Shown in pieces: positions 1 through 64,000 of a stretch of 64,000 nt of DNA. Made by a program: the position numbers and the translations under genes. The notes beneath the pieces were generated by a model. It was not told the origin of the DNA and searched no databases. It saw only the letters and a list, made by a program, of their open reading frames with translations. How positions within the stretch are numbered: the first letter of the stretch is position 1; every line of letters starts with the position of its first letter. This stretch comes from Rhodopirellula islandica (GTDB lineage Bacteria; Planctomycetota; Planctomycetia; Pirellulales; Pirellulaceae). Where the stretch lies: the NCBI RefSeq assembly GCF_001027925.1, contig NZ_LECT01000038.1, positions 124,001 to 188,000 of the forward strand, read 5' to 3'.

Positions 1-1
1 G

Positions 2-163
2 GGCGAAAAGAACTGGATCGCGTTCTGGCGAACCGCCGTGGAGGACCAATCCGTCGCGGCCGTCGCCTCCGACCTCGGCATCTCCGAAGGATCCGTCTAC
101 GTCGCCAGATGTCGAATCCTCAAACGGATTCGCGAACTTGTCCACCAACGTTTGAGTGATTGA
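2..163 (+). CDS. ECF-type RNA polymerase sigma factor, C-terminal end (partial)
   Basis: Only the last 53 codons lie in the window; the gene begins upstream of base 1. They encode a sigma region 4 helix-turn-helix, seen as 'DLGISEGSVYVARCRILKR' followed by a basic tail, which in this family contacts the -35 element. The stop codon TGA at 161-163 lies 7 bases before the ATG of the kinase gene, and an alternative GTG start of that kinase at 156 would overlap it. Coupling of an ECF sigma gene to a Ser/Thr kinase is a known planctomycete arrangement. The family call rests on region 4 and context only, because region 2 is outside the window. Confidence 0.75.
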   Translation, partial: GEKNWIAFWRTAVEDQSVAAVASDLGISEGSVYVARCRILKRIRELVHQRLSD

Positions 164-170
164 TCGCATC

Positions 171-1697
171 ATGATTGCCAAGCAAGACCCACACTTTGAA
201 ATGGACAAGTTGCGTGAATTGCTCGATGAGCGATTACCGGCTCCCGAAGCGGATCGCATCGAGTATCACCTCAGCAATTGCGAACACTGCCGATCGCAAC
301 TGCGAGAAATTGCCGGCGAGCCCATGTGGTGGGACGAAACCGTCGAAGTCCTCAGCAAGAGCACATTCATCGACCAAAGCAGTTGGCCTGCACGCCCAAC
401 CCCAAGCGATCCAGCCGAACCCCAGCGATCCTTCGACGCGTCCTTGGACTGGATCCGTCCCCTGCTGCAACCACCGCAGGATCAACGCTCAGGCGCCGCC
501 GATGACACGCCTGCAATTGGCACCTTGGATCAATACTCGATTCACAGCGTGATCGGACAAGGAGGCATGGGCGTCGTGCTACGAGGCATGGATCCGGAAC
601 TGAATCGACCGGTTGCAATCAAAGTCCTCTCGCCTCACCTCGCTGGCGTTGGTGCGGCGCGGACACGCTTCATGCGGGAGGCTCAAGCTGCCGCGGCGAT
701 CGTGCACCCTGCGATTGTGCCGATTTACAGCGTCGTCCCCAACGCTCGATTGCCTTACCTGGTGATGCCCTGCATCGACGGCGGAAACCTGCAACAGCAT
801 CTTGATCGCGAAGGCCCGCTGGAGCTGACCGAAGTCGTCAGGATCGGTTTGCAAATCGCCGAAGGATTGTCAGCCGCTCACAAGAACAGCGTGCTTCACC
901 GAGACATCAAACCCGCAAATATTTTGATCGAAGAAGGCAACGGCCGCGTCCTGATCAGTGACTTCGGACTCGCCCGAGCACTCGATGACGCCACGCTGAC
1001 CAACAGCGGCATGATCGCTGGCACACCCCAGTACATGAGCCCGGAGCAAGCTCGCGGCGAAACTTTGGACGCCCGCAGCGATCTGTTCAGCTTGGGAAGC
1101 CTGCTCTACGCGCTGGCAACGGGACGACCGCCCTTCCGCGCCGAGTCCCCTCTCGGAGTCCTGCGAAAGATCACCGAGACACGTGCCAAACCCATCCAAG
1201 AGATCAATGAACGAATGCCTGGTTGGTTCGACAACTTGGTCGCTCGCCTCATGGAACCTGATCTCACGCTTCGGATCGGATCCGCAGACGAGGCGGTCAC
1301 GCTCCTGCGCGAGGTCAACGCCCATGTGCGAAACCCAACGGTCAATCGACTGCCTGACTCGCTCAATGAACGTCGTCCGCAACGTTCCCTTCGATGGACG
1401 CTTGCAACGGCAGGCCTGCTAGCAGTGGTGGTCGCCATCGCAACCTGGAATCATCGCCCACCAGAAAACACTCACACGGAACAATCGCCACCAACCGTCA
1501 TCGAACCACCACGACAGATCGCCAAGATACCACCCAGTATTCCCGCGCCCCCCTCTCCGACCACCGACGACTGGGACGCAGTTCACTTCAACGCAGAACT
1601 GCGTTCGATTCAGTTCACGCTGGAGCGACTGGCAATCCAACTCGAAGGAACCAACTCAACAATCAATCGCGACCTCACTCTTGGAGATCAAAAATGA
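171..1697 (+). CDS. Membrane Ser/Thr protein kinase with N-terminal zinc-finger-like segment
   Basis: A Hanks-type kinase. Near residues 30-45 there is an H-x3-C-x2-C cluster ('HLSNCEHC') like an anti-sigma zf-HC2 domain. The kinase domain then runs from about residue 122 to 380, with glycine loop 'GQGGMGVV', Lys in 'PVAIKVL', catalytic loop 'HRDIKPANIL', 'DFGLAR' and 'GTPQYMSPEQA'. One membrane segment ('ATAGLLAVVVAIATW') precedes a Pro-rich tail of about 80 residues. All catalytic residues are present. ATG 171 is preferred; GTG 156, overlapping the sigma stop, is possible. The zinc finger plus the sigma neighbour suggest that it controls that sigma factor. The downstream gene overlaps the stop by four bases (ATGA). 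Confidence 0.9.
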   Translation: MIAKQDPHFEMDKLRELLDERLPAPEADRIEYHLSNCEHCRSQLREIAGEPMWWDETVEVLSKSTFIDQSSWPARPTPSDPAEPQRSFDASLDWIRPLLQPPQDQRSGAADDTPAIGTLDQYSIHSVIGQGGMGVVLRGMDPELNRPVAIKVLSPHLAGVGAARTRFMREAQAAAAIVHPAIVPIYSVVPNARLPYLVMPCIDGGNLQQHLDREGPLELTEVVRIGLQIAEGLSAAHKNSVLHRDIKPANILIEEGNGRVLISDFGLARALDDATLTNSGMIAGTPQYMSPEQARGETLDARSDLFSLGSLLYALATGRPPFRAESPLGVLRKITETRAKPIQEINERMPGWFDNLVARLMEPDLTLRIGSADEAVTLLREVNAHVRNPTVNRLPDSLNERRPQRSLRWTLATAGLLAVVVAIATWNHRPPENTHTEQSPPTVIEPPRQIAKIPPSIPAPPSPTTDDWDAVHFNAELRSIQFTLERLAIQLEGTNSTINRDLTLGDQK

Positions 1698-3271
1698 AGG
1701 ATGAAGCTCAAATGAAATCGGTTCCGACTCCGGCATTGCGCAAGCGACGAAGCCGCGCTTGGAAGTCAGCATTCATCGCAACATTGACGGTCCCCACGGC
1801 TGCCATTTTGGTTTGGTCTTGGACTCCCCCGCCCTCAACCTGGGCACAGAACCGGGATTCACGACCGATTGACCAACAGCGTGACCGCCTCCCTTACTCC
1901 CAAACCACCAATCAACCGTACCAGGAGTCGCGTTCGCAAATGACAAGTGACCCCAACTCACGGAATGGCTTTTCACCTCCGCCATACCCCACCTACGTTC
2001 AGCAATCGCAAGCAAGATTCAATCGCCAAACCAATACGGCGTTGCCGGTCAACCAAGGGAATTCACTGGTCCAAAACGATGGATTTCAAGAAGCCGAGGC
2101 CCCCGTCACGGCTCATTCCACAGACCAACGCGGAAGAATCTCCATCGGAACCGACATGAGAACCACGAGAGTTCCTATTGGAACCACACACCTTTCGATG
2201 ACCAACGGACCCCCTGATCATAACGAACGAATCAGACAACTGCTCACTCAACTGCGTCAAACACCAACCAACGACGCACATCACAAAGAGATGAACGCCA
2301 TCCGCAACGAACTCGAATCGGAGTTCAAGCGGATGCACGAACAGCAAGGCTCGGAGATCGCTGCGATTGAAAAGCGCCTCCAATCGCTCAAGAATATCCA
2401 TCAGCAACGCGCTGAAAACCAAGACAAAATCATTCAGCGACGAATCGATCAACTGCTCGGCCGCAGCGATCCACTGGATTGGAACTACACACCACCAACC
2501 ACTCCATCCTATGCCCTCGTGTCTCCATCCTTTTCGAATCATTATGGCTACTATCCTGACGGCTCGTACTCACTTCCTGGTCGCAAACCAATCGCCGATT
2601 CCAGATTCCCGCCATCCGACAACCGTGACTCTATAAATGACGCGTGGCGTCGACGGAGAAACCAACCGACCACCCGCTCGCCGCAAGGACCAGCGACCGA
2701 CACTACATCCAATTCCTATCCGCGCAAACTCATGGATGCATTCGCGGTCATTGGCAAAACGAGCGATGCGGCGATTGCCGAGCAGGCGACCAAAGTTCGG
2801 CTTAGGGAGATCACCGAACTGCATCAGAAAGGAGCAGTTCCTCAGACAGAGCTCAGCAAAGTGACACTTGAGCACGCTTCGGTCAAGAAGCAATTCGCCA
2901 TCCTCAAACTGCAACTTCAATCAATCCAGCGTGACTTGACTCGCTATTTAAATGCAGCCGAACTGGAGCTAGCTGCCCTGAACGAGCAGCAGAAATCAAA
3001 TCCTTCTGCCAACTCCAAGTCCAGCCAACTCGAGCGTCAAAAAGCCGAGTCTGCGATCACTGAAGCGAAGGACGCAATCGCACAATTCGAGGCTGCGATG
3101 AAACTGATTCCCGCCAGTGCGGACTCGGTGGATCCATCCGATGCCCCCCAGAACCCAAACGAACGTGCGGAACAGCCAACACCCGAACTGGATGCGCCAA
3201 CTGACGAACCCCAAGCAAGCGAAGAACCAACTCTAAATCTCGAAACAGAGGACTCAGAAACGACACCCTAA
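1694..3271 (+). CDS. Coiled-coil, Pro/Gln-rich exported or membrane-anchored protein of unknown function
   Basis: The start is ATG 1694, in an ATGA overlap with the kinase stop; the frame is open further upstream but only inside the kinase gene. The product has about 525 residues. A basic N-terminus and one hydrophobic stretch ('FIATLTVPTAAILVWSW') are followed by 'WAQ', a possible signal peptide or anchor. A low-complexity Pro/Gln/Asn/Ser region follows, then heptad-rich coiled coils (around residues 190-250 and 340-480) and an acidic tail. No catalytic motif was found. The stop/start overlap suggests that it works with the kinase, perhaps as a sensor partner or substrate, but that is inference from position. 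Confidence 0.75.
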   Translation: MKDEAQMKSVPTPALRKRRSRAWKSAFIATLTVPTAAILVWSWTPPPSTWAQNRDSRPIDQQRDRLPYSQTTNQPYQESRSQMTSDPNSRNGFSPPPYPTYVQQSQARFNRQTNTALPVNQGNSLVQNDGFQEAEAPVTAHSTDQRGRISIGTDMRTTRVPIGTTHLSMTNGPPDHNERIRQLLTQLRQTPTNDAHHKEMNAIRNELESEFKRMHEQQGSEIAAIEKRLQSLKNIHQQRAENQDKIIQRRIDQLLGRSDPLDWNYTPPTTPSYALVSPSFSNHYGYYPDGSYSLPGRKPIADSRFPPSDNRDSINDAWRRRRNQPTTRSPQGPATDTTSNSYPRKLMDAFAVIGKTSDAAIAEQATKVRLREITELHQKGAVPQTELSKVTLEHASVKKQFAILKLQLQSIQRDLTRYLNAAELELAALNEQQKSNPSANSKSSQLERQKAESAITEAKDAIAQFEAAMKLIPASADSVDPSDAPQNPNERAEQPTPELDAPTDEPQASEEPTLNLETEDSETTP

Positions 3272-3297
3272 ACAGGTACGCAGGAGTCATCGGGTAT

Positions 3298-3696
3298 GTG
3301 AGCCGTTGGCGTTAGCCACGGTTCCCGCACTTAACCGAGGCTAACGCTGGGCTGTCAAAAGGTTGGTATTGACACGGAAAATGCGGCGTTGATTTTTATT
3401 CTGTCCTACGCCCCAACGGGGCAGCTCTAAGATAGCCCCAGGCATCGCCTGGGGTTTCGTTACAGAGATTCCGACACCAGCCCCAACGGGGCGGCCCTAA
3501 GAAAGACTCCCCAAAACCCGCTAGGACCGCCCCCGTTGGGGCTTTGTAATCTTGGTCCCGCCACAACCCAGGGCGTTGCCCTGGGCTGGCATAGGGCTGC
3601 CCCTTTGGGGCGAAGTCGAGGAACAAAACCTGCGCAGTCCAAAGCGGTGTCAATACCAACCTTTTGACAGCCCAGGCTAACGCCCAAACGGCTCAC
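3298..3696. repeat. Palindromic intergenic repeat split by an inserted element
   Basis: Outer arms at 3298-3317 (gtgagccgttggcgttagcc) and 3675-3696 are reverse complements apart from a 2-base gap. They would form one compact hairpin if the 325-bp element between them were removed. This resembles other short palindromes in the window (30656-30784, 44104-44169, 59996-60050). Confidence 0.75.
3349..3673. mobile_element. 325-bp MITE-like element with perfect 27-bp terminal inverted repeats
   Basis: The ends 3349-3375 and 3647-3673 are perfect 27-base inverted repeats (outer bases gggctgtcaaaaggttgg). The element is bracketed by a 10-base direct repeat, aggctaacgc, at 3338-3347 and 3674-3683, which looks like a target-site duplication. 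The interior has no credible gene but holds several GC-rich palindromes built on gccccaacggggc, plus gccccaggc/gcctggggt and cccagggc/gccctggg. Non-autonomous size, terminal repeats and duplication fit a MITE. A structured RNA or compound palindrome is an alternative. Confidence 0.6.
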
Positions 3697-3782
3697 ACGG
3701 TTGTGCCCGATCATTCCTGCCGACCTGCTTAGCAGCCCATCTCGAGCTTCTGATTGTCGTTTGATTCAGCGTGAAAGGCTAA

Positions 3783-4355
3783 CTACTCCAGGGTGATCAC
3801 ATCCCTGGTCACTTTCATGATCATCACTGCTCGCTTGCCATCATCCGCGTGAGTGGGCAATCCCGTTCGTGAGTCAGCAGCCCCGACCAGGAACCACTTT
3901 CCCACTGGGGCTCTGACGGTGGTCGCGATGGTCATTCCCGATTGTGGCTGCGTCCGGAACTCAACCTGAGCCTGAACTTCACCCGACTCCGTCGTGTTCA
4001 GAAACCGGACCTGGCACTGCAATTGACCGTAGCGCGAGCCACAGTCCACACGAGCGTCCAATCCAACCGTGACGGATGCCATCGCGCTGCCCGCAGGAAC
4101 CAATCGGCCAAATCCAACCGTCGACAATGCCTCGCGCGCGGGCCCCGCATATTCAATCCGGTTCGCGTCGTCGGATTCGATCAACCACAACGCCTGAAAA
4201 GAAACATCCTTGATCGGCCCCGATGGACCAGCGGCAACCTGCTGCTGCGCAACCACTTCTTGGGCGTCCATCGCGGAAGACAGTGCCACCGAAACTGCGG
4301 CAAGAACAAGCGGAGCAAAACGCGAGCGAACGCAAGAAAGGAATCGGGCGAGCAT
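3783..4355 (-). CDS. Exported protein of unknown function
   Basis: I do not recognise this family. From ATG 4355 the product is about 190 residues with a clear signal peptide (basic 'MLARFLSCVRSRF', then 'APLVLAAVSVALSSA'). A GAGG nine bases upstream supports this start. The frame is open to a TTG at 4433, but those codons look unlike a leader. The mature part is beta-strand-like, with repeated 'VTVGLDARVDCG' and 'AQVEFRTQPQSG' type segments and one Cys pair, and ends 'VMIMKVTRDVITLE'. It lies 84 bases after the glycosyltransferase stop on the same strand, so co-transcription is plausible. Confidence 0.65.
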   Translation of the reverse strand: MLARFLSCVRSRFAPLVLAAVSVALSSAMDAQEVVAQQQVAAGPSGPIKDVSFQALWLIESDDANRIEYAGPAREALSTVGFGRLVPAGSAMASVTVGLDARVDCGSRYGQLQCQVRFLNTTESGEVQAQVEFRTQPQSGMTIATTVRAPVGKWFLVGAADSRTGLPTHADDGKRAVMIMKVTRDVITLE

Positions 4356-4439
4356 TTGAGCGAACCTCAACAAGGGGGAGATGTTCCATGAACAAACTTT
4401 GGACGAACGCGATCCCCCAAAGTTCCACCCCAATTTAGC

Positions 4440-5759
4440 TCACTCGACGTTCCCGCTGACCTGACTCTTCTCGTCGGCTGGCTTTCGAAATGCAATCCAA
4501 CACAGGATCACCAGCGAAATCGCCAGGCAGATCCCGTTGAGACTGGTGAAAATACGCACCGCAACTTCTGGCAACTCGAACCGCAGCAGAAACGTTCGTG
4601 TCGACAGATAATTCAGCGCCGGAAACGCCATCAAGCCACACAACGCCCAGCGCAGCTTGGGCGAAACACTTGCCCAGCCATTCAGCCTCGCCATCCAAGC
4701 CCCGGCAACGGGCGCGATCATCAGCAGCGAGTCGTACGATTGGTGATACAAGCTGACCAACAAAGCGGTCAGCAAAACGCCGCCGGTCACGCCAGCAATC
4801 CCATCGTCCTGGCCTCGCCTGGCACGCACAAACAACACCCACATCGGGACGATCAACAGTGCCGCCATCGCCAGAATGTGCGGCAGATCCCCCGGGTCTT
4901 CCCCTCGCCATTTCGCGATGATCGCAAACAGATCGAGCCGTGTCCAAGAATACACGGGCGACTCGTCGTCCATCGAACGGTGAACTTCCTGCGTGTCGAC
5001 AATTTGCTGCTGCAGGATCGAAACTCCCGCCGCGATGTTACCGTCACCTTCGTGGTGTGCGATCCAAGCCAGCGGCAAAGCAGCACCAGCAATACTGAGC
5101 ACGGCACCGCCAATCAATGCTCGCCAATTGCCGCGAGCCAGCATCAGGAATCCAAGCGGCAAGATATAAGTTGGTTTGGCCGAAACCACCAACAACGCAA
5201 ACGCCGCCCGAACGGGCCGGCGGTCCGCCCAGACGACTGACAAAAACGTTGCCAACACCAACTGAAAGGTGAAGTAGCCGTTGAACAAGGTGATGTGACC
5301 ACCGCGGCTGTAAACCATCGCCATGGCAATGCAGAGCACTGCGTCGTATCGCTTTGGGTACCCTGCTTCGCGAGCCACCAGAATCGCAATCGCCGCGAGC
5401 AAAAACAGCTGCAGAATCACATTCAACACTTCGCCAACATGCAGCGGCAGCACCGCCAGCGGCGCGTGCATCAACAGAATCACGGGCGAGAAGAATGGGA
5501 TTTGCCTCGCGACCGGATACTTGGCGGCGTAGGCATTGCTATAAGGGCTTTCCCCCGCCAGCACCGCTCGCGTGGGGAAGTAGATCCCATTGTGAAAATC
5601 ACAGAGACCTTGGCGTTCCGGATCAAAGGGCCCCGGGGTTTGATACTTGACGAGAATGCGAGAGAACGTCGCGACCAAACCCACCAACATCAACGCGGCA
5701 GCAATGATCGCAACGGTTCGATTCCCGATGGTCCAACCTTCCCGCGGGGCAGCCGACAT
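4440..5759 (-). CDS. GT87/DUF2029-type polytopic membrane glycosyltransferase
   Basis: A 439-residue protein with about 9-11 hydrophobic segments. The early loop 'DFHNGIYFPTRAVLAGESPY' and the following 'FFSPVILLMHAPLAVLP' match the pattern of GT-C type polyprenyl-phosphate sugar transferases (family GT87, formerly DUF2029), in which the first extracytoplasmic loop carries the acidic catalytic residue. It would transfer a sugar from a lipid carrier on the outer face of the cytoplasmic membrane; the substrate cannot be told. Its ATG overlaps the gpmI stop (TGATG at 5757-5761), indicating translational coupling. Confidence 0.75.
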   Translation of the reverse strand: MSAAPREGWTIGNRTVAIIAAALMLVGLVATFSRILVKYQTPGPFDPERQGLCDFHNGIYFPTRAVLAGESPYSNAYAAKYPVARQIPFFSPVILLMHAPLAVLPLHVGEVLNVILQLFLLAAIAILVAREAGYPKRYDAVLCIAMAMVYSRGGHITLFNGYFTFQLVLATFLSVVWADRRPVRAAFALLVVSAKPTYILPLGFLMLARGNWRALIGGAVLSIAGAALPLAWIAHHEGDGNIAAGVSILQQQIVDTQEVHRSMDDESPVYSWTRLDLFAIIAKWRGEDPGDLPHILAMAALLIVPMWVLFVRARRGQDDGIAGVTGGVLLTALLVSLYHQSYDSLLMIAPVAGAWMARLNGWASVSPKLRWALCGLMAFPALNYLSTRTFLLRFELPEVAVRIFTSLNGICLAISLVILCWIAFRKPADEKSQVSGNVE

Positions 5760-7375
5760 CAGGCGGTCTGAGTTTCCATCAGAGGACGCCCGGTCATTTC
5801 AGGTGGCACTTCCAGCCCCATCAACGCCAACACGGTGGGAGCGATATCAGCCAAACGACCGCCCTCACGCAAAGGTTTGCCAACGAACTCTGGATCCACC
5901 AGAATCAACGGGACCTGGTAGGTCGTGTGTGCCGTGTGGGGGCCACCCGTTTCAGGATCAATCATTTGCTCGCAGTTGCCATGATCGGCAGTGACGACCA
6001 ATGACCCGCCCGCCGCCAAGGTCGCATCGACCACTCGGCCGACACAGGCATCCACCTTCTCAACCGCCTCAATCGCAGCTTTCAAAACTCCTGTGTGGCC
6101 GACCATGTCGCCGTTGGCATAGTTGACGATGATCATGTCGCACTTGCCCGACTCAATTTGCTCCAGCACTTTTTCCGTGATGTCCTCCGCGGACATTTCC
6201 GGCTTTTGATCGTAGGTGGAAACATCGCGGGGCGAAGGAGCCATGCCCCACTCCTCTTCTTCAAAAGGATTGTCTCGATAATCATTGAAGAAGAACGTCA
6301 CGTGCGGGTACTTCTCGGTTTCCGCACAGCGAAATTGGTGCAAACCTTTGGAAGCCACGTACTCACCAAGAATGTTTGGCATCTTGGCGGGTTTCTCGAA
6401 GATCACCTTGACCGGCAACCCGGTCTCATAGCCTGTCATCGTCGCGAAGTACAAATTGTCGATCTTCTCACCGCGATCGAATCCGCCGCCTGGAATCTCT
6501 TTCCAAGCCGCCTCATCAAAGGTGAACGCCTTGGTGATTTCTCGCGTTCGGTCGCCGCGGTAGTTCATGAACAACACCGCATCGCCAGGCTGGACCGTGA
6601 TTGGCGAACCGCCTTCAGGAACAATCGAGGACGCTGTGATGAACTCGTCTCCACCTCGATTGCTATCGGTGGGATTGGCGTAATAACTTTCAATCGCGGC
6701 ACTGGCAGTGGGGAACGTTTGCCCGACGCCTTCGGTCATCAACTTGTAGGCCGCTTCGACGCGTTCCCAACGCAGGTCACGATCCATCGCATAAAAACGC
6801 CCGATCACAGACGCCACCACCCCGACACCAGAGGCTTCACAGCGGTCCGTCAACTGCGACACGAACTTGATCCCGCCACGCGGCGAGGTATCGCGTCCAT
6901 CGGTGATCGCATGAATCGCCAGCTGATCCCCCACCAAACCGTTCCGCTTGGCCAGGTCGATCACGGCCATGCCGTGCTGCAAATCACTGTGCACACGACC
7001 ATCGGACATCAGCCCCAGCAGGTGCAATCGACCGCCGTTCTGTTTGACATGCTCGATCGCGCCCACCACCACCGGGTTGCTGAAGAACGACTCGTCGCGA
7101 ATCGCTCGCGTGATTCGCATCACTTCCTGATCGACAATCCGTCCCGCACCGATGTTCTGGTGCCCGACCTCACTGTTGCCCATCACGCCAGCAGGCAACC
7201 CAACGTCTTCTCCCGACGTGTGAATCAGCACACTGGGGTACTCTTGAGTCAGCTTTTCATCGACCGGTGTGTTGGCCAAATGAACCGCATTGCATTCATT
7301 CCATTTGGGATCAGGGTTCTGGCCCCAACCATCACGGACGATCAAAACGACGGGACGACGACGAGTGGCAGTCAT
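5759..7375 (-). CDS. gpmI: 2,3-bisphosphoglycerate-independent phosphoglycerate mutase
   Basis: Interconverts 3- and 2-phosphoglycerate in glycolysis and gluconeogenesis in the cytoplasm, using two Mn ions and a phosphoserine intermediate. The alkaline-phosphatase-fold metal site is seen in 'VVLIVRDGWGQNP' and 'VVTADHGNCEQM'. The nucleophilic Ser is Ser68 in 'MGNSEVGHQNIGAGR'. The substrate loops 'HAITDGRDTSPRGG' and 'FYAMDRDLRWER' are also present. At about 538 residues from ATG 7375 it is close to the usual length. An in-frame start five codons upstream (7390) is possible. The next gene overlaps its stop, so the glycosyltransferase is probably co-expressed. Confidence 0.95.
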   Translation of the reverse strand: MTATRRRPVVLIVRDGWGQNPDPKWNECNAVHLANTPVDEKLTQEYPSVLIHTSGEDVGLPAGVMGNSEVGHQNIGAGRIVDQEVMRITRAIRDESFFSNPVVVGAIEHVKQNGGRLHLLGLMSDGRVHSDLQHGMAVIDLAKRNGLVGDQLAIHAITDGRDTSPRGGIKFVSQLTDRCEASGVGVVASVIGRFYAMDRDLRWERVEAAYKLMTEGVGQTFPTASAAIESYYANPTDSNRGGDEFITASSIVPEGGSPITVQPGDAVLFMNYRGDRTREITKAFTFDEAAWKEIPGGGFDRGEKIDNLYFATMTGYETGLPVKVIFEKPAKMPNILGEYVASKGLHQFRCAETEKYPHVTFFFNDYRDNPFEEEEWGMAPSPRDVSTYDQKPEMSAEDITEKVLEQIESGKCDMIIVNYANGDMVGHTGVLKAAIEAVEKVDACVGRVVDATLAAGGSLVVTADHGNCEQMIDPETGGPHTAHTTYQVPLILVDPEFVGKPLREGGRLADIAPTVLALMGLEVPPEMTGRPLMETQTA

Positions 7376-7668
7376 AGAAGTAAAAACCAAAGGATGTGCG
7401 AAACTGGAACGTTCCCAACCGGGAGTTCACGCTAAGAATCAGCTCCAACTGTCAGCGAAGCCAACAAGGTCCGGTAGCCTGGATCCGGTAGCCCAAATCC
7501 GGTCGACCGGGACAGCCAAAAGCGACCTGGCGATCGCCGTCGGCTGCGAGGCAGTCAAAACATGCGACGAGCGTCTTGTCGCTTAGAAAAACAGAACGAA
7601 ATCAACCAATCGTTGACACGTCCTGCCTCCCAAAAGACAAGGCGAACGTCCAATTTGGCGGCGTTGCA

Positions 7669-8052
7669 TCAACCGTCGACGTTGCTCGAACCGGTGACTT
7701 TATCGCTGTACATCGCCAATTTACCGAGCACCTGATGAATGGCATGCGAGGGGACATTCTTCGCTTCCAATGCATCCGTCAAGTGACCACAAAACGTTGA
7801 GAAATGGGCCCGGGTGATTCCACGACCGGCGTGAACCCTGGTGAGGTCCGCGCCCGTGTACTCAATCTCGCCCGAAGTGATCGAAGCGATGAACTCAGCC
7901 TGCATCCGCGCCAATTTCTCGATGGGAACTCCCTCAAAGAAATGAGTCAACTCTGGGTCCGCTAGCACGCGGACATACATCTCGTCGACGACGCGACGGA
8001 TCCCGTCGGTGCCGCCGAGCTGGTCTAATAGGTCGAGTTCAGATTGACTCAT
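7669..8052 (-). CDS. Truncated (2/2) haemoglobin, group I-like
   Basis: A 127-residue globin-fold protein close to the length of group I truncated haemoglobins. It begins 'LLDQLGGTDGIRRVVDEMY', the usual A/B helix signature, continues 'ELTHFFEGVPIEKLARMQ', and has the proximal haem His in 'RVHAGRGITRAHF'. Such proteins bind O2 or NO and serve in NO detoxification or oxygen sensing. It lies 21 bases downstream of the TIM-barrel gene on the same strand, so the two probably form a transcript. Chemistry in this organism is not deducible from the sequence. Confidence 0.88.
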   Translation of the reverse strand: MSQSELDLLDQLGGTDGIRRVVDEMYVRVLADPELTHFFEGVPIEKLARMQAEFIASITSGEIEYTGADLTRVHAGRGITRAHFSTFCGHLTDALEAKNVPSHAIHQVLGKLAMYSDKVTGSSNVDG

Positions 8053-8073
8053 AATGGAAGTTCTCCCGCTGGA

Positions 8074-8991
8074 TCACATGGGGGTCGGTTCGTAAGGAAT
8101 GTCTTCGATCAAATCCATGGGCAATGGAGCCACGGTCATGCCGGCCTCTTTGCAGATCCCATCGATCGCTTCTTGGGATTTCTGAACCAAGAATTCGCGG
8201 GTTTGACCTTTGTACTGCGACGTCGATGCCGTGGGGCTCATTGGGCCGCTGAAGTTGGTTTCGTTCAGGTGACTGACGACCTTCACGTGATCCAATGTCA
8301 TGCCGTTCAATTCGGGAAGCAGACGGTCGGTCGACTTCACGGTCGCCATGTCAGCTTCTGCGGGGACCGACCCGAGACGCAAAGCAACAATCTTTTCACC
8401 CGAGATTTCGCTGAGCTGGTCCATGGCACCGTCGCCAACAACCCAGTCCCAGGTATCGATCACGTAGCCAACATTTTCGTTCGGCACCGCGTCGACCAAC
8501 GCACGGAAGGTCTCCACGTTGTTGACGAAGGTGAACTCTTTGCCTTCCAGCAATTCCGTTCCGGCTCGGAACCCAACGCCCAATTTGATCTCGCGTTGGC
8601 CCAAGACATCTGCGATTTGCCCCAAGCGGTTGCGCTGGACATCGAAGAACTCGTTGAACGGCAACCGATTGGTCGCCGCTGGGACGCGAATCAAAGCGCG
8701 TTCCGCACCGAGTTGCTGAGCGATTTCGCCAAGCGGGTGCAACTGAGCCACTGCGGCTGTGAACGTGTCGTCGTCGGAATCCAAATCGATCGCCAATTGG
8801 AACGAGCCGATTTTGATATCCGAAGCCTTGAGGTACTTCGAAGCGTCTTCGAACGTGGTTCGCTGCGAACGACGAAGCATGTCGTGCATGTCGACGTCCA
8901 TGCCGCGAAATGCGTAAGTCAGGGCCAATTCGATCAACTCGCTTTGACGACCGTTGATGCCAAGCGCGGAAGGACAGAAGTTTTTAAACAT
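8074..8991 (-). CDS. Sugar phosphate isomerase/epimerase-like TIM-barrel protein
   Basis: A protein of about 305 residues from ATG 8991, which has AAGGA eight bases upstream; the frame is open to a TTG at 9063 but that lacks support. The pattern of alternating strands and helices, with 'ELIELALTYAFRGMDVDMHD', 'KLGVGFRAGTELL' and 'GYVIDTWDWVVGDG', fits the xylose-isomerase-like AP-endonuclease-2 superfamily (IolE/Hyi relatives). The acidic and His metal ligands are not all obvious, so substrate and activity are uncertain. Planctomycetes carry many such genes. A truncated haemoglobin follows 21 bases downstream. Confidence 0.7.
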   Translation of the reverse strand: MFKNFCPSALGINGRQSELIELALTYAFRGMDVDMHDMLRRSQRTTFEDASKYLKASDIKIGSFQLAIDLDSDDDTFTAAVAQLHPLGEIAQQLGAERALIRVPAATNRLPFNEFFDVQRNRLGQIADVLGQREIKLGVGFRAGTELLEGKEFTFVNNVETFRALVDAVPNENVGYVIDTWDWVVGDGAMDQLSEISGEKIVALRLGSVPAEADMATVKSTDRLLPELNGMTLDHVKVVSHLNETNFSGPMSPTASTSQYKGQTREFLVQKSQEAIDGICKEAGMTVAPLPMDLIEDIPYEPTPM

Positions 8992-9078
8992 GGAGATTCC
9001 TTGATTGATTTTGGATGGATTGTTTGGGATGGCTAGACGATTGGGACGGCAAAGCGGTGACAAACACCGCCATCACCA

Positions 9079-10860
9079 TCAGCGACGACGACCTCGAGAG
9101 CTGCCGCCGCCAGATTGACCGCGGCCTCCACGTGGAGGCTGGGTTTTCCGGCCCTTCAAATTGCTATCAACAATCTGATTGACGATTTCGTCCCAAGTCG
9201 GAATGTCCGGATCCTTCTTGCGAGAATCCTTGCGTTCCCCACGACGTCCACGAGACGAAGATCGCTCGCCATCACGGCCAGATCCGCTGGAACGCTCTGA
9301 ACCGCCTTCGCGGTCAGAATTGCCATCACGATCGGAACGCTCCGAACTTGTTGAGCGATCGGAACCGCCCGAACGTTCACGGTCGCCGTCCCGGTCTCGT
9401 TTACGCCCCCCGCGAGATCGCGAACGACCTCGTGATCGAGTTTCTTTGTCGCTGTTCTCTTTGTCGCCGTCAGATTCTTCTAGCTCCGAATCAACGGAAT
9501 CGTCATCGTCGGCGAATGCGAATCGCGGCAACTCGTCCTCCAACGAATCGTTTTCTTTGTCGGATTCGGAATCGCGACCACCGCGTGCCTTCACTTCGGA
9601 AGACTCGCGTTCTTCGCGCCCGCGTCCGCCACGTCGACGGCCACCACGACGCGAACGCCGACGGCCCGCGCGGGGTTCGTCATCCTCGGAATCTTCTTTT
9701 GAACGCTTCGAATCACGGTCGGCGGACGGCTCATCAACCGAACCATCATCGACGAACAGATCCGCTGCGAAGGAATCGTCATCGGACTCCAGATCCGAAT
9801 CATCCCAGGCTTTTGTGCGTCCCTCGTCACGTCCACCGGGACGGCTTCGTTCGCCACGTTCTGCGGTCGGCTGCTCCGCCTTGGGTCGTTCTTCGGATCC
9901 ACGATCGGAATCCGATCGCTCACCGCGACGCCCACCCCGGCGTCGACGACGCCCGCGAGTTTCAGATGCTTCCGAATCCGATTCTTCGCGGTCACCTCGA
10001 GCGGGCTCCGAACGAGCCTCCACGACCACGTCCGATCCGGACATTTTCTGTCGCTGACCACGACGGCCACCGCGACCACCACTGGGCTTTGATTCCGACG
10101 GTTTGGACTCCGAAGCCTTGGATTCAGTGGACTCGTCCTGCGAGTCTTCTGAATCGCGACCCCGGCGACTGCGTCCTCCGCGACCACGACCGCGGCCATT
10201 TCGCTCGCGTTCAGGCTTGGCTGCGGAAGGCGATTCGTCTTCATCAACCGAATCCGCGTCCCAACTTTCAATTTCGACGGTGCCTGCAACGACGAGATCA
10301 GACTCGTCATCCAAGAGCTCCAGATCGGAGTCGTCCACGACATCCGAATCATCGTCCCCGAGAATCCCGCTTGCGAATCCGCTGCCGCCATCGCGTTTGC
10401 GAGGCGGTTCGCCCAAATCTGGGGTGCCGCGATGCTTTCGATCACGCTTGGCAGCGGGCGATTTCTCGCCGCCTGATTTCAGCTGCGTTTCTCGCTTCGA
10501 GATTTTTCCTTCTGCGTCTCCGAATCCCGAGGGGGAATCCTGATCGGATTCATCCTCAGCGGATTCATCCTCAGCGGAAATGCCAAAACCTGGCAATTTC
10601 GGCGGTGGTTTGACAGCGGCCAAAGCCTGCAACACGTCGTCAGCCCCCTCTTCCACATCCGAGAAGGCAGACGCCTTCTTCGGTGCAGAATCAGCAGGCT
10701 GCTCTTGCTTCGAAGCGGCTTCCTTTTCCTTTGGCTCGCGAGATTCCGCGGCGGCCTCAGGTTCTGCAACAGGTTTTTCGGGTTCGACTTTGGCTGCAGG
10801 GCGATCCGGCGGCTTGGGTGTCCCCAACAAACTCGCGAGGATATTCCAATTGTCTGGCAT
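9079..10860 (-). CDS. Long intrinsically disordered Ser/Arg/Asp/Gly-rich protein, RNA-binding-like tail
   Basis: About 593 residues from ATG 10860 ('MPDNWNILASLLGTPKPP'); the frame is open to 10953. A short ordered N-terminus is followed by an Ala/Pro/Glu-rich stretch, then more than 400 residues of alternating acidic (SDDDS, DLESDD) and basic (RGRRRRRGGRR, RSRSRGGRKRD) blocks. The C-terminus has a short conserved-looking segment, 'DIPTWDEIVNQIVDSNLKG', then an RGG-type tail 'PRGGRGQSGGGSSRGRRR'. The composition recalls eukaryotic SR/RGG RNA-binding proteins and the tails of bacterial RNase E or helicases. No catalytic domain was found. The minus frame is judged real because it keeps a sensible start, a plausible ordered end and a terminal stop, whereas the plus-strand frames are mirror artefacts of GC-rich repeats. 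Confidence 0.7.
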   Translation of the reverse strand: MPDNWNILASLLGTPKPPDRPAAKVEPEKPVAEPEAAAESREPKEKEAASKQEQPADSAPKKASAFSDVEEGADDVLQALAAVKPPPKLPGFGISAEDESAEDESDQDSPSGFGDAEGKISKRETQLKSGGEKSPAAKRDRKHRGTPDLGEPPRKRDGGSGFASGILGDDDSDVVDDSDLELLDDESDLVVAGTVEIESWDADSVDEDESPSAAKPERERNGRGRGRGGRSRRGRDSEDSQDESTESKASESKPSESKPSGGRGGRRGQRQKMSGSDVVVEARSEPARGDREESDSEASETRGRRRRRGGRRGERSDSDRGSEERPKAEQPTAERGERSRPGGRDEGRTKAWDDSDLESDDDSFAADLFVDDGSVDEPSADRDSKRSKEDSEDDEPRAGRRRSRRGGRRRGGRGREERESSEVKARGGRDSESDKENDSLEDELPRFAFADDDDSVDSELEESDGDKENSDKETRSRGRSRSRGGRKRDRDGDRERSGGSDRSTSSERSDRDGNSDREGGSERSSGSGRDGERSSSRGRRGERKDSRKKDPDIPTWDEIVNQIVDSNLKGRKTQPPRGGRGQSGGGSSRGRRR

Positions 10861-11331
10861 GTGGTTTCCAATGCGACGCCAACCAGCGATCCGAACAAGC
10901 CCATCTAGAAAGGCCCGGAATGCGTTAGCTGTGCGTCGACAAAAAGTGTGCAATGATCTGAACTGGCTTCAATCGCGGCTTGGACTCTGCCTGCGTGCAG
11001 GAAACCGGTTCGTGGGCCGACCGACATCGATTGATCGGGCCTCGCTCCCCGCCGCTGACACCCTCTTCTCTACAAGAGTGTCCCTCTGGTACCCGATTTT
11101 TCTCGGGCAATTTTGTGATGGGGCGGCGAGGCATCGCGACGAGCGCGGCATCAATGGACGATCCGTCGGATTGTCAAGCCGCTAGGTATACCCTTCGGAG
11201 GATTTTCGCCCAAGGGCGAATCAACGTCCCCAGCTCGATTTCGAGGGTTTCGGACCGAAATCCGAGCCCCAGCGAATCAAAACAGACCTCCGAGCGTGCC
11301 CCAAACCGCCGAAAAAGCCATCACCAACACT
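10861..11331. other. Intergenic region, no gene seen
   Basis: These 471 bases separate two minus-strand genes and should hold the promoter of the disordered-protein gene. Only one imperfect hairpin was noted, around 11057-11083 (gacaccctctt / aagagtgtc), without a T-run on either strand. No conserved coding frame is apparent. Confidence 0.5.
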
Positions 11332-12411
11332 TCAAACCGGAAATTCAGCCGGCTCGTGGCAACTGGCACAATGAAGCGCCCCTAGCCCCCAAGCAATGTC
11401 AAAGCAGTCCACCCCGACCACCTCAACGCCGGGGCACCAGGCACGGAGCAAGGCCAACGCCCGCTCATCGCTCTCCGCGGACCGAAAGGTCGGCACCAAC
11501 ATTCGCTTTTCCCCCAACCGCAGGAAATTGCAGTAACTCTGCGGCACAGCGGCACCATCGATTTCACGAGGTGCCGGGGTCGGCAAACGATGAACGGTCA
11601 CACCGGGCTCCGTTTGCCGCGACCACAATCTCAACTTGCGGAAATTCGCCTCCAAACCCGCAAAACTGGCGTCCTCCTCGGAATCCGCCACGGCACAGAC
11701 AACGTTCTCCGGATCCAAGAACCGCGCGATCTGGTCGATGTGCCCATCGGTGTCATCCCCCGCCGGAGCGCCACCATCGACCCACACAATTTCATGAACG
11801 CCAAGGCATTGATTCAAACGTTGCGAGATCTCCTCTTTTGACACCCCGGGATTGCGAGCCGGGTCAATCAAACACCCTGGATTGACCAACAAACGCCCTG
11901 CCCCGTCCGTCTCCAGAGCCCCGCCTTCCATCGTCAAACCGCCGTCGATTCGCCGCAGACCAGCCCATTTGGCGATTTCCGCTCCCGCGGCAGCGTCGGC
12001 ATCAAAAGGCTCGTATTTCCCGCCCCAAGCGTTGAATCGCCAGTTGACGGCAACCTTTCCTTGCTGCGAGTCGAAGACAAAGGTCGGACCGTAGTCCCGA
12101 ACCCAACAATCGTTGGTGGGAACGTCGACGATCCGCAACGAATCACCTTCAGAAAGCCCAATCTCGCACAGGCGGGCGCGACAATCCTCGGCAACCGAAC
12201 CCGCTGCCAGAATTCGCACCGGGGTCGACTGATGGATCGCGAGAACAAATCGAGCAAAAGCAGCTGGCACAGGCCCGAAATGGCCTGGCCAAGTGTCGCG
12301 ATTGTGAGGCCAAGCCAACCAAACGGCCTTGCAAGGCTCCCATTCGGCGGGAAAGCGATAACTGGCCGATGATGGCAAACCGGCTGCAGACTGGGAAACC
12401 GGCACGTTCAC
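11332..12411 (-). CDS. aguA: Agmatine deiminase family protein (PAD-like)
   Basis: Hydrolyses agmatine to N-carbamoylputrescine and ammonia in polyamine synthesis, if the family assignment holds to substrate level. The 359 residues show the guanidino-modifying alpha/beta propeller. The N-terminus has 'FPAEWEPCKAVWLAWPHN'. Next come 'NDCWVRDYGPTF' and 'NAWGGKY', the acidic residue in 'LTMEGGALETDG', and His/Asp in 'DDTDGHIDQIARF'. The nucleophilic Cys is in the C-terminal 'GLGALHCASCHEP', corresponding to GGGNIHC in characterised enzymes. It lies ten bases after a small basic protein gene and is probably co-transcribed with it. A peptidyl-arginine deiminase role is the alternative. Confidence 0.88.
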   Translation of the reverse strand: MNVPVSQSAAGLPSSASYRFPAEWEPCKAVWLAWPHNRDTWPGHFGPVPAAFARFVLAIHQSTPVRILAAGSVAEDCRARLCEIGLSEGDSLRIVDVPTNDCWVRDYGPTFVFDSQQGKVAVNWRFNAWGGKYEPFDADAAAGAEIAKWAGLRRIDGGLTMEGGALETDGAGRLLVNPGCLIDPARNPGVSKEEISQRLNQCLGVHEIVWVDGGAPAGDDTDGHIDQIARFLDPENVVCAVADSEEDASFAGLEANFRKLRLWSRQTEPGVTVHRLPTPAPREIDGAAVPQSYCNFLRLGEKRMLVPTFRSAESDERALALLRAWCPGVEVVGVDCFDIAWGLGALHCASCHEPAEFPV

Positions 12412-12421
12412 TCGCGACTGC

Positions 12422-12712
12422 CTATTCGACTCGGATCTCTTCCTTGACCTTCTGAACGAAGTGAGGCGCCTTGCCCCCCTTGCTCAGTTCTTCAGATCGC
12501 TTGAGCGCCTCGTCTTTTTGGTCGAACTCAAACACGGCAACGCGTTTCAAGTTCTGACTAAAGACGCCCCAATAAAGGCGCAAGCGAACATCGGCGGCTG
12601 CCTTTTTGGTTTTCCGGCTGGACGCTTTCTTCCGCTTGGCCTCAGCGGCCAACTTTTCAGCGGCTTCTGCTTCGGCAGCTTTTTCCTGACGGCTGATGAC
12701 CTTTCGAGCCAT
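12422..12712 (-). CDS. Small basic protein of unknown function
   Basis: A 96-residue protein. The first half is Lys/Ala/Glu-rich and helical ('AEAEAAEKLAAEAKRKKASS'). The second half is a compact strand-helix-strand unit ('RLRLYWGVFSQNLKRVAVFE', then 'PHFVQKVKEEIRVE'). I do not recognise a family; the two-part design (basic helical arm plus small fold) could bind nucleic acid, but this is inference. It lies ten bases upstream of the agmatine deiminase gene on the same strand. Confidence 0.7.
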   Translation of the reverse strand: MARKVISRQEKAAEAEAAEKLAAEAKRKKASSRKTKKAAADVRLRLYWGVFSQNLKRVAVFEFDQKDEALKRSEELSKGGKAPHFVQKVKEEIRVE

Positions 12713-12985
12713 AAATCAAAGCTGTGGGGGTTGGAGGGTGGACAATCAAAAACCAGTGGACGAACCGCGAAGCGTATCCATTCGCAGGCGTTTTGTCACG
12801 GGGCTAGGCTGTAAAGCTGCGAGCAATGTTCAAAATTGCCAAAAAGGATCGCTGTTCCCCTGCGACAAAGTCGGCTACGCTTGGCTTTGTGGACGACAGA
12901 CCCGACACGGCTATCATTAGCTTTCTAGGTTTGGTCGCGGTTCGGTCGCACGAATCTCAAATAATAAAACAGCAAGAGGTTGAGC

Positions 12986-13327
12986 ATGCAGGTGAACGTT
13001 TCCGCCCGGCACGGGGCATTGCAACCCGGCGACCAAGCTTTGGTCGAAGAAAAGGCCCTCAAACTGCGACGTCTTTACGATCGAGTGAATGCGATCGACG
13101 TCACCATCGACCTTGAAAACCTCGACAAACCTCATGTCGAATTTCGGATTTCCGTCGAGCATTCGGATGATTTGATCGCGCACGCGGAGGCGACCACCGT
13201 CATCGCTGCCTTGGACGCAGCCATCCCGAAAGCTGAACAGCAATTGCGGAAGTTGAAAGAGAAGAAGACCGAACATCGCGCCACCGCCCACAAACACATC
13301 GAAAGCGTCGACACCAACGAGGAATGA
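12986..13327 (+). CDS. hpf: Ribosome hibernation promoting factor (HPF/RaiA, sigma-54 modulation family)
   Basis: A 113-residue short-form HPF that would bind the 30S decoding site and silence ribosomes in slow growth. It opens 'MQVNVSARHGALQPGDQALV', has the family's 'EEKALKLRRLYDRVNAIDVTI' helix and strand, then 'EFRISVEHSDDLIAHAEA' and the helix 'AALDAAIPKAEQQLRKLKEK'. ATG 12986 is chosen because AGAGG lies seven bases upstream; a TTG two codons earlier is in frame. It heads a run of plus-strand genes that continues with a PTS IIA gene 84 bases on, an order reminiscent of hpf-ptsN in proteobacterial rpoN clusters. Confidence 0.92.
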   Translation: MQVNVSARHGALQPGDQALVEEKALKLRRLYDRVNAIDVTIDLENLDKPHVEFRISVEHSDDLIAHAEATTVIAALDAAIPKAEQQLRKLKEKKTEHRATAHKHIESVDTNEE

Positions 13328-13411
13328 GCCCTCGGCCCGTCCTCGTTGCGAATCCGTGCCGGCATTTCACCTAAACGCTTCCATTCATTCGCATTTCAGA
13401 CAATTTGTTCC

Positions 13412-13891
13412 ATGAAGTTCTCCGACTTTGTAAAAACTGGCGCCATCCGCGCCGAATTGACCGCCACAACCAAAGAAGCGGTGATCGACGAACTGGTCCA
13501 ATCGCTTCTCGATGCTGGCGAAATCTCCGCTGACCAGCGCGACGATATCGTCGCTGCCATCATGAAGCGGGAAGAACTCGGCAGCACCGGCATCGGCCGC
13601 GGCGTCGCCGTCCCTCACACCAAACACCCCAGCGTTCAACAACTCGTTGGCACCGTGGGTGTCAGTGAGCAAGGCGTTGACTTCGACTCGCTCGATGGCG
13701 AACGCGTTCAACTGTTCTTCCTCTTGATCAGCCCGCCGGAACGCCCCGGCGATCACCTGCGAGCTCTCGAGAACATTTCGCGTCAATTGCGAGATGAATC
13801 GTTCTGCCGCTTTCTCAAACAGAGCAAGACCCCAGACGACATCCAACAATTGCTGCAAGAAGCCGACGACAACCAGTTTGCCGCCGGTTGA
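13412..13891 (+). CDS. PTS IIA domain protein (PtsN/fructose type)
   Basis: A single-domain 159-residue IIA protein of the mannitol/fructose/nitrogen class. The phosphoryl-accepting His is His69 in 'GVAVPHTKHPS', preceded by 'KREELGSTGIGRG', both diagnostic. The rest, including 'VQLFFLLISPPERPGDHLRAL' cut to its core and 'LRDESFCRFLKQSKTPDDIQ', fits the fold throughout. No IIB or IIC partner is nearby; the neighbours are HPF, HPr and Enzyme I. This suggests a regulatory phosphorelay (PtsN-like) rather than sugar uptake. The start is ATG 13412; the open frame upstream has no support. Confidence 0.92.
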   Translation: MKFSDFVKTGAIRAELTATTKEAVIDELVQSLLDAGEISADQRDDIVAAIMKREELGSTGIGRGVAVPHTKHPSVQQLVGTVGVSEQGVDFDSLDGERVQLFFLLISPPERPGDHLRALENISRQLRDESFCRFLKQSKTPDDIQQLLQEADDNQFAAG

Positions 13892-13920
13892 ACGTTTTCC
13901 TGCTGAACCAATCCTTCATC

Positions 13921-14037
13921 ATGAACGAACACCGAGGCAGCAACTCACGGCCAGTTCCACTTTTGGGTGGCCCTGTGCTTGATGCCCCTGTTCGCACTGT
14001 TGATTCCACTGTCACCCGCCCCGCGGTGATCGCATGA
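13921..14037 (+). CDS. Possible 38-codon small ORF coupled to ptsH
   Basis: ATG 13921 opens a 38-codon frame whose TGA (14035-14037) overlaps the ATG of the HPr gene (14034) as ATGA. The peptide ('MNEHRGSNSRPVPLLGGPVL', then about 18 more residues) matches nothing I recognise and has no clear secondary structure. Translation of this frame could deliver ribosomes to ptsH. It may equally be chance in a short intergenic region. Confidence 0.3.
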   Translation: MNEHRGSNSRPVPLLGGPVLDAPVRTVDSTVTRPAVIA

Positions 14038-14381
14038 GTGCCCCCCTACACGAGCGTTCTGTTCGTGTCCTCAATCGCCAAGGTTTGCATGCCCGTCCAG
14101 CGGATTTGCTGGTTCGCTGCGCATCGGAATTCCAATCTCAGATCTTCCTTCAAAAGGGATCTGAAAAGGTGGACTGCCGAAGCATCCTGTCTCTGTTGAC
14201 ACTCGGAGCCACCGAGGGGACCGACCTCACGGTCTCCGCCCAAGGACAAGACGCCGAACAAGCCCTCGAAGCCGTCGCTCGATTGTTCGACCTCGGCTTC
14301 CATGAACTCGATGAGACCACTGGTTCCCCTGCCTGCTCGGCCGGCGGCACCAGCGATTCTCCTGACCAATCACCCTCGTAG
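14034..14381 (+). CDS. ptsH: HPr, phosphocarrier protein of the PTS
   Basis: Carries phosphate from Enzyme I to IIA. The active His is His19 in 'NRQGLHARPADLL'. The regulatory Ser is Ser50 in 'VDCRSILSLLTLGA', equivalent to Ser46 of Gram-positive HPr and a target of HPr kinase where one exists. The core ends near residue 95, and a Ser/Pro/Gly-rich tail of about 20 residues ('ACSAGGTSDSPDQSPS') is longer than usual. Enzyme I lies about 390 bases downstream and IIA about 140 bases upstream. Confidence 0.93.
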   Translation: MSAPLHERSVRVLNRQGLHARPADLLVRCASEFQSQIFLQKGSEKVDCRSILSLLTLGATEGTDLTVSAQGQDAEQALEAVARLFDLGFHELDETTGSPACSAGGTSDSPDQSPS

Positions 14382-14770
14382 AGAGATCCAAATGTCGTTT
14401 TTCCCGATCCTTTTTTCCCATTGCCCGGTGGTGCCGGTTCGCGTTTAAGCAGTTTTTCACCCAACCATCGAAGAAACATCCGGCACGAAGCGTCCCGCCG
14501 AAACCGCTCATCACCCGCCCCTCAATGGCGCTCCTGATGTTCCGTTTCGACACAGCCCCCTCCCGCCCCGCGAACCCAACTCAGGAACCGCGGGGACCGT
14601 CGCGACCGGTGTGATTCACACGCCCCCGCGAACCTCCTGGGTGGGCAAAATCCCACCGCCGGGGAATTCATGACAATCATTGGTTGGCAACCTTGGCTTG
14701 TGTCCCACACAAACCGACTGCTGAACGCACAAGAAGAAATCAATCGGATCGAGTTTTTCGGCATCGAAGC
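14382..14770. other. Intergenic region between ptsH and ptsI, no gene seen
   Basis: These 389 bases carry no convincing coding frame. They are C-rich on the plus strand, with T-runs near 14399-14427 but no strong hairpin before them. The frame of ptsI is open back to 14684, but those residues do not resemble Enzyme I. Confidence 0.45.
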
Positions 14771-16519
14771 ATGATGCTTGAATTGCAAGGCATTCCCGTT
14801 TCACCGGGTGTCGCCATCGGTCCAGCCCTGGTGCTGGACGCCGATGGATACCGCATCCCGCGTTGCATCGTCCCGGCGTCTGACGTCGAGGATGAGTTCG
14901 CGCGTCTGCACACAGCAGTCGACTTGGTCAGCGCCCACTTGGAACACAGCCGGCTTGAAACCACCGCCACCGCCGGACGCTCCACCGGCGATATTTTCGC
15001 GGCTCAACTGCAGATGCTGCACGACCCGCGACTGCACTCCGAACTGCAACGTCGAATCGGTGCCGACCGGCAATCCGCGGCCTTTGCCGTCAGTGGTGTG
15101 CTGCACAACTACGCCTCTGCTCTTCGCCGACTCGACAACCCGCTTCTGGCCGATCGTGCCCAAGACGTGCTGGACATCGAGCGTCAACTGCTGATGCAAC
15201 TCGGCGCTGTCACTCGCCAACCGCTGTCGGATCTCAGCGAACCAGTCATCGTGCTTTCGCACATGCTGACGCCCAGCGAAACAGCCAACCTGGATCGCCG
15301 ATACGTCAAAGGTTTCTGCACCGAAATCGGCGGCCCCGGTGGGCACACCGCAATCGTCGCCAAAGGACTGGAGATCCCGGCCGTGGTTGGCATCGGGGAT
15401 TTCTTGCACCAAATCGCCGGATCCAACTGCGTGATCGTCGATGGGGACCGCGGCAAACTGATTGTCGATCCCGACGACGACGTTCTGGAAAACTATCTTC
15501 AACGAGCGGAGTACCGTCGCTCTCTCGCGGTGCGATTGGCAGAACTCAGCCAACTGCCCGCCGAAACCACCGATGGCGTCCGCATCCAGCTCAATGCGAA
15601 CATCGAGTTCCCTCACGAAACAGCCGCTTGCATCGAACGTGGGGCCGATGGAATCGGACTGTATCGCACGGAATTCCTGTACCTGTCCTCCGACGACGAA
15701 CCGTCGGAAGAAGATCACTACCAGGCCTATTCCGAAGTCGTCCAGAAGATGGACGGCCGCCCCGTGGTCATCCGAACGCTCGATCTGGGCGCCGACAAAA
15801 TGGGCCGCGGCAACATGGCCCATCGCGAAAACAATCCCTTCTTAGGGCTCCGCAGCATCCGGCTGTCGCTCCGCAACCTGGATGTGTTCCGGCCCCAACT
15901 CCGGGCCGTCCTGCGAGCCGCCGTGCATGGCGATGTTCGTGTGATGTTCCCCTTGATCACCACGATCAACGAACTTCGCCAGGCCCGCATGCTGCTGAAC
16001 GTCGTCGCGGAAGACTTGCACGAATCCGGCCTCCCATACCGCAGTGATTTGCCGGTTGGAATGATGGTCGAGGTTCCCGCCGCCGTGATGATGCTGGAAC
16101 ACTTCGCCAAAGAAGTGGACTTCTTCAGCATCGGCACCAACGACTTGGCTCAGTACACCTTGGCGGTCGACCGCAGCAACGAATACGTCGCCGACCTTTA
16201 TCAATCGAGCGACCCAGCGGTGCTGCGATTGATCCAGCGCAGCATTGATGTGGCTGCCCAAAGCCAAACGCCAGTCAGCGTTTGCGGCGAAATGAGCAGC
16301 AATCCCGGCCGCGCGCTGCTGCTGCTGGGCATGGGCGTTCGCAACCTCAGCGTTCCGCCCTCGGCATTGCCTCGGGTGAAAAAGGTCATTCGAAACGTTT
16401 CGATCGAACAATGCCAAGCGATCGCCGAACGTGTGATGAAGCTAGAAGCAGCTCGCGACGTCGACCTGTATCTGCTGGATCGACTGGCCGACCTGGCTCC
16501 CGAACTGGTGATGCAATGA
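14771..16519 (+). CDS. ptsI: PTS Enzyme I (phosphoenolpyruvate-protein phosphotransferase)
   Basis: Transfers phosphate from PEP to HPr. The 582 residues cover the HPr-binding helical domain, the phosphohistidine domain with His192 in 'EIGGPGGHTAIVAKG', the PEP-binding TIM barrel with 'IGLYRTEFLYL' and 'SIGTNDLAQYTLAVDR', and the catalytic Cys in 'VSVCGEMSSNP'. The length is standard (about 575). The start is ATG 14771 or 14774, where homology begins ('LELQGIPVSPGVAIG'). The next gene overlaps the stop (ATGA at 16516-16519). No PTS permease is in the window, so this Enzyme I probably feeds a regulatory branch. Confidence 0.96.
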   Translation: MMLELQGIPVSPGVAIGPALVLDADGYRIPRCIVPASDVEDEFARLHTAVDLVSAHLEHSRLETTATAGRSTGDIFAAQLQMLHDPRLHSELQRRIGADRQSAAFAVSGVLHNYASALRRLDNPLLADRAQDVLDIERQLLMQLGAVTRQPLSDLSEPVIVLSHMLTPSETANLDRRYVKGFCTEIGGPGGHTAIVAKGLEIPAVVGIGDFLHQIAGSNCVIVDGDRGKLIVDPDDDVLENYLQRAEYRRSLAVRLAELSQLPAETTDGVRIQLNANIEFPHETAACIERGADGIGLYRTEFLYLSSDDEPSEEDHYQAYSEVVQKMDGRPVVIRTLDLGADKMGRGNMAHRENNPFLGLRSIRLSLRNLDVFRPQLRAVLRAAVHGDVRVMFPLITTINELRQARMLLNVVAEDLHESGLPYRSDLPVGMMVEVPAAVMMLEHFAKEVDFFSIGTNDLAQYTLAVDRSNEYVADLYQSSDPAVLRLIQRSIDVAAQSQTPVSVCGEMSSNPGRALLLLGMGVRNLSVPPSALPRVKKVIRNVSIEQCQAIAERVMKLEAARDVDLYLLDRLADLAPELVMQ

Positions 16520-17217
16520 GAACACGGCCTTCTCGGCAATCGCCCAACCTGCATCCGCTGGATCAATTGCGGATTCGCTATCGCGTCCGCTTTGCAAAAA
16601 CAGGCCTGTTGCGATGGATCAGCCACCGCGACTTGGCATTGCTGTTCGAGCGTGTCGCACGACGAGTGGCCCTGCCCCTGTCGATGACAGAAGGTTTTCA
16701 CCCCACGCCTCGAATCGCGTTCCCCTCGGCCCTGCCGCTGGGAATCGAGAGCCTCGACGAAGTGGCCGAAATCGATCTTTGCGAAGACCTCGAAGCGGAC
16801 GATTTGCTGCAACGTTTGCGGGGCGATGAGCAACCCGGCCTCACAATCCATTCCGTCGAGAAGATTCCCGATGGAGTAAAAAAGGCTCAGATCGCCGCGA
16901 CCCTGTACACGGTTTCCTTGCCAGACGACTGGGACGAATCCAATCGCGACCAAGTCAATCAAAACATCGAAGCACTGCAACTCCAAGAATCGGTCTCCGT
17001 CGAACGGAAAGGCAAGACGGTCACTGCGATCGTGAAGGAACACTTGCCCACGATCGAACTGCAGGACAACCAACTGTTTGCTCGCATGGTCCTGGCCGAC
17101 GGAGCGTCCCTGAAAATGCAGGACTTGCTCGACCTGCTGGACCTGAGCGACTGGCCCGAACGCGGCGCGACCATCGTTCGCACCGGCGTTGAACTCCAAG
17201 GGCCGAACCCGAATTAA
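16516..17217 (+). CDS. TIGR03936/DUF2344 radical SAM-linked protein
   Basis: A 233-residue protein starting at ATG 16516 in an overlap with the ptsI stop. It shows the family signature 'RYRVRFAKTGLLRWISHRDL', 'LPLSMTEGFHPTPRIAFPSA' and 'LPLGIESLDEVAEIDL'. In many bacteria this domain is encoded beside, or fused to, a radical SAM protein; here no radical SAM gene is adjacent, and RNase E/G follows 111 bases later, a neighbour pair seen widely. The molecular role is unknown; a link to tRNA or rRNA modification has been proposed from context only. Confidence 0.82.
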   Translation: MRTRPSRQSPNLHPLDQLRIRYRVRFAKTGLLRWISHRDLALLFERVARRVALPLSMTEGFHPTPRIAFPSALPLGIESLDEVAEIDLCEDLEADDLLQRLRGDEQPGLTIHSVEKIPDGVKKAQIAATLYTVSLPDDWDESNRDQVNQNIEALQLQESVSVERKGKTVTAIVKEHLPTIELQDNQLFARMVLADGASLKMQDLLDLLDLSDWPERGATIVRTGVELQGPNPN

Positions 17218-17328
17218 ACGCTCCTGACCCAGGAGCACCCACATACTTTCGTAACGTCGGCGTCCATGTGACCGTCCTTGTTGGCAATCACATCAAGCCG
17301 GCTTAACACAGAAGAAGAGGTGACTTAG

Positions 17329-18933
<1,605 letters not shown>

Positions 18934-18938
18934 TCCCA

Positions 18939-20501
18939 ATGCAAGTTGATGCCTCCACAACCCAATCACAAACTCGTGTTGTGATTGGGTTTTTGTCGCT
19001 GCTGCTGGCCGTGTGCCTCGGCACGCCCCTGACGGCGACCGCTGAATCCCAGCCCAATATCTTGTTCATCCTCTGCGATGATCATCGCTTTGATTGCTTG
19101 GGCGCCGCGGGGCATCCGTTCTTGGAAACACCCCATCTCGATGCCATGGCTCACGATGGAGCGATGCTCCGACGTGCCTACGTGACCACCTCGCTATGCT
19201 CTCCCAGTCGGGCCTCGATCCTGACGGGCCAGTACGCTCACAATCACCGCGTCGTCGACAACTACCACGCGGTCGACCCGAACCTGGTTTTCTTCCCACA
19301 GTCCTTGCAAGAAGCCGGTTATCAAACCGCGTTCATCGGCAAGTGGCACATGGGTGGCGACATTGATGACCCGCAACGCGGCTTTGATCACTGGGTCTCT
19401 TTCCGAGGCCAAGGCACTTACTGGCCCGACGGTCACGGGACCACGCGTGAAGTCCCCCAAACCACTTACGACGGCTTCAACGTCAATGGCAAACGGGTTC
19501 CTCAACGCGGTTACATCACCGATGAGTTGACGGACTACTCGCTGGATTGGCTGAACAAACGCGATCCGGACAAGCCGTTCTTTTTGTACGTCAGCCACAA
19601 AGCCGTGCATGCCGATTTCGTTCCTGCCGACCGGCACCGCGGTCGCTACGACAACGAGACGTTGCCGATTGAGATCCCGACCACCGAAGCGATGGAAGCC
19701 GGCAACAAACCCATGTGGGTTCGCAACCAACGCAACAGTCGCCACGGCGTCGACTTCGGGTACAACCTGCCGGGATTCAGCCCCGAGGTTTACTACCGTC
19801 GCTATTGCGAATCCCTGTTGGCGGTGGATGAATCGGTTGGCCGCCTGCGTGAATTCCTGAAGCAACAAAACCTCGATCAGAACACCATCGTCGTCTACAT
19901 GGGCGACAATGGGTTCCAATTTGGCGATCACGGGCTGATCGACAAACGCACCGCGTATGAAGCCAGTGCCAAAGTGCCCCTGCTGGTCGTCGCCCCTGGC
20001 AAAGTTCCCGCGGGCGTTCCGTTTGATGGTTTGGTCGGCAACATCGACATTGCCCCCACACTCTTGGAAGCTGCCCAAGCCCCCAAGCTGAACAACATCA
20101 ACGGGCAAAGCGTTTGGCAAGCCCTCTGTTCCGGCGACGCGTCGTCCCTGAAGGATCGCACGTTGCTTTACGAGTACTACTGGGAACGAAACTACCCGCA
20201 CACGCCCACGCTGCATGCCGTCATCGGCGGCCGTTTCAAGTACATCCGTTGCCACGGATTGTGGGACCGAGACGAGCTCTATGACCTCGAGTCTGACCCA
20301 GCAGAAATGCAAAACTTGATCCATGATTCCAGGTATGCTGAACACGTCGAATCGCTGAATCAGCAACTTTGGAAACTGTTGAAAAACAGCACTGGCATGG
20401 AGATGCCTCTGCTGGAAGATCACGGCCCTCGGTTCCCGCTTCGCGATCCGAACCAATCTCCCCAAGCCACTTTTCCGAAGGAATACTTTTCGGACCAGTG
20501 A
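18939..20501 (+). CDS. Exported type I sulfatase (formylglycine-dependent)
   Basis: Hydrolyses a sulfate ester, probably of an algal polysaccharide or sulfated glycan, outside the cytoplasm. The leader is 'VVIGFLSLLLAVCLG' to 'ATAES', then the metal-binding 'NILFILCDDHRFD'. Formylglycine precursor Cys87 is in 'SLCSPSRASILTGQ', a full C-x-P-S-R motif, followed by 'GKWHMGGD' and 'YMGDNGFQFGDHGLIDKR'. The 520 residues are of normal length. The first codons overlap the intrinsic terminator of the preceding rng gene, so its own promoter placement and start deserve attention; GTG or TTG codons at 18981 and 18993 are alternatives. Confidence 0.92.
   Translation: MQVDASTTQSQTRVVIGFLSLLLAVCLGTPLTATAESQPNILFILCDDHRFDCLGAAGHPFLETPHLDAMAHDGAMLRRAYVTTSLCSPSRASILTGQYAHNHRVVDNYHAVDPNLVFFPQSLQEAGYQTAFIGKWHMGGDIDDPQRGFDHWVSFRGQGTYWPDGHGTTREVPQTTYDGFNVNGKRVPQRGYITDELTDYSLDWLNKRDPDKPFFLYVSHKAVHADFVPADRHRGRYDNETLPIEIPTTEAMEAGNKPMWVRNQRNSRHGVDFGYNLPGFSPEVYYRRYCESLLAVDESVGRLREFLKQQNLDQNTIVVYMGDNGFQFGDHGLIDKRTAYEASAKVPLLVVAPGKVPAGVPFDGLVGNIDIAPTLLEAAQAPKLNNINGQSVWQALCSGDASSLKDRTLLYEYYWERNYPHTPTLHAVIGGRFKYIRCHGLWDRDELYDLESDPAEMQNLIHDSRYAEHVESLNQQLWKLLKNSTGMEMPLLEDHGPRFPLRDPNQSPQATFPKEYFSDQ
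18960..18994 (+). terminator. Rho-independent terminator after rng, inside the sulfatase leader
   Basis: A perfect 12-bp stem, acccaatcacaa (18960-18971) with ttgtgattgggt (18979-18990), a 7-base loop, and a run of five T (18990-18994). It lies 27 bases after the rng stop, but within codons 8-19 of the following sulfatase frame. Confidence 0.85.
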
Positions 20502-20530
20502 CTCCCACCCCCCATCAAACCCCACCCAAC

Positions 20531-21868
20531 ATGAACGCTCCCCACCGTTTGCTGCTGGCGTTGCCAGCCATTTGCTTCGCTCTTCTGTTCCAGGATCCCA
20601 CCTCCGCTGAAGACGACCAACTGAACGTCGTTGTCATTCTCAGTGACGACCAGGCTTGGACCGACTACTCGTTCATGGGACACCCCCAGATCGAGACACC
20701 CAACCTGGACCGTCTGGCGAAGGAAAGCCTCACGTTCACCCGCGGCTATTCGCCGGTCAGCCTGTGCCGTCCGTCGCTCGCCACCATCATCAGTGGCCTC
20801 TATCCCCACCAACATGGAATTGTTGGAAACGATCCGCCATGGGCTGGCATGGAAGACGGCAAGCGTCGACCAGCGCACAACGAACCGGCTTACGTCAAAG
20901 CCCGGATGGATTACCTGCAGCACGTGGACCAATTGGATTGTCAACCCGAACTACTCGCTCCCCACGGCTATCGCAGCCTGCAAACGGGCAAGTGGTGGGA
21001 GGGCAAACCAGCTCGTGCGGGCTTCACCGACGCGATGACCCACGGTGACTTCACCCGCAACGGTCGCCACGGTGACGAGGGCCTGAAGGTTGGCCGAGAA
21101 GGAATGCAAGTCATCGATGACTTCCTGGCTGACACGCAAGACAAAAAACAACCGTTCTATCTCTGGTACGCACCGTTCTTGCCACACACGCCGCACAATC
21201 CACCCGAGCGTTTGCTGGCCAAATACCGCGACAAAACTGACTCGCTGCCAATGGCCAAGTACTGGGCCATGTGCGAGTGGTTCGACGAAACCTGCGGCGA
21301 ACTGCTCGGTCTGCTCGACAAACATTCGCTCGCCGAAAACACGCTGGTCGTCTATGTCACCGACAACGGCTGGATCAACGAAACCGCCGCCAGCCGATAC
21401 GCCCCTCGCAGCAAACGCAGCCCCAACGAAGGCGGAACCCGCACCCCGATCATGTACCGTTTGCCCGGCGTGATCGAACCCCGTATGGACACCACTCATC
21501 TGGCATCCACCATCGACGTGGTCCCAACGGTTCAGCACCTGCTTGGATTCGAGGTCCCCGAAGGCCTGCCCGGGATCGATGTCCTTGACGCCGACGAACT
21601 GGAATTGCGAGACGCTGTCTATGGAGAGATTTTCGAACACGACATCCAATCCATGGACGATCCCTCCCCAAGTTTGCGATATCGCTGGGTCATCCAAGGC
21701 GACTACAAGTTGATCGATCCATCCAGTCGCATGACGGGCCAATCGCCTGAGCTCTACAATGTTGTGAAGGACCCGCACGAGAACCAAAACTTGGCGGACC
21801 AAAAGCCCGAGATGGTCGAAGCACTGCAGTCCTTGCTGGACGAATGGTATTCACCCGACTCGGCATGA
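20531..21868 (+). CDS. Exported sulfatase with variant active-site motif CRPSL
   Basis: A 445-residue sulfatase from ATG 20531, with a signal peptide ('LLLALPAICFALLF' to 'TSAED'). Metal ligands are in 'NVVVILSDDQAWTDY', 'VYVTDNGW' and 'RSPNEGGTRTP', and the late 'LYNVVKDPHENQNLADQ' is typical. The formylglycine site reads 'SLCRPSLATIISGLYP', so Cys79 is followed by R-P-S-L: Arg of the canonical C-x-P-x-R is Leu. It lies 29 bases after the other sulfatase and is probably in the same transcript. The substrate is unknown. Confidence 0.88.
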   Translation: MNAPHRLLLALPAICFALLFQDPTSAEDDQLNVVVILSDDQAWTDYSFMGHPQIETPNLDRLAKESLTFTRGYSPVSLCRPSLATIISGLYPHQHGIVGNDPPWAGMEDGKRRPAHNEPAYVKARMDYLQHVDQLDCQPELLAPHGYRSLQTGKWWEGKPARAGFTDAMTHGDFTRNGRHGDEGLKVGREGMQVIDDFLADTQDKKQPFYLWYAPFLPHTPHNPPERLLAKYRDKTDSLPMAKYWAMCEWFDETCGELLGLLDKHSLAENTLVVYVTDNGWINETAASRYAPRSKRSPNEGGTRTPIMYRLPGVIEPRMDTTHLASTIDVVPTVQHLLGFEVPEGLPGIDVLDADELELRDAVYGEIFEHDIQSMDDPSPSLRYRWVIQGDYKLIDPSSRMTGQSPELYNVVKDPHENQNLADQKPEMVEALQSLLDEWYSPDSA

Positions 21869-22020
21869 TCTTCGACTCGCCATCGCGGGAACGACGAGTG
21901 AAGTAGCGAAAGTCGTCAAGACTTTCGGGGCATCGTGGAGAAAAGCCTTTCGGGGCATGACTGTGAAGGCCGTCATTCTCGACGAATTCACTCCTCCCTC
22001 AATCTTGAAAGACGAATTCG

Positions 22021-24201
22021 ATGAAAGTTGGCAGCGGTGGTGGCTTCCGAGCCATTTGGTACACGTTCAAAAAAGGGCGTGAGACCGGAAGTGTTTGGAA
22101 GCTCTACCAAGCCATGCGGACTCGCAACTCTTGCAAGACCTGTGCGGTCGGCATGGGAGGCCAAAAAGGCGGCATGGTCAACGAAACGGGCTCGTTCCCC
22201 GAGGTCTGCAAAAAGAGCTTGCAGGCCATGGTCGCGGACATGCAGCCCGGGATTGAACCGCCATTCTGGAAGAAAACCTCAGTCGAACAGCTCGCGGCCA
22301 TGACACCCCGCGAGCTCGAACATCTCGGCCGCTTGATCCATCCGGTTCGCTACCGCCAAGGTGACTCGCACTACGAAACAATCACCTGGGAAGAAGCCTT
22401 CGACACCATCGCGGGCAAGCTCGCGTCGCTCTCACCCGAAGAAACGTTCTGGTACTTCAGCGGACGCAGCAGCAACGAAGCCGGTTTCCTGTTGCAGTTG
22501 CTCGCTCGTGTCTATGGCACCAACAACGTCAACAACTGCAGCTTCTACTGCCACCAAGCCAGCGGTGTCGGGCTGCAATCCAGCATCGGCAGCGGGACGG
22601 CAACGATCCAGCTCGAGGACCTGGAGAAATCCGACTGCGTCTTCTTGATCGGCGGCAACCCGGCCAGCAACCACCCTCGGCTGATGACCAGCCTGATGCA
22701 CGTCCGCCGTCGCGGTGGCAAGGTCATCGTCATCAACCCGGTCGAAGAAACGGGGCTGGTCAAATTCCGAATCCCCAGCGATCCGATCTCGTTGCTCAAA
22801 GGCACCAAGGTGGCGACGCACTACGTCAAGCCACACATCGGTGGTGACTTGGCGTTGCTCTGGGGCATCGCGAAATCCCTGCAAGAAACCAACCAAATCA
22901 ATCTGCCATTCCTGCAGAAACACTGCCGCGGTCACGAGGAATACCTCGCCGCGCTGCAGGCCTTTGAGTGGGAAGAACTCGAACACAAATCTGGCATCAA
23001 TCGATCCGAAATGGAGTCGATCGCAGCGGTGTACGCCAAGAGCGAGCGGGCTGTGTTCTCGTGGACAATGGGAATCACCCACCACGCTCACGGCGTTGAG
23101 AATGTCCAGGCGATTGCCAACCTCGCCATGTGTCGCGGCATGCTTGGCCGCCCAGGCAGTGGCTTGATGCCGATTCGCGGGCACAGCAATGTGCAGGGCA
23201 TCGGCAGCGTCGGCGTCACGCCCAAACTCAAGCAACAAATCTTCGATGCGTTGCAAGCACACTTCGGCGTCGAACTTCCAACCACCGAAGGTCTCGACAC
23301 ACTCGCCTGCATGGAAGACGCCGCATCGGGAAAAATCAAAGCCGGGTTCTGCCTGGGCGGCAACCTGTATGGCTCCAACCCGGATGCAACCTTCGCCGGC
23401 GAAGCCCTGTCGAATCTCGATCTCAACGTGATGATGAACACCACGATGAACACGGGACACGCTCACGGACTGGCCAAAGAAACGATTATCTTGCCCGTCC
23501 TCGCTCGGGACGAAGAACCCGAACCGACCACGCAAGAATCGATGTTCAACTTCGTCCGACTGAGTGACGGCGGGCCTCGCCGATTGCCAGGACCGCGGAG
23601 CGAAGTCGAGGTCATCGCGACGCTAGGCGAGCGATTGCTTCCCGATGCGAAAGGCATCGACTGGAAACAAATGCATCACACTTCGACGATCCGAGACTGG
23701 ATCGGCCGGGTCGTGCCGGGTTACGGAAAGATCAGCTCGATCGATCAAACCAAAGAAGAATTCCAGATCGACGGACGCACGTTCTACGATCCCGAATTTG
23801 GAACCGAGGACGGACGAGCGGTGCTGCACTGCCACACGATCCCCCATCTCAAAGGAACCGCCGAAAATGAACTGCGGTTGATGACCGTCCGCAGTGAAGG
23901 CCAGTTCAACACCGTCGTCTATGAAGAAGAGGACCTGTATCGCAACCAAGATCGCCGGGACATCATCTTGATGCACCCCGATGACCTGCAGCGACTCGGG
24001 CTGACCCACGACCAACGTGTGACAGTCATGAACGAAATTGGATCGATGCCCGGCATTCTGGCTCGTGGCTACGAGAAAATCCGTGCCGGGAACGCACTGA
24101 TGTATTACCCCGAGTCGAACGTCCTGGTCGCTCGCTACGCCGACCCGCAAAGCAAAACGCCAGCCTTCAAAGGCGTGGTCGTCCGCGTTGTACCAGAGTG
24201 A
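22021..24201 (+). CDS. Molybdopterin oxidoreductase, FdhF/YdeP-like alpha subunit
   Basis: A 726-residue bis-MGD oxidoreductase of the TIGR01701 'oxidoreductase alpha subunit' type. The N-terminus has a Cys cluster 'NSCKTCAVGMGGQKGG' with a further Cys near residue 61, likely an Fe-S site that differs from the usual C-x2-C-x3-C of FdhF. The cofactor-binding core includes 'GNPASNHPRLMTSLMHVRRR', 'GRPGSGLMPIRGHSNVQG' and 'NTTMNTGHAHGLAKETIILP', and the C-terminal MoCo domain ends 'VVVRVVPE'. No Tat signal is seen, so it should be cytoplasmic. No beta or gamma subunit or MoCo gene is adjacent. Whether it acts on formate cannot be decided. Confidence 0.85.
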   Translation: MKVGSGGGFRAIWYTFKKGRETGSVWKLYQAMRTRNSCKTCAVGMGGQKGGMVNETGSFPEVCKKSLQAMVADMQPGIEPPFWKKTSVEQLAAMTPRELEHLGRLIHPVRYRQGDSHYETITWEEAFDTIAGKLASLSPEETFWYFSGRSSNEAGFLLQLLARVYGTNNVNNCSFYCHQASGVGLQSSIGSGTATIQLEDLEKSDCVFLIGGNPASNHPRLMTSLMHVRRRGGKVIVINPVEETGLVKFRIPSDPISLLKGTKVATHYVKPHIGGDLALLWGIAKSLQETNQINLPFLQKHCRGHEEYLAALQAFEWEELEHKSGINRSEMESIAAVYAKSERAVFSWTMGITHHAHGVENVQAIANLAMCRGMLGRPGSGLMPIRGHSNVQGIGSVGVTPKLKQQIFDALQAHFGVELPTTEGLDTLACMEDAASGKIKAGFCLGGNLYGSNPDATFAGEALSNLDLNVMMNTTMNTGHAHGLAKETIILPVLARDEEPEPTTQESMFNFVRLSDGGPRRLPGPRSEVEVIATLGERLLPDAKGIDWKQMHHTSTIRDWIGRVVPGYGKISSIDQTKEEFQIDGRTFYDPEFGTEDGRAVLHCHTIPHLKGTAENELRLMTVRSEGQFNTVVYEEEDLYRNQDRRDIILMHPDDLQRLGLTHDQRVTVMNEIGSMPGILARGYEKIRAGNALMYYPESNVLVARYADPQSKTPAFKGVVVRVVPE

Positions 24202-24231
24202 TCGCGATTCCGCATACCAGCCCCGTTTCCG

Positions 24232-25287
24232 CACACCAGCCCCCTGAGCGACGACAGCCGCAAAAGCCACGAAGTGGCGGCAGGTTCTAGCCATTGGCGT
24301 CAGCCAATGGACAACGCAGCAAACGATTTCCCCAAGTCCCGAAATGGACGACAGGTCGCACACCCCAATCCGCTCCTGTCACCCCTTCGGGGTTTCCCGG
24401 CTGCCCGTGATTTCGTGTCCACAGGCTGACGCCTGGGGCGACAACCTGTCACCGCTCCGCGGCTGCACCTCCGCACACCAGCCCCCTGAGCGACGACAGC
24501 CGCAAAAGCCACGAAGTGGCGGCAGGTTCTAGCCATTGGCGTCAGCCAATGGATAACGCAGCAAACGATTTCCCCAAGTCCCGAAAGGGACGACAGGTCG
24601 CACACCCCAATCCGCCCCTGTCACCCCGTCGGGGTTTACCAGTTGCCCGCGATTTCGTTCCCACAGGCTGACGCCTGTGGCGACAACCTGTCACCGCTTC
24701 GCGGTTGCACCTCCGCACACCAGTCCCAGAGCGCAACAACAGCCGAAACAGCCACGAAGTGGCGGCAGGTTCTAGCCATTGGCGTCAGCCAATGGACAAC
24801 GCAGCAAACGATTTCCCCAAGTCCCGAAAGGGACGACAGGTCGCACAACCCAATCCGCTCCTGTCACCCCTTCGGGGTTTCCCGGCTGCCCGTGATTTCG
24901 TGTCCACAGGCTGACGTCTGGGGCGACAACCTGTCACCGCTCCGCGGTTACACCTCCGCACACCAGCCCCAGAGCGCAACGGCAGCCGGAACAGCCACGA
25001 AGTGCCGGCAGGTTCTAGCCATTGGCGTCAGCCAATGGACAACGCAGCAAACCATTTCCCCAAGTCCCGAAAGGGACGACAGGTCGAACACCCCAATCCG
25101 CTCCTGCCACCCCTTCGGGGTTTCCCGGCTGCCCGTGATTTCGTGTCCACAGGCTGACGCCTGGGGCGACAACCTGTCACCGCTCCGCGGCTGCACCTCC
25201 GCACACCAGCCCCCTGAGCGACGACAGCCGCAAAAGCCACGAAGTGGCGGCAGGTTCTAGCCATTGGCGTCAGCCAATGGATAACGC
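24232..25287. repeat. 242/243-bp tandem repeat array, about 4.3 copies
   Basis: Copies begin with cacaccag at 24232, 24474, 24716, 24959 and 25202 (spacing 242, 242, 243, 243); the last stops near 25287. Each unit holds several short palindromes: ccattggcgtcagccaatgg, ccacaggctgacgcctgtgg (perfect in the copy at about 24661), ccccttcgggg and accgcttcgcggt. Copies differ by point changes. Open frames on both strands (for example 24643-25260) exist only because the repeat lacks stops, and the 242-base spacing breaks them. No gene or CRISPR structure is present. Confidence 0.92.
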
Positions 25288-25682
25288 GAAAAACAATCTG
25301 ATGGAGTCCTGAAGGGACGGCAGGTCGCTCATCCGTCCCACTCTCCTGCGGCCGAATTCGCCGGAATTCCGACTTCCCTCCCGAAACCGTGGCAGCCCCC
25401 GAGCCCGCGACGCTTTGCCACCCCCTCCACCGAAAACACCCCGCTCACGCAATCCATTGACTTCGTGATGAGAACAAATCGGACTGCGGTCGCGTTTCAA
25501 TAGTCATAGCAGCTAATCTGAGCTTGGATTCGCGTGAAAATCAGTCACCATGATGGATGGCGGTTTTCAGACAACGTTTCTGGTGAAATTGCCAGTTTTG
25601 AGCGATTCCAATGCGATTTGCCGCTGCTCCCCGCCTCCCCACACTCTTCGTCGTCCCACCTATGTCGTCCCCCATTCGTCGC
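25288..25682. other. Intergenic region after the repeat array, no gene seen
   Basis: These 395 bases are GC-rich and carry no convincing gene. The upstream part continues some flavour of the array (gaagggacggcaggtcgc) before losing similarity. The promoter of the lipoprotein gene should lie here. The lipoprotein frame is open to an ATG at 25611 and another at 25662. Confidence 0.45.
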
Positions 25683-26930
25683 ATGCCTGATTTCCGCCGG
25701 ACGTCATGCGTCCCGATCCTTGCCAGCATCCTGTGCCTTGGCTGGTTGAGTGTGCTGGCTGGATGCTCGCAAGAAGCACCGATCATCACTTACCAGGTGC
25801 CGACCAAAATGCCCGCGGTCTTGGCCGCCGAAGACACTCGCATGATCGCTGCGATTTTGCCGCAAAAGGACCAAGCTTGGTTCTTCAAAATCATGGGCCG
25901 CCAATCGGCGGTCGACTCGATCGAGGACACCTTCCGGGAGTTCGTCGAGAACATCGAGTTCGAAGACGGCAAACCCAACTTGGACTCGGCACCAGCCGAC
26001 TGGCGAAAAGGCGCGGACAAAGCGATGCGTTTCGCTTCGTTCGACATCAACACCCCCGCTCAACAACTCGACCTCAGCGTCTCCCAACTTTCTCGCATGG
26101 ATGACTGGTCCGCACTAGTCGTCATGAATGTCAATCGCTGGCGAAAACAGGTCGGGCTGTCGGACAGCAAAGAAGAATGGGCCTCCGCCGAGACCATGAC
26201 TTGGTCGGACTCAGACTCGGAAGAGTTGGCCGACGCTCCCGCGATTTGGGTCGATGTCACCGGGCGTCCTGCCGATTCCGGGCCGCCGATGATGGCTGGC
26301 GGAGCACCGTTTGCCTCGATGGCGGGTGGCCCCATGACAGGTGGCCCTTCCAGTGCAGCTCCCGCATCCGACCCGCACGCTGGTTTGCCACGCGATGCAC
26401 AGGAAGCGATTGAACAAGCCAAAGCCAGTGGCGAAGCGATGCCGGCAGAAAAGGAAAAAGCGTTCCCGAAAGAGTCCGCCAGCGATGACGCCCCCAAATC
26501 CGACCCGGCTCTCGACTTTGACCGTCCCGAAGGATGGCGGGACGGACGGATGAGCATGATGCGAATGGCTGCCTTCAACGCCGGTCCCGAAGAAGCTTCC
26601 GCAGAGATCACCGTGATTTCCGCCGGTGGCGACCTGCGTGGCAACGTGGCACGTTGGATGGGCCAGGTCGAGGGCGGCCAACCCGAGGACACCGATGTTG
26701 ACGAAGCCCTCGAATCCGCCGAGAAACTGACCGTTGCCGGACGCGACGCCCAACGGTTTATCCTGCATCCCAAAGACAAGAGCGACGACAACCAAGCATC
26801 CTCGATTGATGCGACGATCGTGCCGCTTGAAAATGACTTCAGTCTGTTCATTAAGATGGTCGGCCCCGCTGATGTGATCGCGGACCAAGACGAAGCGATG
26901 CGAAGTTTTTTGAAGTCCCTGAAGTACTGA
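25683..26930 (+). CDS. Lipoprotein of unknown function upstream of CcsBA
   Basis: From ATG 25683 the product has about 415 residues with a lipoprotein signal: basic 'MPDFRRTSC', hydrophobic 'ILASILCLGWLSVLA' and lipobox LAGC. A folded N-terminal half ('DTRMIAAILPQKDQAWFFKI') is followed by a Gly/Pro/Ala/Met-rich linker and a second folded part ('DGRMSMMRMAAFNAGPEEAS' to 'ADQDEAMRSFLKSLKY'). I do not recognise the family. It lies 67 bases before the cytochrome c maturation gene, so a role in that pathway is possible but only by context. Confidence 0.7.
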   Translation: MPDFRRTSCVPILASILCLGWLSVLAGCSQEAPIITYQVPTKMPAVLAAEDTRMIAAILPQKDQAWFFKIMGRQSAVDSIEDTFREFVENIEFEDGKPNLDSAPADWRKGADKAMRFASFDINTPAQQLDLSVSQLSRMDDWSALVVMNVNRWRKQVGLSDSKEEWASAETMTWSDSDSEELADAPAIWVDVTGRPADSGPPMMAGGAPFASMAGGPMTGGPSSAAPASDPHAGLPRDAQEAIEQAKASGEAMPAEKEKAFPKESASDDAPKSDPALDFDRPEGWRDGRMSMMRMAAFNAGPEEASAEITVISAGGDLRGNVARWMGQVEGGQPEDTDVDEALESAEKLTVAGRDAQRFILHPKDKSDDNQASSIDATIVPLENDFSLFIKMVGPADVIADQDEAMRSFLKSLKY

Positions 26931-26997
26931 GCTTCAAAACAACCGCCCTGCCCTCCCCACCGCTTCCGCGGCGAACCCACCTTTCAAGAGTCTTCCG

Positions 26998-29900
26998 ATG
27001 GCATCCGTCACCAACGACACTCACGTCACTGACGATCGCACCTCATCCTTGATGAGTTGGCTGACACCAACGCGATTGCTCGCCTTGGCAGGATCGCTCA
27101 AATTCACCGTCGCTCTGTTCGCGATGTCGATTGTGCTGGTGTTGGTCGGCACGTTGGCGCAAGACGAAATGAACATGCAGGAAGTCAAACAACGGTACTT
27201 CCTCTCGTGGGTCGCTCCGTTGCACTTGGACGACTTTTTCCCGCAAGCCTTCTACCGTCACGCGCAGCCGATCCCGGGCATCCTGCCATTTCCCGGCGGA
27301 GCGATGATCGGAATGCTGCTGATGGTCAACCTGATTGCAGCCAAGATCACCCGGTTTCGCTTGCAAGCCAGCGGCGGACGCCTGGCGGCAGGGCTCGCAC
27401 TCTTGGTTGCCGGCATCCTCGTCGCCGGGGTCATCGTCTTCACCGGACACAATGACGACGGTCTGCAAGGCACGCCGCCGAGTTGGTTGTCTTACGATCG
27501 GCTGTGGGCGGTGGTCCTGGCAATCCTATCCATCAGTGCGGTCGCGACGGGCGTGATGGCTTCCTCGGTCAAACTCCCCAGCCTGCGTTGGCTGACGTAC
27601 TTCGTCACCGGAGCCTTGGCGTTGACGGTGTTGTATTGCTTGTTCACCGGAACCCGGATCGATGATCCCGGACTGCGAATCGTCTGGCAACTCGCCAAGG
27701 GCGTCGGAGCTGGCTTGATCATGTTGGTCGGATGCCAATTGGCATTTGGCAAACAAGGCGGCAACGTGCTGCTGCACCTCGGCGTTGGGTTGCTGATGTT
27801 CGGGCAGTTCGCGTTTGGTGACCGCCAAATGGAGCAACGCCTCAGCCTGGTCGAAGGGCAATCAACGAACACGTTTGTGAACTTGGACGAAGTCGAACTG
27901 CAGTTCATCCAAACGGAAGAGGAATTCCAAAACGTCGTCGCTGTTCCGGCTCAAAGATTGGCCGACGCCGCGTCGGCCAAGTCGACGATCGAGAACGATT
28001 CGCTGCCGGTCAAAATCAAGGTGCTCGACTACTTCGACAACGCTGGCATCCAAGACCGTCAGGACGACGATCCCGCTACCAAGGGAATCGGGCTGGAAGT
28101 TTCCGCTGTGGAACGTCCGAAATCGGGCGGCGCCGACATGGCAATGAACTTGCCCGCCGCTTATGTCGAACTGCTCGACCCCAAATCCGACGAATCGCTG
28201 GGGGTCTTCCTGGTCAGTCAATCCATCAACGACCGCGAAATGTTGGTCCCCGATGGAACGTCCAAAGACATGTTCGATTCCATCACCGTCGGTGAGAAAG
28301 AATACGAAATCGGATTGCGTTTGCACCGCGAAGTCAAACCGTACTGGGTTCAGCTCGAAGACGTTCGTCGGGTCAACTACAGCAACACCGACACACCGCG
28401 TGATTACTCTTCCTTCATCCGCATCGTCGACAGCGAAACCGGTGAAGATCGCAAGGAACGCGTTTGGATGAACAACCCGCTTCGCTATCGCGGCGAAACG
28501 TTCTATCAATCCAACTACACGCCACTTCCCGGTGGCAAGGAGCTGACCGGCATTCAAGTCGTCCGCAACTCCGGATGGCTGATCCCGTATGTCGCCTGCA
28601 GCATCACCGGGCTGGGAATGCTGGTCCACTTCTGGGGAACACTCACGCGATTCATCTCGCGTCGCCGACGTGAAAACGAACGAGCCTTGGCCGAATTCGG
28701 CAGCGAAGAATCGGATGGCGATTCCAAATTTGCAGAAGGCATGGAGGGCTCCGCCACCCCCGCGTCTCGGAAGAACCTGCCCGTCATCATTTATCTCGCG
28801 GCAATCGCGGCATTGGTCACCGTGATCCTCGCCCCCAGTGTCTCACTGAAGAACAAACTGAAGCCCGTTGACCGAGCCAGCGAATTCGATTTGGCGGCAC
28901 TCGGACGAATCCCCGTTCAATACGGGGGTCGCGTGATGCCGCTGGACGCCTATGCCCGGCAGACAATGAAAGCGATGACCAACAAGGATTCATTGCCACT
29001 GGATGCCGCCCCAAGTGAAATCAAAGATCGAGTCGAAACCAAAAAGCTGTCCGCGGTGCAGTGGCTGATGGAAGTCGCCATCGACGAACCAGCACTGCGT
29101 TACCTTCCAATGTTCCGCATCGATGCCGAAGAGATTCGTGCGGAACTGGACCTGGATCGCCGCGAGAGCAAACTCTATTCGTTGGACGAAATCGGCGAAA
29201 ACCTGGAGCGATTCACCAAGATGGTGAAGGACGCTCGCGAAAAAGAATCGCTGGACCAAGATTTCAAAGACAAGAAGGCGATTGAACTCGACATGCGAAC
29301 CCGGCAGTACACCGTTGCCGCCGCCGCGATGCGGTTGCCCGTTCCCGAAGACATTCCTGCGGAGTTCTTCCCTGAGGGCACCAATGAACAAACTCGCCAA
29401 TTGTTCGCGCTCCGTCAGCTGGAACGGCAAATGAACAGCCTGGCACAAATGCCGGCTCCGGCCATCATTCCGCCTTCCATGGAGCAAGCCACCGACAGCG
29501 AACAACAAGCCGACTGGACCGCGTTCGCACCCGCCTTTTTCAACATGGCCAAGAATGGCATCGCTCCCAAAGACAGCCAACCTGGCATTCGCACCTTTGG
29601 CGAATTGATTCGCGACTACGGTGACGGTGACCCCGCTGCGTTCAACGAAACCGTCGACGCGCACCTGGCCGCGGTGCAAGCTTACAAGGTGCCCGGCTAC
29701 GATCACTTTGCCGTGTCGCTGGAACAATGGCTGGGTGCCGCCAACCCAACCGCCATTGCCACGGGGCTCTATATCCTGGCGATCATCTTGGGGCTGATCT
29801 ACTTCGCAGTGGATTCGCCTCGACTTGGCAATGCGGTTTGGGGCACCATCGCGATCGCGTTTGTCATTCACACGATCGTGATTCTGTCTCGGGTGTACAT

Positions 29901-30651
29901 CACCGGTCGTGCCCCCGTCATCAACCTTTACTCTTCGGCCATCTTCATCGGCTGGGCAGCGGTGTTGTTCGGCTTGGTCGTGGAACGGATCTTCCGCTAC
30001 GGCACTGGCAACATGCTCGCCGCCGTCGCTGGCATGATGACTTTGCGAGTCGCTTACAACCTCACGCTGAACGTCGGCCAAGCCGAAACGATGGGCGTGC
30101 TGCAAGCGGTGCTCGACACCCAGTTCTGGCTCAGCACGCACGTGATCAGCGTTTCGCTCGGATACGTCGCGACGCTGGTCGCTGGCTTGCTCGGCATCGG
30201 GTACTTGATCTCCGGTTGGATCAACGCCAGCGATCGAGCCCGCCGCGATTTGTATCGCTGTGTTTACGGGGCCTCCTGCTTTGGCATCCTGTTCAGTTTC
30301 ATCGGCACCGTGCTCGGTGGGCTTTGGGCCGATGACTCGTGGGGCCGATTCTGGGGCTGGGACCCGAAAGAAAACGGAGCGCTGTTGATCGTGATCTGGA
30401 ACGCATTGATGCTCCACGCTCGCTGGGACGGCATGGTCAAAGCACGCGGGTTCGCCATCTTGGCCATCGGCGGCAACATCATCACCGCCTGGAGCTGGTT
30501 CGGCACCAACGAACTGGGCATTGGTCTGCACAGCTATGGTTTCACCGAAGGCATGCTTCGCAACCTCGCGATCTTCTTCGTCACCCAATTCGCGTTCATC
30601 GCCGCGGGTCTGCTCATTCCTCCACGAAACCCGCTCTCCGACGAGTCGTAA
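26998..30651 (+). CDS. CcsB(ResB)-CcsA fusion, system II cytochrome c maturation
   Basis: A 1217-residue polytopic protein that would bring haem across the membrane and ligate it to apocytochrome c. The N-terminal ResB/CcsB part (about residues 1-560) has several membrane segments and a long extracytoplasmic region ending 'WMNNPLRYRGETFYQSNYTP'. A second extracytoplasmic region with a Tyr/Arg-rich patch follows (residues 600-900). The CcsA part (from about 910) has the Trp-rich WWD motif 'WADDSWGRFWGWDPKENGAL' and conserved His in 'IGLHSYG' and 'FWLSTHVISVSLGYVAT'. Fused CcsBA proteins are known in several phyla, planctomycetes included. A lipoprotein gene precedes it. Confidence 0.93.
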   Translation: MASVTNDTHVTDDRTSSLMSWLTPTRLLALAGSLKFTVALFAMSIVLVLVGTLAQDEMNMQEVKQRYFLSWVAPLHLDDFFPQAFYRHAQPIPGILPFPGGAMIGMLLMVNLIAAKITRFRLQASGGRLAAGLALLVAGILVAGVIVFTGHNDDGLQGTPPSWLSYDRLWAVVLAILSISAVATGVMASSVKLPSLRWLTYFVTGALALTVLYCLFTGTRIDDPGLRIVWQLAKGVGAGLIMLVGCQLAFGKQGGNVLLHLGVGLLMFGQFAFGDRQMEQRLSLVEGQSTNTFVNLDEVELQFIQTEEEFQNVVAVPAQRLADAASAKSTIENDSLPVKIKVLDYFDNAGIQDRQDDDPATKGIGLEVSAVERPKSGGADMAMNLPAAYVELLDPKSDESLGVFLVSQSINDREMLVPDGTSKDMFDSITVGEKEYEIGLRLHREVKPYWVQLEDVRRVNYSNTDTPRDYSSFIRIVDSETGEDRKERVWMNNPLRYRGETFYQSNYTPLPGGKELTGIQVVRNSGWLIPYVACSITGLGMLVHFWGTLTRFISRRRRENERALAEFGSEESDGDSKFAEGMEGSATPASRKNLPVIIYLAAIAALVTVILAPSVSLKNKLKPVDRASEFDLAALGRIPVQYGGRVMPLDAYARQTMKAMTNKDSLPLDAAPSEIKDRVETKKLSAVQWLMEVAIDEPALRYLPMFRIDAEEIRAELDLDRRESKLYSLDEIGENLERFTKMVKDAREKESLDQDFKDKKAIELDMRTRQYTVAAAAMRLPVPEDIPAEFFPEGTNEQTRQLFALRQLERQMNSLAQMPAPAIIPPSMEQATDSEQQADWTAFAPAFFNMAKNGIAPKDSQPGIRTFGELIRDYGDGDPAAFNETVDAHLAAVQAYKVPGYDHFAVSLEQWLGAANPTAIATGLYILAIILGLIYFAVDSPRLGNAVWGTIAIAFVIHTIVILSRVYITGRAPVINLYSSAIFIGWAAVLFGLVVERIFRYGTGNMLAAVAGMMTLRVAYNLTLNVGQAETMGVLQAVLDTQFWLSTHVISVSLGYVATLVAGLLGIGYLISGWINASDRARRDLYRCVYGASCFGILFSFIGTVLGGLWADDSWGRFWGWDPKENGALLIVIWNALMLHARWDGMVKARGFAILAIGGNIITAWSWFGTNELGIGLHSYGFTEGMLRNLAIFFVTQFAFIAAGLLIPPRNPLSDES

Positions 30652-30655
30652 ATCG

Positions 30656-30784
30656 GTAGGCCAGGTTTTACCTGGCAACCACGCCGATGCTTTGGAACAA
30701 AGCGAGGCGTGTTCCCGGTCGGGCATGTCATTGACGTGGTAAATCGTCCAGCCAGTAACCATCGCCAGGTGGAACCTGGCCTAC
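30656..30784. repeat. Inverted repeat downstream of CcsBA
   Basis: Arms gtaggccaggttttacctgg (starting 30656) and a near-reverse complement at 30764-30784 flank about 87 bases with no gene. Each arm is itself a small palindrome (ccaggt/acctgg). It lies between two convergent genes (ends 30651 and 30803). Confidence 0.75.
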
Positions 30785-30802
30785 GGCGATGATTCCATCG
30801 CC

Positions 30803-31654
30803 TCATTCGCAACGAGAAAACACGTACTCGTTGCATCCCCAGCCCGATCCAACCGTCGTCAGGTTGTCGAGCACAAACCCTTTTTCACGCAGTGGCAGAA
30901 CGATGGCTTCTGGTTTGGCAACCTCAAACGGGAGGCCACCAATCCAATCGACCCAGTCATGCCAGGCGTTCATGCCGCGGTCAGACTTCTTCGCTCGCCA
31001 ATCCGCGAACGGCAGCGGGTTGCGGCCTCGAGCCAGCCTCGCCAGTGCGAACTTCAGTTCGTAGCAACCTGCGACCAGAACGACATACGCCGGACGTAAA
31101 AAGGCAGGCAGGCGATGATAACCTTGCTTGATCCGCAACCATCGTCGGCTCCCGCCACCTTGATCGTTGTAGATCGCAATCGCGTACTGACCACCAGGTG
31201 CGACCACCGATGAGGTTGCCTCGATCGCCGCGTTCATTTGGCCGGTGTGATGGAGCACTCCCCAACAGTAGACAACATCAAACGTCCCAAGCGAAGTCAA
31301 CCACTCCGCATCGAGCGCCGAGCCTTGCTGGACCTGCCATTGCTCAGCCACAGCCGAGTCCTCCGTGACCGCTCGATCGCGAAGCTCTCGAGTGCAAGCC
31401 ACGCTGTCATCGTCCAAATCCACGCTGACGACTTCGGCACCCATCGAAACAGCCGCCAAAGAAAACAGACCGCTGCCGGATCCAATGTCGAGGAACCGTT
31501 TGCCTGCCAGCGATTCCACTTGCAAGAGCGCCTTCAAAGAAGACGTTGCGTGCTGCAGCCGTTCGGTGTCAAACCGATCCAGAAACGACGCCCAGTTCTT
31601 GCCAAACGCGAACCGAGTTTCCGACTCTTCGACGAGCGTCACAGGCTCACTCAA
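30803..31654 (-). CDS. SAM-dependent class I methyltransferase
   Basis: A protein of about 283 residues with a Rossmann SAM site: motif I 'FLDIGSGSGLFSLAA', acidic motif II 'VVSVDLDDDS', and 'FDVVYCWGVLHHTGQM' as motif IV. The sequence resembles the UbiG/methyltransferase-11 type that acts on small molecules; no substrate can be named. TTG 31654 is preferred because GGAG lies eight bases upstream and it overlaps the purQ stop (TTGA). GTG 31663 is the other candidate. Overlap with purQ implies co-translation. Confidence 0.82.
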   Translation of the reverse strand: MSEPVTLVEESETRFAFGKNWASFLDRFDTERLQHATSSLKALLQVESLAGKRFLDIGSGSGLFSLAAVSMGAEVVSVDLDDDSVACTRELRDRAVTEDSAVAEQWQVQQGSALDAEWLTSLGTFDVVYCWGVLHHTGQMNAAIEATSSVVAPGGQYAIAIYNDQGGGSRRWLRIKQGYHRLPAFLRPAYVVLVAGCYELKFALARLARGRNPLPFADWRAKKSDRGMNAWHDWVDWIGGLPFEVAKPEAIVLPLREKGFVLDNLTTVGSGWGCNEYVFSRCE

Positions 31655-32481
31655 GCAAACCACTCCACCGCGTTTCGGAACATCTGCAATCCTTCGCCGT
31701 GCTCAGGCTGCTCTTTGCGACGAGTCCAAAACGGATGCTGAGTCGCGTCAATGTGACGCTCGGGGTGCGGCATCAAACCGAACACGCGGCCACTGGCATC
31801 ACACACTCCGGCCACGTTGGCATCACCACCGTTGGGGTTGATCGGGAACGGCAACGTTTCGGATTGGATCTCGCCCGATGGTTCGCAGTATCGCAGAGCC
31901 AGTCGTCCAGCCGATCGCAACTCTTCCAACACCTCCGCGTCGCGAGCGATGAACTTGCCTTCGGCGTGCGCCATTGGCAGGTACATCTGTTCGATGTCTC
32001 GCAGGAACACGCAAGGCGTTTTGTCGACGGCCAAATTCACCCAGCGGTCTTCGAATCGACCGTGATTGTTCCAAGTCAATGTGGCGGGTGGAATCGAGTC
32101 GTCCGCCGATTCGGCGGGTCCGCCTGCGGTTTGCAATTGCCCGACGCCACTGGTCAAAACGCCCAACCGCATCAGAACCTGCATCCCGTTGCAAATCCCC
32201 AGCACAAGATTGTCGCCGCTGTCGACGAAGTGATGCATCAAGTCACCCAGGTGCCGCCGCATCCGAGTCGCCAGAATTCGGCCGGCCGCGATGTCGTCGC
32301 CGTAGCTGAATCCACCGGGCAGACAGAGGATTTGGTAGCGGCTCGCCAAAGCCGCGTTTTCCATCAATCGCCCGACGTGGACGCGTTCAGCGACCGCGCC
32401 GGCCAACTCAAAAGCGTGAGCGGTTTCGACGTCGCAGTTGGTACCGGGAGCACGCAGGACAAGAACGCGAGGCTGAGGCAT
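31651..32481 (-). CDS. purQ: Phosphoribosylformylglycinamidine synthase, glutamine amidotransferase subunit
   Basis: Supplies ammonia from glutamine for the fourth step of purine synthesis. A class I glutamine amidotransferase of about 276 residues from ATG 32481, beginning 'PRVLVLRAPGTNCDVETAHA'. The oxyanion loop is 'CLPGGFSYGDDIAAGRI', the nucleophilic Cys is in 'VLGICNGMQVLMRLG', and the His/Glu pair is in the C-terminal 'GLMPHPERHID'. Seventeen in-frame codons upstream lack similarity. The synthetase subunit (purL) is not in the window, and the downstream methyltransferase overlap is unusual for a pur gene. Confidence 0.92.
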   Translation of the reverse strand: MPQPRVLVLRAPGTNCDVETAHAFELAGAVAERVHVGRLMENAALASRYQILCLPGGFSYGDDIAAGRILATRMRRHLGDLMHHFVDSGDNLVLGICNGMQVLMRLGVLTSGVGQLQTAGGPAESADDSIPPATLTWNNHGRFEDRWVNLAVDKTPCVFLRDIEQMYLPMAHAEGKFIARDAEVLEELRSAGRLALRYCEPSGEIQSETLPFPINPNGGDANVAGVCDASGRVFGLMPHPERHIDATQHPFWTRRKEQPEHGEGLQMFRNAVEWFA

Positions 32482-32691
32482 GGAAAAGCAGCTTTTCAGG
32501 CAGGTAGGTGAACAAAATCCAATCCGCAAAGCTTAGTTTTTCGGGTCAACGGTCGGAAGTGTGTGACCAACCACAGAACGGTTTTTTCAAGGGATGTCAC
32601 TCCGAAGGGTCAAAAGTAGCAGCAATCCGACAGCGAGGCTAAACTATTCAGGTTCGACCGCCGCTGCAGCCCTGATCACCGGAACCTTCGA

Positions 32692-33688
32692 TGGACCCCC
32701 TCGAGGAACTGATTCAACCGATCCGTCATTCACCGCAACTGCCGTTGTTGGTCGATCGTTTGACGCAGCAACTTCAAGCAGAACGCGACGCCGAGAGCGT
32801 TTCTATGACGAGATGACGCCCGAACAAAAGATCGAGTTCATCGATGGAGAGGTCGTTTTGCATTCCCCCGCTCGCAATCGTCACCTGGACGCCACGCTCA
32901 ATGCCGCAAAGCTGATCCACACCTTCGTGTCGCGTCATCGTTTAGGGACGGTCAAAACAGAAAAGTGCCTCTGCGTTTTTCCTCGAAACGATTACGAACC
33001 AGAGATCGTCTTTTTCGGCCCTGAAAAAACCTCCCAGTTCCAACCCGAGACGATGAAATTCCCGGTACCGGATTTAGCCGTGGAGGTTTTGTCATCCTCC
33101 ACCGAATCACGTGATCGCGGGGTCAAATTCGAAGACTACGCAGCCAACGGGGTCGGCGAATACTGGATCATCAACACCGAAGAAGCGACCATCGAACAAT
33201 TTGTTCTCGAAAAGGAGACCTACCATTTGCGAATGAAATCCTCCTCAGGACGCCTGGTCAGCAATGTCATCACCGGCCTGGAGATGGATGTCGAAGCCAT
33301 CTTCGACGACGAGAAAAACCTCGTGCACTCGCTCATATACTCACCGAAGGAACTACGAAACAATGATAGTCGCCTCATGGCCTGGACCGACGGCACCAGA
33401 GTAGAACAGTTGTCCCCAACTGTTCCGTCGAGCGTTTCTCCAACGCCAAGCCTTGTTGCCCCCCATCCCACTGCCAACCGCTCGCGTCACGCTGCTTCGA
33501 CGGCACTCACCCGTCACGCAAACATTTGGGGACAAATGTCCTACTCTGGTGTCGTTTTCAGGCCACAAAGGACGCGAAAAGCACGAAGTGGCAGTGATGG
33601 TCCGAATTCTTGGCGAATCCGGCTACACGGTGCCCCCGTGATTGCCAAGAACCGAACCGGGAACCAAGATGCGTGCTCTCTGTTGTAG
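32692..33688 (+). CDS. Uma2-family (PD-(D/E)XK) protein with probable N-terminal frameshift
   Basis: The domain in one frame runs 'YDEMTPEQKIEFIDGEVVLH' to 'EYWIINTEEATIEQFVLEK', with the family's 'PDLAVEVLSSSTESRDRGVK'. A different frame upstream, from ATG 32692, reads 'MDPLEELIQPIRHSPQLPLL' and 'TQQLQAERDA', a natural Uma2 N-terminus. It joins the main frame if one base is added near 32792 (gacgcc|gagagcg). Without the shift, translation can start only at ATG 32813 or from unrelated codons at 32594. After about 33350 the frame runs about 110 codons through palindromic repeats to a TAG, unlike the family end. The gene may be broken, or the sequence may carry an error. Uma2 proteins are abundant and of unclear function. 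Confidence 0.72.
33391..33554. repeat. Nested inverted repeat downstream of the Uma2 domain
   Basis: Left part: accagagtag (33395-33404) then a perfect 9-bp hairpin gaacagttg/caactgttc (33404-33425). Right part: hairpin acatttg/caaatgt (33522-33539) then ctactctggt (33541-33550). The outer arms are perfect reverse complements, so two hairpins sit inside a larger one. A copy of another 25-base repeat follows at 33602-33626. Confidence 0.7.
33602..33626. repeat. 25-base dispersed repeat, copy 1
   Basis: Bases 33602-33626 (beginning ccgaattcttggcgaatccg and ending gctac) are identical to 35945-35969. The core ttcttggcgaa contains a short palindrome. Confidence 0.85.
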
Positions 33689-33737
33689 CTCGGGGGCCCC
33701 CCTCGTTTGATACCGTTTTCGCCAATCGCTTTTGAAC

Positions 33738-35126
33738 ATGCTTCACGCCGAATCACTTCGTCAGGACCCCCGGATCGCACAAGCCAAGCAATTGATTGCC
33801 GAGGCGATGCGTGATCATTCCGCTTCCATGACGGATGTTTCGCCCAGCGATCCCGACCAATCGGCGAGCTACCAATCCCTGATCGACGGGTTCACCTCGG
33901 TCCGAGGCGGCCCACCCATCTGGCCCTACTTCGCGTCCGGACTCGGAAACGGTCCCTACGTCGAACTTGCCGACGGCAGCGTCAAACTGGATTTCATCGG
34001 CGGAATCGGCGTGCACGGCGGTGGTCACTCCAACCCCGACCTGGTTTCGGCCAGCATCGATGCGGCGATCGAAGACACGGTCATGCAGGGAAATCTGCAG
34101 CAGAACCCGGCCAGCGTCGAAATGATGCAGCGACTCGTCTCGCTCGCCTCCGAATCGGGAGCACCACTCGAACACGTGTTGCTTTCCACCAGCGGCGCGA
34201 TGGCCAACGAAAACGCATTGAAACTCGCGTTCCACCACCGACAGCCCGCCGACCGAATCATCGCCTTCGACAATGCCTTCGCCGGGCGATCGATTGCGTT
34301 AGCAGCCTTGACCGACCGACCCGCCTACCGAAACGGTTTGCCCGAAGCGATCCAAGTCGACTACTTGCCCTTCCTGCATCCAGACCATCCCGAGAAATCT
34401 CAGCGATGGGCCGTCGATGAATTGAAACGATTGCTCCAACGTTACCCAGGCAAGCACGCTGCTTTCTGGGCCGAACCGATCGCAGGCGAAGGCGGCTACT
34501 ACCCCGGCAGCCACGATTTCTTCACGGCATTGTGCGAGCCACTGCGAGAAGCCGGTGTGCCGGTCATCTTCGACGAGGTGCAAACGTTCTCGCGAACCAG
34601 CCGACCATTTGCGTTTCAACATTACGGCCTGGACCAGTTCGCGGACATCGTCACCGTTGGCAAAATCACTCAGGTCTGCGCGACGCTGTACCGAAACGAC
34701 TTCCACCCCAAGGCACCGATCCTCAGCCAAACGTTCACCGGATCGACGTCCGCGATTTCGACCGGACTGGCGACGTTGGATGCATTGCAATCCACCCATT
34801 GCTTCGGTGCGGACGGCGGAAACATGAAACGCCACGCCTACTTTGCCGAGCAACTTCAAAAGCTGGCCGAGAAATACCCCGGTTCGATTTCAGGTCCGTT
34901 CGGCGAAGGCATGATGATCGTGTTCACACCCGGCAAAGGCACACTCGATCACGCCAAGTTGCTGATGAACTTGATGTTCGAAGAAGGCTTGCTCGGATTC
35001 CTCTGCGGAGCCGAACCGGCGCGTTTGCGTTTCTTGCCGCCACCGATGATCACCACCACCGAACACATCGACGCTGCGATCAAGTTGCTCGACCGATCCC
35101 TCGAGAAGTTCGTTTCGCAAAAGTAA
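33738..35126 (+). CDS. Class III PLP-dependent aminotransferase
   Basis: A 462-residue fold-type I aminotransferase of the ornithine/acetylornithine/lysine group. PLP contacts are 'STSGAMANENALKLAFHH', 'VIFDEVQTFSRTSRPFAF' (Asp to the pyridine nitrogen), and the Schiff-base Lys in 'DIVTVGKITQVCATLY'. 'TFTGSTSAISTGLATLDAL' completes the site. L-lysine 6-transaminase or 4-aminobutyrate-type substrates are possible; the sequence alone does not settle which. ATG 33738 is taken, two codons after an in-frame TTG. No pathway partner is adjacent. Confidence 0.85.
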   Translation: MLHAESLRQDPRIAQAKQLIAEAMRDHSASMTDVSPSDPDQSASYQSLIDGFTSVRGGPPIWPYFASGLGNGPYVELADGSVKLDFIGGIGVHGGGHSNPDLVSASIDAAIEDTVMQGNLQQNPASVEMMQRLVSLASESGAPLEHVLLSTSGAMANENALKLAFHHRQPADRIIAFDNAFAGRSIALAALTDRPAYRNGLPEAIQVDYLPFLHPDHPEKSQRWAVDELKRLLQRYPGKHAAFWAEPIAGEGGYYPGSHDFFTALCEPLREAGVPVIFDEVQTFSRTSRPFAFQHYGLDQFADIVTVGKITQVCATLYRNDFHPKAPILSQTFTGSTSAISTGLATLDALQSTHCFGADGGNMKRHAYFAEQLQKLAEKYPGSISGPFGEGMMIVFTPGKGTLDHAKLLMNLMFEEGLLGFLCGAEPARLRFLPPPMITTTEHIDAAIKLLDRSLEKFVSQK

Positions 35127-35217
35127 GAATCGAACCGTAGTGGACGAAGCAATGAGTGGATCACAAAGCTTCATGACCAGCAGATTCGATCGCCTGAACG
35201 CGCACACCGTCCGGATG

Positions 35218-35637
35218 TCATTGGCCCTCTTCACTCCCCCGTGACAACCGCTGCTCAGCCTTGGCAAGTTCGTCGGTGAGCACAGCGACTATCTCTGGAT
35301 AAGAGAGATTCTTTCCTTCGTGGTACATTGAGACCGCCGCCAGAGCGTCTTCGTAGACATCACTGATCCGGAGGATGCTTTCGTCTTCCAATTCTTCTGG
35401 AAGGTTTTCTGTCGGCAGATACACGTGGGCTCGTAGCTCAGGATCAAGCAGCAAAGTCAACGCGAAATACCGGTGAGCAAAGGAAGCCCTATCCAGTCTG
35501 AATATCTCGTTCTGCCTGCTGAGGAAGTCAATTTCTTTTTTTGCGTCGCGGACTTTTAACCACAGGAAAGCCGAAGTGCAACCAAAGCATACAACCAAAA
35601 TTGCAAGCACTCCGGCCATGAACTTCTGTATTTTCAT
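35218..35637 (-). CDS. Small membrane-anchored coiled-coil protein of unknown function
   Basis: From ATG 35637 the product has about 139 residues with one N-terminal membrane segment ('FMAGVLAILVVCFGCTSAFL'), then a helical region ('DAKKEIDFLSRQNEIFRLD') and a charged C-terminus. A Cys-rich 'CFGC' lies inside the membrane stretch. The frame extends to 35700 but those residues look non-coding. No family recognised. The gene is somewhat AT-richer than its neighbours. Confidence 0.55.
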   Translation of the reverse strand: MKIQKFMAGVLAILVVCFGCTSAFLWLKVRDAKKEIDFLSRQNEIFRLDRASFAHRYFALTLLLDPELRAHVYLPTENLPEELEDESILRISDVYEDALAAVSMYHEGKNLSYPEIVAVLTDELAKAEQRLSRGSEEGQ

Positions 35638-35986
35638 CGAGCGGCCTATCAATCTGGAGTCGAGAAAAGAGTCAGGTGCGCAACGAACCAAAGACAGCAA
35701 GCTCGTCGTCAGTGATCACAAGGTGATTGTGTTGCGTTCGGTTTGTTAGTGATGGTCTTGGTTGTGGTTCAGCAAAAATCAGAGATGACGCGGGTCGACG
35801 ATAAAACCAGTTCGAATGTGCTGCCTTACAAACTACTGTTTCAGGTACTTCGCAGCAAAGTCTTCCGCGAATCCTCGGTAGTGCGGGGAGACTCGTAAGG
35901 ATCGCTCATAATGGAGGTGGGTGGGAGGAGCCTGATTCAAGGATCCGAATTCTTGGCGAATCCGGCTACGGAGATTGCGTTCCGGA
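35638..35986. other. Intergenic region with 25-base dispersed repeat copy 2 at 35945-35969
   Basis: This gap between two minus-strand genes holds no convincing frame. Its right end carries the second copy of the repeat found at 33602-33626, just past the stop of the phosphoesterase gene. Confidence 0.6.
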
Positions 35987-37234
35987 TCACGAACTTGGGC
36001 AGCGCAGGGTGATCAGCGACAACTCAGGCCGACAACGAATTCGCAACAGGTGAACTCCGCTGAGTCCTCGCGAAACATGCATTGTTGTTGGCGATCGATA
36101 AAAATCGCCCGATGCCCAACGACTGCCGTGCCAACTGGGACTCAAGATCGGACCGGCTAACGGCAATCGACCTTGGCCGCCATGCGTGTGACCGGCCAAC
36201 ATCAGATCCACTCCGTTCCGACGACACCAATCGAATTGATCGGGGCTGTGAGACAGGCACAATCGAAAGCCAATGCTTTCATCAGAGATCAACGGGTCGT
36301 TCGGCCGAGTGAACCAGGGCCACTCATTCCCCAGCAACTGACAATCGAGCGAACGCAGCGACACCGTTTCGATTTTCCCACCAACGTCGATCCAGCCGGC
36401 TTCCGTCATTCGGTCCCGCACCACGCTCGGATCGGAAATGCGAGTGTCGTGGTTCCCGAGCACAAAGTAGCAACCGTCCTTCGCTCGCGCGGGCGAAAAC
36501 AAATCATGCAACCAAGCCACACAAGGTTGCTTGTCGACAATGTCGCCGGTCAGTGCCATCAAGTCCGGCGACCACTGCGTGGCGATCGAAACCGCGTGAG
36601 CCGTGAAGTCAGGTGCGACTTGCCCAGTCAAATGAATGTCGGACAGATGAGCGATCTTGTAACCGTCCAGTTGCTCCGGCAAACCAACCACGGGCAACTC
36701 GATCTGCTCCACCGCCATTTCAAAGATCTGGTTCACCGGAACCTTCGCCGCCCATCGGCACTTGCGCGTCCGGGCCAACGTCAGTCCAGTTTGTATTGAA
36801 ACGTCATGCACCTCGACATCGCGTTTCGTAGGCACATGCTGGAATCTCCAAATCGGTCGCCACAACAACCACAGAAATCCAAACATAGCGCCCATCACCA
36901 AACAGAAGGCCGCATAGGCCAGCAAAACAATCGGCAAGACTTCCGAGTCCGACTGACCGAGCACCCACTTGGAAATGGGCTGCCAAAAGATTGCACCCAG
37001 GATCAACGGCGTGACCCACGTTTCTGCAAACGCAATCTTTTCGGTTCGCTTGATCGTCGCTCTCTTCCACCCCAGAGAATTCAGCCGGTTGTAAAACGTC
37101 AGCCGCAGCCCCAAGTGACAGAACAAGACAACGGCCAGCAGCACGATGCGTGAAAACGGGTCCGAGAAAAAACTGTCCAAGCGATTGGCCGATGATTGAA
37201 CTCGAGAAACGAACCCGTGAAACACGGTTGCCAT
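35987..37234 (-). CDS. Membrane-anchored metallophosphoesterase (YkuE/YaeI-like)
   Basis: About 415 residues from ATG 37234 (ATG 37294 is also in frame). Four or so N-terminal membrane helices ('IVLLAVVLFCHLGLRL', 'PIVLLAYAAFCLVMGAMFGF') lead to a calcineurin-like phosphoesterase domain: 'KIAHLSDIHLTGQ' (D-x-H), 'LMALTGDIVDK' (GD), 'YFVLGNHDTR' (GNHD) and 'DLMLAGHTHGGQGRLP' (GHTH). All five metal-binding motifs are present. Related proteins (YkuE, YaeI) are membrane-linked phosphoesterases. A SixA-like phosphatase gene lies upstream on the same strand. Confidence 0.88.
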   Translation of the reverse strand: MATVFHGFVSRVQSSANRLDSFFSDPFSRIVLLAVVLFCHLGLRLTFYNRLNSLGWKRATIKRTEKIAFAETWVTPLILGAIFWQPISKWVLGQSDSEVLPIVLLAYAAFCLVMGAMFGFLWLLWRPIWRFQHVPTKRDVEVHDVSIQTGLTLARTRKCRWAAKVPVNQIFEMAVEQIELPVVGLPEQLDGYKIAHLSDIHLTGQVAPDFTAHAVSIATQWSPDLMALTGDIVDKQPCVAWLHDLFSPARAKDGCYFVLGNHDTRISDPSVVRDRMTEAGWIDVGGKIETVSLRSLDCQLLGNEWPWFTRPNDPLISDESIGFRLCLSHSPDQFDWCRRNGVDLMLAGHTHGGQGRLPLAGPILSPSWHGSRWASGDFYRSPTTMHVSRGLSGVHLLRIRCRPELSLITLRCPSS

Positions 37235-37334
37235 CTGTGGCACAAAATCAAATGTCTTCGTCCAAGGAAAAGAATTGTGACCACCGGGAGACATCGTCAA
37301 CCCGATGGGGCACCCAAACGATCCTGACAAACGA

Positions 37335-37856
37335 TCACGGAAGTTGTTTCGGCCGGATCTCTTTCCACACTTGGCAGTTCTTCGGACTCAGTGCCTCTGC
37401 CCACGAAGAAATCTGGCAATCAAACACGGCCAATCCTGCCGTGGGAAATCCGCAAGCGTGGTCCAACAATTCGCTCGCCGCAGAACTGATCCCTGGATTG
37501 TGTCCCAACACAAGCAAGGTTTCTGGTGCGTTTCCAGGTTCGCGATTGGTTTCCGGCAACCACTCTTCCGTCGATCGAATCATCTGGAAAATCATGGACG
37601 CCGTCGCCAGATAAAGATCCGATGAAAAAAAGCTTGGAACGGGCGTCCCCCAGCGAGAATTCAAAAACGCGGCCGTCTCGCGAGTCCGCTTGGAATCAGA
37701 GGACAGCAAAAAATCGGGCTGGCAGCCCTGCTCCTCCATCCATCCGGCGATTCTCGGCGCATCGCGTCGTCCCCGAGCATTCAAGGGCCGTTCGTGATCC
37801 GACAAACTGGCGTCGGCCCAGTCACTTTTCGCGTGACGCATCAAAATCAATCGCAT
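37335..37856 (-). CDS. sixA: SixA-like histidine phosphatase
   Basis: A 173-residue histidine phosphatase superfamily member from ATG 37856; 27 upstream codons are open but do not fit. The catalytic 'LMRHAKSDWADASLSDHERP' contains the RHG-like RHA motif and the D-x4-RPLN element ('RPLNARGRRDA'). Arg is in 'SSDSKRTRETA' and the second His is in 'VLGHNPGISSAA'. SixA removes phosphate from histidine in ArcB-type phosphotransfer and NPr in E. coli, so a link with the PTS genes at 13-16 kb is possible but not shown here. Confidence 0.88.
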   Translation of the reverse strand: MRLILMRHAKSDWADASLSDHERPLNARGRRDAPRIAGWMEEQGCQPDFLLSSDSKRTRETAAFLNSRWGTPVPSFFSSDLYLATASMIFQMIRSTEEWLPETNREPGNAPETLLVLGHNPGISSAASELLDHACGFPTAGLAVFDCQISSWAEALSPKNCQVWKEIRPKQLP

Positions 37857-37954
37857 TCGGTTTCGATCAGTCGGAGGGAAGACAAAGCGGTTTGAACCCG
37901 CAAAAGAACATATAGTACGCACAGGTTCCCATCCCAATTTTCGGACTTCAAAAC

Positions 37955-39334
37955 ATGCGTGCAGCTTCTCTTTCCCAGTTCTTGCCCTTGGATTTTGATT
38001 CCTTCGCTCGATCCAAGTTGCTCACACTCGGGTTGATTTTCACCACCTCGTCGCTGGCATCCGCCGACGACTGGTCCGGCTGGATGGGTGATCAACGCGA
38101 TGGGGTCTATCGCGAATCCGGCATTGTGGACTCCATTCCGGAATCAGGGCTGAAACTCAAATGGCGAGCCAAAATTGCCGGTGGATACGCAGGCCCCTCG
38201 GTTGCGGATGGGCGTGTGTTCGTTTTCGATTACGCACGCCGTCAAGGCGAAGCTTTCAACGACCCTGGCAAGCGAGCGGACCTGTCCGGTGACGAACGAC
38301 TGATCGTCTTGGACGCTGAATCCGGCAAAGAATTGTGGCGGCATGAATACGAACGTCCCTACAGCATTTCCTATCCCGCGGGACCTCGCTGCACCCCCAC
38401 CGTGGATGGCGACCGAGTCTACATCCTCGGAAGCGAAGGCGATCTACGATGCTTGTCGGTCACCGATGGCGAATTGATCTGGAGCCGAAATTTTGCCAGC
38501 GACTTCGGTGCGGAAGTGCCCATTTGGGGATTCTCTTCGCATCCATTGATCGAAGGGGACCTGCTCTACACGATGGTCGGCGGTGACGGACAAGGCGTGG
38601 TCGCGTTCGATAAAATGACCGGCGAAGTTCGCTGGAAACAACTCGACTGCAACGCGGGCTACGCCGCACCCTCGATTTTGAATCAGGGCGGTCAGAAAAA
38701 ACTGCTGGTGTTCTCCCCCACCGGTGTGCACGGCTTGGACCTGATCAGCGGCGACCCCATCTGGAATGTTGAACTCAGCCCGATGTTCGATATGTCGATT
38801 GCGGTCCCTGCGGTTGAGGGCAATCGGATCTACGCCAGCGGGATCCGTACCGAATCGGTGATGTTCGAACTGAACGAAAACGCGACTGCCGCCACGGAAC
38901 TTTGGCGTGGCGAACGAGATCACTCGGTCTTTTCCAGCAACAGCCCCGCCGTGTTCATGGACGGGGTGGTCTACGGGACTGATTGCAATGTCGGCGAACT
39001 GATTGCGTTTGATGCGGACAACGGCGACCGATTGTGGTCAACCTTCCAAGCCACCAAACCAGACGAAAAACGATTCATCAAACACGGCACTGCATTTTTG
39101 ACTCGCTTGGGTGACTCCAACCGTTTCCTCATCTTCTCCGAAAATGGCGACTTGATGGTCGCGACTCTGTCCAAAGATGGTTTCGAAGAACATGGGCGTT
39201 TCCATGCGATCGAACCCACCGGCGAAGCCTTTGGCCGCTCAGTGGCGTGGACTCACCCTGCCTACGCGAACCAAACCGTTTTCATTCGGAACGACCAGGA
39301 AATCGTCGCCTACAACTTGGCAAAACCGGAGTGA
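37955..39334 (+). CDS. Exported PQQ-type beta-propeller protein
   Basis: A 459-residue protein with a signal peptide around residues 20-37 ('LLTLGLIFTTSSLASAD'). The rest is a series of PQQ/BamB-like blades, seen as recurring 'LIVLDAESGKELWRHEY', 'LRCLSVTDGELIWSRNFAS', 'VAFDKMTGEVRWKQLD' and 'IAFDADNGDRLWSTF'. Such propellers are scaffolds or dehydrogenase cores; PQQ-binding catalytic residues are not evident, so a scaffold role is more likely. A strong terminator follows at 39364-39396. Confidence 0.8.
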   Translation: MRAASLSQFLPLDFDSFARSKLLTLGLIFTTSSLASADDWSGWMGDQRDGVYRESGIVDSIPESGLKLKWRAKIAGGYAGPSVADGRVFVFDYARRQGEAFNDPGKRADLSGDERLIVLDAESGKELWRHEYERPYSISYPAGPRCTPTVDGDRVYILGSEGDLRCLSVTDGELIWSRNFASDFGAEVPIWGFSSHPLIEGDLLYTMVGGDGQGVVAFDKMTGEVRWKQLDCNAGYAAPSILNQGGQKKLLVFSPTGVHGLDLISGDPIWNVELSPMFDMSIAVPAVEGNRIYASGIRTESVMFELNENATAATELWRGERDHSVFSSNSPAVFMDGVVYGTDCNVGELIAFDADNGDRLWSTFQATKPDEKRFIKHGTAFLTRLGDSNRFLIFSENGDLMVATLSKDGFEEHGRFHAIEPTGEAFGRSVAWTHPAYANQTVFIRNDQEIVAYNLAKPE

Positions 39335-39363
39335 GTTTCTGCCACCTGAATTCCAAAGTCCCG

Positions 39364-39396
39364 AAAAGCCTCGGTGTTCATCCACCGAGGCTTTTT
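39364..39396. terminator. Bidirectional intrinsic terminator
   Basis: A 13-bp perfect stem, aaaagcctcggtg (39364-39376) with caccgaggctttt (39383-39395), has T-runs on both strands. It can end the propeller gene (plus) and the small minus-strand frame at 39396-39485. Confidence 0.88.
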
Positions 39397-39485
39397 CAAT
39401 GGCTATCGACGATGATCTGGCCGACAAAAAGCCAAACGGCGGTGAATGCGATGCCCAAGGCGGTGTGAATTGCGTCAACGTTCAT
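39396..39485 (-). CDS. Possible 29-residue single-helix membrane peptide
   Basis: ATG 39485 opens a 29-codon frame 'MNVDAIHTALGIAFTAVWLF' plus nine residues ('VGQIIVDSH'), one hydrophobic helix with a polar end. Its stop abuts the bidirectional terminator, as expected for a real gene. No clear ribosome site is seen. The frame is open to 39620 but the extra part looks non-coding. Confidence 0.4.
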   Translation of the reverse strand: MNVDAIHTALGIAFTAVWLFVGQIIVDSH

Positions 39486-39744
39486 ATTTGTCTCAAGCCG
39501 ATGGCGTGATCTCGCGTGAAACACGAGACCGCGCATGGAAAACGGATACAAGGCCGTTTCCATGGCCTGAATTAAGCTGCCGCGATCATGCGGAAGCAGA
39601 CGAATTCGTTTCATCGACACACAATGGAAGTGTGTCTTCTTGAGTTATCGGCATGGCTCCGAAACAATTCGATGAAAAATCGCCGCGCCCGCACAAATTG
39701 ACTCAACCGAACACCCGCCCCCAAACAACACACTGAGCAAACCG

Positions 39745-40224
39745 ATGAAGTACTGGTTGATGAAGACGGAACCGAACACGTTCAACATCGATGATTTGGC
39801 TGAGCAACCCGACCAAATCACTTGCTGGGAAGGCGTCCGCAACTACCAAGCTCGCAATTTGCTCCGGGACGAGATCGAAGAAGGCGATCGAGTCCTGTTC
39901 TATCACTCCGCTTGCAAAACGCCTGCGGTCGTTGGACTGGCGACCGTTTCTCGCGGCGGCTATCCCGACCACCATGCCTGGGACAAAAAGAGCCATTACT
40001 TCGACCCCAAAAGCACCCCCGACTCACCGACCTGGTTCATGGTCGACATTCAACTTGAAAAGAAACTGGACCGCCCGGTCACCCTGGCTGAACTCCGAGA
40101 AGAAGCCACTCAGGCGGGCAGCCCCCTGGTGGACATGATGTTGTTGCGAAAAGGCAGCCGACTTTCTGTCCAACCGGTGACCAAGAAGCAGTTTGACCGC
40201 GTCATCAAATTGTCAAAGAAATGA
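39745..40224 (+). CDS. EVE-domain protein (PUA-like fold, modified base or RNA reader)
   Basis: A 159-residue stand-alone EVE domain. The start 'KYWLMKTEPNTFNIDDL' and 'WEGVRNYQARNLLRD' are family signatures, with 'GDRVLFYHSACKTPAVVGLA' and 'HYFDPKSTPDSPTWFMVDI' completing the fold. EVE and YTH domains bind modified bases in DNA or RNA; in bacteria stand-alone EVE proteins have been linked to tRNA modification and energy metabolism. No restriction enzyme is adjacent. ATG 39745 is the only good start. Confidence 0.92.
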   Translation: MKYWLMKTEPNTFNIDDLAEQPDQITCWEGVRNYQARNLLRDEIEEGDRVLFYHSACKTPAVVGLATVSRGGYPDHHAWDKKSHYFDPKSTPDSPTWFMVDIQLEKKLDRPVTLAELREEATQAGSPLVDMMLLRKGSRLSVQPVTKKQFDRVIKLSKK

Positions 40225-40274
40225 ACCGCTAAGGCGGAGACCATCGAATTCCCAGCAATCCAGTTCGACTGCGA

Positions 40275-40775
40275 TCAATCCGTGAAGTCGATTCGCTCCC
40301 CCGATCCATCCCACTTGGGCGTGGGGTGTTCGATCTCGCCCTGCCGAACACGTTGTTTTTCCGACAGCAACCGCAGGTGCTCCCTCAGAAACAATTTCGG
40401 CAAACTCTGGTCCGCCCGTCTCAATCGGTAAGCGATTCGCCCTTTGCGGCGAACGAAGTACATGCCGATCACTTCTCCCACAAACAGATCCCGCTCCATT
40501 CCGAGCCCGATCGTTTCGACTTCATCCCCCAAATCCAAGTCCTCTGCCTTGATTTGCAACCACAGGGCCGGCCGCAACCGAAACGCCCATTTCCCATAGC
40601 AACAGTGGTAGTAGGTGCCATCGAAAGAATCGCGTCGGATGACGCGTTCGCTAGGCAAAAGCTTCGAAACGACGGGGAGATCGTCCGGATGAATCCACCC
40701 CTGACCGTCTTCCGGCCAACGCGGATAAATCCCGTACTGTGGAAATTCAATCAAGGCATCGCTCTTGGGATCCAA
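40275..40775 (-). CDS. Conserved-looking cytoplasmic protein of unknown function
   Basis: A 166-residue protein with no signal or membrane segment. It begins 'MDPKSDALIEFPQYGIYPRW' and has a small beta-rich core ('YYHCCYGKWAFRLRPALWLQ', 'VGEVIGMYFVRRKGRIAYRL') and a helical C-terminal part ('LPKLFLREHLRLLSEKQRVR'). The repeated Tyr/Trp/Arg pattern suggests a folded, possibly nucleic-acid-facing protein, but no family is recognised. Confidence 0.6.
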   Translation of the reverse strand: MDPKSDALIEFPQYGIYPRWPEDGQGWIHPDDLPVVSKLLPSERVIRRDSFDGTYYHCCYGKWAFRLRPALWLQIKAEDLDLGDEVETIGLGMERDLFVGEVIGMYFVRRKGRIAYRLRRADQSLPKLFLREHLRLLSEKQRVRQGEIEHPTPKWDGSGERIDFTD

Positions 40776-41067
40776 TGAAATCGACCGTGCCCTCGCGATT
40801 CACGTGAGAACTGGAACACGACCACCGATTTTAACAAACCAGACCGAGCTTTCGTGCGTCTGACTCATGAACCACTCGCGCTCAGAGCGATGCCTGCCCC
40901 GATCAAGAGAAATTCTCGAGACGCTCTTCGATCGTTGTCCTCCAACTTCGATGCACCGAAGACTGCATTGTGGGGTTGGAGACTGTCCGGCGGATTTGGT
41001 TCAATATGAGCAAAGTCAGCTGCCCCTCCGCGAGCGGCTCCCTCCATTCTCCCTTTAAAAGTGTGCC

Positions 41068-41688
41068 ATGACTGTTCGTGCTTTCGTTTTGTCGCTGGTT
41101 GGAATTTCAACCTTCGGTTTGACTGCAGGCCCCGCCTCCCCATCCTTTGCGGCGGATCCCGCCCAAGGAGAGGTCACTCACAAAGTGTATTTCGATGTCT
41201 CGATTGGCAATGAACCAGCGGGAAGGATCGTGATCGGGTTGTTCGGGAAAGATGTCCCCAAGACAGCCGAAAACTTCCGTGCGTTGTCGACAGGCGAAAA
41301 AGGCGAAGGGAAAGCGGGCATCCCCTTGGATTTCGAAGGCAGCGCGTTTCACCGTGTCATTCCCGGGTTCATGCTGCAAGGCGGTGACTTCACCGCAGGC
41401 AACGGAACCGGTGGCGAGAGCATTTACGGAGAAAAGTTTGCGGATGAGAACTTCAAATTCCAACACACCACCCCGGGTCTGCTGAGCATGGCAAACGCCG
41501 GTCGAAACACCAACGGCTCCCAATTCTTCATCACCGTTGCCGCCACCCCCTGGCTCGATGGCAAACACGTTGTCTTCGGTCGCGTGGTGGAAGGCATGGA
41601 CGTCGTCAAGAAAGTCGAAGCCCAAGGCAGCCAATCCGGTCGCACTCGCCAATTGATCAAGATCACCGAAGCCGGCGAAGTGAAATAA
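41068..41688 (+). CDS. Exported cyclophilin-type peptidylprolyl isomerase
   Basis: A 206-residue PPIase with a signal peptide ('[20 protein letters not shown]' then AADP). The catalytic Arg is in '[20 protein letters not shown]', with '[21 protein letters not shown]', cut here to its core '[12 protein letters not shown]', and '[20 protein letters not shown]' giving the rest of the active site. It would catalyse proline isomerisation in the periplasm or at the cell surface. A terminator follows at 41738-41786. Confidence 0.93.
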
Positions 41689-41737
41689 CAGCAAACCTCC
41701 GTTTGGAACGGCATCCAACGCCTCTCCACACAAACGC

Positions 41738-41786
41738 ACGCGTCGTCGACTTGGAATCTTGCTCCAAGTCGACAACGCGTTTTTTT
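41738..41786 (+). terminator. Intrinsic terminator after the cyclophilin gene
   Basis: Stem acgcgtcgtcgacttgga (41738-41755) with tccaagtcgacaacgcgt (41763-41780), one internal mismatch region, followed by a run of seven T. Confidence 0.88.
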
Positions 41787-41915
41787 ATGCTCACGCAACA
41801 TCGCTCGCCTGAGGAACAGCTGACTCAATCGACAACCACGATCCAGCCACCTCCGTGATAGACTGGTGGCTACCGTGAAACACGCCTCTGTTTTCTCCAA
41901 CCCGACCGAGTCTCC

Positions 41916-43397
41916 ATGGGTTTCGGAAACCGTTTTCAAGCTCTCTTCCAAATCGCGAGCCAATGGCCGTGGCTCTTGCTGGTTTTGGTGAGTTTGCCAT
42001 TGGTGGTCGCGGCATTTTGGTTGCGGATCTACCCCACCCGTCGCTGGGTGGCTCTGCTGGGTACGAGTGTTGTCCTCAGTGTCGCGGTGGTCTTCTTTCC
42101 TAGCCTCTTGGTCGTCCTTGGATTGTTCGACGGATTGGTCGTCACAGTCACCGCAATTGACGGCCTTCTCCATCTCTTTGCCACCAAAAAGATGCTCGGA
42201 AACGGCTTGACCGTGGAACGAAGCGTCTCTCGGACCGGTTCGCTCGGGGTCCCGCTGGACAGCTCCCTCTCGCTGCAAAACCACACTCAGATGCGAATGA
42301 AAGGCGTCCTTCGTGACGACGTTCCAAACTCCTTCGTATCAGATCCCGAAGAACACCAGTTGGATTTGCCCCCCGGATTGCAATTGCAACTTCGTCGAAA
42401 ACTCACGCCTCACCGACGAGGTGCCTTCCAGATGGATCGCGTCGATCTCAAACTCATCAGCCCTCTGGGACTGTGGCAGCGACATATTTCTCGCACCCTC
42501 GAAAGCCCGCTGAATGTCTTTCCCGACATGAAACAACTGTCGGACTACGCCTTGTTGGCTCGAACCGATCGCTTGAGCCTGATCGGAGTTCGGAGAACTC
42601 GTCGAATCGGGCAAGACAGCGATTTCGAACGACTTCGCGACTACACACGCGATGACAGCTATCGCCACATCGATTGGCGCAGCACCGCTCGCCGAAACAA
42701 ACTCACCGTCCGACAATTTCAAAGCGATCAAAGCCAACGCCTCATCTTTCTGCTCGATTGCGGCCGAATGATGACCAACCAAAGAAACGGCTACTCCCTT
42801 CTCGATCACGCACTCAATTCCATCTTGATGATGTCATACGTGGCACTCCATCAAGGCGATTCTGTCGGGATGATCTGTTTCAGTGACACGATCCACGCCT
42901 ATCTCCCACCCAAGGGCGGGGCCAGCCAGATGAATCGCTTGCTTCAAGCCGGTTTTGACCAATTCCCGCGAATGGTTGAATCCCGCTACGACCAAGCCTT
43001 TCTGTACCTCAATTCCCACTGCAAACGACGCTCTCTCGTCACCCTGACCACCAACATCGTCGACGAAGTCAACGCAGAAGTGGTCGCCGACCATCTCACC
43101 AACCTGACCGGCACCCACTTGCCCCTCGCAGTTGTGCTCCGCGACCGAGAAATGTTCGATGCGGCAGACTACCCCGCGGAAATGCTGCAGACCGCTGGAA
43201 ACGTCCAGCACTCCAACATGCTCGACGAAACTCGGACCTACCGTGCCGCCGCCGCGGCCGAAATGCTCGTTTGGCGGGAAGAAGTCCTCTCAGGGCTCCG
43301 GCACAAAGGAGTTCTAGTCGTCGACGCCTTCCCAGACGAACTCAGCGCCCCCATGGTCAACCAATACTTGCAGGTCAAAGCCAAACACCTGCTCTAA
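41916..43397 (+). CDS. DUF58-domain protein with two membrane segments
   Basis: A 493-residue protein. Two hydrophobic N-terminal segments ('WPWLLLVLVSLPLVVAAFWL', 'VVLSVAVVFFPSLLVVLGLF') precede a beta-rich region and the DUF58 core 'GQDSDFERLRDYTRDDSYRH' and 'IDWRSTARRNKLTVRQFQSD'. A von Willebrand-like segment follows ('QRLIFLLDCGRMM' with D-x-G). DUF58 proteins usually sit with a MoxR ATPase and transglutaminase-like proteins; here neither is adjacent, and an 86-residue membrane protein follows. Confidence 0.88.
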   Translation: MGFGNRFQALFQIASQWPWLLLVLVSLPLVVAAFWLRIYPTRRWVALLGTSVVLSVAVVFFPSLLVVLGLFDGLVVTVTAIDGLLHLFATKKMLGNGLTVERSVSRTGSLGVPLDSSLSLQNHTQMRMKGVLRDDVPNSFVSDPEEHQLDLPPGLQLQLRRKLTPHRRGAFQMDRVDLKLISPLGLWQRHISRTLESPLNVFPDMKQLSDYALLARTDRLSLIGVRRTRRIGQDSDFERLRDYTRDDSYRHIDWRSTARRNKLTVRQFQSDQSQRLIFLLDCGRMMTNQRNGYSLLDHALNSILMMSYVALHQGDSVGMICFSDTIHAYLPPKGGASQMNRLLQAGFDQFPRMVESRYDQAFLYLNSHCKRRSLVTLTTNIVDEVNAEVVADHLTNLTGTHLPLAVVLRDREMFDAADYPAEMLQTAGNVQHSNMLDETRTYRAAAAAEMLVWREEVLSGLRHKGVLVVDAFPDELSAPMVNQYLQVKAKHLL

Positions 43398-43529
43398 CGA
43401 TTGCAACAAACGCAACAGAAACGGCGGTCGAGGCGACGAAATCTCTCTCCCTCATCCGCACCCACTCCCAAAGCCGATTCCTTTGGATGTCTACCAAACC
43501 AAAAGACAAGTCAAACGGAGCGTGATCGG

Positions 43530-43790
43530 ATGTGGAGAAGTCTCTTTTTAGCCGTCGGAATCATGATGGTGATCCTGGGCGTTGAAACCATGCTCATCGA
43601 CTCCGCCACCGTCTACGCAGCTGCCGAATCCAGTGCTGCTGAGTTCATGGATCCGGGAGTGACTCCCGCCCAAACCACCAAGGTCTGGACCCCAACCGAG
43701 CGATTTCCTTGGGTGATGCTCGCAGTCGGTGCCGTGGTCATCCTCTACGCCATCACCCTTCCCAAACGCTGGGGACGAAGCGGAGACTGA
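43530..43790 (+). CDS. Small two-helix membrane protein of unknown function
   Basis: From ATG 43530, with GGAG nine bases upstream, the product has 86 residues: a membrane helix ('SLFLAVGIMMVILGVETMLI'), an extracytoplasmic loop ('ESSAAEFMDPGVTPAQTTKV'), a second helix ('FPWVMLAVGAVVILYAITL') and a basic end. It follows the DUF58 gene by 132 bases and is ended by a terminator at 43821-43856. No family recognised. Confidence 0.7.
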   Translation: MWRSLFLAVGIMMVILGVETMLIDSATVYAAAESSAAEFMDPGVTPAQTTKVWTPTERFPWVMLAVGAVVILYAITLPKRWGRSGD

Positions 43791-43820
43791 AACCGGTCTT
43801 TCGACTGACTGAAAACCGAA

Positions 43821-43856
43821 AACGCCACGCATCAACCCGATGATCGTGGCGTTTTT
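43821..43856 (+). terminator. Intrinsic terminator
   Basis: Stem aacgccacg (43821-43829) with cgtggcgtt (43845-43853), a 15-base loop and a T-run. It ends the DUF58 and small membrane protein transcript. Confidence 0.8.
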
Positions 43857-44103
43857 GCTGCGCAATCAGAATCAGAATACTGACGCAGGCATCAATCCAA
43901 GCAAAACGCCGCAACGAACCAGACAATCAAACGCGGCCAGGCTATCCGAGCAATCGAAAGACAAGAACCACACTGGCGTGCTCCGCCCGATTCAACGCCC
44001 CAAAGGGGAAAACAGGTCGCCGCAACGTGCATCCAGGGTCCAAGCGATCCCGAAACCGCCGAACTCAAATCAAGCCACCTCAGCGAAGCGTGCCCGATCA
44101 GTC

Positions 44104-44169
44104 GTAGTGGACGAGGCCACGAGTCCTTGGATTTGACGCCAGTTCAGGACTCCTGGCCTCGTCCACTAC
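44104..44169. repeat. Palindromic repeat of the gtagtggacgaggcc family
   Basis: Arms 44104-44127 and 44146-44169 pair at 23 of 24 positions (gtagtggacgaggcca / tggcctcgtccactac). Relatives are at 59996-60050 and, as a half copy, near 35137. It lies in the gap between the DUF58 transcript and the rRNA operon end. Confidence 0.82.
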
Positions 44170-44190
44170 CCAAAAACAAGTCGTGACAGA

Positions 44191-44350
<160 letters not shown>

Positions 44351-44381
44351 GACACGGAACTCGCGCATTCGGTGCGCGCAT

Positions 44382-44417
44382 AAAAAAACCCTCCTGAGAA
44401 AACTCAGAAGGGTTTTT
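44382..44417 (-). terminator. rRNA operon intrinsic terminator
   Basis: On the minus strand, aaacccttctgag pairs with ctcaggagggttt around a short loop, followed by seven T (44388-44382). It starts 6 bases after the 5S 3' end and ends the Ile-Ala-23S-5S transcript. Confidence 0.88.
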
Positions 44418-44422
44418 AAAAA

Positions 44423-44530
44423 TCCGGCAAGACCTACTTTCACGCTGGTGGGCACTATCATCGGCTCTGAAAGCTTGACTACTGTGTTCGGAATGGGAAC
44501 AGGTATAACCTTTCAGATATGATCGCCGGA
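44423..44530 (-). rRNA. rrf: 5S ribosomal RNA
   Basis: Read on the minus strand, it begins tccggcgatcatatctgaaa and ends gtcttgccgga; the ends pair as the terminal stem. The conserved central part, cccattccgaacacag then gtagtcaagc, is typical of loops B and C. The length is about 108 bases, with ends set by the stem and uncertain by a few bases. Confidence 0.93.
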
Positions 44531-44567
44531 AAGACCTCACGACGAATGTTTCGCCGCCGTAAGGCCA

Positions 44568-44582
44568 GTTGTTTGGTAGTTG
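44568..44582 (-). other. 3' arm of the putative 23S precursor processing stem
   Basis: gttgtttggtagttg (plus strand) is a perfect 15-base reverse complement of 47837-47851. The two sit on either side of 23S, so the precursor would form a long-range stem of the sort cut by RNase III. Confidence 0.6.
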
Positions 44583-44639
44583 AACAAGTTAACTTCTTGA
44601 AGCCGATCCGATTGGACCGCATGAGTGCGGGATATCGGT

Positions 44640-47530
<2,891 letters not shown>

Positions 47531-48344
47531 GAAATCCCGAACTCAAAACGCAGACCCGAACCACACCCTCTTGCGAGAGCATCGAACTGGCACAACATCT
47601 TGGTTTCAAGCTTCAGTGCTATCTAGTTAACGATATCACACAGTGGCTCAACACTTCTCATCGAGAAGCTGCTGAACCGCTCAAGAATCCAATCAGAATC
47701 AAATCACTGCCGTCAGTTTCTTTCGAAACTCTCTTGCAGCGACGCTTCCGAAGAACTTATTACCCTACTGACAAATGCTCCTGAACCCCGGAAAAAGGTT
47801 CACTCACATCCGTCGCATGGTGCTCTTTTCAGATGCCAACTACCAAACAACCAAATTTTCAAAAATCAATTTCCCGGATGCTCGCTAGGCGAGGACCCGA
47901 GAGACGCTGCTAAAAACAGCCGGTCAATCTCTTGCGTTGAGCGTTAGAGATCAGCCGGTCGCTTTTAAGCGAGCGAGGAAGTTAGCGACTTGCTAACTTC
48001 GAGTCAAGGGGAAGAAGCGATGAATTTTTAAAAAGTTTCAAAGCTGACTTCAACTTGTTTGCCGCGTTGCAGACCTTTGCTCAACCCTTTGAAAGAGTGT
48101 CGCAGAGACTTGCTCAGCGGCGGGACAGGAAAGATAGCGAGCCGGCGATTCTGGTCAACCCCGTCTTGTCTCATTTCTGAAGAAAACTTTGATTCTTCGT
48201 GAAGTGTTTCAGACGGAAGCGTCTCAGAAGCAAACCGGGACTTCTCATCCCTGCTTGTTTCCAGTCACCCGCAGTGAGCGGGTGTCTTTCAACTTTCGGC
48301 TTTCCTCACCCTCTGACTTGAGTCAGTTTGTGATTTCAACCAAG
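47531..48344 (-). other. Long spacer between tRNA-Ala and 23S
   Basis: About 815 transcribed bases with no gene. Apart from the processing-stem arm at 47837-47851 there are small inverted repeats such as gaagttagcgacttgctaacttc near 47978-48001, written here with its arms gttagc/gctaac. It is much longer than a normal tRNA-23S spacer. Confidence 0.7.
47837..47851 (-). other. 5' arm of the putative 23S precursor processing stem
   Basis: Perfect 15-base partner of 44568-44582. It lies about 300 bases before the mature 23S 5' end, so processing would leave a long leader to be trimmed. Confidence 0.6.
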
Positions 48345-48417
48345 TGGAGGTAGACGGACTTGAACCGACGACATCCTGCTTGCAAAGCAGGCGCTCTCCC
48401 AACTGAGCTATACCCCC
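48345..48417 (-). tRNA. tRNA-Ala (anticodon TGC)
   Basis: On the minus strand the acceptor arm is gggggta / tacctcc with one G-T pair. The D arm is agctcagttgggagagc, the anticodon loop is ctttgcaag with TGC, and the T arm contains ggttcaagtcc. 73 bases; CCA is not encoded (the discriminator A is followed by ctt). It lies 78 bases downstream of tRNA-Ile. Confidence 0.97.
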
Positions 48418-48495
48418 GTGGTGTTGAGCTCCGAGGAGGAAGGGTGACGTTCCGTTTCAGAACGGGAACCTCACCCTGCCACCTCGAACCTCGAG

Positions 48496-48569
48496 TGGGC
48501 GTGCCAGAACTCGAATCTGGGACCTCGTCGTTATCAGCGACGCGCTCTAACCAACTGAGCTACACGCCC
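48496..48569 (-). tRNA. tRNA-Ile (anticodon GAT)
   Basis: On the minus strand the acceptor stem is gggcgtg / cacgccc. The D arm is agctcagttggttagagc, the anticodon loop is ctgataa with GAT, and the T arm contains gattcgagttc. 74 bases; CCA is not encoded. It is the first gene of the operon after the candidate promoter. Confidence 0.97.
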
Positions 48570-48623
48570 GTCAGGCCCACAGGACCTGATGGTTTCCGCC
48601 TCGCTTTCGTGAGGCGGGTCGGA

Positions 48624-48651
48624 AGTTTAGGAAGTTTTGGTTTGTTGTCAA
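48624..48651 (-). promoter_or_regulatory. Candidate rRNA operon promoter
   Basis: On the minus strand a perfect -35 TTGACA (48651-48646) is followed 16 bases later by TAAACT (48629-48624), a 4/6 match to the -10 consensus. The start point would fall near 48617, about 48 bases before tRNA-Ile. No 16S lies between. Confidence 0.55.
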
Positions 48652-48847
48652 ACGCACTTTGGCCATGTTTTTGACCAATTCCTTCATTTCCGCGAGTGTT
48701 TTTTTCGGCTTCATCCACAGGAAGTCTTGAATCAACGTTCCCCCAGACGGCCAAATTCAGCCAAAATGCTTGTCCGCGGTCCGTGTCGTTCGGATCCAAC
48801 ACTCCATTTCGATGTGCAAGTCAATCAGAAGGATTTGTTTAGCTGCC

Positions 48848-50788
48848 ATGAGTAAACACAACCGTTTTCCCGCGCCCTGGTCGATTCGAGGCTTCGTCCT
48901 CGGGGGCGGTTCGCTCGTCCTTTCCAGCCTATTGGCGACAACAGCATCCGCAGCTCCTCCTTCCGCCGCCGCCGCATTGGGGCTGAAACCGGTTCAGGAC
49001 GGTGTGGAATTCGAACAAGTCGAATCGGGCGATGTCGAAAAATGTGAGGTTCGCGACATCGAACGAGATGACTGGTCGGGATGGGAAGTCATCGCCGGCG
49101 ATGGCACCGTGCTGCGACGCTTCGCCGACACCAACGGCGACAAAAAGGTCGATCTGTGGTGCTATTTCCAGTTCGGCGTCGAGGTCTATCGCGATGTCGA
49201 TGCGAATTTCAACGGCAAGGCGGACCAATACCGCTGGATGGGAACCGGAGGGACTCGCTGGGGCATCGACGAAAACGAAGATGGCCAAATCGATCGCTGG
49301 AAGATGATCTCAGCCGAGGAAACCACCCGAGAGTTGGTGGAATCATTGGCCAATTCCGATGGCAACCGCTTTGTCACACTGCTGGCGTCCCCCAAAGAAC
49401 TGCAATCCGCCGGCCTGACCGGCGAACGCCTGGAAAGCTTGGTCAAAAAGGCCTCGCGAGCCGCTTCCAACTTCAAAAAGTTCGCTGCCACCCAACGTGC
49501 CATTGGCCCAAAATCGCAATGGATCCAGTTCGCCGCGGCGACTCCCGGGATCGTTCCCGCAGATGACATCGGGGTCAAAAAAGACGTGATGGCATACGAA
49601 AACGCCGTGGCCATGTACGAGTCCAATGGCCAATCGGGCCAAATGCTGGTCGGCACCGTGATCCGCATCGATGACACATGGAAATTGGTCGACCTGCCCG
49701 TCCTGGCCGAAACAGGCGAGCCAATTGCCCAGTCCAACGGCAATTTCTTCACCCCCGGTGGCATGGCCAACACAGGCGCTGGCATCTCATCGGCCGGGAA
49801 CTCGAAGACACAAGAATTGGTCGGTGCGCTCGAAGCGGTTGACTCGCAAATGGTTGGCGAAGGCGATCCCAAAGCCCTCGCAACGCTGAACGAACGCCGT
49901 GCCGACATCGTTGAAAAACTGATCGCTGCCGCGGAAACTCCCGCCGAACGCGAAACCTGGACGCGACAATTGGTCGACACCGTCAGCGTGGCGACCCAGA
50001 GCGGAACCTACCCAGGTGGCCTGAAACGACTGAAAACGTTGGCCGCTTCGTTCCGCGATTCCAAGGGCGCCCAGTCCGACGCCATGCGGGCGTACACCGA
50101 GTATCAATTGATCGGAACCGAGTACATCGCTCGCCAAACCGGGGACGCCGACTTCGCGGAAAACCAGGTTTGGTGGTTGGAACAACTGACCGAATTTGCC
50201 GATCAGTACCCCCAAGCACCGGAAACGGCCGCCGCGAAACTGCAATTGGCACTCAGCAAAGAATTTGAGGACAAAGAAGCCGAAGCCCTTCGGTTTTACA
50301 AAGAGGTCGCCAAAGATTTCCGCGGCACCGAAGCCGCCGAGCGCGCCGCTGGTGCGGTTCGTCGACTGGAATCCGAAGGCAAAGAAGTCGACCTCGAAGG
50401 CCGCACGGTCCAAGGCAAAGCCTTTCGCTTGAGTGCTCTTCGCGGCCGCCCGGTCGTGCTTCATTACTGGGCGACTTGGTGCGAACCCTGCAAGAACGAC
50501 ATGAAATTGCTGCGTGGCCTGCAAGCTCGCTATCAACGCGCCGGCCTGCAAATCGTGGGCGTCAACATCGACAACCAACTGGGACAAGCGTCCGAATTCC
50601 TGAAGACCAACGCCTTGCCGTGGGTTCACCTGCACGAAGATGGTGGACTGGAAAGCAGCCCCTTGGCCAAGCAATTTGGAGTGCAAACGCTACCAACCAC
50701 GATGCTGATCGATTCCAAAGGACGCGTGGTCGACCACAACATCGGTGCCGCCGAACTGGATGACGCCATCGAGAAATTGCTGAAGTAG
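48848..50788 (+). CDS. Exported protein with EF-hand-like loops and C-terminal thioredoxin (TlpA) domain
   Basis: 646 residues from ATG 48848. A signal peptide ('LGGGSLVLSSLLATTASA') is followed by about residues 75-155 with three Asp-rich loops ('ADTNGDKKVDLW', 'RDVDANFNGKADQYRW', 'DENEDGQIDRW') that look like calcium-binding EF-hand or dockerin-type loops. A helical middle region, partly TPR-like ('AAAKLQLALSKEFEDKEAEA'), precedes a thioredoxin-fold domain with 'VVLHYWATWCEPCKND' (WCEPC) and cis-Pro in 'VQTLPTTML'. It probably reduces or exchanges disulfides outside the cytoplasm. A terminator follows. Confidence 0.85.
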   Translation: MSKHNRFPAPWSIRGFVLGGGSLVLSSLLATTASAAPPSAAAALGLKPVQDGVEFEQVESGDVEKCEVRDIERDDWSGWEVIAGDGTVLRRFADTNGDKKVDLWCYFQFGVEVYRDVDANFNGKADQYRWMGTGGTRWGIDENEDGQIDRWKMISAEETTRELVESLANSDGNRFVTLLASPKELQSAGLTGERLESLVKKASRAASNFKKFAATQRAIGPKSQWIQFAAATPGIVPADDIGVKKDVMAYENAVAMYESNGQSGQMLVGTVIRIDDTWKLVDLPVLAETGEPIAQSNGNFFTPGGMANTGAGISSAGNSKTQELVGALEAVDSQMVGEGDPKALATLNERRADIVEKLIAAAETPAERETWTRQLVDTVSVATQSGTYPGGLKRLKTLAASFRDSKGAQSDAMRAYTEYQLIGTEYIARQTGDADFAENQVWWLEQLTEFADQYPQAPETAAAKLQLALSKEFEDKEAEALRFYKEVAKDFRGTEAAERAAGAVRRLESEGKEVDLEGRTVQGKAFRLSALRGRPVVLHYWATWCEPCKNDMKLLRGLQARYQRAGLQIVGVNIDNQLGQASEFLKTNALPWVHLHEDGGLESSPLAKQFGVQTLPTTMLIDSKGRVVDHNIGAAELDDAIEKLLK

Positions 50789-50813
50789 ACGTCGCTGTCA
50801 CAGTCGAATTTCA

Positions 50814-50850
50814 ATCGGTGAGCAACCTTGGTTGCTCGCCGATTTTTTTT
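50814..50850 (+). terminator. Intrinsic terminator
   Basis: Stem atcggtgagcaac with gttgctcgccgat (50814-50842, one mismatch) followed by eight T. It ends the thioredoxin-domain gene. Confidence 0.88.
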
Positions 50851-50905
50851 GCGCAGGCAGGCATTTCCAACCCAAGAAACCCTCGGTTCAGGCCGCCAAC
50901 GACGC

Positions 50906-51793
50906 TCAGGCGGCGTCGCCAACCACCAAACCGGCTTCGGTGATTCGGTACGGAACGATCGATTCCTCGCAGAAACTGCCACGATGTTTCGCGACACAGA
51001 GCGCCCGCCCCATCTTGTTTCCGTCGCGCGTTTTGCCCATCAGGATGATCGTGTTGGCATTGGACAACACATCCCCGCTCTGGATCGGCCGAGAGATCAA
51101 ATCATCCAACATCACCTCGTGCGAGGTCGCTAGCAGCAGACTGCCAAGCTCCTGATGGTCGTATCCATGAGCCTGGATCGACTCCGCGTTCTCTCGAAAA
51201 TGAACGCGAAACAGATCTCGGGCCAGCCAATCGTGCTCTTTGCGAAGGATCTGATTCTGAATGTATTCGATCAACTCGAACTGAATCGATTCAGCTGCCC
51301 GATCGACCGGCTCCACCCCATCGATCACCACTCGCCGGACCCCATGGGCAAAGTTGCCATAGAAAAACGCGATCGCGCGGTCCAGTTTTTTGGCCCGCTC
51401 GGACGACCAGCGACGCCAATCGTCGGCGTCCATGTCCGTGGAAGTCACTCGGCGGCCGGAATCGCGAAACAGATGCATGCTGTCGCGACGCATTTTTTCG
51501 CGGTTCCACACTTCACTCAACGCAACCGGTTCGTCTGCCGAAGCCTCGGACAATTGCCACTCGACCAAACGCTTGGCGTACTCGGAGTGGTTTTGCGAAT
51601 CCCCTCTTGAGGTCAAGTCAAACACGATGCCGCGTTCGCCTTCCTGGGTTTGCCCTTGCTTGGCGAACTGAATCCCGAGCTGCGTTTTACCGATTCCAGT
51701 TGCTCCCAGCACGACCGTCATCGTTCCGGGCAACAGGCCTCCTCCCAGCATCTCATCCAAAGCGGGAATACCTGTATGCAATCTCTGACTCAT
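50906..51793 (-). CDS. RecA/KaiC-like (RAD55 family) ATPase
   Basis: About 295 residues from ATG 51793. Opening '[20 protein letters not shown]' and Walker A '[18 protein letters not shown]' are typical of the KaiC/RadA superfamily. The Walker B-like '[12 protein letters not shown]' follows, and a later '[20 protein letters not shown]' is the usual C-terminal element. A single ATPase domain is present, not the double KaiC form. It is the last gene of a minus-strand operon, 23 bases after the FAD oxidoreductase. A signalling or regulatory ATPase role is inferred; the target is unknown. Confidence 0.8.
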
Positions 51794-51816
51794 GGTGCGT
51801 CCATTCTCGCGGGGTT

Positions 51817-53250
51817 TTACGGATTCAAAAGCAGATGCTCGGCAGCGATTCGTCCGCTGTCCATGGCCCCCTGAATGCTGGGCGTCTGACAGTGATCGCC
51901 CGCGATCCACACCCCTGCCCTACCCTGCCCTGCCCCGCTGTCGTCTGCGGAAGGAGCTGCACCCGATGACATTTCGGGTAGAGACACATTGCCGTCTCCT
52001 AAGTTCGCCCGCCGCCAATCTTCCCACGCAGGTGATTTCACCACCGTGTCCAGTGACATTTTCGGTAGCGAATAGGGAACTCGAAAAACACGCAGCAGTC
52101 TCCACCGCATCGCCTCTTCCCCGAACCAATCCTTCAATTGCGATCTCACTCGAGCATCCAGGGCCTCGTCGTCCAGACCGTCCGCTGGCTCATGATCGCT
52201 GTCGACGCTGATCGAAACCAACGCCTTGCCAGGCGGCGCGTACGACGGCGCCACATCGCTCAACACCACGGCACTCTGAATCGGCCCCGACTCATCGCCT
52301 CGCAACATCAGCAACCGATGCGAATCCGGTGATTGTTCGGCCGAGTAATACAAATTGGTCGTTCCGAACCAGGGCGTCGCGATGGACTCCATCCCCAACA
52401 ATCTCGCCGCCGCACTCGCAGGCGTCGCGATCACCAGGTGCCGGCACATCACCGCCGTCCCATCGGACAACACCACTCGGTGCCTGGCATGACCTGGCAA
52501 CTCACTCCCAACCGCGGCCCGCTCCGATTCCGAAAGCGACTCGATGGATTTCACGGTCGTACGAAATTGCACCGATCCTCGCGGCAACGATTCTGCCAAC
52601 TGCCGGGGAATCGCCGCCATTCCATCCGCGGGAACGGCAATCTCGCCACGGGCAAACATCCGAAACACAAACTCCAACATCCGGCTGGACACCGAAAGCG
52701 ACTCATCCAAGAACACCCCGCCCAAAAACGGACGGAAGAACTGGTCAATGATTCGTTCACTGAAACCCTCCGCTTGCAAGCGATCCATGGTCGATGACGC
52801 TGGTCGCTCGTACAAATCCGACAAGGAACCACGCAAGCTGTCCCGACGCAATTTCGCGATCCGCAGCTTGTCCGCCAAGGAACCAACGGGATTCATCGCC
52901 GACGGGATCGCTTGCCCCGGTCTTCGCCAGGGATCTCCCAAAACCCGAAACTGACCGTTTTGGCGGATCAAGGCCCCAGGTTCGAAGGGACGCAACCGCA
53001 GCCCGTCATAATCCAGAAAACGCCGGCAGGCGGGATACGCCGTGAGCAGAACTTGAAAGCCATGGTCCAGCGTGAACCCGTCGACCACGTCACTGCGAAC
53101 GCGACCACCCACCCGATCGGTCGCTTCCAAAATCCGAAATTCGCGGCCCGCCTCTGCCAACACGCGACCGCACGTCAGCCCAGCCAATCCTCCACCGATG
53201 ATCAACGTTTCCGTGAATGATTTGTCGGTGAATGATTCCGAATCACTCAT
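51817..53250 (-). CDS. FAD-dependent amine oxidase/desaturase-like oxidoreductase
   Basis: A 477-residue flavoprotein. The ADP-binding fold '[20 protein letters not shown]' and '[20 protein letters not shown]' define the NAD(P)/FAD-dependent amine oxidase, protoporphyrinogen oxidase and phytoene desaturase superfamily. The C-terminal FAD contact is '[20 protein letters not shown]'. The substrate is not evident. ATG 53250 overlaps the preceding MBL stop as ATGA, which also fixes the start; the frame upstream belongs to the neighbour's antisense. Confidence 0.88.
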
Positions 53251-54581
53251 ATCAGGTGGTAACCCTTGGCGGTCAGTTTTTGAGTCAACGCTCGCTTGGC
53301 GGCGTAGTCGCCGTGCACCAATCGAATCTCCTTGGGTGCATCGGCCATCCCGTCGACCAACGCGATCAAATCTTGCTGATCGCCGTGCGCTGAATAACCG
53401 GTCAACTGATGCGTTTTGGCTCGCACATCGTATCGGCGACCATCCAAACGCACCCAGTCGCTCCCGCGAGAGATGTGATTTCCCGGCGTGCCTCCCGCTT
53501 GATAGCCCGCAAACACGATGTCGGTCTCTTCTTGGCCAATGAACTCTTTGAGGTAATTGACCACCCGCCCTCCCGTGCACATGCCACTTCCGGCAATCAC
53601 CACCGCGGGCAGTTTGTGCTGGGACAAGTACCGAACTGTTTCTTTGTGTTCGGTGTGGCTGCCGACCGTCGTCAGGTTTTCGAACACCAGCGGTTGATCG
53701 TCGGTTTCCAGTGTCACCTGAGCCTCTTCGCCCCAGTGCGATTTCATTTCCTTGTACAGCGCGGTGAAACGCGAGGCGAGTGGCGAATCGACGATCACAT
53801 CGACTCGTTTCATCAGCGTTCGATGTTCCGTCTCTTGAATGCGTTCAAAGATGGCGTTGAGCTCATACAACAACGCCTGGGTACGCCCCAGCGAAAAGGC
53901 CGGCACGATGGTCACGCCCGAATCATCCAGTGTTCGCCGAATGACTGCCTCCAGTTCCGCTTGCCGATCGGCCTTGGGTGGATGCAACCGATCCCCGTAA
54001 GTGCTTTCGAGCACCAACAAATCCGCTCGCTCTGGACTGACCGGCGGATTCAAAAGCGGGTTGGTTCCCGCTCCCACATCACCACTGAAAACAGCCCGCC
54101 GACCGTCCGCCAATTCGATCTCGAACATGGTCGACCCCAGCACGTGACCGGCCGGCAACAACCGGACCTTCACCCCGCCGGGACAGTCATGCCACTGATG
54201 GTAAGGGAGCGGCACCAACAGCTTTCGAATTTTCCCCAGAAACTGCTTGATCAGCCGCTTGGAACGCGTGAACCCAATCTTCAAGGCGTCTTCCATCACC
54301 AGCGGCAACAACTTCGCCGTCGGAACACTGCACAGGATGGGATGGCTGAATCCCGCCGCCAACAAATAGGGAATCCGGCCCGCGTGATCGATGTGCACGT
54401 GAGTCAGCAACAGTGCCTGGATCCCTCGGAGCGAAAACTCGATCTCAGGGTTGGGCCTCTTCCGAGCGTCCTCGCCTTGGAACAAGCCACAGTCAACCAA
54501 CAAACTCTTGGAATCATCGACCCAAAGTTGGTGACAAGAACCAGTGACACCGTCGTGTGCACCGTGGTGAACCAATTTCAT
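53247..54581 (-). CDS. MBL-fold RNA-specificity (CPSF73/beta-CASP-like) nuclease
   Basis: A 444-residue metallo-beta-lactamase with a beta-CASP region, from ATG 54581. The metal site includes 'LLTHVHIDHAGRIPYLL' (HxHxDH), 'LLPAGHVLGSTMFEI', 'FSGDVGAGTNPLL' and 'TYGDRLHP'. The beta-CASP part has 'VIAGSGMCTGGRVVNYLKEF' and a late His in 'GYSAHGDQQDLIALV'. Such proteins are zinc RNA endo- or exonucleases (YSH1/RNase J relatives). It leads an operon with a flavin oxidoreductase and a RecA-like ATPase, an unusual partnership. Confidence 0.92.
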   Translation of the reverse strand: MKLVHHGAHDGVTGSCHQLWVDDSKSLLVDCGLFQGEDARKRPNPEIEFSLRGIQALLLTHVHIDHAGRIPYLLAAGFSHPILCSVPTAKLLPLVMEDALKIGFTRSKRLIKQFLGKIRKLLVPLPYHQWHDCPGGVKVRLLPAGHVLGSTMFEIELADGRRAVFSGDVGAGTNPLLNPPVSPERADLLVLESTYGDRLHPPKADRQAELEAVIRRTLDDSGVTIVPAFSLGRTQALLYELNAIFERIQETEHRTLMKRVDVIVDSPLASRFTALYKEMKSHWGEEAQVTLETDDQPLVFENLTTVGSHTEHKETVRYLSQHKLPAVVIAGSGMCTGGRVVNYLKEFIGQEETDIVFAGYQAGGTPGNHISRGSDWVRLDGRRYDVRAKTHQLTGYSAHGDQQDLIALVDGMADAPKEIRLVHGDYAAKRALTQKLTAKGYHLI

Positions 54582-54774
54582 AAGCGACATCAGAAGCAAG
54601 ACAAGGAGAAACAACGCGAGCGGTCCGTCACATCACCGCAGCAGTTTACCACGCGGGGAATGGGTCGAGGGCCCGCAGCGAGATCCCGCCCGATGACCAA
54701 ACGTGTCACGCCTCCGTCCGATGTCTTGGGTGTCGCCGCTTCTCCCCCCTTCGAAACACCCCAGGACACCTCCC

Positions 54775-55143
54775 ATGGCCAAGTTTTACGTGCAATCAGG
54801 TACTTTCCGCAGTGTTGTCGCCGCTGACTCGGCTCGCAAAGCCGCTTTGTGGGCGGTCCACCAAGTCATGCAGCAAGTCCTGCCGACGGACGAAGACAAC
54901 GACTCACTGCCCGCATCCGGGACCAACAACAACCCCGCCAGCCAGTCGCCAGACTGCCAGTCCCCCGCCAGCCAGCCCGCTGGATCCACGCCGGTCGCGG
55001 TCCTGGACGGCCGAGTCCGAATCAGTGAACGCGGTTACGATCGCAACGACTGCGCCGAGATGCCGACCATGGAAGTCGTCGCGGAGTGGAACCAGATGGT
55101 GCTCACCCTCGATCGACTGCAACAAATGATGCGGCGTGCGTGA
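54775..55143 (+). CDS. Small protein of unknown function
   Basis: From ATG 54775 the product has 122 residues: a structured N-terminus ('AKFYVQSGTFRSVVAADSAR', 'KAALWAVHQVMQQVLPTDED'), a Ser/Pro/Asn-rich linker, and a second short structured part ('VLDGRVRISERGYDRNDCAE', 'VVAEWNQMVLTLDRLQQMM'). No family recognised. The frame extends upstream to 54703 without support. Confidence 0.6.
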   Translation: MAKFYVQSGTFRSVVAADSARKAALWAVHQVMQQVLPTDEDNDSLPASGTNNNPASQSPDCQSPASQPAGSTPVAVLDGRVRISERGYDRNDCAEMPTMEVVAEWNQMVLTLDRLQQMMRRA

Positions 55144-55341
55144 TTTCCTCGAATTCCGCCGTGCGCGTTTTCGAAACAGATTTACGCAGCGGCGCAAGAC
55201 TCGATCCAAGTCGGTTGCTAGCCTATTTCGAATCCCACACGGCTTCGACGATTGCCTTGGGTTGGGACAGTCTCTCTCAACAGACCTCCCCACCCCAAGA
55301 CGGTTGTGGATCCGATCCCCCTTTTCACGAACTCGTGATCG

Positions 55342-56421
55342 ATGGAGATCCAGTTGTTAACCCAGCATCGACGAATCGCTCTGCTCACCGATGGTGCCTC
55401 CACGCCGTTCCTGGCCAAGACCGCCATCAGCCTGTTGCGTTATCGCAGCCCTGACATGGTTGCGGTGATCGACCAAGAGCATGCGGGCAAAACCTCAGCG
55501 GAACTGTTCGGTGCAGGCGACGCCCCCATCGTCACTCAGTGGTCGCCCGAATTGGACTGCGATGCGATCTACATCGGCATCGCCCCTCCCGGAGGCAAAC
55601 TCCCCCACGCCTGGCGTCCTCAACTGGAAGCCGCCATTCGTGCGGGCGTCGATGTGGTTTCAGGACTTCACGACTTCCTTTCCGAAGACAGCGAATGGTG
55701 TCACCTCGCGAAGCAGTCGGGGTCTCAAATCATCGATGTCCGCAAGAACCACTGGAAAGAAACTGCCACCGGGAAACCCTTCCGTGAAGAGTGCGTTCGC
55801 ATCCATGCAGTCGGGCACGATTGCAGCATCGGCAAGATGGTCACGACAATCGAAATCGATCGAGGCCTTCAAGCCGCAGGCAAATCGTCCCGCTTCCTCG
55901 CAACTGGCCAAACCGGAATCATGATTTCCGGCCGCGGCGTTCCCGCGGACTGTGTCGTCTCCGACTTCGTCAACGGTGCCGTCGAATACCTGGTGCGTGA
56001 CAACGACGACGCGGATTTCCTGATCGTGGAGGGACAAGGCAGCATTTCCCACCCGGCCTATTCCGCGGTCACCCTGGGCTTGCTGCATGGCTGTGCCCCA
56101 CAGGGATTGGTGTTCTGCTACGAAGCCGGTCGCAGCGAAGTCAAAGGATTCGATGGTTGTGCCATCCCACCGCTCGAGCAACAGATGCAGGCAATCGAAC
56201 AACTCGCGAATTTGCGTGGACCTTCCAAGTTCATCGGTGTTTCAATCAACACTCGAAACCTGTCGCTTGAAGATGCCAAACGCGAAGTGGAACGAGCCGA
56301 ACATCGATTCGGTTTGCCGGCCTGCGACGTTTACCGCGACGGTGCTGACAAACTGGTTCAAGCCGCGTTGGAACTGCAAACCGCATGCGTTCCCAGCGCC
56401 CTGCAGGAGACCGACGCGTGA
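55342..56421 (+). CDS. dgcN: DUF1611 family protein, DgcN-like (D-glutamate N-acetyltransferase type)
   Basis: A 359-residue protein with an N-terminal Rossmann-like part ('RIALLTDGASTPFLAKTAIS') and a P-loop-type 'HAVGHDCSIGKMVTTIEIDR', the DUF1611 hallmark. Later come 'TGQTGIMISGRGVPADCVVS' and 'IVEGQGSISHPAYSAVTLGL', with 'CYEAGRSEVKGFDGCAIPPL' near the end. Characterised relatives (DgcN) acetylate D-glutamate and work with an enolase-superfamily partner, which is exactly the next gene (GTGA overlap at 56418-56421). Function here is by family and neighbour. Confidence 0.82.
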   Translation: MEIQLLTQHRRIALLTDGASTPFLAKTAISLLRYRSPDMVAVIDQEHAGKTSAELFGAGDAPIVTQWSPELDCDAIYIGIAPPGGKLPHAWRPQLEAAIRAGVDVVSGLHDFLSEDSEWCHLAKQSGSQIIDVRKNHWKETATGKPFREECVRIHAVGHDCSIGKMVTTIEIDRGLQAAGKSSRFLATGQTGIMISGRGVPADCVVSDFVNGAVEYLVRDNDDADFLIVEGQGSISHPAYSAVTLGLLHGCAPQGLVFCYEAGRSEVKGFDGCAIPPLEQQMQAIEQLANLRGPSKFIGVSINTRNLSLEDAKREVERAEHRFGLPACDVYRDGADKLVQAALELQTACVPSALQETDA

Positions 56422-57467
56422 CACTGACCATGTATCCAATTCGCTTGCCCCTGCGAGACCCGTTCACAATCTCGCGAGGAACCATCACGCACCAAGACAG
56501 CCTGGTCGTCGCGTTGGAACATGGCGGGATCACGGGCTACGGCGAAGTCACCGCCAACGACTACTACGGGCACACGCTTTCCGCGATGAGCGATGCTCTA
56601 AAAAGCCTGAGCGAGGACGATCTGGCGATGTGTTGTGAGCACCCGCCGGAGAACCATTGGCAGCGTCTATCAGAGCAACTCGGCGGTGACATGTTCTCGC
56701 TGTCAGCACTGGACATGGCCAGCCACGACTGGCACGCACGAAGTTCCGGATCGACGCTTTGGCATTACTGGGGACTGACATGGAACCCCGATCTGCAATC
56801 CAGCTTCACGATTGGCATCGATTCGATGGAAGAGATGCGGCGAAAGCTGGACGCCGACTCCGGCTGGGACCTCTACAAGATCAAACTGGGCACCGAATAC
56901 GACCTGGAAATCATCCGCCAACTTCGTCAATGCACCACGGCGACTTTTCGCGTCGATGCGAATTGCGCCTGGTCGGCTCAACAGACAATCGACTACTCAA
57001 AAGAACTTCGGCACTTGGGCGTTCAATTCATCGAACAACCCCTGCCCCGCTCCGCCGATCCCGCTGACAAGCAACGCGTGTTCGAAGAATCATCGCTTCC
57101 AATCATCGCGGATGAAGACTGCCAAACCGAAGCCGACTTGAAAACTTGCTTCGAATTCTTCCACGGAATCAACGTCAAACTTTGCAAGTGCGGCGGGCTG
57201 ACCCCGGCTCGCAAGATGCTGACCGAAGCCAAACGGCACGGCAAACTCACGATGGTGGGCTGCATGGTGGAATCGCCCATCGGCATCAGCGGAGCCGCCC
57301 AGCTCGCGCCGCTGCTCGATTTCGCCGATTTGGATGGGGCGAATCTGATCTCAGACAGCCCCGCCCATGGCGTTGAAGTCATGCGTGGGCACCTGAAGCT
57401 GCCAGTCCAATTGGGAACCGGTGCGGAATTGGTCCCCACCGCCCTGCCCCACTTCCTGATCCAGTGA
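56418..57467 (+). CDS. dgcA: Enolase-superfamily epimerase/racemase (DgcA or L-Ala-D/L-Glu epimerase type)
   Basis: About 349 residues from GTG 56418 (overlapping the DUF1611 stop) or ATG 56430. Muconate-lactonising subgroup motifs are present. The first catalytic Lys is in 'DLYKIKLGTEYD', the metal ligands are in 'FRVDANCAWS', 'FIEQPLPRSA' and 'IIADEDCQTE', and the second Lys is in 'NVKLCKCGGLTPARKM'. These enzymes epimerise the alpha-carbon of dipeptides such as L-Ala-D-Glu, or racemise N-acetyl-glutamate (DgcA). The DgcN-like neighbour favours the latter, but a beta-lactamase/VanX gene 58 bases on fits peptide substrates too. Confidence 0.88.
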   Translation: MTLTMYPIRLPLRDPFTISRGTITHQDSLVVALEHGGITGYGEVTANDYYGHTLSAMSDALKSLSEDDLAMCCEHPPENHWQRLSEQLGGDMFSLSALDMASHDWHARSSGSTLWHYWGLTWNPDLQSSFTIGIDSMEEMRRKLDADSGWDLYKIKLGTEYDLEIIRQLRQCTTATFRVDANCAWSAQQTIDYSKELRHLGVQFIEQPLPRSADPADKQRVFEESSLPIIADEDCQTEADLKTCFEFFHGINVKLCKCGGLTPARKMLTEAKRHGKLTMVGCMVESPIGISGAAQLAPLLDFADLDGANLISDSPAHGVEVMRGHLKLPVQLGTGAELVPTALPHFLIQ

Positions 57468-57525
57468 ACCACTCAGCAATCCTCTGCTTCCTGTGTTTCG
57501 TTTCACCCAGCCACAACGCACGATC

Positions 57526-59973
57526 ATGAACCACGAACAGCTCTCCGGTCACATCGTTCCGAAACGATCCCCCGTCCCACCGACGCCCTTCGTTGGACGG
57601 AACAGCCGAGCAGCTTCAGCGAGCTGGCTGGCAGGAATTGCGTTGGTGTTCATGACTTCGACCTCCCTGCATGCCGACGAATCACCCGCGGCAAACGCCA
57701 CGGAGCATGACTACCGCCAACTCATCGAGCAGCTGAACCAGTCGATTCGTTCCGAGATGGGACAGAAACAAATCCCAAGCTTCTCGATCGCCTTGGTGGC
57801 GGATGGGAAGGTTGTCTCCTCCGCAGGATTTGGATTCCAAGACACCAGCAAAACGGTCCCAGCATCCGGGCAAACGGTTTATCGAGTCGGCTCGATCTCC
57901 AAGCTGCTGACCGACGTCGCCTTGATGCAACTGGTCGAGAAAGGTGAACTTGATTTGGATCAACCCATCCAAAAGGTGTTGCCTGAATTCAAGATTGCCG
58001 ATGCCGAACACACTTCGAAAATCACGCTTCGGCAACTGACGCAGCACCGCGCCGGCATCGTCCGTGAATCACCGGTGGGGAACTACTTCGACCCCACTGA
58101 ACCAAGCCTCGAAGCAACTGTCGCCAGCCTTGCAAGCACGCCATCCGTTTATGCTCCGGGCAGTCGAACGAAGTACTCCAACGCGGGCGTGTCCGTCATC
58201 GGACAGGCGGTCGAGCGAGCCGCCGGGATGCCGCATCCCGACTACGTCCGAGAACAGGTGCTCAAACCACTTGGGATGAAACACACCAGCTTCGAAAAAG
58301 ACAAAGCCCTGGCAAAGCACACCGCCGATGGTTGGATGTGGGGCTATGACCGCCCAGCGTTTGCCGCCCCTGAATTCCTGCTGGGCACCGGTCCCGCAGG
58401 GAACCTGTATTCCAGCGTCGAAGACCTGGCCCAGTTCAGCTTGTTCGTGATGGGGCAGCATCCCAAGAAAATTCTCGAGGACGCTTCGCTCACCGAAATG
58501 CTGCAACCCGGTGAGACCCCCGATGGGAAGCCATTGCCCTACGGAATCGGTTTTCGAATCAGCGACTTTCACGGCCATCGTCGTGTCGGTCATGGAGGGG
58601 CCGTGTATGGATTTTCAACTCAGCTCGAAATCTTGCCCGCTGAACAGATCGCTGTCATCGCTGCCAGCTCACTCGACGGAACGAACAACTGGATCACTCG
58701 CATTTGCGATCAAGCACTTGCGGGCATGCTCGCCGTCCGAAGCGGCAAAGAAATCCCACCCTCCGTCTCCACCGAGCCAGTGCCCCGCTCACGGGCTCGT
58801 AGCTTGGCCGGCGTCTACTCCTCCAGGCCCGGCGACGCCTCTCGAACGGTGACGGTGGACTGGATCGGCGACCGCCTGCTGCTGTGGAAGGGAACGTTCC
58901 AACGAGAAATCCGCAGCCGCTCGGACACGGGCGAACTGGTCCTGGACGATCGCTTTGGGTTCGGCACAACGATCCGACAAGACAAGTCATACCTGGTCAT
59001 CGACGATGCGACCTACACGCGACTTTCCGATGCTCCCCCGCCAGAAATTCGCGACGAATGGCGAGACCTCATCGGGGAGCACGGCTGGGACCACAACACG
59101 CTTTACATCCTCGAACGCCACGGCCAACTCCACGCTTTGATCGAGTGGTTCTATTACTACCCGCTCACCCCGGTTGGTAAAGATCGCTTCGCATTCCCCG
59201 ACCACGGCCTTTACCACGGCGAAGAGCTGGTTTTTCAACGTGACGAATCAGGCGAGATCACAGAAGTCATTGCCGCCCAGGTCGCCTTTCAAAAACGCGA
59301 GGTGGGAACCAAAGCTGGCGAGACCTTCAAAATCAAGCGGGAACTTCCGGTCGAAAAACTGCGTGAGCTCGCCGATGCCGCGAAACCTCCTCATGAAGAA
59401 GGCAACTTCCGCCCGTCGGATCTGACCGAACTGACTTCGCTTGACCCCAGCATCGAACTGGACATTCGGTACGCGACGACGAACAACTTCATGGACACGG
59501 TTTTCTACCAGCAACCGCGAGCGTTCGCTCAACGTCCCGCCGCCGAAGCCGCTGTGAAAGTGCACCAGGAACTCGCAAAGCAAAACTTGGGTCTGCTCAT
59601 TTACGATGCCTACCGACCGTGGCGAGTCACCAAGATGTTCTGGGACGCAACTCCTAGCGAAATGAAGAACTTTGTCGCCAACCCGGCGCAGGGTTCACGG
59701 CACAATCGAGGCTGCGCGCTCGACCTAACCTTGTTCGACCGCTCCACTCGCGATCCCATCCCAATGGTTTCCGGGTACGACGAGTTCAGCAAACGTTCCT
59801 TCCCGCTGTATCCCGGTGGCACCCAGCGACAACGTTACTACCGCGGCCTGCTTCGACGAGCGATGGAGTCCGCCGGTTTTCAGGTGTATGAGTACGAATG
59901 GTGGCACTTCGATTTCGACGGCTGGCAGAAGTATCGAATCGGCAATCTTCCCTTCGAAGAAATTACCAACTGA
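57526..59973 (+). CDS. Exported serine beta-lactamase-like domain fused to VanX-type D-Ala-D-Ala dipeptidase
   Basis: About 815 residues from ATG 57526 (GTG 57493 possible). Leader 'WLAGIALVFMTSTSLHADES'. The first domain (about 40-400) is a class C/penicillin-binding fold: Ser-x-x-Lys in 'YRVGSISKLLTDVAL', Tyr-x-Asn in 'TKYSNAGVSVIGQA', and 'GHGGAVYGFS' for the third motif. A beta-rich linker follows. The last about 200 residues are a zinc D-Ala-D-Ala dipeptidase of the VanX/DdpX family: 'DIRYATTNNFM', 'YDAYRPWRV', 'SRHNRGCALDLTL' (SxHxxGxAxD) and 'YEYEWWHFDF' (ExxH). It would cut muropeptide or D-Ala-D-Ala peptides outside the cytoplasm. Confidence 0.92.
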   Translation: MNHEQLSGHIVPKRSPVPPTPFVGRNSRAASASWLAGIALVFMTSTSLHADESPAANATEHDYRQLIEQLNQSIRSEMGQKQIPSFSIALVADGKVVSSAGFGFQDTSKTVPASGQTVYRVGSISKLLTDVALMQLVEKGELDLDQPIQKVLPEFKIADAEHTSKITLRQLTQHRAGIVRESPVGNYFDPTEPSLEATVASLASTPSVYAPGSRTKYSNAGVSVIGQAVERAAGMPHPDYVREQVLKPLGMKHTSFEKDKALAKHTADGWMWGYDRPAFAAPEFLLGTGPAGNLYSSVEDLAQFSLFVMGQHPKKILEDASLTEMLQPGETPDGKPLPYGIGFRISDFHGHRRVGHGGAVYGFSTQLEILPAEQIAVIAASSLDGTNNWITRICDQALAGMLAVRSGKEIPPSVSTEPVPRSRARSLAGVYSSRPGDASRTVTVDWIGDRLLLWKGTFQREIRSRSDTGELVLDDRFGFGTTIRQDKSYLVIDDATYTRLSDAPPPEIRDEWRDLIGEHGWDHNTLYILERHGQLHALIEWFYYYPLTPVGKDRFAFPDHGLYHGEELVFQRDESGEITEVIAAQVAFQKREVGTKAGETFKIKRELPVEKLRELADAAKPPHEEGNFRPSDLTELTSLDPSIELDIRYATTNNFMDTVFYQQPRAFAQRPAAEAAVKVHQELAKQNLGLLIYDAYRPWRVTKMFWDATPSEMKNFVANPAQGSRHNRGCALDLTLFDRSTRDPIPMVSGYDEFSKRSFPLYPGGTQRQRYYRGLLRRAMESAGFQVYEYEWWHFDFDGWQKYRIGNLPFEEITN

Positions 59974-59995
59974 AGCTCACTCTCACGTCATCTCG

Positions 59996-60050
59996 GTAGT
60001 GGGCGAGGACAGGAGTCCCTCGCTCAAGGATTCGTAGCCTCATCCACTAC
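59996..60050. repeat. Palindromic repeat of the gtagtggacgaggcc family
   Basis: Arms at about 59996-60018 (gtagtgggcgaggacaggag) and 60028-60050 pair imperfectly. It lies between the convergent dipeptidase and ABC-permease genes and is related to 44104-44169. Confidence 0.72.
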
Positions 60051-60086
60051 GTTACCCGTGTCCTTGTCCATTGCACCGACAACCTC

Positions 60087-61916
60087 TCATCGGTGAAGGT
60101 CACGTCCGACGGCCCATGGCAGAATCAAAACTCTCGCCAGCGGTATCACCAAAGCAATCACCATCGCGATCGGCAGCAACGTTGGTGTCCAAGTTCCCCA
60201 CGATTCGCTTAAGACGATTTGTTGGGGCAACAAACCCAGCAAAACAGCGGAAAGCAACCCAACGGTGACACACCACACCGCGACTGATTTTGTGATCCAA
60301 GTTTTGGGTGTCCCCGGTTGCCGAATGGCCTGCACGAAAGCCACCAAGACCGTGGCCACCTTCGCCCATAGCAACCAAGTGACCCAAGTTGGAATTTGCA
60401 AAACGCCAAGTCGAAACTCCTGCAGCATGACCTCCCACTCACTTTGGCTGACGAACCAAGATCCCAAGCGATAAGATCCCCAAATCAACAGCCCACTGGC
60501 CAAGAACGTGACCGAGGCCGTGACTCGGCGATCGGCCATCAACGCCAACCACAACATGGCCACGCCTCGCCCAACCAAAATCACGGTTGAGAACATCGCA
60601 ATCGCAAGTGAGACCCGAACTCCCATCGCAACAGAACTCACTCCGGTACCCGATGCCATCGACTCGGACCATTGATTCCACACCGGCTGATTGGCAGGAA
60701 CCGAAAAGACCCCCAGCACGCCAAACGTGACCAACGACGCCAACAACACCAACCGTGTTGTTCGCCACACTTTGATTGCCGCTAAGACCTCTCGCGAAAC
60801 CGGGCTGACCGCCAACAACAACGGCATCGCCCTGCCCTGCGGACCTCTTTTCACACCGCTGCTCTCTCCCCAACCGCCCGCCGTCGACACCGCGGTGTAC
60901 GTCAACACGATCAAACCAGCGATCACAACGGAAGCAAAATTCAGCGGCAAACAAGCCAGCAAGACCAGTGTGGGCACACCGACCCACGCGATCATGGACC
61001 ACCGCATGGCACGTGACTGACGACCGTCAAACCAGGCCAGCGTCGATGCTTGCCCACTCTTCCGAACCGACGCCCGCACACCGAGAATCCGCTCGCCAAT
61101 CGAAGACGAAGACTCACGAATCCTCGCCGTGATCGAACCCGCATCATCCAATCCATACGAGTTGGCTCGGGCAAGCTCAAGTGATCGATACGTGCCCCAA
61201 AGAGTTCCACCCCAAAGCAAGAGCAACGGCCATGGCAAATACCCAAGCAGCATCCATTTCGGATGATCCGTATCCAAGGCGACGAACGGCCAACACATCA
61301 CCATGTATCCGGTCGGAATCAGCACCAGCAAAGTGAGGACTCGATACCCGTTCCAAGAAAATGGTCGCCAACAAAACGCCAACACCGCCATGGATCCGGT
61401 GCCGAGTGAAATCCACAAGGCAGGATAGATCCAACGCTCATGTTCACTGCGGTCCACCATCGACAACTCAATCGCGGACGCGATCATCAACAACGAGATC
61501 GCAATCGCCGCATGCCGAGCCACAGCGGCGACCAACACCAATCGGCTCGATGGAACCGGACTGCGCAGCAGGAATGCGTCGAATCCAGAGGCTTTCCGCT
61601 CCACGTCCGGTCCCGACCAATCAATTGCGAAAATTGACCACAACAGCAACGGGGCTTGCGTCACCGCCATGACCCCCGCGATCGCATTGGACGCCAACAA
61701 AACATCCGTCCCAAACAATCGGTGTATCCACGCGGCCAGGGCGACACCAACCAAGGACAGCAACCAAAGCTTTCTCCACGTCCCGCCCCAGCGAGCCCAA
61801 AGCAACCGCGCGGCAGCAAGACAGTCCTTTTGCCAATCGTTCCGACGGTCGCTGTCGAACGTGTCATTCGCGGGCAAACTAGCCCCCGTCGATGGCTGAA
61901 TGGTCGATGCGTTCAT
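60087..61916 (-). CDS. ABC transporter permease-like membrane protein
   Basis: 609 residues from ATG 61916, which overlaps the ATPase stop. About 14 membrane segments are spread over the length, for example 'LWLLSLVGVALAAWIHRLF', 'TLVLLACLPLNFASVVIAGL' and 'LAIAMFSTVILVGRGVAMLW'. No soluble domain of note. The size and the ABC ATPase gene beside it fit a YtrC/ABC-2-like permease. Together with the GntR gene it makes a three-gene operon. The substrate is unknown; Ytr-type systems respond to cell-wall stress. Confidence 0.82.
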   Translation of the reverse strand: MNASTIQPSTGASLPANDTFDSDRRNDWQKDCLAAARLLWARWGGTWRKLWLLSLVGVALAAWIHRLFGTDVLLASNAIAGVMAVTQAPLLLWSIFAIDWSGPDVERKASGFDAFLLRSPVPSSRLVLVAAVARHAAIAISLLMIASAIELSMVDRSEHERWIYPALWISLGTGSMAVLAFCWRPFSWNGYRVLTLLVLIPTGYMVMCWPFVALDTDHPKWMLLGYLPWPLLLLWGGTLWGTYRSLELARANSYGLDDAGSITARIRESSSSIGERILGVRASVRKSGQASTLAWFDGRQSRAMRWSMIAWVGVPTLVLLACLPLNFASVVIAGLIVLTYTAVSTAGGWGESSGVKRGPQGRAMPLLLAVSPVSREVLAAIKVWRTTRLVLLASLVTFGVLGVFSVPANQPVWNQWSESMASGTGVSSVAMGVRVSLAIAMFSTVILVGRGVAMLWLALMADRRVTASVTFLASGLLIWGSYRLGSWFVSQSEWEVMLQEFRLGVLQIPTWVTWLLWAKVATVLVAFVQAIRQPGTPKTWITKSVAVWCVTVGLLSAVLLGLLPQQIVLSESWGTWTPTLLPIAMVIALVIPLARVLILPWAVGRDLHR

Positions 61917-62908
61917 GACACGGACTCCATCGAGGCATCTTCGCGGCCTGACATTTTGTCCGAATGATCCCCAGCCGTCGCTGACTGCCGCGGGGCTCGC
62001 ACATGAGCTTCGAACAATCGCTTCAGCGTCACATGACGACTTTCGATCCATTGCCACTCGGGCGGCAGTGTTGCGGGCGACAAATCGGATTGCCGGGGCA
62101 CCAACAGCGACCATTCACCGTCTTCCTGATGCCAGCCCAAACCTGCTTCCACCGGACAATCTCTCCGAGCGTGCTGCGTCGTGATCGTCTCGTCACGTGA
62201 TCGCAAGATCCATTCTTCGTAGCGTTCGTCGACCGCCATCATCGGCATGGATTCAATCAGTTTGCCCTGATGCATGATCGCGACTTGATCACACACTCGG
62301 CTGACTTCGTCGAGCAAGTGACTGCTGAAAATCACAGTCCGGCCTTCCAAGCTGACTGTCCGAATGATCGCTTGCAAAATGTCATCGCGAGCGATCGGGT
62401 CCAGCCCGCTGCCGGGTTCATCCAAAACCAACAAGTCCGGCTTGTGAGCGATCGCGGCAATCAAACCCGCTCTTGCTCGACCGCCCTTGGAGAGCGAACG
62501 AAGTTTGGTGTCCGGTGACAACTCGAACCATTCACATAGTTCCGACGCGTACGCTCGATCCCACCTCGGATAGATCGCTTCGCAAAATCCCGTCAGATCA
62601 CGGACTCGCATCCAAGTCGGCAAGCTGTCTTCTTCAGAAAGGTACCCAATTCGCCGCATCACTTTTTCCCGATCGGTGATCGGGTTGCATCCCAGCACGC
62701 GGACCCTGCCGACTCGCGGTTGATGCAAACCCAACAAGTGACGCAGCAAAGTTGTCTTGCCGGCACCGTTGAGTCCCAGCAACCCAAACACGGTTCCCTG
62801 CGGGATCTTCAGCGAAACATCGTCCAGTGCTTCCGTCCGGCCGAATCGTTGACTTAGGTTTTCGACCACCACGGCGTCCGGCACCGACGACTCTTGAACA
62901 TCGTTCAT
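61913..62908 (-). CDS. ABC transporter ATP-binding protein
   Basis: 331 residues. Walker A 'LLGLNGAGKTTLLRHL', Walker B 'DLLVLDEPGSGLDPIARD' and the switch His in 'VIFSSHLLDEVSRVCDQ' are present. The signature is 'LRSLSKGGRARAGLIAA', with LSKGG in place of LSGGQ, as in the YtrB/YhcG-type branch that partners with GntR regulators. A C-terminal extension of about 90 residues is Gly/Trp/Arg-rich. It overlaps both neighbours by four bases and lies between the regulator and the permease. Confidence 0.95.
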   Translation of the reverse strand: MNDVQESSVPDAVVVENLSQRFGRTEALDDVSLKIPQGTVFGLLGLNGAGKTTLLRHLLGLHQPRVGRVRVLGCNPITDREKVMRRIGYLSEEDSLPTWMRVRDLTGFCEAIYPRWDRAYASELCEWFELSPDTKLRSLSKGGRARAGLIAAIAHKPDLLVLDEPGSGLDPIARDDILQAIIRTVSLEGRTVIFSSHLLDEVSRVCDQVAIMHQGKLIESMPMMAVDERYEEWILRSRDETITTQHARRDCPVEAGLGWHQEDGEWSLLVPRQSDLSPATLPPEWQWIESRHVTLKRLFEAHVRAPRQSATAGDHSDKMSGREDASMESVS

Positions 62909-63300
62909 GACGATTCCCCCCGTTTGCGTTGCAACTCTTCATCGCGACGGAGAATCCATTGCGACAATTCTTTCGCATCCACGCCCAGCCCTTGCGAGAG
63001 CACGAGCAATTGATCGATCGCGGGCTCAATCGCTTCCCGCTTTCCTTTCGCGGACATCGACGTTGGCGATGATGAGACAAACGTGCCTCGGGTGCGACGT
63101 TTCTCGACCAAGCCCGCTTGTTCGAGTTCGCGATAGGCTCGCGCGATGGTGTTCGGATTGACCCGCAATCGCTCCGCCAACGTTCGGATGGCGGGCATCT
63201 CGTCTCCGCCGGAAAGCTGGCCCGACAGAATTCGATGTCGAATCTGCTGGACCACTTGCTGGTAGAGCGGCACGCCGTCGTCGGATAAATGAATCTGCAC
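62905..63300 (-). CDS. GntR-family transcriptional regulator, YtrA subfamily
   Basis: 131 residues with an N-terminal winged helix: 'DGVPLYQQVVQQIRHRILSG', 'LAERLRVNPNTIARAYRELE' and 'GLVEKRRTRGTFVSS'. The C-terminal part is short and helical, as in YtrA. The GTG 63300 start has AGGGG seven bases upstream. Its stop overlaps the ABC gene start. An operator-like palindrome lies over its own promoter (63311-63332), suggesting autoregulation of the whole operon. Confidence 0.92.
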   Translation of the reverse strand: MQIHLSDDGVPLYQQVVQQIRHRILSGQLSGGDEMPAIRTLAERLRVNPNTIARAYRELEQAGLVEKRRTRGTFVSSSPTSMSAKGKREAIEPAIDQLLVLSQGLGVDAKELSQWILRRDEELQRKRGESS

Positions 63301-63310
63301 AACTGACCCC

Positions 63311-63332
63311 TTGTGTTAACTCATTAATACAA
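63311..63332. promoter_or_regulatory. Operator-like palindrome of the GntR/ABC operon
   Basis: ttgtgttaactcattaatac plus two bases (aa) form a near-perfect palindrome: TTGTGTTAA, CTCA, TTAATACAA, with one mismatch between the half sites. It overlaps the -10 of the candidate promoter. Confidence 0.7.
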
Positions 63333-63352
63333 CTGTCATGGCGGCGAGTCAA
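63324..63352 (-). promoter_or_regulatory. Candidate promoter of the GntR/ABC operon
   Basis: On the minus strand TTGACT (63352-63347) and TATTAA (63329-63324) are separated by 17 bases. The transcription start would fall near 63317, inside the palindrome at 63311-63332. Confidence 0.6.
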
Positions 63353-63457
63353 CTGTTTTCTTGAATTTCAAATCGTGCTCCAGGTCGAAGACCTGGCACT
63401 CGCAACCAAACTCGTGCTCAGGTCGAAGACCGGTGCTCGTGCTCGTAATCGAAACCA

Positions 63458-63566
63458 CGAGCAATCGAGCAATCGAGCAATCGAGCAATCGAGCAATCGA
63501 GCAATCGAGCAATCGAGCACGAGCACGAGGGCGAGGGCGAGGGCGAGGGCGAGGGCGAGGGCGAGG
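63458..63566. repeat. Octamer and hexamer tandem repeats
   Basis: About seven copies of cgagcaat (63458-63513), then cgagca(c), then about seven copies of gagggc to 63566. A related inverted segment, ggtgctcgtgctcg, lies at about 63432-63446. It sits between the divergent GntR and ECF sigma genes. The minus-strand frame gives a repeated 'RLLDCSIA' peptide that is an artefact. Confidence 0.93.
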
Positions 63567-63627
63567 CAGCCAACATTTTTTCAAATTGTTTAGACAAATG
63601 ACTCGCCGGGGCGCATCCTGTTGTTTG

Positions 63628-64000
63628 ATGAGCCATTCCATCCCCTTTTCGAAACGCGTTTTTCAGAGCCTCGACCACATGGTGGTTCACGGCGGAGACG
63701 CGGTCGCTGGCCTGATCGACCTGACGTCGAGCCGGATGGTGCGGTTTGCCACGACGATCACGCGGAACCAGCACGACGCGGAAGACGCAGTGCAAACGGT
63801 GCTGGTGAAAGTCGCTGAGCGGCCACGGTTGGTCCGCGATGCCGACCAGCCCTGGAATTACTTGCTGCGAATGGTCCGCAACGAATCATTGCTGATCGCG
63901 CGACGAAAACCTCGTTGGAGCCTGATCGACAACCTGGCGGACCTGCTGACCGTCCGGCGAGTCGACGAACTGGAACAAGAAGAAACGATTCGAGAGGTTT
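63628..64000 (+). CDS. ECF-type RNA polymerase sigma factor, N-terminal part (cut by window end)
   Basis: ATG 63628 opens a frame still open at base 64000, giving 124 residues. It begins 'MSHSIPFSKRVFQSLDHMVV' and contains the region 2 segment 'ITRNQHDAEDAVQTVLVKVA', with the usual acidic turn, then 'PWNYLLRMVRNESLLIARRK', as in ECF sigma factors. The rest, including region 4, lies beyond the window. Like the sigma factor at the left end it may be followed by a kinase or anti-sigma gene. Confidence 0.85.
   Translation, partial: MSHSIPFSKRVFQSLDHMVVHGGDAVAGLIDLTSSRMVRFATTITRNQHDAEDAVQTVLVKVAERPRLVRDADQPWNYLLRMVRNESLLIARRKPRWSLIDNLADLLTVRRVDELEQEETIREV

Follow-up and report, generated by a model that had tools for sequence, protein, structure and literature searches.

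Described relatives and layout of the locus

DgcN of Pseudoalteromonas CF6-2 is said to acetylate D-glutamate, and its partner DgcA to racemise N-acetyl-D-glutamate. The other described enzymes closest to the locus studied here are the L-Ala-D/L-Glu epimerases YcjG of E. coli, whose gene adjoins the peptidoglycan gene mpaA, and BT1313 of Bacteroides (PDB 3iji), the D-Ala-D-Ala dipeptidases VanX and DdpX, and the S12 serine hydrolases (AmpH, D-aminopeptidase and class C beta-lactamase). We analysed a stretch of 64,000 nucleotides from Rhodopirellula islandica (contig NZ_LECT01000038.1), here called the window, in which three consecutive plus-strand genes at positions 55342-59973 encode a DUF1611 protein, a racemase and an S12-M15 fusion:

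55342..56421, + strand: DUF1611 protein, 359 aa, a DgcN-like candidate D-glutamate N-acetyltransferase (Pfam, NCBIfam, PDB, alignment)
~55477-55746, + strand: DUF1611 N domain (Pfam PF17396)
~55762-56358, + strand: P-loop-like DUF1611 C domain (Pfam PF07755)
56418..56421, + strand: GTGA overlap of the DUF1611 stop codon TGA and the racemase start codon GTG
56418..57467, + strand: enolase-superfamily (MLE subgroup) racemase/epimerase, 349 aa, GTG start (Pfam, motifs, AlphaFold2 model)
57468..57525, + strand: 58-base gap between racemase and fusion
57526..59973, + strand: fusion protein, 815 aa, apparently exported (Pfam, NCBIfam, 22-sequence alignment), beginning with a putative signal peptide (by eye)
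~57736-58683, + strand: S12 serine hydrolase domain of the fusion (Pfam)
~58684-59421, + strand: linker region of the fusion, without a Pfam match
~59422-59916, + strand: M15 D-Ala-D-Ala dipeptidase-like domain of the fusion (Pfam Peptidase_M15)

The gene order, the GTGA overlap and the 58-base spacing given in the initial annotation were all exact on recheck, and the overlap suggests translational coupling of the first two genes. Promoter and terminator scans at the locus returned matches no more numerous than in shuffled sequence. No transporter, regulator or deacetylase adjoining the triad was seen on the same strand; genes for an ABC ATPase and a GntR protein are present downstream on the opposite strand.

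A DUF1611 gene followed by an enolase-type racemase gene on one strand is the arrangement of a DgcN-DgcA-type pair, and the CF6-2 locus shares this order together with the gene overlap. The DUF1611 protein passes both Pfam gathering cut-offs (DUF1611_C, E 5e-76, 255 vs 25 bits; DUF1611_N, E 1.3e-28, 99.6 vs 22.6 bits), matches PDB entries 7xrj (E 2e-62), 2obn and 2g0t, and shares 34% identity and conserved alignment positions with CF6-2 DgcN. Because its score against the NCBIfam DgcN equivalog NF041892 is 274.7 bits, under the cut-off of 480, whereas CF6-2 DgcN itself reaches 493.4, it can be called DgcN-like, as first proposed, but not a member of the DgcN family. Similarly, the racemase is 27% identical to CF6-2 DgcA, falls in a different clade, and scores 215.6 bits against the DgcA equivalog NF042940 (cut-off 400; CF6-2 DgcA 412). 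The locus further differs from that of CF6-2 in joining the pair to an S12-VanX fusion, and the flanking genes scanned include no DgcR-type LysR gene.

The catalytic motifs expected of an enolase-superfamily epimerase are all present in the racemase, as had been claimed. Both Pfam domains were matched (MR_MLE_N, E 5.2e-9; MR_MLE_C, E 7.3e-29), and the residues R20, K154, K156, D180, E206, D232, K257 and D304-x-D306 are kept; K156 and K257 are presumably the catalytic lysine pair and D180, E206 and D232 the metal ligands, which places the protein in the MLE subgroup. An AlphaFold2 model (pLDDT 97.1) confirmed the enolase-superfamily fold in a fold search that cannot choose the substrate: the dipeptide epimerases 3q45 (Z 44.8) and 3iji (Z 44.3) are among the top PDB neighbours, and only a few Z units separate dipeptide epimerases, an N-succinyl amino acid racemase and muconate enzymes.

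For the fusion, an exported protein joining a penicillin-binding fold to a D-Ala-D-Ala dipeptidase had been proposed. Both domains are there with intact motifs (Beta-lactamase, E 2.1e-67; Peptidase_M15, E 2e-31, 109.7 vs 27 bits), and export is suggested by a hydrophobic stretch, SWLAGIALVFMTSTSLHA, near residues 33-50, read by eye as a putative signal peptide. The S12 part has S123-x-x-K126, Y217-S-N219 and H356-G-G, that is, the SxxK, YxN and HxG triad; the M15 part has R697, H726, D733, E791 and H794, which we take to be the zinc ligands, Arg and Glu of VanX and DdpX in their expected motifs. S123, K126, Y217, N219, H356 and R697 are invariant in 22/22 aligned fusions, and H726, D733, E791 and H794 in 21/22, the remaining fusion being cut by a contig end. 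Unlike VanX and DdpX, the M15 domain follows an S12 domain and a linker region within one, apparently exported, protein and is below the NCBIfam cut-offs (VanX NF033115, 77.4 vs 320 bits; DdpX NF007557, 128.1 vs 176 bits), and no vancomycin-resistance-type gene occurs among the flanking genes scanned. The S12 part likewise stays below the cut-off of each of the 25 models listed among 48 NCBIfam matches, including AmpH (101 vs 266). An AlphaFold2 model of the fusion, built from a single homologue as input, had a pLDDT of 37.5 and was set aside.

Conservation of the pair and the place of the fusion

DUF1611 and the racemase are a deeply conserved pair. Counting matches at E ≤ 1e-70, 75 of 196 genomes of the order have both genes, 1 has DUF1611 only, 3 have the racemase only and 117 have neither; weaker matches, left out of this count, concern 4 of the 80 genomes matched by DUF1611 and 7 of the 85 matched by the racemase. 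At 60 loci fetched from 52 genomes, out of 93 DUF1611 matches in the order, the two genes are adjacent on the same strand within 300 bp in 51, with the racemase downstream in all. The best 80 of at least 582 confirmed matches (named loci, many phyla) show adjacency in 53, with the racemase downstream in 48, and extend from planctomycetes to haloarchaea. In one genome, G140, the two genes are on different contigs.

The initial annotation had staked its salvage idea on the three genes being neighbours in related genomes as well, and this is what we found, with the pair in many phyla and the triad in ten genomes and on a Fuerstiella contig. Since the arrangement is found again in other genomes, it is not due to chance. 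The fusion lies close to the pair (1.1-4.1 kb) in 10 of the 20 genomes having both, from two orders. In all ten, counting the window and nine further loci, DUF1611, racemase and fusion follow one another on one strand, gene-to-gene in eight and with one amidohydrolase-type gene in between in two (G071, locus L036; G101, locus L039), as also on the Fuerstiella contig (L123). In the other ten genomes pair and fusion are apart, on the same contig but at least 100 kb away in G015, G140 and G150.

The fusion is an optional partner: in the order search it is absent from 60/76 DUF1611 genomes, and the pair is absent from 6/22 fusion genomes. In a phylum search, 11/22 fusion genomes gave no DUF1611 match at E ≤ 1e-20. 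The 22 fusion genomes of the order search are those with full-length or contig-cut matches, 11 of 33 having been excluded because their matches end before the M15 domain. These absences would fit an independent enzyme for wall remodelling, D-amino-acid scavenging or drug tolerance that stands beside the pair by chance, and the eight wall-recycling families we chose are absent from all 23 fusion-only loci. We nevertheless consider such independence quite unlikely, given the fixed order, strand and short distance in half of the genomes with both, the repetition of the triad in Fuerstiella, and an amidohydrolase relative common to triad loci (L036, L039, L123), loci where it adjoins the pair without the fusion (L126, L216-L218) and the stretches of two fusion-only loci (L106, L107).

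At least three of the eight recycling families occur near the pair in 17/60 loci of the order vs 0/23 fusion-only loci. All 17 belong to one sister family (f7), where they make up 17/26 loci; in the window's own family 0/28 loci have two or more of the eight, and only GGT recurs (7/28). The neighbours of the CF6-2 pair, an NhaC-family antiporter, an M14 peptidase and an amidohydrolase (nearest NF006560), have relatives at 9, 3 and 3 of the 60 loci, respectively.

Substrate and direction of the racemase

The earlier suggestion was that D-Glu or L-Ala-D-Glu is converted. Of these, the N-acetyl-D-glutamate route is favoured: N-acetyl-D-glutamate is the more likely predicted substrate, because the genome has a separate gene for a Bacteroides-type dipeptide epimerase, 66% identical to BT1313 (E 4e-150) and adjoining an NlpC/P60 peptidase, which would serve L-Ala-D-Glu. 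The window racemase could instead itself be an L-Ala-D/L-Glu epimerase like YcjG or BT1313, with DUF1611 carrying out another step on the same peptide. It shares with them the fold, the catalytic lysines, the metal ligands and D304-x-D306, presumably the D-x-D motif that binds the dipeptide amino group; its top PDB sequence match is 3iji; a database record annotates the CF6-2 protein as "L-Ala-D/L-Glu epimerase DgcA"; and peptidoglycan-recycling genes surround the pair in the sister family. The D-x-D motif is also present in both DgcA proteins. The racemase scores 148 bits against the L-Ala-D/L-Glu epimerase model NF011708 (cut-off 343), and its partner is DUF1611, not MpaA or NlpC/P60. Sequence does not separate a dipeptide epimerase from an N-acetyl-Glu racemase here, because CF6-2 DgcA groups with YcjG and the window racemase is nearer to BT1313 (36%) than to CF6-2 DgcA. 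In a tree of 85/119 sequences (every third locus of L032-L091; quick method, SH-aLRT support only), the window clade is separate from the genome's BT1313 relative, and it is almost one-to-one with DUF1611. The same pair is carried by haloarchaea, which have no murein, and the characterised relative of DUF1611 reportedly acts on free D-Glu. Taken with the second epimerase, these points leave the dipeptide reading doubtful.

The pair might also run from N-acetyl-L-Glu to D-Glu and supply wall synthesis in cells without MurI. The R. islandica genome has no match to the MurI or DapF models, and MurI is over the cut-off in none of the 196 genomes of the order, 8 matching weakly. Yet the 117 genomes that have neither gene of the pair also lack a MurI over the cut-off, so the pair is not the general D-Glu source of the order; moreover, with acetyl-CoA as the acetyl donor, catabolism is the favoured direction. 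This supply role is very improbable. Passages from a paper on methylofuran polyglutamate (PMC8141765) and from a PVC review (PMC5147048) gave no link.

A proposed route for wall-derived D-amino acids

We think it just about probable that these genes work together as a small three-gene unit by which the cell uses the D-amino acids of peptidoglycan peptides, with D-Glu used through N-acetylation and racemisation. Outside the cytoplasm the fusion, if exported, would act on D-alanine: judging from family and intact motifs, its S12 domain may cleave wall peptides at a D-amino-acid bond, and the zinc M15 domain may split D-Ala-D-Ala or a similar dipeptide. D-glutamate freed from wall peptides would enter the cell by a presumed transport step, where, as the conserved pair suggests, DUF1611 would N-acetylate it and the racemase would turn N-acetyl-D-glutamate into N-acetyl-L-glutamate. 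The latter could then be deacetylated or pass into arginine synthesis; an ArgB homologue, a family match over the model cut-off, is present in the genome.

The joint salvage role first proposed is partly supported, by the intact motifs, the conserved pair, the recurring triad and the peptidoglycan-recycling genes around the pair in one sister family; it is weakened by the optional fusion and by the confinement of that recycling context to this family. The wall material used may be the cell's own or foreign, the R. islandica genome having no match to the models for MurI, DapF, AnmK and M19. The sub-cut-off DgcA and DgcN scores also count against the route, as does the separation of pair and fusion in half of the genomes with both.

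Little is known about the chemistry and turnover of the planctomycete wall. As a tentative wider picture, in planctomycetes without a recognised MurI, D-amino acids might be freed by exported D-Ala enzymes with two heads, together with partner hydrolases, and D-Glu might pass towards arginine and glutamate through DUF1611 and the racemase, separately from the L-Ala-D-Glu epimerase route in the same genome. The parts are already known; their combination with an apparently exported two-headed enzyme looks like a new variation. If true, this would link muropeptide recycling with a D-glutamate pathway that was described only recently, in marine bacteria, and would add planctomycetes to its range, and it would give both the widespread DUF1611-racemase pair and the S12-VanX fusion a role that can be assayed.

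The triad and its flanks

In the draft genome of Rhodopirellula islandica (G000; 7.43 Mb, 55 contigs, completeness 99.94%, contamination 4.27%), the initial annotation had described three plus-strand genes encoding a DUF1611 protein, an enolase-superfamily racemase and a fusion of a serine penicillin-binding fold with a zinc D-Ala-D-Ala dipeptidase. The coordinates and Pfam domains confirm this description:

53247-54614, minus: beta-CASP metallo-hydrolase flanking the triad
54703-55143, plus: 146-aa ORF upstream, without Pfam match
55342-56421, plus: DUF1611 protein, both DUF1611 domains (Pfam)
56418-57467, plus: racemase, MR_MLE domains (Pfam)
57526-59973, plus: fusion, S12 Beta-lactamase domain at residues 71-386 and M15 domain at 633-797 (Pfam)
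60087-62114, minus: downstream flanking protein, without Pfam match
61913-62908, minus: ABC ATPase downstream
62905-63300, minus: GntR regulator downstream

By alignment, the racemase retains K154, K156, K257, D180, E206, D232, R20 and D304-x-D306, so the Lys/Asp catalytic set is indeed intact; the roles of single residues, here and in the fusion, are taken to be those usual in their families. Of 112 collected racemases, 106 have all nine residues. The fusion likewise has intact S12 and M15 motifs, with key residues invariant across 22 aligned fusions, bar one contig end. Alignment of the DUF1611 protein with seven relatives (four from planctomycetes, one each from CF6-2, Ruegeria and Haladaptatus) shows 46 positions to be invariant, including a P-loop-like G-x-D-C-x-x-G-K stretch.

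Elsewhere, the window carries a tandem array of a 243-bp unit (24228-25287; 4.4 copies, 93% matches) containing four minus-strand Rfam Acido-Lenti-1 RNA matches. Minus-strand 23S and 5S rRNA genes with two tRNAs occupy 44422-48569, two tandem repeats with 7-bp units are found a short way downstream of the rRNA genes (44191-44350), and no 16S rRNA matched within the 64 kb, so the rRNA genes are apparently unlinked. Near the window end (63458-63566) are two perfect tandem repeats, one with an 8-bp unit (7.8 copies) and one with a 6-bp unit (6.8 copies).

Conservation of the pair and recurrence of the triad

The DUF1611-racemase pair is the conserved core of the triad. Across the 196 genomes of the order, at E<=1e-70, DUF1611 was found in 76 and the racemase in 78: both in 75, DUF1611 alone in 1, racemase alone in 3 and neither in 117 (the Fisher value, 2e-49, takes no account of common descent and should not be read as a true probability). 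The racemase lies within 300 bp of DUF1611 on the same strand, always downstream, in 51 of 60 fetched loci (52 genomes). It is on the opposite strand in one, and eight have no racemase within the fetched stretch, including G140, whose racemase is on a different contig. Among the best 80 of 582 matches in a profile scan, 53 have a same-strand racemase within 300 bp, downstream in 48 of these, and several of the remaining 27 sit near contig ends. These 80 loci span planctomycetes, Verrucomicrobia, Chloroflexi, Gemmatimonadetes, cyanobacteria, haloarchaea, Proteobacteria and others; at least five (L127, L128, L131, L133, L164) apparently come from genomes of the 196-genome set.

Full-length or contig-cut fusions occur in 22 genomes of the order, of which 16 also have the pair and six lack it. 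When class- and phylum-level genomes were added, a fusion was present together with a close DUF1611 match (E<=1e-90) in 20 genomes. In ten of them (G000, G006, G071, G101, G137, G160, G184, G331, G387, G498) the two genes lie 1.1-4.1 kb apart; seven belong to the order of the window, and the other three, labelled "same class", must come from a different order. Together with Fuerstiella (locus L123, order Planctomycetales), these genomes bear out the expectation that the three genes are neighbours in related genomes. In the other ten the two genes are apart, at least 100 kb from each other on one contig (G015, G140, G150) or on a different contig. The same-strand order DUF1611, racemase, fusion is seen in the window and seven loci (L032, L034, L040, L048, L202, L203, L204), while one amidohydrolase-type gene separates racemase from fusion in L036, L039 and L123. 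Fusions also stand alone: 11 of 22 fusion genomes in the phylum search gave no DUF1611 match at E<=1e-20.

Amidohydrolases nearest NCBIfam NF006560/PRK09061, all below cut-off, adjoin the pair in planctomycetes and Pseudoalteromonas CF6-2 (e.g. L036:10097-12949, L216:4298-5881, L116:884-2455); that of L036 is fused to a beta-lactamase domain. This model carries the CDD title "D-glutamate deacylase".

Peptidoglycan-recycling neighbours

We clustered 80 neighbourhoods and scanned one member of each neighbour family against Pfam. Within the order, the genes that repeatedly lie near the pair encode a XylR-type regulator, GHL10, an MFS permease similar to AmpG (so named by resemblance; Pfam MFS_1/BT1), a GH3 NagZ-like enzyme, a class A beta-lactamase with PG_binding_1 and S11 carboxypeptidase, M19 dipeptidase, M14 carboxypeptidase, S66 LD-carboxypeptidase, GGT, AnmK, a BadF-type ATPase and an NhaC-family antiporter. 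At least three of eight chosen families (NagZ, AmpG, GHL10, beta-lactamase-S11, M19, S66, GGT, AnmK) occur at 17 of 60 pair loci versus 0 of 23 fusion-only loci, a descriptive count rather than a test because the eight were picked from those same 60 loci. All 17 fall in one sister family (17 of its 26 loci). The 28 loci from the window's own family each carry at most one of the eight, although GGT (7 loci), an NhaC relative (6) and the XylR-type regulator (12) are seen there repeatedly. The 11 pair loci from class- or phylum-level genomes also carry at most one each.

Some recycling clusters also repeatedly contain a pair of small membrane proteins of the "Gate" (nucleoside recognition) type, reminiscent of SpmA/SpmB and perhaps with a transport role (families F29/F19; for example L057:14537-15876). 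Searches of mostly open literature on planctomycetes with peptidoglycan recycling or D-Ala-D-Ala dipeptidase, or on Pirellul- with AmpG, gave no title on such a cluster, a weak indication.

Racemase substrate and source of the peptides

As reportedly found by Yu and colleagues in 2023, DgcN of Pseudoalteromonas sp. CF6-2 acetylates D-Glu and DgcA racemises N-acetyl-D-Glu. The CF6-2 genes overlap and share the gene order of the window pair; identity is 34% (DUF1611/DgcN) and 27% (racemase/DgcA), and the window pair scores under the DgcN and DgcA equivalog cut-offs. PMC12363236 and PMC10845958 present the DgcN-DgcA pathway as leading from D-Glu to L-Glu, and PMC12363236 places dgcN in 32 class-level clades of the Mariana Trench set. 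In our tree, the window racemase falls inside a planctomycete, verrucomicrobial and kiritimatiellal clade (SH-aLRT 100), apart also from the L-Ala-D/L-Glu epimerase BT1313, while DgcA groups with the E. coli epimerase YcjG (81) inside a separate proteobacterial clade (100). Since DgcA groups with YcjG, the tree cannot tell N-acetyl-Glu racemases from dipeptide epimerases.

G000 itself encodes a second enolase that shares 66% identity with BT1313 (3iji, E 4.3e-150; contig C6, L111:7980-9563, minus). Directly next to it is an NlpC/P60 protein that also has an SH3_16 domain, the two genes together spanning L111:7980-10366. This arrangement is the one expected for freeing and epimerising L-Ala-D-Glu, a candidate separate route (standard recycling steps are summarised in PMC9928106). 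Identity between the window racemase and this enolase is 32%. Such a division between two enzymes would favour another substrate for the window racemase, though both could act on dipeptides. An ArgB homologue in G000 (228 bits, over cut-off) offers a possible use for N-acetyl-L-Glu, the product expected if the pair acts on D-Glu via N-acetyl-D-Glu.

Family models for MurI, AnmK, M19 and DapF gave no match in G000 at E<=0.001; the same searches matched 10, 5, 4 and 9 of 14 control genomes, respectively. MurI exceeded its cut-off in 0 of 196 genomes of the order, with weak matches in eight. According to PMC5885031, MurI is missing from most PVC bacteria, and DapF has been put forward as its substitute. 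With DapF unmatched as well as MurI, G000 could rely on divergent enzymes or might not build a usual wall. The proposed salvage of D-Glu or L-Ala-D-Glu peptides holds in part, as a candidate D-amino-acid salvage unit; if the usual wall is not made, the triad could serve feeding on foreign wall.
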